This document shows, piece by piece, positions 1 through 41,591 of a DNA stretch of 41,591 bases. The DNA is taken from positions 22,127-63,717 of the forward strand of contig JAEMPV010000032.1 in NCBI GenBank assembly GCA_022759145.1, written 5' to 3'. The position numbers were made by a program, and so were the translations under genes. The first letter of the stretch is position 1; each line of letters begins with the position of its first letter. The notes under the pieces are model-generated. The model had not been told where the DNA came from. It saw nothing but the letters and a program-made list of their open reading frames with translations, and made no database searches. The stretch comes from Caldisericum sp. Its GTDB lineage: Bacteria; Caldisericota; Caldisericia; Caldisericales; Caldisericaceae.

Positions 1-29
1 ACTGCCAAAATAATTATAGTTTTTTTCAT
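1..29 (-). CDS. Start of an unidentified gene, cut by the window edge
   Basis: Only the first nine codons are present, reading leftward off the window (MKKTIIILA, then a codon beginning GT). An ATG at 29 follows a purine-rich ribosome binding site (AAGGTGA) about 5 bases upstream, and a consensus promoter lies just beyond it. The Met-Lys-Lys start followed by a run of Ile and Leu looks like the beginning of a signal peptide or membrane anchor, so an exported or membrane protein is likely. Nothing more can be said about function. Confidence 0.55.
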
Positions 30-48
30 CGTATCACCTTCCCTTTGA

Positions 49-77
49 ATTATAATTCAAGAGGTATAACTTGTCAA
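49..77 (-). promoter_or_regulatory. Consensus sigma-70 type promoter for the gene leaving the left edge
   Basis: Read on the minus strand, a perfect TTGACA (77-72) is followed by a 17-base spacer and a perfect TATAAT (54-49). The predicted start near 42-43 would leave a leader of only about 13 bases carrying the ribosome binding site. It lies immediately downstream of the stop codon of the transglutaminase-like gene and separates the left-edge gene from that operon. I see no terminator between them, so read-through is possible. Confidence 0.8.
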
Positions 78-80
78 GAA

Positions 81-1931
81 TTATTTTTGACTACTAAGTT
101 TTTTGATCCTTTGATAAATCTCGCTTCTCAACTCGTATTTTTTTGCGTATCTATATTCGTAATATAATTCAATAATTTCCTTTAATGTGCTTTCTTTGCT
201 TTTTCTTCTTGCAAACTCTAAAATCGTTTCATTTTCATTTTTATCATTGCCAATGAGGCTAACGATTTTTCTTGCAAGGTAATCTACACTTTTAGTTTCC
301 ATGTTTTTGAAAATAAAAATACCAATTAATAAAATACAAATAAGGAGAACATAAATATTATTCCTTTGAAGTGCTTTGAAGAAGTTAAATGCAGCGTTTC
401 CAAAATTTGTAAAGCCTTGCGAGAATTTTTCAAATAACTGTGTCTGGCTCTCGCTACTATATGTTACAAAGTTTCTATACCAGAACATCCTTATGGTATC
501 AACAAACAAACTAAATTTGCTTGTATTTACTTCGCTAGGAGGAGTCGGGTCAACCCTTACCCAGGTGTCATTAATATAAACTTCTGCCCAGGTATGCGCA
601 TCTTTTGCTCTTACGATATAGTATTTCAAGTTATTGTTCCACTCGGTTGTAACAAAACCAGATACAAGGCGTGAAGGAATATTTGAAGTCCTTGCAAGGA
701 TTACAAAGGCTGTTGCAAAATGTTCACAATATCCACTCTTATGATTAAGTATAAAATCGTCAATATTCTCTGAAGTTGGCGTAAGAGAATATTCGTTATT
801 ATTTCTGAGGTAGTTTAAGATAGCATTTATTTTATCGTTTGGGGATGTTTTTCCTTTTGTTATTTCTTTTCCTAAATTTACAATTTCTGGATTAATTCCT
901 CTTAGGTCAAGAAATTTTAAAAGATCATTGTGATTTAAAAATGTTTTAGAAGGAGAGTTTTCGAAAAATGTATCGTATTTAATAGTTTTGAAAAATGGAG
1001 CATCAAAATAAAGGTTATCGAGATTATCTCTGTAAATGTATCTAAAGTTGCCAAATAAACCGGTTGAATAATCCACTTTAAAAATCACATCTGTGTTGTT
1101 TGGCTCAAGGTATATTGTTGCCTTTTTTCCACTATTATCGAGAAAGTTACCTAAAATATCTGGATAAATTTTTTCTTTCTGCTCACTTTTGTACCACTTG
1201 CCATTTAAGAATGTTGAGTACCTTAATCCAGAGATGTATAAAGGAGTATTCCCTTTTTCTTTTTCCACCCTCATTACAATTGTGTAATCCAGGCTCACTG
1301 GATTTGCATCAATCGAGACATCCGTCGAAAAGTTCGTTGTTGCCCTTGCAGTGATTGGATTGCCATGGACTACTCCAAGAGTAAAACGAGGGAGCGAATA
1401 AAAGAGAACAAGTGTTAACATAAAAGATATAGTAATAAATATCGAAATGTCTTTTTTGTGCGGGATTGTTTTGCCTAAAGCCAATTTTTCTTTAAACTGA
1501 GTCTCAACAAGGAAGAAGAAAGAAGAAATAAGAAAGAGCATTGCGTTTATTCCGAATAAAAACGAAATTGTTCCTATTGAAGAAAGAAGAGAAAGCATTA
1601 AACCTACGATAAAGATTTCAAAATAGTCAGAAGGCTCTTTTGAAACCACAAATTTTGCGCTCATAGAAGAAATAAGTAGAGCTGAAATAAGTATAAAAAG
1701 GTCTACTCTAAGCGCAAGGAGTAATAAAAACACGAAGAGAGGGAAAACTTCGAATCCCTTTTTAAAACTATTTGCGACTTTTGTCTCTTTTAAAATAATT
1801 GCAAGAATTGGTAAAAGCATAAGAGATAAAAATGCTGGATTTATAAGCGCAACAAAGCCTATTGATGTTAAAGAAAAAAGAACAAAAAATAAGTTCAATC
1901 CATTTAACTTAGGCAAATTCGATATCTTCAT
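81..1931 (-). CDS. Membrane transglutaminase-like protein (TgpA/DUF3488 type)
   Basis: 616 aa. The N-terminal third is a series of hydrophobic segments (about residues 10-185), followed by an extracytoplasmic region, a transglutaminase-like core and one more membrane segment near 535-555 before a basic cytoplasmic tail. The papain-like catalytic triad is visible: Cys402 in SGYCEHFATAF, His446 in DAHTWAEV and Asp461 in WVRVDPTPP. This layout matches the TgpA family. Such proteins often sit beside MoxR and DUF58 genes, as here, where the start overlaps the DUF58 gene by 23 bases. The substrate is unknown; family members are suspected of protease or cross-linking activity at the cell surface. 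It is the last gene of the eight-gene leftward operon. Confidence 0.88.
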   Translation of the reverse strand: MKISNLPKLNGLNLFFVLFSLTSIGFVALINPAFLSLMLLPILAIILKETKVANSFKKGFEVFPLFVFLLLLALRVDLFILISALLISSMSAKFVVSKEPSDYFEIFIVGLMLSLLSSIGTISFLFGINAMLFLISSFFFLVETQFKEKLALGKTIPHKKDISIFITISFMLTLVLFYSLPRFTLGVVHGNPITARATTNFSTDVSIDANPVSLDYTIVMRVEKEKGNTPLYISGLRYSTFLNGKWYKSEQKEKIYPDILGNFLDNSGKKATIYLEPNNTDVIFKVDYSTGLFGNFRYIYRDNLDNLYFDAPFFKTIKYDTFFENSPSKTFLNHNDLLKFLDLRGINPEIVNLGKEITKGKTSPNDKINAILNYLRNNNEYSLTPTSENIDDFILNHKSGYCEHFATAFVILARTSNIPSRLVSGFVTTEWNNNLKYYIVRAKDAHTWAEVYINDTWVRVDPTPPSEVNTSKFSLFVDTIRMFWYRNFVTYSSESQTQLFEKFSQGFTNFGNAAFNFFKALQRNNIYVLLICILLIGIFIFKNMETKSVDYLARKIVSLIGNDKNENETILEFARRKSKESTLKEIIELYYEYRYAKKYELRSEIYQRIKKLSSQK

Positions 1932-2868
1932 CTGTTATCCCTTTTTCCACTTTGATTGGTTCTATGTTTTCTAATTTTACTTCCGCCAAACACTTCATAA
2001 TCTTGAGGTAATTTTCATAATTAATGCACTCTATGTTCAGTTTGGGGCTCATGAACTCGAATTTAACACCTTCATGATAAAACTTGTAAACAAGAGAAGC
2101 GATTTTTTTGATAGCAACTTCAAAGTTTTGAGAAGAATATAGCGTAGACGAGTTATTGAATACCACCACTAAATTTCCCTCTGATGCGTTAGCAACATTA
2201 ATTATGTGAAGGTCTCCCAACTTTGCAGAAATTTTCCACGAAATCCTTCTTGCATCTAAACCATCCTTATACTTATCTATTGAATAAAAATCTCCATCAT
2301 TACTTTCCTTTGAAGCGTTAACGCCGCTTAATGCTCTGTTTTTAATTCTTATTTCCACCACTTCAGGAAAGACATAGAATTTTTCGTTAAATGTCTTTTC
2401 TTTAGTGCGAATGAAAAATCCAAAAGGATAACTTGATGAAACTTTTACATTTTTGATTTCGTATCGACCTCTTTTTTTAAAGTTTAGTCTTATACTCTTT
2501 TTCTCTTCTTCTTTTACTGCATCAAAATGAATCTTGTGTCCTAAGAGTTCTATATCAAGGAGAAATTTTTTTGTTTTATCTAAACTTGATACTGCAACCA
2601 TAAAAAATGTATCCTTTTTTGTATATATTTCTTTTGGCATATCGACTTTTACATCAATACCATTGAGATTCTTTACCGCAAGATATGAAGATGCTCCAAA
2701 TATAGAAAGGGATATAGCAAAGATAAGGTATATCATATTGTTCCCAGAATTAAATGAAGCAAAGCCAATAATAACAAGAATAAGAATATAAAGGATGCCT
2801 TGCTTGGTTATTGATATCTTACTATATGGGAACTTGCGTCTCGTAAATGATGGTTTCAATAATTTCAT
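1909..2868 (-). CDS. DUF58 domain protein
   Basis: 319 aa. Two adjacent hydrophobic segments near residues 27-65 anchor the protein. The soluble C-terminal part carries the DUF58 hallmark around residues 205-218 (DARRISWKISAKLGDL). DUF58 proteins have a von Willebrand A-like fold and are encoded with MoxR ATPases, which are thought to act on them as chaperones. The gene overlaps moxR by 47 bases and the transglutaminase gene by 23, so coupled translation is likely. The ATG at 2868 has AAGG directly abutting it, which is too close. A TTG three codons later (2859) has better spacing, so the true start may be there. Cellular role is not established. Confidence 0.85.
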   Translation of the reverse strand: MKLLKPSFTRRKFPYSKISITKQGILYILILVIIGFASFNSGNNMIYLIFAISLSIFGASSYLAVKNLNGIDVKVDMPKEIYTKKDTFFMVAVSSLDKTKKFLLDIELLGHKIHFDAVKEEEKKSIRLNFKKRGRYEIKNVKVSSSYPFGFFIRTKEKTFNEKFYVFPEVVEIRIKNRALSGVNASKESNDGDFYSIDKYKDGLDARRISWKISAKLGDLHIINVANASEGNLVVVFNNSSTLYSSQNFEVAIKKIASLVYKFYHEGVKFEFMSPKLNIECINYENYLKIMKCLAEVKLENIEPIKVEKGITDEDIEFA

Positions 2869-3742
2869 CCTTAAGTTTTTCTTCGTATTCCTTGAAAATT
2901 AACCTGTGTTTAAGAACGGGCTTTGCAAGTTTTTTAACATCCTCTGGTATTACAAAATTTCTTCCGCTTATTTTTGCAAAAGCTTTTACCGCCTTAACAA
3001 AATCTATTGCGCCTCTTGTGCTTAATCCAAGCCTTATGTATTTTGAGGTTCTTGTCTTTTTAACAATTTCATAGAGGTAATTTAGAACGCTCTCTTCTAT
3101 TAACACATTTTTTGCTTCCTCTATTATTTCCTTGAGTTCGTTAATGGTAAGCACAGGATTTAAATCTTTTGCTTCAAGCTTCTTTCCCTTTTGGAGTATC
3201 TCAAGTTCGTAACTGCTTTCTGGGTATCCTACTTCAAGAGATATCATAAACCTATCAAGTTCACTTTCAGGGAGTGGATAGGTGCCAGCAAATTCAACCG
3301 GGTTTTCCGTTGCGATAACCATAAAGGGATTTGGAAGTTCATACCTTTTGTTGTCAACTGAAACTGTTCTTTCGCTCATACCTTCAAGAAGTGCAGATTG
3401 GGTCTTTGGGGGAGCCCTGTTTATTTCATCGCCAATTACTATATTTGCAAATATTGGTCCTTTTCTAAACTCAAAAGTATTTGTTTCCTTGTTATAAACC
3501 GTTACACCCGTAATATCAGTTGGAAGTAGATCCGCTGTGAATTGAATTCTCGAAGTTAAAACATCAATAGATCTTGCTATCGATTCTGCAAGTGTTGTTT
3601 TTCCAACACCAGGTATATCTACATAAATGAGGTGCCCTTCGGCTATTAGTGGGGTTAGTGAAAGAAGTATTGTTTCCCTTTTACCGAAAATAACTTTCTC
3701 TACATTATCTACAACCTTTTTAATTCTTTTATCTAATTCCAT
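2822..3742 (-). CDS. MoxR-family AAA+ ATPase
   Basis: 306 aa, the usual MoxR length. The Walker A loop is at about residues 42-50 (DIPGVGKTT). The Walker B and signature stretch reads GDEINRAPPKTQSALLEGM, and ATENPVEFAGTYPLPESELDRF gives sensor 1 and the arginine-finger region. MoxR ATPases act as chaperones that mature or insert cofactors into partner proteins; their usual genetic partners are DUF58 and VWA or transglutaminase proteins, exactly those found downstream. The start ATG at 3742 has GGGAGAG five bases upstream and overlaps the preceding gene by 10 bases. The specific client is unknown, but the two downstream proteins are the obvious candidates. Confidence 0.92.
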   Translation of the reverse strand: MELDKRIKKVVDNVEKVIFGKRETILLSLTPLIAEGHLIYVDIPGVGKTTLAESIARSIDVLTSRIQFTADLLPTDITGVTVYNKETNTFEFRKGPIFANIVIGDEINRAPPKTQSALLEGMSERTVSVDNKRYELPNPFMVIATENPVEFAGTYPLPESELDRFMISLEVGYPESSYELEILQKGKKLEAKDLNPVLTINELKEIIEEAKNVLIEESVLNYLYEIVKKTRTSKYIRLGLSTRGAIDFVKAVKAFAKISGRNFVIPEDVKKLAKPVLKHRLIFKEYEEKLKDEIIETIIYETQVPI

Positions 3743-6336
3743 TCAAACTCTCCCTTATGCGCTAAAAGATATTTTATTTCGTCATTTTTGTCTTTGATTT
3801 CTCCTTTTATTCTCAAGGAAGTTAATGTATCAAAAATCTTTCTGTATTGTGGTCCTTCCTTTAAGCCAAGTTTCTTAAGGTCCTCACCTTTAAGTTCGTT
3901 TCTTATGAATCTCAGGCTTCTTAAATACTCTTTCAGGAATTTCTTAGCTATTCCTTTTGCTTTAAAGTAATACGCCTCAATATAAATTTGCTCGATTCTA
4001 TTAAGTCTTACAACAAGGTTTGCTTTGTCTTCAGTTTTGATTGCCTTATTCAAGCCTTTTAAAATAGATATAGCCTCATTCATTTTTAGAATATCGTTCT
4101 TCTTAATGCCAAAAATACGATTGATTTCCTCTTCGTTAATTTTTCCTTTCGGAAGGAATATAAGAAAAAGAATTGCTTTTAGCCTCTTTGTCGTGTCAAA
4201 CTCGTGTTTGTAAAAAGACTTGATTGCGTTCACAGTTGCTTTTGGGATATTGTTAATCCTAAATAACTCTTTTGTAATTCCATAATTCCCGAAAAGTTGC
4301 AGAACCGTATCTATTTCGTTTTTTGTTAGAAGTTCCTTCAGTTCCTCTTGAACTCTTTGCGATCTACTTGAGAAAAGTGCTCCAATTTCGACTGCCTTTT
4401 TGAGAAGCGCTTCTGTCTCTTTTGAAAGCTTAAAACCAAGTTCGACCGTATATTTTATTGCTCTAAAAATTCTCGAGGGGTCCTCTATAAAGGAAAATGG
4501 TTTAAGCACTCGTATAATTCCCTTTAACAAGTCTTCGTATCCATTGAAGTAATCGTAAAGTGTTCCAAAGGTTTTTTCTCTAAGGTCTACCGCCATTGCG
4601 TTTATTGTAAAATCCCTTCTTGCAAGGTCCTCTTTTAATGTTGCTTTTTCCACAATCGGAACAAGTGAATTCTCAACATAATATTCTCTTCTTGCTGTAA
4701 CAAAATCAAAATTCATATTGTTATATACGAAATGTACTGTCTCTGTTTCTTCAAATATATCAATAATTCCGTCAAATCTTTTTCTTAATTCGTTTCCCAG
4801 TGCGATTGCCTCCGTTGTTACAAAGTCGAAGTCTACAATTTTCTTTCCAAGTAGTGCATCTCTTATTGCGCCGCCTACAAGGTATATTTCAAGATTAAGA
4901 CTACTTCCAATTTTTCCAAATTCTTTTAACAGTTTAAATGTTTCTTTGCTTGTTGCATTTGCAATAACTTTTGCAATGTATTTTCTGTCGGGAATATGTG
5001 TTTTTGTGATAGATCTTGGAATTTCTCTCATCATGTCTTCGAATTTGTATGCCTTAAGTAAGTCGCTTCGGGAGATTATCCCAACTATTTTCCCGTTATG
5101 TTCTACAAGGACTCTTCCCACATCTTCATTTACCATTTTATCTTCAATTTCTCTTAGGTTTGCGAATGCTTCAACAGTAACGATCCTTGGCGAATAGAAT
5201 TGTTTTACTGAACTATTCTTTTTACCAAAGAGAAACGCTTTTTCAATATTCTTTTTTTCTATAATCCCTATGACTTTTCCGTTTTCCTCAATTGGAAGTC
5301 CGGAAAAACCCATCTTAACCATAATTTCAAAAGCTTCTTTAACAGTCGTACTTGATGGGATAGTTTTTACAGGAGAACTCATTATGTCTTTTGCCTTAAG
5401 AGAATAAAAGTTTGAGGAATTAACAATTTCAAGTATTTTCTTTGAAACACTTTCGATAGATTCTCCATCCATTGTTGCAGAAATTGCAGTGGGATGCCCG
5501 CCACCGTTCAAAGATTCTGCAACTTCACTTAAGTTGAACGATTCACCTACGCTTCTTCCAATTATATGAACTGTATTCCCTATTTTAACGAGAACGAATA
5601 TTACATCGAGATCAACCATTTCAAGGATTTTGTGTGCAAGTATAGAAACCCCTGGGACATATTTTTCAATTTCTGCGTAGGTAATGCCAATTTTGTTGCC
5701 GTTCACGTTGTATTCCTTTAATTTTTCAAGAAGTGTTTTCAACAGTCCAACTTGTTCTTCCTGAAGGAATGGGGATGTAAATCTATGGACAAGTTTCATA
5801 TCAACACCAAATGAGAACAGAAACTCAAGAGCTTTAAAGTCCTCGCTTGTAACAGAAGCAAACGATAATGAGCCTGTGTCTTCATAAATGCCAAGAGCGA
5901 GAATTGTTGCTTCTATTGGAGTAAGGCGGACTTTCTTAAGCCTTAATAGATTAACAAGAATTGTTGTGTTTGCACCGACATTTTTACCTACAACAATTGC
6001 GTTTTCTATGTCTGTCTCTCCTGGGTGATGATCTATAACTACAATTTGTGCATTCTTTTTCTCCAATAGTTCTACGCCATTTCCTATTCTATTTTTAAGT
6101 CTTGTATCAACAATAACTATCCTTGAAATATTCTCAAAAAAATCTTTTGGAAGATCTCTCATCTTTTTGAAGTTAAGAATTGGTGAGAATAGAGAAATTA
6201 TCTTTTGTGCATTTATGTCGGTTGAGCCTGGGTGAATGACAACTGAGCCTGGATAAAGTTTTGAGCAAGCAAATACAGATGCTATAGCGTCAAAGTCCGC
6301 TCCTGCGTGAGTTAAAATTACTGTGTTATTGCTCAT
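3733..6336 (-). CDS. DHH phosphoesterase - CBS pair - tRNA nucleotidyltransferase fusion
   Basis: 867 aa, a three-part fusion. Residues 1-310 are a DHH/DHHA1 phosphoesterase with metal motifs THAGADFDA (9-17) and DHH (102-104) and the DHHA1 glycine motif NGGGHPTA (277-284). Residues about 313-430 are two CBS domains. From about 480 on is a class II tRNA nucleotidyltransferase (polyA polymerase head) with LVGGAIRD (486-493), the catalytic DFD (502-504) and the RRDFTINAMA motif, then RNA-binding helices. Homologous fusions are known in Aquifex, Thermotogae and Deinococcus lineages, where they add C or A residues to tRNA 3' ends. What the DHH half cleaves in this context is not settled. The gene abuts the pyrimidine phosphorylase stop (TAAATG) and lacks a clear ribosome binding site, suggesting translational coupling. 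Confidence 0.92.
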   Translation of the reverse strand: MSNNTVILTHAGADFDAIASVFACSKLYPGSVVIHPGSTDINAQKIISLFSPILNFKKMRDLPKDFFENISRIVIVDTRLKNRIGNGVELLEKKNAQIVVIDHHPGETDIENAIVVGKNVGANTTILVNLLRLKKVRLTPIEATILALGIYEDTGSLSFASVTSEDFKALEFLFSFGVDMKLVHRFTSPFLQEEQVGLLKTLLEKLKEYNVNGNKIGITYAEIEKYVPGVSILAHKILEMVDLDVIFVLVKIGNTVHIIGRSVGESFNLSEVAESLNGGGHPTAISATMDGESIESVSKKILEIVNSSNFYSLKAKDIMSSPVKTIPSSTTVKEAFEIMVKMGFSGLPIEENGKVIGIIEKKNIEKAFLFGKKNSSVKQFYSPRIVTVEAFANLREIEDKMVNEDVGRVLVEHNGKIVGIISRSDLLKAYKFEDMMREIPRSITKTHIPDRKYIAKVIANATSKETFKLLKEFGKIGSSLNLEIYLVGGAIRDALLGKKIVDFDFVTTEAIALGNELRKRFDGIIDIFEETETVHFVYNNMNFDFVTARREYYVENSLVPIVEKATLKEDLARRDFTINAMAVDLREKTFGTLYDYFNGYEDLLKGIIRVLKPFSFIEDPSRIFRAIKYTVELGFKLSKETEALLKKAVEIGALFSSRSQRVQEELKELLTKNEIDTVLQLFGNYGITKELFRINNIPKATVNAIKSFYKHEFDTTKRLKAILFLIFLPKGKINEEEINRIFGIKKNDILKMNEAISILKGLNKAIKTEDKANLVVRLNRIEQIYIEAYYFKAKGIAKKFLKEYLRSLRFIRNELKGEDLKKLGLKEGPQYRKIFDTLTSLRIKGEIKDKNDEIKYLLAHKGEFEWN

Positions 6337-7665
6337 TTAGAAGAGTTTATGCACCCCTTCTCTTGAAACCCTATAGTAGATTAAAGGTGGCGTCTCTACG
6401 GGTGTTTCCTCCACTTCAAAAAGCATGTTAAATCTTTTAATTGCTTCTTCTAATTTAGCCTCATTGTTTGCAAGAATTGTTCCGATTTCTTGCCCAGTTT
6501 CGATTTTGTCACCGATTTTCATTGGAAATATAATACCGCAAGATAAATCAATAGTGTCCTCTTTCTTTTCTCTTCCTGCACCTAAAAATTGTGCAAGTCT
6601 TCCAATGCCTTTTGTATCGATTTTTGATATATAGCCTGATTTTTGAGCTATTAAAGGTTTTCTAAATTTCGCCTGTGGAAGAAGCGAATAGTTGTTAATT
6701 ACATCCTTGTTTCCGCCCTGTGCTTCGATTATCTCGGCAAGTTTCAAAAGCGCTTTTCCGCTTTCAATAGCTTCTCTTATGAGCTTTTTGCCAGATTCTA
6801 TATCAGAAACACGTCCCCCGAGCCGTAACATTTCGCTTCCAAGAGTTTCAATTACTTCAAAAAGTCTTTTACTTCCCTTTCCTTTTAAAATATTGATTGC
6901 TTCCTCAACTTCAATCGAATTTCCAATTGCATCACCAAGGGGCTCGTTCATATCTGTTATATAAGCAACTGTTTCTCTTCCAAGAGAGTTTCCAATTCTT
7001 ACCATTGCTTCTGCAAGTTTCAATGCATCCTCAAGATTTTCCATAAATGCCCCATTCCCGACTTTTACATCAAGTACTATAGCATCAGTTCCAGATGCGA
7101 TTTTTTTGCTCATTATACTTGAGGCAATAAGAGGAATGCTATCTACAGTTCCTGTTACATCTCTAAGAGCGTAGATTTTTTTATCCGCAGGAACAAGTTC
7201 AGAACTTTGCGAAATAATTGCACCGCCAACTCTGTTTACAATGGCAATGAACTCTTCAATTGGTATTTCAACCCTGAATCCTGGGATTGACTCAAGTTTG
7301 TCAATAGTTCCACCCGTATGTCCCAATCCTCTTCCAGACATCTTGGCAACAGGTACACCCAAAGATGCAACAATTGGTACAAGGGGTATTGTCACTGTAT
7401 CTGCTACTCCACCAGAACTATGTTTGTCAACTTTTATGCCGTTAATTCTTGAAAGATCTATAGTTTTTCCACTATGAATCATTACATCAGTTAATGTTGA
7501 AAGTTCTCTATCAGACATTCCTCTAAACCACACTGCCATAAGGAATGCAGCCATTTGGTAATCTGGCACTGTCCCTTCGACATAGCCCATTACAATTTCT
7601 TTTATTTCCGAATCCTGGAGAGGTTTTCCGTATTTTTTCTTTTCTATAATTTCTACGATACTCAT
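6337..7665 (-). CDS. pdp: Pyrimidine-nucleoside (thymidine) phosphorylase
   Basis: 442 aa, standard length. It catalyses phosphorolysis of uridine, thymidine or deoxyuridine to the free base and (deoxy)ribose-1-phosphate in cytoplasmic nucleoside salvage. Family landmarks are the phosphate-binding VDKHSSGGVADT near residues 79-90, SGRGLGHTGGT and the lysine-containing DVTGTVDSIPLIASSIMSKK region. The C-terminal PYNP domain is present. Whether it is thymidine-specific (DeoA) or broad (Pdp) cannot be decided by eye. The ATG follows GAGGAGG and is directly downstream of the purine phosphorylase stop, forming a salvage pair. Confidence 0.93.
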   Translation of the reverse strand: MSIVEIIEKKKYGKPLQDSEIKEIVMGYVEGTVPDYQMAAFLMAVWFRGMSDRELSTLTDVMIHSGKTIDLSRINGIKVDKHSSGGVADTVTIPLVPIVASLGVPVAKMSGRGLGHTGGTIDKLESIPGFRVEIPIEEFIAIVNRVGGAIISQSSELVPADKKIYALRDVTGTVDSIPLIASSIMSKKIASGTDAIVLDVKVGNGAFMENLEDALKLAEAMVRIGNSLGRETVAYITDMNEPLGDAIGNSIEVEEAINILKGKGSKRLFEVIETLGSEMLRLGGRVSDIESGKKLIREAIESGKALLKLAEIIEAQGGNKDVINNYSLLPQAKFRKPLIAQKSGYISKIDTKGIGRLAQFLGAGREKKEDTIDLSCGIIFPMKIGDKIETGQEIGTILANNEAKLEEAIKRFNMLFEVEETPVETPPLIYYRVSREGVHKLF

Positions 7666-8457
7666 TTAAACCTCCTCAAGAAACTCACTCAAAACAAGGG
7701 AGATTTTCTCACCGCATTCCTTTGCAATTTGAACAACTTTCTCGTGCTGAACTTCTCCTTCTGCAAAGGCGTTATCAGTTATGCATGAAAGTCCAACAAC
7801 CTTCATTCCGTAGTATCTTGCAAGTATTACCTCTGGGACCGTTGACATTCCGACTGCATCAATTCCAAGTCTTTCCATAAGCAATAGTTCTGCTATTGTT
7901 TCAAAACTTGGTCCCATCACTGCACAGTAAACTCCTTCTTTTATTGGGATATTATGTTTGTAAGCAATAGACTTGATAATTCTTCTGTAGTCTTCATCAT
8001 AAACATTTGTCATATTAACAAACTTTTCGTTTCCTTTTTCTCCTCTTAACGGGTTATCTGCAAATATAAAGTTTACATGGTCTCTTATAAGCATTAGATC
8101 TCCTGCTTTTAGTGTTGGATTAACAGCACCAGACGCATTCGAAACGATTAGATTTTTTATTGAAAGAGCATTAGATGCTCTCACAGTCATCGTTACTTCT
8201 TTCATTGAATAGCCTTCGTAGTAGTGGAACCTACCGTTAAAAAATATCACATTATGTTTCCCTAATTTTCCGAATACAAGTTCTGAAGCGTGTCCTAAAA
8301 CTGTTGAAACAGGAAAGTTTGGTATTTCTTTGTAGGGAATTCTTTCATAAATTTCTGCTTTTTCAAGCATACTTCCAAGACCGGTTCCTGTTATTATCGC
8401 AAAATCTGGTGCGTACTTTGATTTAAAAGGCTCAAAAAATTTGTTTAATTCTTCCAT
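7666..8457 (-). CDS. Purine nucleoside phosphorylase, trimeric PNP/MTAP family
   Basis: 263 aa from the ATG at 8457, chosen because AGGGAGG lies six bases before it; an upstream in-frame ATG at 8475 would read through that binding site. It splits purine nucleosides with phosphate into base and pentose-1-phosphate. Visible family residues are His78 in GRFHYYEGY, NASGAVNP, Glu186 in GPSFETIAE and Met204 in GMSTVPE. At the purine-contacting loop the usual ITN is ITD (Asp228), as in methylthioadenosine phosphorylases, while Glu186 of the 6-oxopurine type is retained. Specificity could therefore extend to adenosine or methylthioadenosine. It is followed immediately by the pyrimidine phosphorylase; mtnA is encoded divergently 2.3 kb away. 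Confidence 0.9.
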   Translation of the reverse strand: MEELNKFFEPFKSKYAPDFAIITGTGLGSMLEKAEIYERIPYKEIPNFPVSTVLGHASELVFGKLGKHNVIFFNGRFHYYEGYSMKEVTMTVRASNALSIKNLIVSNASGAVNPTLKAGDLMLIRDHVNFIFADNPLRGEKGNEKFVNMTNVYDEDYRRIIKSIAYKHNIPIKEGVYCAVMGPSFETIAELLLMERLGIDAVGMSTVPEVILARYYGMKVVGLSCITDNAFAEGEVQHEKVVQIAKECGEKISLVLSEFLEEV

Positions 8458-8467
8458 TTTTTCCTCC

Positions 8468-10081
8468 CTATTCAATAGATGCTAAGTAATAATAAAAAGG
8501 TTGTCCGCCATAAACAAGGTCGAACTCCAAATTTGGAAAGTCGTTCTGCAATTTTGTCAATAACTCCCTTGCATTGCTCTCATTAGTATCCTTTCCATAA
8601 TAGATTGAAACAAATTCCGCATTGCTAATCTTATCTTTTACTTCCTGTAGCAGTTTAATGAAAGTTTCTTCTGGGGTTTCTCCTGTTGCAATAAGATTAT
8701 CGTCAAAGAACCCGATAACATCGTTTTCCTTTATCTTAATACCGTTAAAACTTGTATCTCTTACAGAGTATGTTATTTCTACAACATGAATTCTTTCTAA
8801 TACCGATTTTGCTTCTTCAAGGTTTTCCTCTATTGTACTTTCAGAGTTGAACGAAAGTATAACCGGGACTGCCTGTGCAGGGTTCTTGGTCGGTATTATT
8901 TCAACTCTTTTGTCCTGTGATAATTTCTTTGCTTCTTGTGCGGCGAGGATTACATTTGGGTTATTTGGTAATATAAAGACAGTGTTCTTTGAGCATTCAT
9001 TAACTGCGTTGAGTATATCCTGAATTGAAGGGTTCATTGTCTGACCACCTTCAACAACCTTCTCAACACCGAGGCTTTCAAATAGTTTCTTGAATCCATC
9101 TCCTTGTGCTATTGATACGATGGAAAATTCAAACCTGCTTTCAACTTTTTTAGGTGCCTCTTGTTCTTTCTTTGTGAATGCATCTGTTTGAATTTGCATG
9201 TTTTCGATATGAGCTTCTTTAATCTCTCCCTTATCAAGAGCATATGCAATGACCTTGTAGGGTTCATTTGAGTGTATATGAATCTTTGTTAAATCCTCTG
9301 CATCTGCAACTACAATGCTATCACCAAATTGCTCGAGGTCTTTTCTTATTAAGTCCCTTGGGTAATCTCCAAAATAGCACAAAAGAACCGTATCAAACTT
9401 GTATTCAAGAGACTCGCCTTCCATATGAGCTTCGGTTATTAATTCCTCCACTTCTTTTGCCTTCGTGAGTTCACCTTTTAATGCCTTGTATCCGCCTTCA
9501 AAAATGTAAATTAATCCCTGACCACCGGAGTCTATAACCCCTGCCTCTTTCAATACAGGTAGCATTTCTGGTGTTCTTTTTAGCGTTCTTTTACCTTCGT
9601 CTATAATGTAAGAAAGTAGAGAAAGTAAATCGCTCTTATTTGAATATTCGATTGATGCCTGAGCCATTGTTCTTATAATTGTAAGGATTGTTCCTTCAAC
9701 TGGTTTTATTACTGCCTGGTATGCAACCTTTGTTGCATTTTGAAGTGCACGTGATAAAAGAACACCATCAATCTTATCAACATTGTCTATTGGCTCAAAA
9801 AAACCTTTTAGAATCTGTGATACGATTACACCGGAATTACCTCTACCGCCGATTAGAGCGCCTTCGCAGAGTGCTTTGCCAAAATCTCTTATATTTTTGG
9901 GATTTTTCTTATCGACATTTTCTATTGCTGTCTTTAAAGTTAAATACATATTTGTTCCAGTGTCACCGTCAGGAACCGGGAAGACATTTAGTTTATTTAC
10001 TTCCTCTCTTTTCTCTCCAAGATATTGTAAAGCCCCTCTAAAGAATGTATCGAGGTCTTTAAGTTCAAGATATTCCATCAT
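8468..10081 (-). CDS. DAK2-domain fatty acid kinase, FakA/YloV-like
   Basis: 537 aa. The N-terminal DAK2 kinase domain spans about residues 8-200. Its nucleotide- and metal-binding motif is PVPDGDTGTNM (Asp38, Asp40), and GGRGNSGVI follows. The middle and C-terminal region (about 300-537) is the FakA-specific extension that docks a DegV/FakB fatty-acid carrier. FakA phosphorylates FakB-bound fatty acids so that they can enter phospholipid synthesis. No DegV/FakB gene lies in the window. It directly follows the Asp23-like gene, overlapping it by 4 bases at ATGATG. The rpmB, yloU, yloV neighbourhood of Firmicutes is thus preserved, with rpmB divergent. Confidence 0.88.
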   Translation of the reverse strand: MMEYLELKDLDTFFRGALQYLGEKREEVNKLNVFPVPDGDTGTNMYLTLKTAIENVDKKNPKNIRDFGKALCEGALIGGRGNSGVIVSQILKGFFEPIDNVDKIDGVLLSRALQNATKVAYQAVIKPVEGTILTIIRTMAQASIEYSNKSDLLSLLSYIIDEGKRTLKRTPEMLPVLKEAGVIDSGGQGLIYIFEGGYKALKGELTKAKEVEELITEAHMEGESLEYKFDTVLLCYFGDYPRDLIRKDLEQFGDSIVVADAEDLTKIHIHSNEPYKVIAYALDKGEIKEAHIENMQIQTDAFTKKEQEAPKKVESRFEFSIVSIAQGDGFKKLFESLGVEKVVEGGQTMNPSIQDILNAVNECSKNTVFILPNNPNVILAAQEAKKLSQDKRVEIIPTKNPAQAVPVILSFNSESTIEENLEEAKSVLERIHVVEITYSVRDTSFNGIKIKENDVIGFFDDNLIATGETPEETFIKLLQEVKDKISNAEFVSIYYGKDTNESNARELLTKLQNDFPNLEFDLVYGGQPFYYYLASIE

Positions 10082-10413
10082 TCTTCTCCTTTAATTCCTT
10101 TTATTACTACATCGACATCTACATCTTTAATATGTGTAAGTTGTTTAACTTTATAACTAACCTGGGAAATTATTGTATTTGCGATTTCTAAAACATTCGT
10201 GCCACCCTGGACAACTACATAAAGAGTTATTTTTACGCTGTTGTTATCCAGTATATCAACATCAACGCCGGATTCATATTCTTCAATTTTTAGTACTTTT
10301 AGTATCTGGTCATAGAAAGTTTTAGGTGCAAGACCAACAACACCATAGCACTCTATAGTTGCGTATGCTGCAATCTTTTTAATTGCATTTTCGCTTATTA
10401 TTATCTTAGCCAT
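10078..10413 (-). CDS. Asp23/Gls24 family envelope stress protein (YloU-like)
   Basis: 111 aa, all one Asp23 domain, with the typical VVGLAPK near residues 25-31 and a C-terminal valine-rich strand (DVDVDVVIKGI). The family consists of small cytoplasmic or membrane-associated proteins linked to envelope stress and often encoded next to FakA-like kinases; biochemical function is unknown. It is the first gene of the leftward operon, with a strong TGGAGGT ribosome binding site and an extended -10 promoter about 30 bases upstream. Confidence 0.9.
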   Translation of the reverse strand: MAKIIISENAIKKIAAYATIECYGVVGLAPKTFYDQILKVLKIEEYESGVDVDILDNNSVKITLYVVVQGGTNVLEIANTIISQVSYKVKQLTHIKDVDVDVVIKGIKGEE

Positions 10414-10437
10414 TTTTTACCTCCAAATGTTTTATAA

Positions 10438-10446
10438 ATTATAGCA
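10438..10446 (-). promoter_or_regulatory. Extended -10 promoter of the leftward eight-gene operon
   Basis: On the minus strand TGCTATAAT (10446-10438) is a TGn-extended -10 element. No good -35 hexamer lies at 16-18 bases, which extended -10 promoters tolerate. It would give a leader of about 20 bases with a TGGAGGT site before the Asp23 start. It faces away from the rpmB promoter within the same 149-base divergent gap. Confidence 0.6.
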
Positions 10447-10489
10447 TATTTGATAATTTTTTAAAATTTTTGGAAAAGCGCCTACCTAC

Positions 10490-10517
10490 TTGCAAATATT
10501 ATCAAAATCTATAAAAT
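10490..10517 (+). promoter_or_regulatory. Probable promoter of rpmB-mtnA
   Basis: TTGCAA (10490-10495) and TAAAAT (10512-10517) are separated by 16 bases, upstream of rpmB and its strong TGGAGGT site. The surrounding run of A and T gives other possible -10 boxes (TATAAA at 10510, TATATA at 10517), so the exact element is uncertain. Confidence 0.45.
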
Positions 10518-10562
10518 ATATAGGTATTTTTGAAAAATAATTTTACTTTTTGGAGGTAAGAT

Positions 10563-10742
10563 ATGGCACAGAAATGCGAAATATGTGGTAAGGGCCCTAT
10601 TACTGGAAATAGGGTTAGTCACTCTAACAGAAAAACAAAGAGAAGATTCTTGCCTAATCTACATAAGGCAAAAGTGATGATAAACGGAGAAATAAAAGTA
10701 TTAAGAGTGTGCTCTGATTGCCTTAATAAGTACAAGATATAA
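10563..10742 (+). CDS. rpmB: 50S ribosomal protein L28
   Basis: 59 aa, read directly from the sequence. It starts [12 protein letters not shown] and contains the family stretch [15 protein letters not shown] (15-29). Cys5, Cys8, Cys50 and Cys53 form a zinc-binding CxxC pair set, marking the zinc-containing form of L28. L28 is part of the large ribosomal subunit near the tRNA exit site. The ATG follows TGGAGGT, and mtnA begins only 3 bases after the stop, so the two are co-transcribed. Confidence 0.96.
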
Positions 10743-10745
10743 TCA

Positions 10746-11783
10746 ATGGAAGTTCGCTCCCTTTACTTTGACGGAAAAGTTCTCCACATCTTAGACCAAA
10801 GGTATCTCCCCTTTGATATTATTGATGTTGAGTGCACAAACGAGACCGATGTGTGGGAAGCGATAAATAAGATGAAAATAAGAGGCGCACCTGCAATTGG
10901 TGTTGCTGCCGCGTACGGTATGTACCTTGGTTTAAGAGATTTTTCGGGGGATAGCAATGCCTTTATTGAAAAAGCAAAACAGTTGAAATCTTATCTTGAT
11001 AGTGCAAGACCAACGGCAGTTAACCTTGCGTGGGCGACTAAAAGAGTTCTTGATAAAATTCTCGAAAACAAGGACAAGAGTGTTGAGGAACTTAAGGAAA
11101 TTGTTCTAAAAGAAGCGAAACTCATTGAACAGGAAGATGCTGAAAGAAATTTCAGAATTGGTGAATTTGGGTCGGAACTTTTTTCAGAAGGCGATACAAT
11201 AATGACAATTTGTAATACTGGTGAACTTGCAACAGTAAAATACGGGACTGCCTTTGCCGTTATTAAGAGATCATTTGAAAAGTACAAAGATATTAAAGTT
11301 ATTGCTCTTGAAACACGCCCTTATCTTCAAGGAGCAAGGCTTACTGCATTTGAATTAAAGGAAGCAAATATACCTTTTAAACTTATAACTGATAATATGG
11401 CCGCATTCCTTATGCAAAAAGGGCTTGTTTCTGGAATTGTTACAGGTGCTGATAGAATTGCTTCAAATGGCGACACGGCAAATAAAGTAGGGACATATAT
11501 GCTTGCAGTTCTTGCATACTATCATAAGATTCCTTTTTATGTTGCAGCACCTATTTCAACAATTGACCCTTCAATAGTTAGCGGAAAAGAAATCCCCATT
11601 GAAGAAAGAAGTCCCGATGAAGTTACGCATTGTATGGGTAAAAGAATTGCACCTGAGGGTGTTGAGGTTTATAACTTTTCTTTTGATGTAACGCCACACG
11701 AACTAATAACTGCAATTATTACGGATAAGGGAGTCATCTTCCCGCCGTTTAAGAAATCTATAAAGAAACTATTCGAGTCTTAA
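10746..11783 (+). CDS. mtnA: S-methyl-5-thioribose-1-phosphate isomerase
   Basis: 345 aa, usual length. It converts 5-methylthioribose-1-phosphate to the ribulose form in methionine salvage from S-adenosylmethionine by-products. Family signatures are KIRGAPAIGVAAAYG (44-58), catalytic Cys156 in ICNTGELAT, ETRPYLQGARLTAFEL (189-204) and catalytic Asp236 in TGADRIASNGDTANK. The related eIF2B-like and ribose-1,5-bisphosphate isomerases lack this full set. Its substrate would come from phosphorolysis of methylthioadenosine, possibly by the divergently encoded phosphorylase at 7666-8457. No other salvage genes (mtnK, mtnB) are in the window. The 3' end overlaps a convergent gene by 15 bases with no terminator between. 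Confidence 0.93.
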   Translation: MEVRSLYFDGKVLHILDQRYLPFDIIDVECTNETDVWEAINKMKIRGAPAIGVAAAYGMYLGLRDFSGDSNAFIEKAKQLKSYLDSARPTAVNLAWATKRVLDKILENKDKSVEELKEIVLKEAKLIEQEDAERNFRIGEFGSELFSEGDTIMTICNTGELATVKYGTAFAVIKRSFEKYKDIKVIALETRPYLQGARLTAFELKEANIPFKLITDNMAAFLMQKGLVSGIVTGADRIASNGDTANKVGTYMLAVLAYYHKIPFYVAAPISTIDPSIVSGKEIPIEERSPDEVTHCMGKRIAPEGVEVYNFSFDVTPHELITAIITDKGVIFPPFKKSIKKLFES

Positions 11784-12194
11784 AGATGTTTTTACTGCTT
11801 CAACATCTTTTGCGATGAGGGTTTCAAAGCCCTCTTTTTTTGCTTTATATGCAATAAGTGCTGTATAAATCGGTATGAACTCTTTTCTTCCATCAAAATG
11901 CTCTAAAATTTTCGAATCTTCTATAATTAAAGTACTGCCCCTTTTTCCTTTAAGAAATTCATCTAAACTTAAAACATCTTTAAAATTTTCAACTTCAAAT
12001 AATGGGATGTCTAACTCGCGTTTAAGATTTTCAAAAAACTTTGTTTCTTCCTCGGATTTGGATCCTCTTACGACAATACCGTCTGCCCCTAATTCTGAAA
12101 CCCTGTAAGAAAAAATTCTGTAGTTTTCAAAGCTTACTTCTTTCTTATCAGATATTCTTAATTCATTAGTATCAAGAAGACCATAAATTTTCAT
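11769..12194 (-). CDS. Unrecognised 141-aa cytoplasmic protein
   Basis: I do not recognise this family. The 141-aa product is charged, with no signal peptide, membrane segment or cysteines. Alternating strand and helix segments (for example ADGIVVRG, STLIIEDSK and FETLIAKD) suggest a small alpha/beta, possibly Rossmann-like, fold. It has a proper start: ATG with GGAGG five bases upstream. It begins directly at the stop codon of the alpha/beta hydrolase, so it is the second gene of a two-gene unit. Its last codons overlap the end of mtnA on the other strand. Coding is supported by gene spacing and ribosome binding site, not by homology. Confidence 0.75.
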   Translation of the reverse strand: MKIYGLLDTNELRISDKKEVSFENYRIFSYRVSELGADGIVVRGSKSEEETKFFENLKRELDIPLFEVENFKDVLSLDEFLKGKRGSTLIIEDSKILEHFDGRKEFIPIYTALIAYKAKKEGFETLIAKDVEAVKTSLRLE

Positions 12195-13142
12195 TTAATC
12201 CTCCATCACCAAATTATAAGCAAAGTTGAATAATAACCTCCTATACAGTATTATCAAATAATGGTCGCTTATAAGATTTACCAACTTTGCAGTGCCTATT
12301 GCATCTCTAAGTGCAATGGTTGACTCCTTTGGAAAAATCTCATCAAAAATTGCACGGAAAAGAACTACTTTTCTTCCCCTTATAAGAGGCGCAAAAGTAA
12401 GAGGGTCAAAAAGGAAGCACCTCTTTTTAAACTCAATTTTTTCAATATCTTCAGTATTCTTAATTAACCTGAGGATATCTGGAAAATCTTTATGTATTTC
12501 TTTACACTTTTCGTATGTGCAGCCGTAACTTTCGTAAGTTGTCTCGGTTTCGTACTTCTTTCTTATTAGCCTTGTTGCAAGGCTTTTCCAAACAATGTAC
12601 TCGTGATTGCCGCCGGTTACTACAAGCATTCCATTTCTAATCCTTTTGTCTACTCCCATTAAAATTGTTCCTATTATTCCCCCAAAGCTAAAACCCATCA
12701 AAGTAAAGCCCTTTTCACCAAATCCATTTTTCTCAAGATGGTTCATAAGTGCCCTTATATCTAAAATTGCCTGTCTATAATCCCTTATGGACTCTTCAAT
12801 GTCGTCTGTTAAAAATTTTTCTCCGTCTTTTATCCCTTTAACCCTTCTTTCATAGTGGAAGGGCAATATAGGCATTAAAAGCGGTATTCCAACTTTTGCG
12901 AATCTAACGCCAAAATATTCGAGGTGTTTTACATTTCTTTTCCCCATTCCATGCAATAATATAACAACCCTGTCGAAGTTACTTTTCGACGGAAGGAATA
13001 GATATCCAATGTTAATATCGTTTTCTTTGTATCCTGATTTAATTAAACTCGGAGAAGTGATTTTAATGATTTGGTAGTCCTTATTCGCTTTGTATTCCTC
13101 TTCTCTAAATTCTATTTTTGTGTTAGGTAGGTCGTAAATCAT
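12195..13142 (-). CDS. Alpha/beta hydrolase of unknown substrate
   Basis: 315 aa from the ATG at 13142. An upstream in-frame TTG (13160) is less likely because its first codons coincide with a -10 box. The fold is recognisable: oxyanion-region HGMG (64-67), nucleophile elbow GFSFGG with Ser152, a candidate acid in FDEIFP and a candidate His in SDHYLI near the C terminus. It resembles dienelactone-hydrolase/acyl-peptidase-type serine hydrolases with an insertion in the lid region. There is no signal peptide, so it is cytoplasmic. With the -10 at 13149-13154 the mRNA would begin at or next to the ATG, making it a leaderless transcript. The substrate cannot be inferred. Confidence 0.82.
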   Translation of the reverse strand: MIYDLPNTKIEFREEEYKANKDYQIIKITSPSLIKSGYKENDINIGYLFLPSKSNFDRVVILLHGMGKRNVKHLEYFGVRFAKVGIPLLMPILPFHYERRVKGIKDGEKFLTDDIEESIRDYRQAILDIRALMNHLEKNGFGEKGFTLMGFSFGGIIGTILMGVDKRIRNGMLVVTGGNHEYIVWKSLATRLIRKKYETETTYESYGCTYEKCKEIHKDFPDILRLIKNTEDIEKIEFKKRCFLFDPLTFAPLIRGRKVVLFRAIFDEIFPKESTIALRDAIGTAKLVNLISDHYLIILYRRLLFNFAYNLVMED

Positions 13143-13148
13143 AAAAAT

Positions 13149-13154
13149 ATTATA
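13149..13154 (-). promoter_or_regulatory. -10 box for the hydrolase operon, probably leaderless
   Basis: The minus strand reads TATAAT at 13154-13149. Initiation about 7 bases downstream would fall on the ATG at 13142. No clear -35 is present at 16-18 bases. It lies 30 bases from the oppositely oriented -10 of the tRNA promoter. Confidence 0.5.
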
Positions 13155-13161
13155 AACCAAT

Positions 13162-13189
13162 TTGATAAAAAAGTATCTTTTTATATAAT
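13162..13189 (+). promoter_or_regulatory. Promoter of tRNA-Ser and downstream genes
   Basis: TTGATA (13162-13167), 16-base spacer, TATAAT (13184-13189). The predicted start lies at about 13196-13197, the first base of the tRNA itself, so the 5' leader would be minimal or absent. Confidence 0.7.
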
Positions 13190-13196
13190 ATCCCTT

Positions 13197-13286
13197 GGAG
13201 AGGTGGCTGAGCGGTTGAAAGCGCCTGACTCGAAATCAGGTAGAAGGGTAACCTTCTCGTGGGTTCAAATCCCACCCTCTCCGCCA
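13197..13286 (+). tRNA. tRNA-Ser (anticodon CGA)
   Basis: Ninety bases including an encoded 3' CCA (13284-13286). The acceptor stem GGAGAGG (13197-13203) pairs with CCTCTCC (13276-13282). The anticodon stem CCTGA/TCAGG flanks a loop with anticodon CGA at 13231-13233, reading UCG serine codons. A long variable arm (AGAAGG/CCTTCT) is the class II feature of serine tRNAs, and the T stem GTGGG/CCCAC encloses TTCAAAT. The discriminator is G13283, as in other serine tRNAs. A flavoprotein gene starts 7 bases after the CCA. Confidence 0.97.
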
Positions 13287-13293
13287 GAAAAGT

Positions 13294-14409
13294 ATGGAAA
13301 ACTACGATGTTATTATTGTTGGTGGAGGTCCTGCAGGTTCAACTCTTGCCCATTTTTTGGGTAGTTATGGTATTAATTCGGTTGTTTTAGAAAAAGGAGT
13401 ACCTTTTAGAGATAAAGTTTGTGCTGGTGGGCTCCCTAAAGGAATTTTTGATATTCTCCCTGAGAGTGTCGATAAAAACTTTGATTATGTTTCTTACAAG
13501 ACTTTCAGGGTATTTTATAAAGGTGAAATTGCAGCAGAGACCGAATTAAAAGAACCCTTTGCCTTTGGCGTTATGCGAAGCCAATTTGATGAGCACCTTA
13601 GAAAAGGGGTAAATGTTAAGTATCAAGAGAAATTTATTTCTTTTGAGGAAGATAAGAGTGGTGTCTTTGTAAGAACTGACAAAAATGCCTATTCTGGAAA
13701 AATTCTGGTCGGTGCAGATGGTATTGGAGGGCTTGTATCTATCCTTTCGGGGCTCAATAAAAAAACCAAAATTATCATCGCGGAAGAAAAAGAAATCCCT
13801 AAAAAAGACCACGAAAGCAGTTTGAATGTTTTCCTGGGAAATTTTGCATTAGGCTACGGATGGAAATTTGACAAAAAAGATGTAACTTCAGTTGGAGCAG
13901 GTGCCCTTAAAAGGTATTATAGAAAAGGTTTTTCAAATTTTGTTGATAAGACAAGAGCACCAACAAAAGTCTATCCTATTTCTCTTTGGGATAGAGATGA
14001 GAATATTGCAAAAGGAAGAGTTGTTCTTGTTGGAGAGGCTGCATCAATTGTTGATCCATTTAGTGCAGCAGGCATTTATCATTCGATCCTTTCCTCGAAA
14101 ATTCTTGCAGAATCCATTAAGGAAAGCTTTGATAAAGGAAATATTTCTTTTACTGACTATATAGAAAAACTTAATAATTCAATCTTTGATGAATTTAAAT
14201 ATGCAGGTATTCTTTCGAGTGCATTTTATCCAATGCTTCCTCTTTTAAAGAGAGTTGTTTTTAAACCTCATATACTTGAATTTATTTTAGAAGCGCAGAA
14301 TGAAACTGGGTACTTATCTTATAAAAAAGTATTTGAAAGATTCTCAAAATCGAGTCATTTAGAGGTAAGAATTGCCTTGGGAATACTTAAGTTACTTAAA
14401 ATTGTATAG
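13294..14409 (+). CDS. FAD-dependent geranylgeranyl-reductase-family oxidoreductase
   Basis: 371 aa. The N-terminal FAD-binding Rossmann motif is VIIVGGGPAGS (7-17), followed by the family's Cys-Gly-Gly motif in DKVCAGGLPKG and the FAD-contacting LVGEAASIVDPFSAAGI stretch (about 247-263). These place it in the geranylgeranyl reductase/FixC-like group, which saturates isoprenoid double bonds in lipids or quinones or acts in electron transfer. The substrate is not determined by sequence. There is no Shine-Dalgarno sequence. The ATG is 7 bases after the tRNA-Ser CCA, and the GGGPAG position shows that this start is right, so tRNA processing would leave an almost leaderless mRNA. It is followed by a small membrane protein and an ABC exporter. 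Confidence 0.85.
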   Translation: MENYDVIIVGGGPAGSTLAHFLGSYGINSVVLEKGVPFRDKVCAGGLPKGIFDILPESVDKNFDYVSYKTFRVFYKGEIAAETELKEPFAFGVMRSQFDEHLRKGVNVKYQEKFISFEEDKSGVFVRTDKNAYSGKILVGADGIGGLVSILSGLNKKTKIIIAEEKEIPKKDHESSLNVFLGNFALGYGWKFDKKDVTSVGAGALKRYYRKGFSNFVDKTRAPTKVYPISLWDRDENIAKGRVVLVGEAASIVDPFSAAGIYHSILSSKILAESIKESFDKGNISFTDYIEKLNNSIFDEFKYAGILSSAFYPMLPLLKRVVFKPHILEFILEAQNETGYLSYKKVFERFSKSSHLEVRIALGILKLLKIV

Positions 14410-14417
14410 GAGGAATT

Positions 14418-14969
14418 ATGAAAAGGAACCTTAAAATGGCAGTTTTTGTTCTTTTTGCTTTAGTCTCTATCTTTTACAGGCTTATTCCATTGAAGTTACC
14501 AAATGCCGAGTTTTTTTCAAGTCTTATTGCTTTTACAATACTCTCTTCAGATAAGAAGATAAATCTTCTTTTAATTCCTTTTCTTATTCTTATCTCAGAC
14601 ATTCTTTTAAATGTTTTTTTAAAGGTGCCCTTTGATCCAAGATGGGAGGCAATTGTCCTTGTTGGTTGGATTTTGGTAATTGTTACTCAGTATGTTTTAA
14701 GAGGTAAGAAATTTTATAATGTGATTACGATGGAACTTACTGGCACGCTTGTTTTTTATTTTATTACGAATAGCCTTGTGTTTTTCATGTTCAACTTTTA
14801 TCCAAAAAACATTTCAGGGTACATTACATGTATGATTGCAGGAATCCCATTTTTAAGAAATCAGGCACTATTCAATCTGCTTTTCTCGCTTATAGTATTT
14901 GCAACTGTTAACGAATTGGGCTTTGGGAAGGTTGCATCGAAAAGAATTGTAAATTATGAAAACCCTTAA
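14418..14969 (+). CDS. Integral membrane protein, DUF6580-like
   Basis: 183 aa, mostly hydrophobic with about five membrane segments (near 8-24, 32-66, 76-92, 103-125 and 150-168). The spacing and an N-terminal pattern of a short helix followed by RLIPLKLPNAEF resemble DUF6580 and ECF-transporter S-component-like proteins, but I cannot confirm this by eye. The ATG has GGAGG five bases upstream. It begins 9 bases after the flavoprotein and overlaps the ABC exporter gene by 14 bases, so all four genes are probably co-transcribed. A role in small-molecule uptake is inference only. Confidence 0.75.
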   Translation: MKRNLKMAVFVLFALVSIFYRLIPLKLPNAEFFSSLIAFTILSSDKKINLLLIPFLILISDILLNVFLKVPFDPRWEAIVLVGWILVIVTQYVLRGKKFYNVITMELTGTLVFYFITNSLVFFMFNFYPKNISGYITCMIAGIPFLRNQALFNLLFSLIVFATVNELGFGKVASKRIVNYENP

Positions 14970-16665
14970 AGAGTATTTCAAAAGAGAATTTTTAAGATAT
15001 ATTGCAGTCGTTAGCTTACTTGTAACTGTTGATATTGCACAGGTTTATTTACCCCAATTTACACGTTTTGCAATTGATAGCATTTCTAAAAGGAATATAA
15101 ATGGACTTATAAAGTATGCAATTTATATAGTAATTTTTTCTATCGGAATAGTGGTTTTGAGATTTTTATATCAGAGTTTATTGAGGGCAGCAGTTCTAAG
15201 ATTTGACTACGAATTAAAGAACAGGATATTTGAGAGTTTTGTTTTCTTCAAGAGGAAGACGCTTGAAAAGTTTGAAATTGGGGATTTAATGTCGAGAGTT
15301 ACAAATGACACTCAGGCAGTAAGAATGTTCCTCATTATGGGTTTTCTTGCAATAATCGATATTTTTGTTCTTGGGTTAACTACCTTTGTCTTTATGGTAA
15401 AAATGAATTTAAAATTAACACTTGCAGTAAGCATTCCTCTTCTGTTTTTATTTCCCCTCGCCCTCAATTTTGGTACCAAAATCCATAAATTATATAGACG
15501 AATAAATATGATATTTGCTGATATGAGCGTAAGAGTAAGGGAACTTGTCCAGGGTATAAGAGTTATCAAGGCTTTTGTTAAAGAAAGATATTTTACCCAA
15601 TTGTTCAGAGGAGTTAACGAAGAATACCTTAAAGAGAATTTAAAACTTGTAAAACTTGACGGTTTTTTTGATCCAATTGTAAACTTCTTAATAAACTTAG
15701 CGAATTTTGTCCTTATATTCTATGGTGGGCTACTTTATATAAAAGGTGTTGTAGGGATGGGTACTATTGCTGCGTTTTTCCAGTATATTGAAACTCTTAC
15801 CTGGCCAATGATGGCGGTTGGATTTTCTATTGCACTTTACCAAAGAGCGACTGCATCTTTATCAAGGATAGAAGAAATAATTAGTATACCGAAGGAGACT
15901 CAAGGTATTGTTTTAGATACGGTTGACAGAATCGAAGTAAAAAATCTTAGGTTTTCGTATGATGGGAATATCGATATCTTAAAGGGAATTAATTTAACAA
16001 TTAATAAAGGTGATGTAATTGGCTTAACTGGAAACCCTGGTTCCGGGAAAACTACACTTATAAATTTGTTATTGAAGATTATTGATGCACCAAAAGGGAG
16101 TGTATTTTTCGATTCAAATGATATTAACGATATAGCCTTTGAAAGTATTAAAAACCTTTTTGCTTATGTTCCACAGGAAGGTTTTCTTTTCTCGGATACA
16201 ATTCTAAACAATATAAAAGTTGGAAATCCAAATGCAACAAGAGAAGAAGTTGAATATGTTGCAAAAGTCGCATGTGTTTACGATGATATTATGTCATTTA
16301 AAGACAAGTTTGAAACAGTAGTTGGCGAGCAGGGCATCACTCTTTCAGGTGGAGAAAGGCAAAGGATTGCAATAGCAAGAGCGCTTCTTGCAAGACGCCC
16401 TTTCTTAGTTCTCGATGATGCACTTGCAAGTGTTGACTTCAAAACAGAAAGTTGCATTATCAAGAATCTCGAAGAGCACTTTTTAAAGAGTGGTCTTACT
16501 GTTATCATGATTTCTGAGCGTTTGAGTTCTCTTTTGATTGCTAATAAAATTTATGTGCTTGTTGACGGAACGATTATTGAGGAAGGAACCTTTAATGACC
16601 TTGTCGCAAAAGAAGGCTATTTCTATCATTTGTATAGGAAGCAGCTTCTTGAGGAGAACTTATGA
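14956..16665 (+). CDS. ABC exporter half-transporter with a degenerate ATP site
   Basis: 569 aa. Six-helix transmembrane domain (about 15-300) then an ATPase domain. Walker A is GNPGSGKTT (about 358-366) and the signature LSGGERQ is canonical (about 462). The residue after the Walker B aspartate is Asp488 instead of the catalytic Glu, and the H-loop His is replaced by Glu521 (ISERL). These substitutions mark the subunit that carries the degenerate site in heterodimeric exporters of the TM287/288 and BmrCD type. The gene overlaps the next half-transporter by 4 bases (ATGA). The substrate is unknown; multidrug or lipid export are family possibilities. Confidence 0.92.
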   Translation: MKTLKEYFKREFLRYIAVVSLLVTVDIAQVYLPQFTRFAIDSISKRNINGLIKYAIYIVIFSIGIVVLRFLYQSLLRAAVLRFDYELKNRIFESFVFFKRKTLEKFEIGDLMSRVTNDTQAVRMFLIMGFLAIIDIFVLGLTTFVFMVKMNLKLTLAVSIPLLFLFPLALNFGTKIHKLYRRINMIFADMSVRVRELVQGIRVIKAFVKERYFTQLFRGVNEEYLKENLKLVKLDGFFDPIVNFLINLANFVLIFYGGLLYIKGVVGMGTIAAFFQYIETLTWPMMAVGFSIALYQRATASLSRIEEIISIPKETQGIVLDTVDRIEVKNLRFSYDGNIDILKGINLTINKGDVIGLTGNPGSGKTTLINLLLKIIDAPKGSVFFDSNDINDIAFESIKNLFAYVPQEGFLFSDTILNNIKVGNPNATREEVEYVAKVACVYDDIMSFKDKFETVVGEQGITLSGGERQRIAIARALLARRPFLVLDDALASVDFKTESCIIKNLEEHFLKSGLTVIMISERLSSLLIANKIYVLVDGTIIEEGTFNDLVAKEGYFYHLYRKQLLEENL

Positions 16666-18380
16666 GAAGGGAATCTATTAAGAGATTTATTCCTTATTTC
16701 CTTAAATATAAGTTATTGCTTTTGGTAACATTCATTGCAATGATTATTGCCTCCCTTACTTCTGCCTTAATTCCATATCTTATTAAGAATGTAATAGATA
16801 CGCTGATTGCTACAAAGAATTTTACGAATATCAAAAACTTTCTTATTCTTGTTGCAGTCGCTGTTCTACTAAATATTGTTTTCAAGTTGATCCAGATATA
16901 TGTTGGAAATTACGCGGGGCAAAGAATAATGCAGGATATAAGATTAGATTTATTCTACACAGTTTCAAGATTTAAGATAGAATCTTTCTCAAAAGAGCCG
17001 TCAGGAAAGATAATAACACGCATTACTAACGATGTAGAAAATATGAACGACCTCTTGAATGCAGGTCTTGTCTCTCTTTTTGCTGATCTATTTTTTATTC
17101 TGCTTGCAATAGGCTTTCTTATATACATAAACCCAAAACTTGGCTTAATTGTCCTTTTGCCACTTCCTATAGCAGTTATCTTTTCACTTTACCTTGGTAA
17201 CCGTGTTGAAAAAATATATGAGAAGGTAAGAGATGCGCTTACAAAAATGAACATTCATATGCAAGAGGTTCTTACAGGCATTCATGTAGTTCAGATTTTC
17301 GATATGGAAAAGATTGTAATTGATAAGTTCAAAAAATTTTCAAGTGACTTCAGGGACAATTTCTATAAATCGCAGGTTACAAACGTCGTTTTAAGACAAA
17401 CTGTCAATATTTCGTCTTATATATCAATTTTCTTGCTTGTTCTTGTTGGTGGCATTTTAACAATTAAAGGTATGGGAACAATCGGAACAATAATTTCATT
17501 TTCAAGCTACCTTTCGTATCTTTATGGACCTCTTGGAGATCTTTCTGATAAATTTTCCATTCTCCAGAATGCTATTTCTTCGATGGTGAAGATTGATGAA
17601 TTTTTAAAATCAAATTCACTTGAAGAAAATTATGAAGATGGGAATAAATTTGAAGTCCAGGGGAACCTTGCTCTAAAAGATGTTTACTTTGCTTACGAAG
17701 AGGATAGTGATGTTCTTAAAGGTGTTAATATAGATGCAAAGAAGGGGGAGAGTATTGCAATTGTTGGATTTACTGGAGCAGGTAAAACTACAATTGCAAA
17801 CCTTATTTTTGGATTTTACGAACCCACAAAGGGGGATGTTTTAATCGATGGATTTGATTTAAGAATTGCTTGTAAGAGCCACTTTAGAAAGTATCTTGGT
17901 ATGGTTTTGCAGAATGTTTTTATCTTTAAAGGGACAGTTCTTGATAATATAACCTTAGGAGATGAATTTCCGCTTGAGGATGTTGAAAATGTATGTAAGA
18001 CTCTTGGTATTTATGACTATATTGAAAGATTACCTAACGGTTTAAATACGGAACTCTCAACCGAAGGAAAGAATATATCTTTAGGTGAAAGACAGCTAAT
18101 TTCTTTTGCAAGAGCATTGATACACAATCCAAGAATTTTAATTCTTGATGAAGCAACCTCTTCTATAGACTCTCATACAGAAGAACTTATCGAGAAAGGT
18201 ACCAGAATACTTATGGAGGGAAGAACTTCTATAATAATTGCACACAGACTTTCAACCATAAAGCATGTTAACAGGATATATGTTTTAAATAAAGGGAGAA
18301 TAGTTGAAGAAGGAACGCACGAAGAACTTTTACAGAGGAAAGGTCTCTATTATGAATTCTACAAGTCTCAATACAAATAA
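16662..18380 (+). CDS. ABC exporter half-transporter, catalytic partner
   Basis: 572 aa. Six-helix transmembrane domain followed by an ATPase domain. Walker A is GFTGAGKTT from Gly369, Walker B ends ILDE with catalytic Glu497, and the H-loop is AHRLS with His528, all canonical. The signature is ISLGERQ (472-478) instead of LSGGQ. In an antiparallel dimer with the upstream partner, its intact Walker A/B would face the partner's intact LSGGE. Its altered signature would face the partner's Asp/Glu-substituted site. That complementarity is strong evidence for an obligate heterodimer with one catalytic site. A GAGGAGAA site precedes the ATG inside the upstream gene's end. Confidence 0.93.
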   Translation: MRRESIKRFIPYFLKYKLLLLVTFIAMIIASLTSALIPYLIKNVIDTLIATKNFTNIKNFLILVAVAVLLNIVFKLIQIYVGNYAGQRIMQDIRLDLFYTVSRFKIESFSKEPSGKIITRITNDVENMNDLLNAGLVSLFADLFFILLAIGFLIYINPKLGLIVLLPLPIAVIFSLYLGNRVEKIYEKVRDALTKMNIHMQEVLTGIHVVQIFDMEKIVIDKFKKFSSDFRDNFYKSQVTNVVLRQTVNISSYISIFLLVLVGGILTIKGMGTIGTIISFSSYLSYLYGPLGDLSDKFSILQNAISSMVKIDEFLKSNSLEENYEDGNKFEVQGNLALKDVYFAYEEDSDVLKGVNIDAKKGESIAIVGFTGAGKTTIANLIFGFYEPTKGDVLIDGFDLRIACKSHFRKYLGMVLQNVFIFKGTVLDNITLGDEFPLEDVENVCKTLGIYDYIERLPNGLNTELSTEGKNISLGERQLISFARALIHNPRILILDEATSSIDSHTEELIEKGTRILMEGRTSIIIAHRLSTIKHVNRIYVLNKGRIVEEGTHEELLQRKGLYYEFYKSQYK

Positions 18381-18385
18381 AAAAT

Positions 18386-18482
18386 GGGAAGGCGATGGGG
18401 GCACCTTCCCTGGCATGAATAAGAAAGGAGGTAGGTATCAGGTATTCGGTGGCGAATATCTGTACTTACTTGGATGTAAGTA
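18386..18482 (+). other. Three-hairpin intercistronic region; structured leader or operator of the MFS gene
   Basis: Three inverted repeats follow one another: GGGAAGG/CCTTCCC (18386-18392 with 18404-18410); CAGGTATTCG/CGAATATCTG around a GTGG loop (18439-18448 with 18453-18462); and TACTTAC/GTAAGTA with a 6-base gap (18463-18469 with 18476-18482). The third directly abuts a TATAAT at 18481-18486, so it could be a DNA operator over a promoter for the MFS gene. Taken together they could instead fold as an RNA leader. No poly-T tract follows any of them, so they do not look like simple terminators. No known riboswitch class was recognised. A 70-codon open frame (ATG at 18352) also runs through the region. 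Confidence 0.4.
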
Positions 18483-18553
18483 TAATGAATTTGAACTCTT
18501 TGTCAAGAGGGCAGAGGCTGTATTAACAAAATTTAATAATATGGAGGTAAAAC

Positions 18554-19762
18554 ATGCAAAGTAAAAGAAGTGATCTGGGTACAAAAAGTTACCTAATTTT
18601 TGTGTTGTTTGGTTTAATTACTCTTCTTATTGGTTTTAACTGGTTTATGTGGTCTCCTATTCTAAAAAAGGTAATTGAAGAACAAATGGGTGTTAGGCCT
18701 GTTTTTTCTGAGATGCTTCTATCTTCGGTTCCATTTATGCTTGTGCTTTTTTCCTATTTTGCTGGTGGTTATGCAGATTTAAGTCCTAAAAAATCAACAA
18801 CTATTGCTGCACTACTTTTAGGTATTTTTACCTTGTTAAGAGCAGCGTTTTCGTTTAATTTTACCTATATGTTCTTAGCGAATTTGGGTTTTGCATTGAG
18901 CTCTGTTTTTGCTTTTACTTCATGGTCTCCTTTAACTTATAGACTATTTTCAAAGGACAAGGCTGCAAGGATTACCGCCTATTTTACTGCTTTTCTGACT
19001 TTAGGACAGATACTTGCGTTTTTCATTTCTTATCCTCTTGTGAATAGTGTCGGTTTGTCAAATGCTCTTTTAATAACGGGGATTGTCTCTTTAACTGTTG
19101 CAGTAGTTTATATTTTTGTTATAAGGGATTGGGACGATTCTCTCCCCGACGGAATAGTTAGTGAAAGGCTTCCTATAACCGAAGGTTTTAAAATTGTTTT
19201 TTCCAACAAATCGCTTATAGTTTTATCTTTAATTGCCTTATTTGATATTGGAGTCTTCAAATGGCTCGCAGGTTGGTATCCTAAGCTAAATGTTGCCTTC
19301 AAAGGAATTGATCCTACGAAAGCTTCTTTTATTAATGCCTTCATTCTTATTGGTTGTCTAACTGGGGCAATGACTATCCCTGATCTAAGCCATAGGATAA
19401 AAAAAGTTAAACCGTTTTTCATTATATTGCCACTTATTGTAATTTTAATGCTGTTTACAAGTATCTTTGTTAATGAATATGCGCTACTTTTGCTTGTTTC
19501 AATGATTCTTGGAATAGCGCTTTTCCCTATTTATCCATTAGGACTACATTTACCAAGCGCTTTTAGTTCAGTTGGAATAAAGAATGCAGGAATTGGAAGT
19601 GCGATAATCCTTATCTTTGCAAATATTGGCGGTACTATCTTCCCTATTATTGGTTCATTAACCAAAGGTTACACAAGTTCTGTTATTACCTTTGGAATTA
19701 TCCCTATGGCAATAATTACTTTACTGGGTTTGGTATTTGAAGACCCGGACACCTACAGATAA
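18554..19762 (+). CDS. Major facilitator superfamily transporter
   Basis: 402 aa with about twelve hydrophobic segments arranged as two six-helix halves separated by a charged loop near residue 200 (RDWDDSLPDG). The loop between helices 2 and 3 carries a YADLSPKK-like stretch where MFS proteins have the GxxxD(R/K) motif. The ATG is preceded by GGAGGT. The overall look is that of the nitrate/sugar-phosphate or uncharacterised MFS branches; the substrate cannot be told. It ends at a strong hairpin terminator and lies 173 bases downstream of the ABC exporter across the three-hairpin region. Confidence 0.88.
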   Translation: MQSKRSDLGTKSYLIFVLFGLITLLIGFNWFMWSPILKKVIEEQMGVRPVFSEMLLSSVPFMLVLFSYFAGGYADLSPKKSTTIAALLLGIFTLLRAAFSFNFTYMFLANLGFALSSVFAFTSWSPLTYRLFSKDKAARITAYFTAFLTLGQILAFFISYPLVNSVGLSNALLITGIVSLTVAVVYIFVIRDWDDSLPDGIVSERLPITEGFKIVFSNKSLIVLSLIALFDIGVFKWLAGWYPKLNVAFKGIDPTKASFINAFILIGCLTGAMTIPDLSHRIKKVKPFFIILPLIVILMLFTSIFVNEYALLLLVSMILGIALFPIYPLGLHLPSAFSSVGIKNAGIGSAIILIFANIGGTIFPIIGSLTKGYTSSVITFGIIPMAIITLLGLVFEDPDTYR

Positions 19763-19768
19763 ATTTAA

Positions 19769-19792
19769 TGGGCTTGAGTTATCTCAAGCCCA
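19769..19792. terminator. Hairpin terminator between convergent MFS and AMMECR1 genes
   Basis: A perfect 10-bp stem TGGGCTTGAG/CTCAAGCCCA encloses a TTAT loop. The plus-strand side is followed by TCTCTTTTTC, a good U-tract for stopping the MFS transcript. The minus-strand side has only a short A/T-rich stretch (TTAAATTTAT), so it would be weaker there. The stop codon of the AMMECR1 gene (TTA at 19779-19781 on this strand) falls inside the loop, and its last codons form one arm. Confidence 0.85.
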
Positions 19793-20357
19793 TCTCTTTT
19801 TCTGAAAAAGCTTCTACGGTGTATACTTCAACTTCTAAGTTTTTGTCCTTAAAGCAATTGCCGTCCAATCCTGCTTTCAAGCAGAGATGAGTAAAAAAGT
19901 CTACATGGTTTGGAAGTTCTTCCCAAACCTGGGGCAAGAATGTTGCCTGATAAAAGCCTTTTCTTATGATCACTCCGTGTTTAAAAGGAACTACTTTTTC
20001 GAATAATTCTTTTGTATCTTTGAAGTATATTTTTTCTGGAACGGAAAGTATTGAAATCTCAATGTCAATGTATGGAAGTTCGCTTTCTTCGAGTGGGTAA
20101 AATCGCGGATCCCTAAAAGCAGCATTAATAGAATTTTCTATAACATCTAAAATAAGAGGTCTTACAGGATATATTGTACCAATACACCCTCTTAATACAC
20201 CATTTTCAGTAAGGGTTACGAAAGTTCCTCTTTCTTCCCAGAATTCTTTTTGCGGGAATTCTTCTTTTGTTACCTTTATCTTTTTGTGCTCTTTTAAATA
20301 GGTTTCGATAGTCTTCCTTGAAAGTTTAAGTAGAACGATTTTATCATTTTCGTTCAT
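19779..20357 (-). CDS. AmmeMemoRadiSam system protein A (AMMECR1 domain)
   Basis: 192 aa covering a single AMMECR1 domain. Hallmarks are GTFVTLTENGVLRGCIGTI (about 39-57) with the conserved LRGCIG core, AAFRDPRFYPLEESEL (about 79-94), IDIEISILS and GVIIRKG. AMMECR1 is conserved from archaea to humans; its chemistry is unknown, though the conserved Cys in LRGCIG suggests catalysis. The ATG has GGAGG six bases upstream and overlaps the Memo gene by 4 bases. The third member of the set, a radical SAM enzyme, is at 33330-34352. Confidence 0.93.
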   Translation of the reverse strand: MNENDKIVLLKLSRKTIETYLKEHKKIKVTKEEFPQKEFWEERGTFVTLTENGVLRGCIGTIYPVRPLILDVIENSINAAFRDPRFYPLEESELPYIDIEISILSVPEKIYFKDTKELFEKVVPFKHGVIIRKGFYQATFLPQVWEELPNHVDFFTHLCLKAGLDGNCFKDKNLEVEVYTVEAFSEKEMGLR

Positions 20358-21148
20358 GCATTTCCTCCATAAAATACGGCTGAAAGATAACCAACAACCT
20401 GCGACTTTGGACCAGCTGTATCTCCGCTTGTTGCGTATTTTAGAACCTTGCTTTTTAGGTTCATTACCTTTGCAAAATCAATCACTGTAGCAATTCCTGT
20501 TTTGCCGCATGCTTCACAATACAAAAGGCTTTTTTTGTTTAGTTGCTCAACCGCTTTGATGCAATGAGCATCTTTTTTAATTGCAACTTCATAAGGATAA
20601 TAGTGGCTTAGGTCGGTACTCACGATAAGAATTGATGAGTCATCAAATATAGACAAGATACCTTTTAGGAGGGATTCCTCTGATATTTCGCTATATAGGA
20701 TTGGAACGATTTCGAAATGCGGAAGGGTATATTGCAAGAAAGGAAGATGAACCTCTATACTGTGCTCTTCTAAGTGTGCATCGAGTATAAAGTGAAATTC
20801 TTCAAGTTGCAATAGTTTCTGGGCATCCCTGGATACATTTATAAATCCAAGAGGAGTTTTATACGCATCGAATAATCCCACGGAAGCACCATGAAAATAA
20901 GCATAATGAGAAGGCGCAATGATTATTACTTTTACATTTTTGAGGTGCTCTATGTTCATAAGTTGCTTGTAACTGTAGCCTGCTATAGGTCCGGAGTATA
21001 TATAGCCTGCATGTGGAGCAATAAGCGCTTTTAAGTCGTTTAAATCTTCCAAAGGAGCACTTTCAACAAATCTTCTTATCATACTTTTCAACTCTTCCCT
21101 GTCTTCAGGGTAGAATGCTCCTGCAACTGCTGCTTCTCTTATTTTCAT
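20354..21148 (-). CDS. AmmeMemoRadiSam system protein B (Memo-like)
   Basis: 264 aa, the usual Memo length. It starts with the family AVAGAFYPEDREEL. Metal-ligand candidates are His46 (APHAGYIYSGP), His81 (APSHYAYFHG), His182 (STDLSHYYPYE) and a Cys in YCEACGKTG (Cys211/Cys214). Memo resembles class III extradiol dioxygenases and binds metal, but its bacterial substrate is unknown. It is the first gene of a two-gene unit with AMMECR1, with AGGAGGG before the ATG and an extended -10 promoter facing leftward. Confidence 0.92.
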   Translation of the reverse strand: MKIREAAVAGAFYPEDREELKSMIRRFVESAPLEDLNDLKALIAPHAGYIYSGPIAGYSYKQLMNIEHLKNVKVIIIAPSHYAYFHGASVGLFDAYKTPLGFINVSRDAQKLLQLEEFHFILDAHLEEHSIEVHLPFLQYTLPHFEIVPILYSEISEESLLKGILSIFDDSSILIVSTDLSHYYPYEVAIKKDAHCIKAVEQLNKKSLLYCEACGKTGIATVIDFAKVMNLKSKVLKYATSGDTAGPKSQVVGYLSAVFYGGNA

Positions 21149-21165
21149 ATTGCCCTCCCTTTTTT

Positions 21166-21174
21166 ATTATACCA
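21166..21174 (-). promoter_or_regulatory. Extended -10 promoter for the Memo-AMMECR1 unit
   Basis: The minus strand reads TGGTATAAT (21174-21166), a TGn-extended -10, leaving a leader of about 10 bases that holds AAGGAGGG. A loose TTGTAA at 21196-21191 is 19 bases upstream, longer than ideal. Confidence 0.6.
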
Positions 21175-21220
21175 CAAAAATAGTTGCACTTTACAATTTT
21201 TGTTAAGAAAAGTTAAAAAT

Positions 21221-21249
21221 TTGTAAAAATTTGTTTAAATCAGTATAAT
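21221..21249 (+). promoter_or_regulatory. Promoter of the SDH-type protease gene
   Basis: TTGTAA (21221-21226), 17-base spacer, TATAAT (21244-21249). The expected start near 21256 leaves a leader of about 28 bases with GGGAGGT before the ATG at 21284. It is divergent from the Memo promoter. Confidence 0.7.
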
Positions 21250-21283
21250 TATTTGTAAAATCAATAAAAATTGGGAGGTTAAT

Positions 21284-22762
21284 ATGGACGAAGAAGAAAA
21301 GAAAAATGAAGAAACTAATGTTGAAAACCAAAACCAGGGAAACCCAGAAGAGGAAAAAGAAACAAGCGAAGAGGAAACTAAAGAGAATCTTCCTTTACAC
21401 ACGCCGATTCCTCCCACATCACCAAAGGAACAAAAAGAAACAAGATACATATTGTTTCTTGTTTACAACGAAAGAGCTCCTGTTGATAGAGACGATGTTT
21501 TTGACCTAATTGACCAACTCAATAAAATAACTACTCCTCCCGAAGAAACGAGAATTGATATGGTGATACTCTCTAACGGTGGTTATCCGCATCCTGCCTA
21601 CCAGATGATGAATATAGTAAGATCCAAGTGTAAAAAATTAAAAGCGGTTGTCCCTCTTTTTGCAAAGTCAGCAGCAACCCTTATGACTCTTGCGTCCGAT
21701 GAAATAATAATGGGCCCTCAATCAGAAATAGGTCCACTTGATATGCAAATGGAGCATCCTCTGATTGAAAACCTTCATATCTCAGCTCTTGAAGGCTACT
21801 ATCCCTTTATGCAGTTATATGGCAAATTCGTTACCGATTTCTTTCCTCTTGCCTTGAAAATGGCACAAGATATTGCACAGGCAGTCCCAATAAAACGAGA
21901 AGATGCAGTTGATATAGCGATGAACACAGCTATGAGCTATCTTGTTCCAATTGTTCAACAGATAAATCCAACAGTTGTTAATATGTGCTATAGAGCCCTT
22001 ACTACTGGTGAACAGTATGCTTATAACTTTCTTTACCGATACATGTTCAAGGATAAACCTGAAAGGGAAAGGGCAATCCTTGCATCACAAACAGCACATG
22101 CACTTGTATGGAACTTCCAAAATCATGGTCAGGTTATCTCAAGGGATGATGCAAAACTACTAAATCTATATGTTGGTTTTGGCGAAAGTTATGACTTATT
22201 TGATATGATGTATGTTATTACCAAAGAGATGCTAAGAATCTTAGGACAAAGTGGCATTGAGAGAGCAATAAGAGTTGTCTCTATGGAGCAGATTAAGAGG
22301 CTACTGAATGTTGATAGTTACCTTGGTTATATAACTTTCATTGTTTACAAGGCATACTCTCTTGTTGAACCCCTGAGACAAACGCTACAAAATGTTACAG
22401 ATGTCCAAAAAATATCTCTTGCTATAAGGCAATTTTTGAGTCAATCACTTGCAAGTCTTCCACCTATGCCGGAGCAAGAGAAAAACGATATAGCACAAGT
22501 TTCTCTTGAACTATTAGAAGATATTTTCCTTAAGAATTTTAAGGACGAAAATGCAATTTATTCCGTTGCATTCAATAGAATTAGAAAAGAGAAGGCTTTC
22601 TCTAAACCAGTCTCAGAGGTAATTGCAGGGCGTATTGTTGAAGCAGTAAGAGAATTAACACAGACGATAGAAATTGAAATAGATACTACACCTCCTGAAG
22701 TTGTAAGCAAATACATTTTGCAAATACTTGCGTTCTTACTTGTATACAACATAAAATTCTGA
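21284..22762 (+). CDS. SDH/SppA-related Clp-fold serine protease
   Basis: 492 aa. Residues 1-52 are strongly acidic and low-complexity (Glu, Asn and Lys rich, then Pro rich), without a signal peptide. From about 55 a Clp-crotonase fold follows: VILSNGGYPHPA (94-105) corresponds to the oxyanion-forming Gly-Gly turn. LFAKSAATLMTLASDEIIM gives the nucleophile Ser129 preceded by Lys128, and GPQSEIGPLDMQ matches the family's GPxDxQ. This is the serine dehydrogenase proteinase (SDH) Pfam family, related to SppA and ClpP. The long C-terminal half (about 190-475) is helical and may be a family-specific extension. A membrane protein gene follows 8 bases after the stop, suggesting work at the membrane. 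Confidence 0.82.
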   Translation: MDEEEKKNEETNVENQNQGNPEEEKETSEEETKENLPLHTPIPPTSPKEQKETRYILFLVYNERAPVDRDDVFDLIDQLNKITTPPEETRIDMVILSNGGYPHPAYQMMNIVRSKCKKLKAVVPLFAKSAATLMTLASDEIIMGPQSEIGPLDMQMEHPLIENLHISALEGYYPFMQLYGKFVTDFFPLALKMAQDIAQAVPIKREDAVDIAMNTAMSYLVPIVQQINPTVVNMCYRALTTGEQYAYNFLYRYMFKDKPERERAILASQTAHALVWNFQNHGQVISRDDAKLLNLYVGFGESYDLFDMMYVITKEMLRILGQSGIERAIRVVSMEQIKRLLNVDSYLGYITFIVYKAYSLVEPLRQTLQNVTDVQKISLAIRQFLSQSLASLPPMPEQEKNDIAQVSLELLEDIFLKNFKDENAIYSVAFNRIRKEKAFSKPVSEVIAGRIVEAVRELTQTIEIEIDTTPPEVVSKYILQILAFLLVYNIKF

Positions 22763-22770
22763 GGTGAAAA

Positions 22771-23154
22771 ATGTGGGAAGTCGAAAAGCATACGAAAAGT
22801 GAAAATAAAGCATACATTGATGGTCGAAGCGGAGAATGGGCAAACCTTCCTATCTACATAACGGAAATCCTTGTTCCACCTTTAATGTACTTTGTTAAGT
22901 GGTATATTCTGTTAGTGGCAGTCTATATATTAAATGTTCTTTGGGGTTTTGTAAGTGGCAAGTTCATAAATCTAAAAATCTCTTATATACTTTGGCAGAT
23001 AAACAAATTTCGCTGGATTATATTTATTGTTTTTGGGTATTTTTATATTTCGAAAAGTATGTATGTTGAAGGTGCATTAAGTTTATTATGGCCGTTTATT
23101 TCACTAATTCTTGCATTCCTTAACCCAAAGAACAGACAAAAGAAATTAAGATGA
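22771..23154 (+). CDS. Small integral membrane protein of unknown family
   Basis: 127 aa. After a hydrophilic N-terminal stretch of about 25 residues come three or four hydrophobic segments (about 29-64, 70-92 and 97-115) and a basic C-terminal tail (NPKNRQKKLR), which favours a cytoplasmic C terminus. I do not recognise the family. The start is supported by GAGGTGA before the ATG and by the 8-base gap from the protease gene. It is probably co-transcribed with the protease and may anchor or regulate it; this is inference from position only. Confidence 0.72.
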   Translation: MWEVEKHTKSENKAYIDGRSGEWANLPIYITEILVPPLMYFVKWYILLVAVYILNVLWGFVSGKFINLKISYILWQINKFRWIIFIVFGYFYISKSMYVEGALSLLWPFISLILAFLNPKNRQKKLR

Positions 23155-23171
23155 AATTTGAAGAATTGTTG

Positions 23172-23177
23172 TATAAT
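23172..23177 (+). promoter_or_regulatory. Possible -10 box ahead of the cyclic-DPG synthetase-like gene
   Basis: TATAAT lies 48 bases upstream of the ATG at 23226, in the short gap after the membrane protein gene. The -35 region is poor, so this is a tentative promoter. Confidence 0.4.
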
Positions 23178-23225
23178 AAAAGGCAAAATTAGTAATTTAG
23201 ATAATTTTATGGAAAGGGGTGTATT

Positions 23226-24545
23226 ATGGAAAGGGTAAAAGTAATTATCATGGGAGCAGCCGGAAGAGACTTCCACAATTTCAATGTATTTTTTAGAGAA
23301 AGACCTGAGTATGAAGTAGTCGCCTTTACCGCAACTCAAATCCCTAACATTGAGGGAAGAGTTTATCCAAAAGAACTTGCAGGTTCGCTTTATCCGAACG
23401 GTATTCCAATCTATCCAGAATCAGAATTACCAAAACTCATAAGGGATTTTGGAGTTCAAAGAGTCGTGTTTGCATACAGTGATGTGCCACACGAATATGT
23501 CATGCATAAGGCTTCAATTGCTCTTGCAAATGGAGCAGATTTCTGGCTAATGGGACCAGATGCAACTATGGTCAAATCCACTAAACCTGTTGTTTCAGTA
23601 TGCGCTGTTCGTACGGGCTCAGGAAAAAGCCAGACCACAAGAAAAGTAGTTAAAATTCTTCGTGAAATGGGCAAACGTGTTGTTTCAATTAGACACCCTA
23701 TGCCATATGGCAATCTTGTAGAGCAAGCAGTTCAAAGATTTGCAACATATGAGGATCTTGACAAATACAAATGCACAATTGAGGAGCGTGAAGAATATGA
23801 GCCTCATATTGATCTCGGTGCGGTAATCTACGCAGGGGTAGACTACGAAAAGATATTAAGAGAAGCAGAGAAAGAAGCCGATGTTATCGTGTGGGACGGT
23901 GGAAATAACGATTTCCCGTTCTATAAATCAGATCTTAGAATTGTTGTTGCTGACCCGTTGAGGGCAGGACACGAACTTACATACCACCCTGGCGAGACTA
24001 ACTTTAGAAGTGCGGATGTTATTGTAATCAACAAGGAAGATACAGCGGATTTTGAATCAATTGAATTAGTAAGAAACCACGCAAGAGAAGTAAATCCAAA
24101 TGCCATTATTGTAGATGCAGCATCACCTGTTTATGTGGAAAATGGAGAGATAGTTCGTGGAAAGAAAGTTGTTGTTGTTGAAGATGGTCCAACATTAACT
24201 CATGGAGAAATGAGTTATGGTGCTGGCTATATTGCCGCAAGAAAACTTGGTGCAAGTGAAATTATATCTCCCGTTCCTTATGCGGTTGGATCTATAAAGG
24301 CAACTTATGAGAAGTATAGACAAACAAAAGATGTGCTCCCTGCTATGGGATACAGTGAAACCCAGATTAGAGAACTCGAGGAGACTATAAATTCTATACC
24401 TGCAGATGTTGTAGTAATTGGTACTCCAATTGATCTTAGAAGAGTTATTAAGTTGAATAAGCCCGCTGTAAGAGTTAGATATGAACTTCAGGAAATAGGA
24501 AAACCTGACTTAAAAGATATCTTAACACAAAAGTTTGGAGGTTAA
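23226..24545 (+). CDS. Cyclic 2,3-diphosphoglycerate synthetase-like P-loop protein
   Basis: 439 aa. Residues 1-120 form an N-terminal Rossmann-like domain (VKVIIMGAAGRDFHNFN). A P-loop follows, CAVRTGSGKSQTTRK (126-140), then a GTPase-like domain with VIVWDGGNNDFPFYK. This matches the archaeal cyclic 2,3-diphosphoglycerate synthetase (CpgS) family, which in Methanothermus makes the thermoprotectant cyclic DPG with ATP. Bacterial members are mostly annotated only as GTPases and commonly lie near carbamoyltransferase genes, as here: argF starts on the TTAATATG just after the stop. Whether this one makes cyclic DPG or acts in nitrogen metabolism is open. Confidence 0.82.
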   Translation: MERVKVIIMGAAGRDFHNFNVFFRERPEYEVVAFTATQIPNIEGRVYPKELAGSLYPNGIPIYPESELPKLIRDFGVQRVVFAYSDVPHEYVMHKASIALANGADFWLMGPDATMVKSTKPVVSVCAVRTGSGKSQTTRKVVKILREMGKRVVSIRHPMPYGNLVEQAVQRFATYEDLDKYKCTIEEREEYEPHIDLGAVIYAGVDYEKILREAEKEADVIVWDGGNNDFPFYKSDLRIVVADPLRAGHELTYHPGETNFRSADVIVINKEDTADFESIELVRNHAREVNPNAIIVDAASPVYVENGEIVRGKKVVVVEDGPTLTHGEMSYGAGYIAARKLGASEIISPVPYAVGSIKATYEKYRQTKDVLPAMGYSETQIRELEETINSIPADVVVIGTPIDLRRVIKLNKPAVRVRYELQEIGKPDLKDILTQKFGG

Positions 24546-24546
24546 T

Positions 24547-25479
24547 ATGGCAACCAACCTCAAAGGAAGATCTTTATTGTGCTTAAAAGATTTTACAAAA
24601 GAAGAACTTGAAGAGTTTATATTTCAAGGCGAAAAACTAAAAGTTGAGCATTACGCAGGTAAGAATGAGAAATTGCTTGATGGGAAAACTGTTGCGGTCT
24701 TGTTTGAAAAGCCTTCTACAAGAACGAGAATTTCTTTTGCTGTTGCCATACACGAACTTGGGGCATTCCCTCTTATTCTTGAGACTTCAAATTTGCAACT
24801 AGTAAGAGGAGAGACAGTTCCTGATACAGCAAAAGTTATGGGAAGAATGGTTCAGGGAATTGTTGCACGAGTTTTTGCTCAAAAAACACTTGAAGAACTT
24901 GCACAGTTTTCAGGTGTTCCTGTAATCAATGCACTTTCCGACTTTTCACATCCTTGCCAGGCATTAGGTGACTTTCTTACGATAAAAGAGAAAAAAGGGA
25001 GATTACAGGGTGTAAAACTTGCTTATCTTGGCGATGGAAATAATGTTGCAAATTCTCTTCTTATTGGTGGTAGTATCCTTGGACTTGATGTTTCTGTTGG
25101 AACTCCCAAAGGGTTTGAGCCTATGAAAGAAGTTGTGGAAATGGCTCTTAACTTCGCAAAAAAGTCGGGATCAAAGATTGAAATCGTCAATGACCCCAAA
25201 GAAGCAGCAAAAGATGCTGATGTCCTTTATACAGATGTTTGGGCTTCAATGGGACAGGAAGCAGAGCATGATAAGAGAGTCCAGATTATGAAACCATTCC
25301 AGATTAATTCAGACATTCTAAAATATGCAAAAGAGGATGCCATCGTTATGCACTGTCTGCCTGCTCATCGTGGGGAAGAAATTACTGACGAAGTGCTTGA
25401 TGGTCCTCATTCTGTTGTATTTGACCAGGCTGAAAATAGACTTCATATACAAAAAGCAATCCTTTCGCTTCTCATATAA
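24547..25479 (+). CDS. argF: Ornithine carbamoyltransferase
   Basis: 310 aa from the ATG at 24547, preceded by GGAGGT; a TTG at 24535 lies in front of that site and is unlikely. The enzyme joins carbamoyl phosphate and ornithine to citrulline, or runs backward in arginine catabolism. Landmarks are the carbamoyl-phosphate site STRTR (57-61), SHPCQALGD and the ornithine-type HCLP motif at His269-Pro272 (MHCLPAHRGEE), which distinguishes it from aspartate carbamoyltransferase. No carbamate kinase or arginine biosynthesis gene is nearby, so direction in the cell is unclear. It ends at a strong terminator. Confidence 0.93.
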   Translation: MATNLKGRSLLCLKDFTKEELEEFIFQGEKLKVEHYAGKNEKLLDGKTVAVLFEKPSTRTRISFAVAIHELGAFPLILETSNLQLVRGETVPDTAKVMGRMVQGIVARVFAQKTLEELAQFSGVPVINALSDFSHPCQALGDFLTIKEKKGRLQGVKLAYLGDGNNVANSLLIGGSILGLDVSVGTPKGFEPMKEVVEMALNFAKKSGSKIEIVNDPKEAAKDADVLYTDVWASMGQEAEHDKRVQIMKPFQINSDILKYAKEDAIVMHCLPAHRGEEITDEVLDGPHSVVFDQAENRLHIQKAILSLLI

Positions 25480-25507
25480 GTTAACATTTATTGAATTACA
25501 ATTTAAA

Positions 25508-25529
25508 AAAGCCCCCGTAAGGGGGCTTT
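25508..25529. terminator. Bidirectional intrinsic terminator
   Basis: A perfect 9-bp stem AAAGCCCCC/GGGGGCTTT encloses a GTAA loop. It is flanked by A-rich sequence on the left and T/A-rich sequence on the right, so both strands present a U-tract. It sits between the convergent ends of argF and the PDO gene and can serve both. Confidence 0.92.
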
Positions 25530-25550
25530 AAAACTTTAACATCTATTTTT

Positions 25551-26231
25551 CTAAACTAATTTAATGCCAAGGGCTTCGTAAACTGACTGCAGAAATGCAT
25601 CTTCAGGAAGGGCTCCCTCGAATTCTGCTTTTCCTTCATTTATCACTACCTTAGGCACAGCGTAAACATTGTACTGGTTTGACCAATCTGGAAATTCATT
25701 TGCTTCGATCATTGCTCCTACTATGTTAGGATTTTCAAGGGCAAACTGATGTGCTGTTCTCACTGCTCTTGGGCAGTATGGGCAAGTTGGGGTTACAAAA
25801 ACAAGTATCTCTACTTTACTTGTAATTTTCCTAACTTTTTCTTTGATATCGATAGGAAGTTCCGTCTCGCCCTTTGATACATCAATAATGTCCTCAAGCA
25901 GTGATGAAAACTCATGCCCTGATGGGATGCCGTAGTAAACTATGTTCTTATTTGTCTTTTGCCCTTCGATGAATAGAGCAGAAATTGCTTTAACTCCATA
26001 TTCTTTTTCTTTTTCCGGGTCATCTCTGTAGATATTCATCTTAATCTTAGGGGACAACTCTGCAACTTCCTTAACGATTTCTTCAGTGTAAGGTAAATAC
26101 TGCTCGTTAAATTTTGTAACATTAGGCCCATTTGTTTCGAGGAATAAAGTTAATGTTACTTCATCTTTTAAATTCTTTTCAAACAAGTCCTTAATGTACT
26201 CTACATCTTTTTCTTTTAATAATCTTTCCAT
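25551..26231 (-). CDS. Protein disulfide oxidoreductase (tandem thioredoxin folds, one active)
   Basis: 226 aa with two thioredoxin-fold halves, as in the glutaredoxin-like PDO of thermophiles. The C-terminal half has an active CPYC (Cys150-Cys153, in TPTCPYCPRA) and the cis-proline stretch AVPKVV. The N-terminal half has no cysteine where the first CxxC would be (LETNGPNVTKF), so only one redox site remains. It probably shuttles electrons from thioredoxin reductase, encoded 13 bases upstream, to protein disulfides in the cytoplasm. The two genes form an operon ending at the shared terminator. Confidence 0.9.
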   Translation of the reverse strand: MERLLKEKDVEYIKDLFEKNLKDEVTLTLFLETNGPNVTKFNEQYLPYTEEIVKEVAELSPKIKMNIYRDDPEKEKEYGVKAISALFIEGQKTNKNIVYYGIPSGHEFSSLLEDIIDVSKGETELPIDIKEKVRKITSKVEILVFVTPTCPYCPRAVRTAHQFALENPNIVGAMIEANEFPDWSNQYNVYAVPKVVINEGKAEFEGALPEDAFLQSVYEALGIKLV

Positions 26232-26244
26232 TCTTCACCTCTTA

Positions 26245-27213
26245 TTATAAATTTTTGATATATTTATCTGCTTCGGCTGCTGCAATTGCTGCATCGCCAC
26301 AAGCAGTTACAACTTGCCTTAACGGTGTATTTCTAACATCACCTACTGCATATAGCCCAGGGACAGATGTTTCCATTTTCATATTTGTAATTACAAAACC
26401 TCTCTCGTCGAGGTCGACAAGCCCTTTCACGAGTTCAGAATTTGGTTTTTCTCCAATAGCAACAAAAACTCCATCAACTTTTAACACTTTGTGTTCTTTG
26501 GTAACAACATTTTCAATTTCGAGACCTTCTACTTTCTTATCACCGAGCACATGCACCGGTATATATTCGAGTTCAAATGTAATTTTGGGATTCGAGAAAG
26601 CCGCTTCCTGCAGAATCTTTGTTGCTCTTAATTCTTTTCTTCTATGTACAACGATTACCTTTTCCGCAAATTTCGATAGGGTTAAAGCATCATGTATTGC
26701 CGTATCGCCACCACCAATCACTGCAACAGTTTTACTTTTGAAAAACGCAGCATCACATGTTGCGCAATACGAAATACCTCTGCCTCTAAATTTTTCTTCT
26801 TCCGGGACAGGTAATTTAACAGGCTCTGCGCCAGTTGCTAAAATGACAGTCCATGCCCTCAATTTTCCATATTCGGTTTCAAGATAGAAAAGGTCGTCAA
26901 TTTTTTCAATAGATCTTACATCTGTTAGCACGATGTTTGTGCCAAATCTTTCAGCTTGTTTCTTGAAAAGATTTACAAGATCTGATCCGGAAATTCCCTC
27001 AGGGAAGCCTGGGTAATTTTCTACCCATTCGCTTACCGCTATCTGTCCGCCAACTGCCACTTTTTCAAATAAAACCGATTTTAGTCGAAATCTTCCTGCA
27101 TAAATTGCAGCAGTTAGCCCTGCAGGTCCACCGCCTATGATTGCAAGGTCATAAATTTCATTTATATCCAGAGTCTCTTTTTTAACTTCGTGAACCGCAA
27201 ATAACTCGTCCAT
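26245..27213 (-). CDS. trxB: Thioredoxin reductase
   Basis: 322 aa. FAD-binding GGGPAGLTAAIYAGR (27-41), redox-active CATC (Cys150-Cys153), the NAD(P)H-binding GGGDTAIHDAL and the C-terminal FAD motif YAVGDVRNTPLRQVVTA are all present. There are about 20 extra residues before the usual N terminus. The AGGAGGT six bases before the ATG supports this start, so the extension appears real. It reduces the downstream PDO-type thioredoxin. Residues after the second GxGxxA read HRRKELRA, which resembles the phosphate-binding HRRxxxR of NADPH enzymes; cofactor preference is inference. Confidence 0.94.
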   Translation of the reverse strand: MDELFAVHEVKKETLDINEIYDLAIIGGGPAGLTAAIYAGRFRLKSVLFEKVAVGGQIAVSEWVENYPGFPEGISGSDLVNLFKKQAERFGTNIVLTDVRSIEKIDDLFYLETEYGKLRAWTVILATGAEPVKLPVPEEEKFRGRGISYCATCDAAFFKSKTVAVIGGGDTAIHDALTLSKFAEKVIVVHRRKELRATKILQEAAFSNPKITFELEYIPVHVLGDKKVEGLEIENVVTKEHKVLKVDGVFVAIGEKPNSELVKGLVDLDERGFVITNMKMETSVPGLYAVGDVRNTPLRQVVTACGDAAIAAAEADKYIKNL

Positions 27214-27232
27214 AAAACCTCCTATAAATTAT

Positions 27233-27245
27233 TACTTCCGAAGTA
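27233..27245. promoter_or_regulatory. Palindrome at the trxB start site, possible operator
   Basis: TACTTC-C-GAAGTA is a perfect 13-base inverted repeat. It directly abuts the -10 box of trxB and covers the predicted transcription start (about 27238). A repressor bound here would block initiation. A short stem in the 5' leader is the alternative. Confidence 0.45.
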
Positions 27246-27272
27246 TTATATTAATCTATGGATTTTTGTCAA
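27245..27272 (-). promoter_or_regulatory. Consensus promoter of trxB-PDO
   Basis: On the minus strand a perfect TTGACA (27272-27267), 16-base spacer and perfect TATAAT (27250-27245). The -35 box overlaps the last codon of rsfS. The strength of the match suggests high expression unless repressed. Confidence 0.85.
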
Positions 27273-27628
27273 GATTTTGACTTTCTATTAGAGGCGATCT
27301 TAGGGCTAACTTCTTCCCAGATTCTTTCAAGATCATAGAACCTTCGTTTTTCTTCGGTCATTATGTGGACAATAACGCTTCCATAATCCATCGCAATCCA
27401 TGTTGAGTCGGCTCCTTTATCAACAGAAATTGGTATAACTTTTTTCTTCTTAAGTTTTTCCTCGACCTCGTTAGAAATGGCATCACAGTGCTCGCTTACG
27501 CTTCCTGTGCAAATAACAAAATAGTCGGTTATGATGGTGAGTTTTTTTACATCAATAATCTTAATATCTTCGCCTTTTTTGTCCTCAATAACTTTTACAA
27601 TAAAATTTGCAAGTGTTTTACCTTTCAT
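27269..27628 (-). CDS. rsfS: Ribosome silencing factor RsfS
   Basis: 119 aa, normal for the RsfS/DUF143 family. Characteristic stretches are ITDYFVICTGSVSEHCDAI (about 32-50), the WIAMDYGSVIVHIM strand and the C-terminal RRFYDLERIWEE. RsfS binds ribosomal protein L14 on the large subunit and blocks subunit joining when nutrients are scarce. There is no Shine-Dalgarno sequence; the -10 box at 27635-27640 would start the mRNA on or beside the ATG. It is a single gene with its own promoter, divergent from the roadblock pair. Confidence 0.92.
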   Translation of the reverse strand: MKGKTLANFIVKVIEDKKGEDIKIIDVKKLTIITDYFVICTGSVSEHCDAISNEVEEKLKKKKVIPISVDKGADSTWIAMDYGSVIVHIMTEEKRRFYDLERIWEEVSPKIASNRKSKS

Positions 27629-27634
27629 ATTTCT

Positions 27635-27643
27635 ATTATACCA
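27635..27643 (-). promoter_or_regulatory. Extended -10 promoter of rsfS, leaderless
   Basis: The minus strand reads TGGTATAAT (27643-27635). Seven bases downstream is position 27628, the A of the rsfS ATG. No -35 match and no ribosome binding site are seen. Confidence 0.6.
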
Positions 27644-27669
27644 AAATAATAGGATTTTAAATAAATTTT

Positions 27670-27678
27670 TGATATAAT
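27670..27678 (+). promoter_or_regulatory. Extended -10 promoter of the roadblock-metG operon
   Basis: TGATATAAT (27670-27678) lies 21 bases upstream of the ATG at 27700, with TTGGAGGT in the short leader. No -35 match is seen at 16-18 bases. Confidence 0.6.
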
Positions 27679-27699
27679 TTATTGAATTGGAGGTAAAAA

Positions 27700-28059
27700 A
27701 TGGATAATCTTGAAAGTATTATTAGGGCTTTAGGTGAAGAAGTTAACGAGTCAATTTTTGTTGGCATAACAGGTAAAGATGGGTTGCCTGTTGCAATGTA
27801 TGCAAAAGAAAACGTCGAAGCTGCGCTTGCAAGCGCTGAAATTTCTTCGATTTTTTCAATTATCGAAAGATCCATAAAAAATCTTTCTTTAGGAAAGGCT
27901 AAAGAGTTTTTTGTGCTAACAGACTCCTACGGTGTTTTTGGTGTCCCATTAATTTATGATTGTTACCTTTTTTTAATTGCAAGAGAACCTATCAACCTTG
28001 GTAGAGTAAGAATTGAATTCAAGAAGTTCTTGCCAAAGATAGAGGAGATGATGAAATAA
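27700..28059 (+). CDS. Roadblock/LC7-fold protein, first of a tandem pair
   Basis: 119 aa. A helix is followed by the strand-turn-strand VGITGKDGLPVAMY (21-34), then a helix rich in Ala and Ser (EAALASAEISSIFSIIERSI) and a final beta-helix part ending in an amphipathic helix. This is the layout of roadblock/LC7 proteins, small dimeric scaffolds that regulate Ras-like GTPases such as MglA in bacteria. No GTPase gene is in the window. The ATG follows TTGGAGGT, and the stop overlaps the next start (TAATG). The assignment rests on pattern, not on a search. Confidence 0.65.
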   Translation: MDNLESIIRALGEEVNESIFVGITGKDGLPVAMYAKENVEAALASAEISSIFSIIERSIKNLSLGKAKEFFVLTDSYGVFGVPLIYDCYLFLIAREPINLGRVRIEFKKFLPKIEEMMK

Positions 28060-28403
28060 TGGAAAAAATTCTCTCTAAACTTAAAAACTTACCGGGTGTT
28101 TTGGGTGTTTACCTTATTGATTCAGAAGGGAATCTTCTATTTGTTAATTCAAGCCTTGATAATCCTCCAATTGAATTAGCATATACTCTTGCATCGTTAA
28201 AGGGATATTTGAACGATTTACTTGACTCTACAAAAATGGGAAAATTTGTTGATTCTTTTGTTGATGGAAGTGTTGGAAGAATAATCTTCACAGGTCTTAA
28301 AAGTGGTGACTTATTAGTTGTATTTGCAAGCAATGTTAGTAATCTTGGTATGATTAAATTTGAAATGTCGAATGCAATTCAACAGATAGAAAATCTTAAG
28401 TAA
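28059..28403 (+). CDS. Roadblock/LC7-fold protein, second of a tandem pair
   Basis: 114 aa. It opens with the typical KLKNLPGVLGVYLIDSEGNLLF (8-29), in which the LPGV.G..L.D.EG pattern is a roadblock hallmark. The Ala/Ser-helix, GRIIFTGLKSGDLLVVFA strands and closing helix follow. It overlaps the first roadblock gene by one base and is followed 11 bases later by metG. Two adjacent paralogue-like proteins could form a heterodimer acting on one GTPase. The two are too divergent for a recent duplication. Confidence 0.72.
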   Translation: MEKILSKLKNLPGVLGVYLIDSEGNLLFVNSSLDNPPIELAYTLASLKGYLNDLLDSTKMGKFVDSFVDGSVGRIIFTGLKSGDLLVVFASNVSNLGMIKFEMSNAIQQIENLK

Positions 28404-28414
28404 GGAGTGGTTCT

Positions 28415-30325
28415 ATGGAAAAGTTTTATATTACAACTGCTATTTACTATGTTAATTCAAAGCCACACATAGGGTCTGTTTCAGAAGCAATTGCAGCAGA
28501 TATTATTGCAAGGTACAAAAGATTATCAAACTTCGATGTCTTTTTTTCCACTGGAACCGATGAACATTCCCAGAAAATTGAAGCAAAGGCAAAGGAATTA
28601 GGTATTGACCCTCAAAAATTTGTGGATATGCAGGCTAACACATGGAAAAGTATTTTTGATAGGTTTAACATATCCTATTCAAGATTCATCAGGACAAGTG
28701 ATCCCGACCATATGGAAGTTGTTAAGGACTTCTTTGTAAAAATGTATGAGAATGGAGACATATATTTAAGTACATACGAAGGATGGTATTGTGTTAGAGA
28801 TGAGACATTTTTAAAAGACTCCGAACTTGTTGACGGAAAATGTCCCCACTGCGGTGGCGAAGTTCAAAGACTTTCTGAGGACAACTACTTTTTCAGATTA
28901 AGCAAATACAGGGATGCTTTGCTTGACTTCTATCTTAAAAACCCCACATTTATTGAACCAGAGTCAAGATATAATGAACTTCTAAATATTTTAAAGGGCG
29001 GACTTCAGGATATTTCTGTTACAAGAAAATCTTTTAAATTTGGAATACATGTTCCTTTTGACGAGGATCACACGATTTATGTGTGGTTTGATGCTTTAAT
29101 AAATTATGTTACGGCGGTAGGGTATCATGATAACAAGGAAATGTTTAATAAGTATTGGCCTGCTGACTTGCATCTCATTGGAAAGGATATAACAAGATTC
29201 CATGGAATTGTGTGGCCTGCAATGTTAATGAGCGTTGGATTACCTTTACCAAAAAAGATTTTTGCTCACGGTTTCTGGAACCTGGAAGGGATGAAGATGT
29301 CTAAGTCTCTTGGAAATGTTGTTGACCCTGTTGAATTTGCTGAAAATTTCTCTAAACTTGCTCATATCACTTTTGAAAAGAGTGTTGATGTCCTAAGATA
29401 TTATTTATCGAGAGAGGCAATCTTTGGTTTAGATGGCGATTTCAGGATGGAATCCTTCTTTAGAAGATATAATTCGGATCTTGCAAACGATTATGGAAAT
29501 TTGATTAATAGAACTCTTAATATGCTTTCTAAGTATAGAAACCTTGAAGTTCCAAAAGTAGATGTTGATTACGAATTTGTCGCTTTTGCAAATGAAAAGT
29601 TTAAAGATTATAAAGAACAAATGGATCGGTATGGTTTATCCTTTGCTTTGGACAGAGTGTTTGAGATAATATCGTATTTAAATAATTACATCCAGGTAAA
29701 GGAGCCCTGGAAACTCGTTAAAGAAGGCGATAAACTTGATGTTGTTTTAAAGACTCTTATTGAAGGAATTGCTTATACAACAGTTCTTTTGCAGCCTTTT
29801 ATGCCAAATGTAACTTCTTTTGTGCTTGATGAATTTGGTGTTGATGAAAAGTCCCTCAAAGAATACTCCTCTCCGCTTGTTAAAAAGAGTATATTAAAAT
29901 TACTTGAGCCAATTTTCCCTCGTTTAGAAAAGGAGAGGATTGAACTTGATAAAGTTAAAGAAGTTTCTCTCGAGACTGAAAATGTCGTTGAAGTTTCAAA
30001 GGTAAAATACGAAGACTTTGCAAAACTTGATTTGCGTGTTGCAAGAATCTTAAAAGCATCGCGTGTAAAAAATTCAGACAAACTAATAGAATTAAAAGTT
30101 ACCTTGGGAAATGAAGAAAGAACAATTGTTGCAGGTATCGGGAAGTTTTATTCCGAAGAAGAATTAATAGGAAAAAAGATAGTTATTATAGCAAACCTTG
30201 AAGAAAGAAAACTTATGGGTATTACATCACAGGGTATGCTTCTTGCAGCATCGACGCCTAACAAAGAGAAACTTTCTCTTCTTACTGTGGATAAGGACAT
30301 AGAAGAAGGAGCAAAAATAAGTTGA
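28415..30325 (+). CDS. metG: Methionyl-tRNA synthetase
   Basis: 636 aa. The class I HIGH motif appears as HIGS (His18) and the KMSKS loop is at 294-298. A CPHC in the zinc knuckle insertion (about 142-145), plus only one Cys in WYCVRDE, suggests a partial zinc site. The anticodon-binding helical domain follows. The C-terminal about 110 residues (from YEDFAKLDLRVARI) are the OB-fold tRNA-binding domain that dimerises bacterial MetRS. It charges initiator and elongator tRNA-Met. It starts 11 bases after the roadblock pair, and the stop overlaps tatD by one base (TGATG). Confidence 0.95.
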   Translation: MEKFYITTAIYYVNSKPHIGSVSEAIAADIIARYKRLSNFDVFFSTGTDEHSQKIEAKAKELGIDPQKFVDMQANTWKSIFDRFNISYSRFIRTSDPDHMEVVKDFFVKMYENGDIYLSTYEGWYCVRDETFLKDSELVDGKCPHCGGEVQRLSEDNYFFRLSKYRDALLDFYLKNPTFIEPESRYNELLNILKGGLQDISVTRKSFKFGIHVPFDEDHTIYVWFDALINYVTAVGYHDNKEMFNKYWPADLHLIGKDITRFHGIVWPAMLMSVGLPLPKKIFAHGFWNLEGMKMSKSLGNVVDPVEFAENFSKLAHITFEKSVDVLRYYLSREAIFGLDGDFRMESFFRRYNSDLANDYGNLINRTLNMLSKYRNLEVPKVDVDYEFVAFANEKFKDYKEQMDRYGLSFALDRVFEIISYLNNYIQVKEPWKLVKEGDKLDVVLKTLIEGIAYTTVLLQPFMPNVTSFVLDEFGVDEKSLKEYSSPLVKKSILKLLEPIFPRLEKERIELDKVKEVSLETENVVEVSKVKYEDFAKLDLRVARILKASRVKNSDKLIELKVTLGNEERTIVAGIGKFYSEEELIGKKIVIIANLEERKLMGITSQGMLLAASTPNKEKLSLLTVDKDIEEGAKIS

Positions 30326-31100
30326 TGATAATTGACTCGCATGCGCATACATTTAAGGAATATTATAGTGAGGAAGAGTTAAAGGAAATATTAGAAGACA
30401 AGAACTTATTAATTAATGTTGTTGCATATGACCTTAAAAGCGCATATGAAAGTGTAGAAATTGCAGGAAATTATAGGAATGCTTTTGCAACAATTGGTTT
30501 TCATCCATATGATGTCGATAAGTTAAATGATGAAACTTATGGAGAATTGAAAAGTTTGCTACGAAGGGAAAAAATAATTGCACTGGGTGAAATTGGGCTT
30601 GATTACTTCAGGGATCTAACTTCGAAGGAATCCCAGATAAAAGGGTTCATTCGACAGATTGAACTTGCAAAAGAGTTAAATTTGCCTATTGTGATACACT
30701 CGAGGGATTCATTTTTCGACACCCTCTCAATATTAGACAGTGTGGGTTATTTTGTTGGGGTGTTCCATTCCTTTGATTACGGTATTGAGGAATTAAAAAA
30801 AGTTTTAGATAAAGGGTTTTATGTTTCTTTTTCTGGTATGGTTACCTTTAATAAGAGGAATGATTTAAGAGAGGCGGCAAAATTTGTGCCTTTAGATAGA
30901 CTCCTCTTGGAAACAGATTCGCCGTATTTGGCACCAGTTCCCTTAAGAGGAACGAAAAATAGACCGCAAAATGTAAGGATTTTGTATGAGTTTTTTGCTA
31001 ACTTAAGCGGCTTAGAAAAGGATTTAGTTTATGAAAGAGTTTGTAAAAACTTTTTTGAAATATTTAGAAATGCAAATTTAATGATGGGGAAGGAGGTAGC

Positions 31101-31116
<16 letters not shown>
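30325..31116 (+). CDS. TatD-family metal-dependent deoxyribonuclease
   Basis: 263 aa from the ATG at 30325, which gives the standard start MIIDSHAHTF with the His-x-His metal ligands (His6, His8). Other ligands are Glu in GEIGLDYFRD, His in PIVIHSRDS, His in GVFHSFDYG and Asp in LLETDSPYLAPVP. TatD enzymes are TIM-barrel nucleases with 3'-5' exonuclease activity in DNA repair or turnover. The position directly after metG is common in bacteria. It overlaps nfnA by 16 bases. Confidence 0.93.
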
Positions 31117-33328
<2,212 letters not shown>

Positions 33329-33329
33329 T

Positions 33330-34352
33330 ATGGAAGAAGCCCTCCTCTGGGAACCACTTGAAGGGAAAAAGGTAAAGTGTAACTTATGCAACTTCAGGTG
33401 TATAATTCCTGAAGGTAAGGCGGGAAATTGCAAAGTTAGAGTTAATAAGGAAGGAAAACTTTATACCCTTTTAAATTCGTATGTTTCTTCGTATGCGTTA
33501 GACCCCATAGAGAAAAAGCCAGTATTCCATTATTATCCCGGAAGCGGGGTGCTATCTTTTGGAACATGGGGATGCAACTTCCGTTGTAGAGGATGTCAAA
33601 ATTACGAAATTTCACGAATAAAAGAACCGAATTTTGACTTTTCTCTAATATCTTCAGAAATACCCCCGGAGGAGGCAGTTAACTTAGCACTTCGCTACAA
33701 AGCAAAAGGAATTGCCTGGACTTATAACGAGCCTACTATTTGGTTTGAGTATACCTACAAAACAGCGCAACTTGCAAAAAAGAGCGGTTTATACACTGTA
33801 TATGTAACAAATGGATCTATAACAAAAGAAGGTCTTGATGTAATTGGTCCTTATCTTGATGTCTTTAGGGTTGATATAAAGGCGTTTTCTCAGGAAACAT
33901 ATAACAAAATCACACCAATTTTTGATTTCCATAAAATTCTTGAGAGCGTTATTTACGCAAAAGAACGATGGAATATGCACATTGAAGTTGTAACAAACAT
34001 AATCCCGACAATCAACGATAAATTAGATGAATTGAGGGCTCTTGCTCGTTGGATACGAGACAACCTTGGAAAAAAGACCCCTTGGCATGTAACAAGATTT
34101 TATCCTTACCTTGACCTTGCATATCTTTATCCTACACCGGTTGAAACTCTTGAAACTGTTCGAGAAATGGCTATGAATGAAGGACTTAACTTTGTTTACA
34201 TTGGAAATGTCCCGGGGCATCCCTATGAAGATACATACTGTCCAAAGTGCAAAAGAAGAGTTATCAGAAGATCTGGTTTTGACATTGTAGAAAACCACAC
34301 ACATAATGGAAAGTGCGATTTTTGCGGGGAGGATTTAGGAATTGTCGAATAA
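33330..34352 (+). CDS. AmmeMemoRadiSam system radical SAM enzyme
   Basis: 340 aa. The radical SAM cluster motif is CNFRCRGC (Cys82, Cys86, Cys89). An N-terminal cysteine set (17, 20, 24, 34) precedes it, and the C-terminal YCPKC...CDFC is a zinc-ribbon-like end. WTYNEPTIWFEY and the DIKAF strand are typical of the PflA-like branch associated with Memo and AMMECR1. Its substrate is unknown; an older annotation is pyruvate formate-lyase activating enzyme homologue. Its partner genes are 12-13 kb away on the other strand (19779-21148). It begins one base after nfnB and overlaps apbE. Confidence 0.93.
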   Translation: MEEALLWEPLEGKKVKCNLCNFRCIIPEGKAGNCKVRVNKEGKLYTLLNSYVSSYALDPIEKKPVFHYYPGSGVLSFGTWGCNFRCRGCQNYEISRIKEPNFDFSLISSEIPPEEAVNLALRYKAKGIAWTYNEPTIWFEYTYKTAQLAKKSGLYTVYVTNGSITKEGLDVIGPYLDVFRVDIKAFSQETYNKITPIFDFHKILESVIYAKERWNMHIEVVTNIIPTINDKLDELRALARWIRDNLGKKTPWHVTRFYPYLDLAYLYPTPVETLETVREMAMNEGLNFVYIGNVPGHPYEDTYCPKCKRRVIRRSGFDIVENHTHNGKCDFCGEDLGIVE

Positions 34353-35331
34353 AAAACTTGTTTCACTTTTTTCAATTCTTTTTCTTTTGGTAGTTTTGTT
34401 TTTTTATTTGTCTAACACATATACTTCTGTTGAGATTTATAGCATGGACACTGTCATTGATATTAAAGTCTGGGGAATAAACAGATTTAAGGCTGTTAAG
34501 GATATTGAATTTGAAATAAACAAGTTGAGCGCTTTATTTGACGATTTTAGTCCAAATTCTGAAGTAACCCTTATAAACAACAATGCAGGCATAAAACCTG
34601 TGAAAGTTTCATATGAAACACTTGATATAATAACAAAGGCAAAAGATATGTATGATAAAACTGATGGAAATTTCAACATAATGATTGCACCAGTTTTAAA
34701 ATTGTGGGGATTTAAAAGTGGAGATTTCAGAGTACCAGAGAAAAGCGAAATCGAAGAGGCCCTTAAATTAACTGACATTAACGACCTTATAATAAGCGGA
34801 GATGAAGTTTTTTTAAAGAAAAAAGGTGAATCAATTGACCTTGGTGGTATTGCTAAAGGTTATGCACTCGACAAAGTAAAAGATATTATTGAAAACGATA
34901 ATGTGACAAAAGCTGTTATTAATATGGGAGGAAATGTTTTTGTTTACAGTAAGAATAATAATGAGATTTTTACAATAGGCATAAAACATCCACGCGAAAA
35001 TGGAATAATTGCAACTGTCAAAGTAAAAAGTGGAACATTTGTTGCAACTTCTGGTGACTATGAGCGTTTTTTTGAATATAAAGGCGTGAGGTACTGCCAT
35101 ATTTTTGACCCAAAAACAGGATTTCCAGCAAATAAGATAGTTTCAGCTACCGCTATAACGAAAACTGGCTATGTGGGCGATGTCCTTTCAACTGCGATGT
35201 TTGTTGAGGGGAAAGACGGCGCTTTTGAGTTAGCGAAAAGATTGAATGCCTCATGTATTATAGTCGATAAAGAATTGAATGTTTTTTATACGGATGATTT
35301 AAAGGGAGTTGTTTCAGTTGAAAACAGGTGA
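34342..35331 (+). CDS. apbE: FAD:protein FMN transferase (ApbE), membrane anchored
   Basis: 329 aa, starting with TTG at 34342 with GGGGAGG nine bases upstream. One hydrophobic segment (about 6-23) anchors or exports it; no lipobox Cys is seen. ApbE transfers FMN from FAD to a Thr of target flavoproteins such as RnfG or NqrC. Landmarks are MDTVIDIKVWG, SIDLGGIAKGYALD, NMGGNVFV and the C-terminal HIFDPKTGFP with downstream metal-binding DVLSTAMFV. No obvious FMN-acceptor protein is in the window. It is the first of an apbE, NusG-II protein, Gx transporter set. Confidence 0.92.
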   Translation: MSNKKLVSLFSILFLLVVLFFYLSNTYTSVEIYSMDTVIDIKVWGINRFKAVKDIEFEINKLSALFDDFSPNSEVTLINNNAGIKPVKVSYETLDIITKAKDMYDKTDGNFNIMIAPVLKLWGFKSGDFRVPEKSEIEEALKLTDINDLIISGDEVFLKKKGESIDLGGIAKGYALDKVKDIIENDNVTKAVINMGGNVFVYSKNNNEIFTIGIKHPRENGIIATVKVKSGTFVATSGDYERFFEYKGVRYCHIFDPKTGFPANKIVSATAITKTGYVGDVLSTAMFVEGKDGAFELAKRLNASCIIVDKELNVFYTDDLKGVVSVENR

Positions 35332-35692
35332 CAAGATAATTTTGATTATCGTAATTTTGTCGCTTTTAGTTGGAATTATAGTAAAAGAAATAGGAATTAG
35401 TAATACCTCTACAAAATTTGTTGTGATCATGGCTGATGGAAAGGTTTATGAGAAAATTCCCCTTATTCCTAATTTAAAACCAAGCACAATAATGGTAAAA
35501 AGTAAAGAAGGTTATTTGTATGTGGAAATAGATAATGGGAAAGTTCATGTTTTAGATTCAACATGTCCTGATAAACTCTGCATTAAGCAGGGTTGGATAT
35601 CAAATGTTGGAGAAACAATAGTCTGTCTTCCAAATAGAATTACAATATCTATTGTAGGAGGAAACGAGAGTGTCGACTCAATTTCATACTAA
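35318..35692 (+). CDS. Membrane-anchored NusG domain II protein
   Basis: 124 aa from a TTG at 35318 with GGGAG nine bases upstream; a TTG at 35309 is too close to that site. One N-terminal membrane helix (about 6-22) is followed by a small beta domain with three cysteines in STCPDKLCIKQG and TIVCLPNR, the signature of stand-alone NusG domain II proteins (PF07009). These are not transcription factors. They are extracytoplasmic proteins found next to ApbE and Gx transporters, with unknown function. It overlaps apbE by 14 bases. Confidence 0.85.
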   Translation: MKTGDKIILIIVILSLLVGIIVKEIGISNTSTKFVVIMADGKVYEKIPLIPNLKPSTIMVKSKEGYLYVEIDNGKVHVLDSTCPDKLCIKQGWISNVGETIVCLPNRITISIVGGNESVDSISY

Positions 35693-36185
35693 TTCACATC
35701 TGAAAAAGATTGTATATTTATCTGTCCTAATTTCCATTGGTGTAGTTCTGAATCTCATAGAGCCACCGCAACTATTTTTGCCTGGTGCAAAACTTGGTCT
35801 TGCAAATCTTTCTACAGTGCTTTCGATTTTACTTTTCAATGGTTTCTACGGGGTTTTGGTTGCACTCTTAAGAACTATTATTGCGCAGATTTTTAGAGGT
35901 CAGTTTATTTGGATTTCCTTTGGCACAAGTTTCTTCGGTGGAGTTTCTGCAGCACTTGTTATGGCAGTAGTCTACCACCTATTTAAGAAAAAGATAAGTA
36001 TTGTAGGAGTTTCTGCACTGGGAGGTATTGTAAATAATATTGCTCAGGTACTTTTTGTGTTTGCAGTTACAAGAAATGCTGTGTTTTTGTATTATCTTTT
36101 CTTTCTTATTCCCATAGGGGGAGTTTCGGGTTTTATTATTGGAATTTTATCTCAGGCTGTATATAATAGGTTGAATAAAGTATGA
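35670..36185 (+). CDS. Gx transporter family membrane protein (heptaprenyl diphosphate synthase component I-like)
   Basis: 171 aa, GTG start at 35670 with AGGAGG eight bases upstream. It has five or six hydrophobic segments. The conserved GVVLNLIEP (near 21-29), LPGAKLGLANLSTVL and ISFGTSFFGG stretches identify the Gx family, which resembles ECF S-components. It is often labelled heptaprenyl diphosphate synthase component I without direct evidence. The conserved neighbourhood with ApbE and NusG-II proteins suggests import or handling of a cofactor or lipid precursor. It overlaps the NusG-II gene by 23 bases and the next gene by 4. Confidence 0.86.
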   Translation: MSTQFHTNSHLKKIVYLSVLISIGVVLNLIEPPQLFLPGAKLGLANLSTVLSILLFNGFYGVLVALLRTIIAQIFRGQFIWISFGTSFFGGVSAALVMAVVYHLFKKKISIVGVSALGGIVNNIAQVLFVFAVTRNAVFLYYLFFLIPIGGVSGFIIGILSQAVYNRLNKV

Positions 36186-36424
36186 AAAAATTTGCTTTTG
36201 GAAGGTTTATCCTTTTTTTGACTGTGGGTCTAATTTTGGGAACTGCACTTGGCATTTTCATTGGAAAAGTATTTCCAGTATTTGATTATGGCTTAAATGT
36301 GGGAATACAAAATTTAAATGTTAATCTTGTTTTTATTGACCTCTCTTTTGGTTTGCAGATTAAGTTGAATGTAGGGTCTGTTATTGGAGTAATTATTTTT
36401 ATCTTGCTTTTTACGCTAACATGA
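36182..36424 (+). CDS. Small membrane protein, DUF4321-like
   Basis: 80 aa with two hydrophobic segments (about 8-28 and 62-79) joined by a short extracytoplasmic loop with a repeated LNVNL/LNVG look. The small size, the GxxxGxxxG helix near the N terminus and the position right before maf match DUF4321 proteins of clostridia and relatives. Function is unknown; cell-envelope involvement is suggested by the maf-mre neighbours. It overlaps the genes on both sides by 4 bases. Confidence 0.75.
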   Translation: MKKFAFGRFILFLTVGLILGTALGIFIGKVFPVFDYGLNVGIQNLNVNLVFIDLSFGLQIKLNVGSVIGVIIFILLFTLT

Positions 36425-36978
36425 AATTTATTCTCGCAAGCGCTTCGCCTCGGCGAATTGAATATCTTAAAAAGTTTGGTTTTGATTTTGAGGTAAAAAA
36501 GGCAAAAGTAGAGGAAATTGTTTTTGAGAACGACCCTGTAAAAACAGTAATTCATAATGCGTATTTAAAAGCCTACTCATTGGGAATTGCTGAGTCTATT
36601 CCCGTAATTGGGATGGATACTGTGGTTGAAATTGATGGAAAAATTTTGGGAAAGCCAAAAACCAAAGATGACAATTATAAAATGATAACGGCTTTATTAG
36701 GTAAAGTTCACAAAGTTATTACTGGTGTTGTTGCTTTAAAAGGTGAATTAAGTATAATTGACTATGTGATTTCTCTTGTTAGATTTCGAAAAGATGTTGA
36801 TATTGGAATTGTAAAGGCTTATATTGAAACAGGAGAAGGGCTTGATAAGGCAGGTGGATATGCAATTCAAGGGCTTGGCTCCATTTTTATTGAAGAAGTT
36901 AAAGGACCTGTTGATAATATAATTGGAATTCCAATTTTAAAAGTAAACGAGATATTAAAAATAATGGAAGAGGTGTAA
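36421..36978 (+). CDS. maf: Maf-family nucleoside triphosphate pyrophosphatase
   Basis: 185 aa. The family opens with ILASASPRRIEYLKKFG (4-20). The catalytic MDTVVEIDGKILGKPKTKDD and the C-terminal KAGGYAIQGLG and IIGIP motifs are all present. Maf proteins hydrolyse non-canonical or pyrimidine NTPs and were first linked to septum formation. The gene lies directly before mreB, as in many bacteria, with ATGA overlap to the DUF4321 gene and 1 base to mreB. Confidence 0.94.
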   Translation: MKFILASASPRRIEYLKKFGFDFEVKKAKVEEIVFENDPVKTVIHNAYLKAYSLGIAESIPVIGMDTVVEIDGKILGKPKTKDDNYKMITALLGKVHKVITGVVALKGELSIIDYVISLVRFRKDVDIGIVKAYIETGEGLDKAGGYAIQGLGSIFIEEVKGPVDNIIGIPILKVNEILKIMEEV

Positions 36979-36979
36979 T

Positions 36980-37984
36980 ATGGGACTATTTTCAAAAGAA
37001 CTTGCGATTGACTTAGGAACTGCGAATACTGTTGTGTATGTTAGAGGAAAAGGCGTTGTTTTAAGAGAGCCTACAATTATTGCTCTTGATCATAACAAAA
37101 GAGTAGTTGCCGTAGGAAACGAAGCAAAAGCAATGGCTGGAAGAACGCCTTTTGAGATTGAAGTTAAGAGACCAATAAAAGATGGTGTTATAAATGATTT
37201 CGAAACAACGGAAGCGCTTCTTGATTATTTTATATCCAAAGCGGGTGGAAAACGGGGGATTTTTAGACCAACTGTTTTGATAGGTGTTCCAAGCGGAGTA
37301 ACACCTGTAGAGAAAAAAGCGGTTATAGATGCAGCAATGCATGTTGGTGCAAGGCAAGCCTATGTTATTGCAGAGCCACTTGCTGCAGCAATAGGTTCAG
37401 GACTTCCGATTGAGGAAGCAAGAGGTTCTATGATAGTCGATATTGGAGGCGGAACAACGGAGGTTGCCGTAATTTCCTTAAAGGGAATAGTTGTAGGGAA
37501 ATCAACCCGTATTGCAGGCGACGAGATGAACGAAGCAATAATTAACTATATAAGAAGGCAGTATAGCATTCTCATAGGAGATGTTACTGCCGAGCAGATT
37601 AAGATGAAAATAGGAAGTGCATTTCCTCTGGATAAGGACGAAAAAATGGAGATAAGGGGAAGAGATCTTATTGATGGTCTTCCAAAGTCAATTTCAGTGA
37701 CATCCGAGGAAATTAGAAAAGCGCTTCAGCCTATACTTGAAGAGATACTAAATGTAGTCAAGGCAACCCTTGAAATTACTCCTCCGGAACTTTCATCTGA
37801 CATCATGGATAGAGGTATAATGCTTTCAGGTGGTGGTGCTTTGCTCAAGAATATTGACAAATTTTTGGCTCATAGGACGGGTATCCTATTTACAGTTGCT
37901 GAGGATCCGTTATCATCCGTTGCGCTTGGAGCAGGAAAGGTTATAGAGAATTTCGACTTCTACAAAGATGCAGTCTCCTCGTGA
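36980..37984 (+). CDS. mreB: Rod-shape determining protein MreB
   Basis: 334 aa, an actin-like ATPase. Phosphate 1 motif IDLGTANTVVYVRGKG (10-25), NEAKAMAGRTP, phosphate 2 motif MIVDIGGGTTEVAVISLKG and the C-terminal LSGGGALL are all intact. MreB filaments beneath the membrane organise side-wall peptidoglycan synthesis. GAGGTG precedes the ATG. It overlaps mreC by 17 bases and heads the canonical shape cluster, implying a rod-shaped cell. Confidence 0.97.
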   Translation: MGLFSKELAIDLGTANTVVYVRGKGVVLREPTIIALDHNKRVVAVGNEAKAMAGRTPFEIEVKRPIKDGVINDFETTEALLDYFISKAGGKRGIFRPTVLIGVPSGVTPVEKKAVIDAAMHVGARQAYVIAEPLAAAIGSGLPIEEARGSMIVDIGGGTTEVAVISLKGIVVGKSTRIAGDEMNEAIINYIRRQYSILIGDVTAEQIKMKIGSAFPLDKDEKMEIRGRDLIDGLPKSISVTSEEIRKALQPILEEILNVVKATLEITPPELSSDIMDRGIMLSGGGALLKNIDKFLAHRTGILFTVAEDPLSSVALGAGKVIENFDFYKDAVSS

Positions 37985-38789
37985 AAAGATTGTTTTGTAT
38001 GCAATTACAGCACTTATACTTTTGGTTTTTATTGCAGGTCTTGCAGGTTATGGTATTACCATAAAGTCTGTCTATGAGTTTCTTATTTTAAGACCTGTTT
38101 CTTCCGTTTTAAACTTTATAAACCAAACTTTCACTTCTCTAAATGATTATTTACTTTCCATTAGATATGGAAAAACCCTTATTGCTGAAAACGAAAATCT
38201 TAAAAACTACATTGCTACTCTTGAGAGCAGATTAAAAATGCTTTTAGGAAATTATTATGAGAATGTTGAACTTAAAAACCTACTCGGAATAAAATCGAAA
38301 GTTAAGTTTGAGACTCTTGGATGTAGCGTTACTATGTTCAGTAAAGTGGGAAATTTTATGATAATTGACAAGGGAAAAGATTCTAACCTTAAAGTTGATA
38401 TGCCTGTTGTTTATTCCATTGATGGAAATACACTCTTTCTTGTAGGAAAAATCATTCAAGTGTCGGCAAACTCGTCTAAGGTTACTCTTGAAACAAGTCC
38501 TAACTTTAAAGTTGGAGTCAAAAATGTTGCTCGTGGTGGAATTGATATTGCAGAGGGTAACGGAGAAACTTTGACAGTTAAAAGACCGTTCCCTGGTGTA
38601 AATGATACAATTTCGGACGTTTTTGTAACAGTCGAAGAAAGTGGTATTTTTCCACCAGATATTGTTGTAGGAAAAGTTGTATCAATTAACAAAGTAAGTT
38701 CTGTTGAAAATGAGTTAACGCTTTTTCCAATGATAGATTTTTACACTATAAGGAATGTTTTGGTTGTGACATCTTATGGGAAAAAATAA
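37968..38789 (+). CDS. mreC: Rod-shape determining protein MreC
   Basis: 273 aa. One N-terminal membrane helix (about 9-30), a coiled-coil stretch (about 65-90, ENENLKNYIATLESRL) and two beta-barrel domains with the LKVDMPVV and GVNDTISDVFVTV patterns typical of MreC. MreC links cytoplasmic MreB to PBP2 in the periplasmic or extracytoplasmic space. No strong ribosome binding site precedes the ATG, which is embedded in the end of mreB, consistent with coupled translation. Confidence 0.93.
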   Translation: MQSPREKIVLYAITALILLVFIAGLAGYGITIKSVYEFLILRPVSSVLNFINQTFTSLNDYLLSIRYGKTLIAENENLKNYIATLESRLKMLLGNYYENVELKNLLGIKSKVKFETLGCSVTMFSKVGNFMIIDKGKDSNLKVDMPVVYSIDGNTLFLVGKIIQVSANSSKVTLETSPNFKVGVKNVARGGIDIAEGNGETLTVKRPFPGVNDTISDVFVTVEESGIFPPDIVVGKVVSINKVSSVENELTLFPMIDFYTIRNVLVVTSYGKK

Positions 38790-39204
38790 ACTTATTTTTA
38801 CTCTTATTTTTGTGTTCTTTTTTCTTTTTGATGTTGCTACGAATTTTAAAACCAATTTTTTAGTTTCCCTTTCTTTCGTTATTTCTATATTTCTTTTAGA
38901 AGACTCACCAATTTATATACTCTATCTTTTGCTAATTGATGCTTTTTTCAGTAGTTTTATTGGAGTTTTTGCACTCCCCATTACTTTGGGAGTAATTATT
39001 TCTAATCGTGTAGCGTCGCATTTTAAAATTCCTTATTTTTTACAAGTTTTAATAGTAGTTGCCTTACAATTTTTTGTGCTAATTCCAGCAACCAACAATC
39101 CTCAATATGTATTTGAATTTTCTTTTCTTACATATTTGTTTTCATTTGCGTTTTTGATTTTTGTAAAGAAGGTTTTCTATGAACAGGAAAAAATTAGAGT
39201 TTAA
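38776..39204 (+). CDS. mreD: Rod-shape determining protein MreD
   Basis: 142 aa of mostly hydrophobic sequence with about five membrane segments. Sequence conservation in this family is weak, so the call rests on size, topology and its position exactly between mreC and the PBP2 gene. It overlaps mreC by 14 bases and mrdA by 26. MreD is the membrane partner of MreC in the elongasome. Confidence 0.82.
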   Translation: MGKNKLIFTLIFVFFFLFDVATNFKTNFLVSLSFVISIFLLEDSPIYILYLLLIDAFFSSFIGVFALPITLGVIISNRVASHFKIPYFLQVLIVVALQFFVLIPATNNPQYVFEFSFLTYLFSFAFLIFVKKVFYEQEKIRV

Positions 39205-40912
39205 TTTCATACTTTACCTTTTAATATTTATTCTATTTTTTACACTCTTCGGAAGGGCTTACTACTTACAGGTAATAAAAGGTGATTACTATAACGAGTT
39301 ATCTCAATATAGAAGCATTAGGGTTTTAATAACTCAGCCGATGAGAGGAAGAATCCTTGATAGAAATGGTGTTGTTCTTGCTGAGGATATTCCTTCTTAT
39401 AATGTTTCAGTTGTGATGGAAGATGTAAAGAATCCTAAAGAAGAGTTTGCTTTGTTATCCTCTATCATTGGTATGACGGTTAATGAAATAGAAGATAAAA
39501 TTAAAAAAGCAAACTTACCTTCATTTGAAACTGTTTTGATTAAAAGAGATATCTCTACAAAAGAGAGAATTCAAATCGAGGAAGCCCTCGATAGGTTGCC
39601 AGGCATAAATGTTATTACTTCTTATAAGAGATTTTATCCATTTAAAGAAATTGGAGCATGTTTCATAGGTTATGTTGGACCAGTTACGATGGATGATATA
39701 AAAAGCGATCCGTATTACGATATAAATGATAGAATTGGTAAGCAAGGTCTTGAACTGCAATATGAGAAATACCTGAGAGGTATAAAGGGAAAGAAAGAAG
39801 TTCTTGTCGATGCATTTGGAAGAATTGAGTCCGTGCTCTACGAAGAGGAACCAATCGCAGGAGATGACATATACTTAAACATTGATATAAATATTCAAAA
39901 AAATCTTGAAAACATTATAGGTGATAAAACAGGCGTTGCTATAGCAATGAACCCAAAAACTGGCGGAATAATCGCAATGGTATCTCATCCTACATTTGAC
40001 CCTAACTTATTTGTTAACGGTATAAGTGAAAAAGACTATAATTCGCTTTTGGAACAGAATGCCTTAATAAACCGCGCAATACAGTCAAGATATCCACCGG
40101 GTTCAACTTTTAAAAGTCTAACTCTCATAACTGCTTTGGAAAAGGGAATTATTACAAAAGATACTGTTATAGATTGCGGGGCTTATATAACAATTGGTGG
40201 TAGGAATTTCAAAGACTGGGTATATCCAAGGGCGTTTGGGAAACAAACACCATCTGAGGCCCTTGCTAATTCAAGTGATGTCTTTTTCTATAAACTTGGT
40301 CTTATGACTGGTGCTGATAACATAAAAAATATGGGAGACCTTCTAAAAGTACCCGAACTAACAAATGTCGACTTACCCTTTGAGATAAAAGGAATTATCC
40401 CTTCACCTCAGTGGAAAGAAAGTGTTGTAGGCGAACAGTGGTATTTAGGCGATACGGCGAATATGTCCATAGGGCAAGGATTTGTATCATTAACTCCTCT
40501 TGAGGTTGCAACATTTTATCAATTAATTGCAAACAACGGAGTAGGGCTTACCCCACATTTCCTCTCAAAGATTATTTCTCCGAAGGGTGAAGTTATTCTT
40601 GAATATAAGCCGATAGTTCGGGTTGAATATAAATTTAAGCCTGATACATTAAACACAGTGAAAGACGGACTCGAAGGTTTGTCGAATAAGCCTGATATGA
40701 AGATAGTGAGAGTAAATGGTGTTTCGGTTTGTTCAAAAACTGGAAGTGCAGAAGTTGGCGATAAGGAAGGCAATGTGCACCACTGGCTTGTATCTTTTGC
40801 ACCAAGAGAAGATAGTTCTGTATTAGGTCTTTTATTTTTCGAGTATTCAAAGTTTCCTTCGTCTCACTCGCTTGCTCCTCTTATGAGAGACTTGCTTAAA
40901 AATTTTTTTTGA
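39179..40912 (+). CDS. mrdA: Penicillin-binding protein 2 (elongasome transpeptidase)
   Basis: 577 aa. One N-terminal membrane helix (about 10-28) is followed by the dimerisation/pedestal domain with RGRILDRNGVVLAED (about 55-70), then the transpeptidase domain. Its catalytic motifs are STFK (Ser309, Lys312), SSD (365-367, the usual PBP2 form of SxN) and KTG (520-522). It cross-links peptidoglycan during elongation, working with RodA, MreC and MreD. No rodA gene is in the window. It ends 25 bases before minC. Confidence 0.95.
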   Translation: MNRKKLEFNFILYLLIFILFFTLFGRAYYLQVIKGDYYNELSQYRSIRVLITQPMRGRILDRNGVVLAEDIPSYNVSVVMEDVKNPKEEFALLSSIIGMTVNEIEDKIKKANLPSFETVLIKRDISTKERIQIEEALDRLPGINVITSYKRFYPFKEIGACFIGYVGPVTMDDIKSDPYYDINDRIGKQGLELQYEKYLRGIKGKKEVLVDAFGRIESVLYEEEPIAGDDIYLNIDINIQKNLENIIGDKTGVAIAMNPKTGGIIAMVSHPTFDPNLFVNGISEKDYNSLLEQNALINRAIQSRYPPGSTFKSLTLITALEKGIITKDTVIDCGAYITIGGRNFKDWVYPRAFGKQTPSEALANSSDVFFYKLGLMTGADNIKNMGDLLKVPELTNVDLPFEIKGIIPSPQWKESVVGEQWYLGDTANMSIGQGFVSLTPLEVATFYQLIANNGVGLTPHFLSKIISPKGEVILEYKPIVRVEYKFKPDTLNTVKDGLEGLSNKPDMKIVRVNGVSVCSKTGSAEVGDKEGNVHHWLVSFAPREDSSVLGLLFFEYSKFPSSHSLAPLMRDLLKNFF

Positions 40913-40937
40913 GTAAAAATATGTAAGGAGGAAATCT

Positions 40938-41558
40938 ATGAAAGATATTGTAAGTCTTAAGGGAATAAATGGAGATGTGGTTTTAAAAATTGACCCTAAT
41001 GCTCCTTTTACTGAGGTTCTTGATAGAATCAAGTCTCTTATCGAAAGCGAAAGAAATTTCTTTAGCAAAGGCTTCTTATCGATTGATACGCAAGGTCGTG
41101 AGTTGAGCAAGGCTGAAATAAGTGATTTGGAGGGAGTTTTTAATGGAATAAATGTTTCCTTCAGGATTAATGAAGGAGAAAAAGTCTTTGGAAATGTATC
41201 TGAGAAACCGCAAGAAGGTGCTTTTGTTATTGACCATACGGTAAGATCTGGTCAGAAAGTTGAATACGATGGGGATATTATTATTTTGGGTAATGTGAAT
41301 CCCGGTGGAATTGTTAAATCAAAATCGAGTGTTTATGTATTCGGAGTTATTAAAGGAGAGGTTACAGCAGGAAAAAGAGTTGTTTCCCTTGGATTCCAGC
41401 AACAAGCCCTTGTAGTAAATGGGATGGAAATAGATGCAAAAACTCCAGAAAAAAGCAGAAAGCCTTACATAGTCGAGACCGACGGAGACAAAAAGGTTTC
41501 TATAGTTCCTTTGGATGAAAGAGAAGCAAAGCCTGTAAGGAGACGAAGAAATGGGTAG
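40938..41558 (+). CDS. minC: Septum site-determining protein MinC
   Basis: 206 aa. The N-terminal domain (1-95) is divergent, and the C-terminal half is the right-handed beta-helix recognised by VRSGQKVEYDGDIIILGNVN, PGGIVKSKSSVYVFG and IKGEVTAGK. MinC inhibits FtsZ assembly and is carried to the poles by MinD. AAGGAGGAAA precedes the ATG, and the stop overlaps the minD start by 8 bases, confirming the min operon. The C-terminal tail is very basic (RRRRNG). Confidence 0.93.
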   Translation: MKDIVSLKGINGDVVLKIDPNAPFTEVLDRIKSLIESERNFFSKGFLSIDTQGRELSKAEISDLEGVFNGINVSFRINEGEKVFGNVSEKPQEGAFVIDHTVRSGQKVEYDGDIIILGNVNPGGIVKSKSSVYVFGVIKGEVTAGKRVVSLGFQQQALVVNGMEIDAKTPEKSRKPYIVETDGDKKVSIVPLDEREAKPVRRRRNG

Positions 41559-41591
41559 GTCAATTGTTGTAACCGCAGGAAAAGGTGGAGT
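41551..41591 (+). CDS. minD: Septum site-determining ATPase MinD, N-terminal fragment
   Basis: Thirteen codons before the window ends (MGRSIVVTAGKGG, then GT). They match the start of MinD, whose deviant Walker A begins VVTSGKGGVGKT; here Ala replaces the Ser of TSGKGG. It lies immediately after minC with TAAGGAG upstream, which makes the identification firm despite its length. MinD is the membrane-cycling ATPase that activates MinC. Confidence 0.9.
   Translation, partial: MGRSIVVTAGKGG

Follow-up and report, generated by a model that had tools for sequence, protein, structure and literature searches.

The stretch of DNA analyzed here (41,591 nucleotides, referred to as the window), which comes from Caldisericum sp., a member of a heat-loving bacterial lineage, raises the question of how a protein-coding gene is expressed when its ATG lies 7 nt behind a tRNA gene and the intervening space holds no Shine-Dalgarno (SD) sequence. 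The gene in question encodes a flavoprotein, follows tRNA-Ser(CGA), and precedes the genes of an ABC exporter. The features of the locus, in window positions, are the following.

12195..13142, minus strand: divergent hydrolase-like gene, with ATG at 13142 and TTG 13160 in frame too
13162..13167, plus strand: -35 box TTGATA, from the promoter scan
13184..13189, plus strand: -10 box TATAAT, ending 7 nt 5' of the tRNA
13197..13286, plus strand: tRNA-Ser(CGA) with encoded CCA (ARAGORN; Rfam tRNA, 63.9 bits)
13287..13293, plus strand: 7-nt gap GAAAAGT from CCA to ATG, the predicted leader of the released mRNA
13294..14409, plus strand: FAD-dependent oxidoreductase of the geranylgeranyl-reductase / FAD_binding_3 kind, 371 aa (the flavoprotein)
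14418..14969, plus strand: DUF6580 protein, 183 aa
14956..16665, plus strand: ABC exporter half-transporter, 569 aa
16662..18380, plus strand: ABC exporter half-transporter, 572 aa

The sequence confirms the anatomy given in an earlier note on this DNA, in which ATG 13294 follows the CCA of tRNA-Ser(CGA) by 7 nt. ORFs of matching lengths and in the same order follow the flavoprotein gene in two related genomes (G003 and G001). The flavoprotein scored 138.2 bits against TIGR02032, under the cut-off of 158.8 bits, and is a relative of this geranylgeranyl reductase family, not a certified member. The promoter upstream of the tRNA (TTGATA-16-TATAAT, 13162-13189) agrees with the consensus at 11 of 12 bases and was the top-scoring site in the region. 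Its -10 box ends 7 nt before G13197, the first base of the tRNA, and transcription therefore likely starts at or near this base; TATAAT is found 7 nt 5' of tRNA-Ser(CGA) in G003, G001, and G004 too. The earlier note had the promoter firing at the first base of the tRNA. The position of the -10 box agrees with this, while the start itself, which we infer from the spacing, carries a leeway of about 1 nt. Upstream of ATG 13294 the open frame extends over just 42 nt, without any in-frame ATG, GTG, or TTG. The flavoprotein enters its dinucleotide-binding motif (MENYDVIIVGGGPAG) at residue 5, and when aligned with nine relatives it matches each of them from residue 1 or 2 onward. A later start codon, which had been named as evidence against the earlier reading, did not hold up, as it would cut the fold; by the reading frame, ATG 13294 is the sole possible in-frame start of the flavoprotein.

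The 3' tail of the 16S rRNA was read from the genome of the window (G000) and from G003 and has the sequence GGATCACCTCCTTTCT. The best duplex between this tail and the leader of the flavoprotein gene amounts to -2.5 kcal/mol in G000 and -2.1 kcal/mol in G003. The leaders of G001 and G004 reach a borderline value of -4.8 kcal/mol, with AGAAAG pairing to the extreme 3' end of the 16S rRNA, very near the ATG. Background genes, collected with a simple ORF picker and with the best candidate start taken for each, gave median values of -9.7 kcal/mol (131 genes, G000) and -9.3 kcal/mol (171 genes, G003). Values weaker than -4 kcal/mol were found for 18 of the 131 genes of G000, the flavoprotein gene among them, and for 32 of the 171 genes of G003, which is 14-19% of the sample. 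The lineage mostly uses strong SD sequences, and the flavoprotein gene belongs to an SD-less minority in which it is not unique. In a gap of less than about 10 nt, the lack of an SD is in part a matter of geometry. The reading that cleavage at the 3' end of the tRNA would leave a 7-nt leader without an SD agrees with the anatomy and with the value of -2.5 kcal/mol, and it is strengthened by the conservation of the junction in the genus and its recurrence at other genes described below.

An ortholog of the flavoprotein is encoded in 12 of 18 genomes of the family, and tRNA-Ser(CGA) lies just upstream of it in seven of the 12; in the other five, no tRNA was found in the upstream flank that was read. 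The gap is 7, 7, 8, and 8 nt in the four same-genus genomes with the gene (4/4). Three genomes of two sister genera (G007, G008, and G013) keep the tRNA, but with spacers of 34, 29, and 16 nt that hold an SD (-15.9, -10.0, and -9.8 kcal/mol, respectively). The simplest reading would be that the SD-bearing spacer was lost in this genus, or was gained by the others. The constancy of the gap within the genus is weak evidence and not by itself proof of selection, because the gaps of SD-bearing tRNA-gene junctions are equally kept between G000 and G003 (e.g., 14/14, 22/22, and 26/26).

The flanks of all 46 tRNAs of G003 and of the 48 ARAGORN calls of G000 were inspected. Beyond tRNA-Ser(CGA), two short junctions without an SD are common to both genomes, namely tRNA-Trp/secE and tRNA-Ser(TGA)/phosphodiesterase. 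The distance from tRNA-Trp to secE is 7 nt in both G000 and G003, and 5-7 nt in all 17 genomes of the family with a secE match (5 nt in two, 6 nt in 12, and 7 nt in three). The identity of SecE is supported by TIGR00964 (43.7 bits, cut-off 27.55). The secE leaders of the family are always SD-less, with values of -2.5 or -3.2 kcal/mol. The junction of G008 was missed by the simple gene picker and was seen in the targeted reading of the family. On its 5' side tRNA-Trp (L060:219-294, L093-L109) borders a gene named rpmG from the reading of its C-terminal sequence. In 12 of the 17 genomes the rpmG stop codon TAG overlaps tRNA-Trp, its A and G serving as bases 1 and 2 of the tRNA, and in the remaining five the stop ends 1-2 nt 5' of the tRNA. 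Where the tRNA end is shared in this way, cleavage by RNase P would thus strip the rpmG stop codon of two letters and leave it incomplete; incomplete stop codons arise likewise in animal mitochondria. An SD-like sequence just 5' of tRNA-Trp (AAGGAGGT) was considered as an SD acting across the folded tRNA and was rejected, as it encodes the conserved C-terminus of L33 (HKEVK) and has no counterpart at tRNA-Ser(CGA).

Among the other families of the class, 10 of 17 genomes matched the strict tRNA-Trp pattern. In one of these families (f3, three genomes) secE begins 6, 8, and 10 nt after tRNA-Trp without an SD, and the rpmG stop overlaps the tRNA in two genomes and abuts it in the third. A second family (four genomes) has a distance of 21 nt and an SD of -11.5 kcal/mol, and a third (three genomes) has distances of 11, 11, and 17 nt and SDs of -6.3 to -9.4 kcal/mol. 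In other groups, the tRNA-Trp pattern was matched by 14 of 38 genomes, 10 of the 14 with a SecE-like ORF behind the tRNA. These ORFs start 13-154 nt after tRNA-Trp; some of them, mainly in Verrucomicrobia, also lack an SD.

The phosphodiesterase gene (PF01663) starts 10-12 nt after tRNA-Ser(TGA) in all five genomes of the genus (12 and 10 nt in the two genomes inspected throughout); no same-strand tRNA was present in the flank read in three other family genomes with the gene. Family f3 shows four further SD-less junctions. In G019 these are tRNA-Met/tilS (5 nt), tRNA-Arg(ACG)/uvrA (5 nt), tRNA-Leu(TAG)/PpiC-like (6 nt), and tRNA-Ser(TGA)/TGS GTPase (8 nt), and in G023 the same four have gaps of 5, 5, 6, and 11 nt. 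Pfam domains back the assignments of the GTPase (TGS) and of UvrA (UvrA_inter), and point to a PP-loop ATPase as the product of tilS; the designations TilS and PpiC-like come from reading the sequences. The remaining tRNA-gene junctions of these genomes carry ordinary SDs at 10-60 nt. The counts of short gaps exclude two SD-less cases, a 122-aa ORF 24 nt behind tRNA-Leu(CAA) in G008 and one with a 16-nt gap behind a tRNA-Gln in G019, and the tRNA-Arg(ACG) junction of G007 was counted as SD-bearing, a better start with an SD being present at 24 nt. The tRNA-Gln(CTG) case of G019 (L235) is an ORF beginning with MCGRF, which we take to be an SRAP-like N-terminus. Short junctions of a tRNA with an SD-less gene thus recur in two families, at secE behind tRNA-Trp and at no fewer than five further genes of the class, and a short gap in itself does not set the flavoprotein/exporter operon apart. 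The argument is carried by the family-wide distance of 5-7 nt at secE and by the recurrence at unrelated genes, both of which weigh more than the conservation within the genus. For tRNA-Ser(CGA) itself, the anatomy, the conservation, the recurrence, and the lack of an SD are matters of observation: the feature pointed out in the earlier note is real and conserved, and its scope is wider than the flavoprotein/exporter operon.

Initiation without an SD appears to be at home in this lineage. A -10 hexamer lies 3-8 nt before the start codon in 6 of 32 SD-less genes of G003 and in 3 of 18 of G000, as compared with 1 of 105 and 1 of 93 SD-bearing genes, respectively. This enrichment suggests that true leaderless mRNAs are likely to exist among the SD-less genes. 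The divergent hydrolase gene of the window is one such candidate: TATAAT (13149-13154, minus strand) ends 6 nt before its ATG 13142, the spacing is 6 or 8 nt in all four same-genus genomes read, and the mRNA looks leaderless. Ribosomes that handle leaderless mRNAs could also read the leader of 5-12 nt left by removal of a tRNA.

With regard to the processing enzymes, the RNase P RNA is present in both G000 and G003. No canonical RNase Z was found above the cut-off in G000, G003, G007, and G008, and RNase E/G was not found in G000 and G003 (two of two genomes). A 252-aa protein of the metallo-beta-lactamase fold was rejected as an RNase Z, since its score of 63.8 bits falls short of the cut-off of 292.95 and its best relatives of solved structure are hydrolases of other kinds. 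The RNase Z of Thermotoga maritima is reported to cut just downstream of the encoded CCA (PMC7479834); a cut of this type would leave a leader of 5-12 nt at the junctions described here. The CCA is encoded in all 46 tRNAs of G003. In several of them (L031, L032, L036, L037, L039, L044, L046, and L047) a run of at least five T directly follows the CCA, perhaps as a terminator or a processing signal that uses the tRNA stem; the SD-less junctions of the genus have no such run. Three of the tRNA calls of G000 lack the encoded CCA present in the other 45 (L051:2295-2370, L072:1770-1919; contigs C101 and C8, about 3 kb each), and these may represent mobile DNA or contamination.

The most probable answer to the question raised by the locus is tRNA punctuation, in which the mRNA is made together with the tRNA, is freed with a leader of 5-12 nt by cleavage at the tRNA 3' end, and is read by a leaderless-type route. 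One promoter would transcribe tRNA-Ser(CGA) and the flavoprotein/ABC-exporter operon, since the gap leaves no room for a terminator or a second promoter. While the tRNA is attached, initiation should be poor, because the AUG lies 11 nt from the folded acceptor stem and an SD is absent. A candidate endonuclease would then cut at or next to the encoded CCA and free the tRNA, and the released mRNA would have a leader of about 7 nt, or of 10 nt if the cut falls at the discriminator. On this mRNA the ribosome would start by the leaderless or short-leader route, which is apparently used for other genes of the lineage. The same device may be at work at the tRNA-Trp/secE junction throughout the family, and at additional genes of the second family. 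Co-transcription, the cut site, leaderless-type initiation, and the dependence of translation on the cut are predictions from the sequence. Only tentatively can a wider proposal be made, namely that two families use tRNAs as punctuation for mRNAs including those of secE, tilS, and uvrA, that 3' processing licenses the downstream translation, that RNase P takes two letters of the rpmG stop, and that, on one and the same RNA, maturation of the tRNA and translation of its two neighbors are mutually exclusive or impose an order on each other.

A rather unlikely alternative, which still deserves to be taken seriously, is compaction without function. Deletion would have put ORFs beside tRNAs, the 30S subunit would bind weakly and independently of an SD at an A/U-rich start, and cleavage of the tRNA would have no special role. 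Loss of a spacer in the genus is plausible, because the sister genera have the longer, SD-bearing form of the tRNA-flavoprotein junction, and the conserved gap lengths of SD-bearing junctions, as well as the 14-19% of sampled genes without an SD stronger than -4 kcal/mol, are in line with it. However, conserved housekeeping genes such as secE, tilS, and uvrA are unlikely to tolerate weak initiation, the secE junction is held at 5-7 nt across the whole family, and a tRNA folded at a distance of 9-16 nt from the AUG would be expected to impede binding of the 30S subunit. It is improbable that a separate, unrecognized promoter inside the tRNA gene gives the flavoprotein mRNA a 10-30-nt leader. 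The scan of tRNA-Ser(CGA) and of the 7-nt gap gave no sigma-70-like site, although it was a sigma-70-like scan that promoters for other sigma factors would escape; furthermore, the function of the tRNA itself dictates its sequence, and such a leader would still include the pyrimidine-rich acceptor strand and lack an SD. Initiation directly on the tRNA-ORF fusion before any cut, with the acceptor stem in the place of the SD helix on the 30S platform and the tRNA as a landing structure, is hardly credible, for although the stem-to-AUG distance is confined to about 9-16 nt (9-11 nt at secE) in the short-gap SD-less cases of two families, the connectivity is unlike that of an SD helix, the mature tRNA needs to be released anyway, and we know of no precedent for an acceptor stem as a 30S landing structure.

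By comparison with known systems, these junctions would be classed as bacterial tRNA-mRNA co-transcripts with mitochondria-like punctuation. Punctuation by tRNAs was reportedly described for animal mitochondrial transcripts by Ojala et al. in 1981. As in that system, tRNAs are wedged between ORFs of the same strand almost without spacer (tRNA-Ser(CGA) on its 3' side only, tRNA-Trp on both sides), their excision would yield nearly leaderless mRNAs, and the rpmG stop draws its final two letters from tRNA-Trp. The 5' ends of mitochondrial mRNAs lie 0-3 nt from the start, whereas the leaders and gaps here are predicted to be 5-12 nt and fall outside this range. Unlike in mitochondria, only a few tRNAs are involved, most genes have strong SDs, and the RNase P RNA is bacterial; judged from sequence alone, there is no sign of stop completion by polyadenylation of the mitochondrial type. 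A bacterial tRNA-mRNA operon is known in thrU-tyrU-glyT-thrT-tufB of Escherichia coli, where the ORFs have their own spacer and SD. The present tRNA and ORF may share one promoter in the same way, but the flavoprotein gene has no SD of its own; it is the SD-bearing junctions of the lineage that match the tufB type. No bacterial tRNA-mRNA junction of the SD-less kind was found in the literature searched, which mostly left subscription papers outside, and absence from print is not claimed. In leaderless bacterial mRNAs, initiation takes place without an SD at or near the 5' end (PMC3160421, PMC4633059); the 5' end proposed here would come from cleavage of a tRNA and not from a transcription start at the AUG. 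A toxin mRNase of E. coli is reported to make leaderless mRNAs post-transcriptionally (PMC3848588). The resemblance is that an endonuclease is proposed to create a short-leader mRNA, with the difference that here it would act in constitutive tRNA maturation and not as a stress toxin.

Gene finders that demand an SD or mask the flanks of tRNAs may misplace starts of this kind. If the proposed punctuation is true, the conserved junctions would provide natural short-leader mRNAs for testing how ribosomes start independently of an SD, and bacteria would have their own counterpart to the punctuation model of mitochondria. Maturation of the tRNAs would then be obligatory for the expression of SecE, TilS, UvrA, and the flavoprotein/exporter operon.
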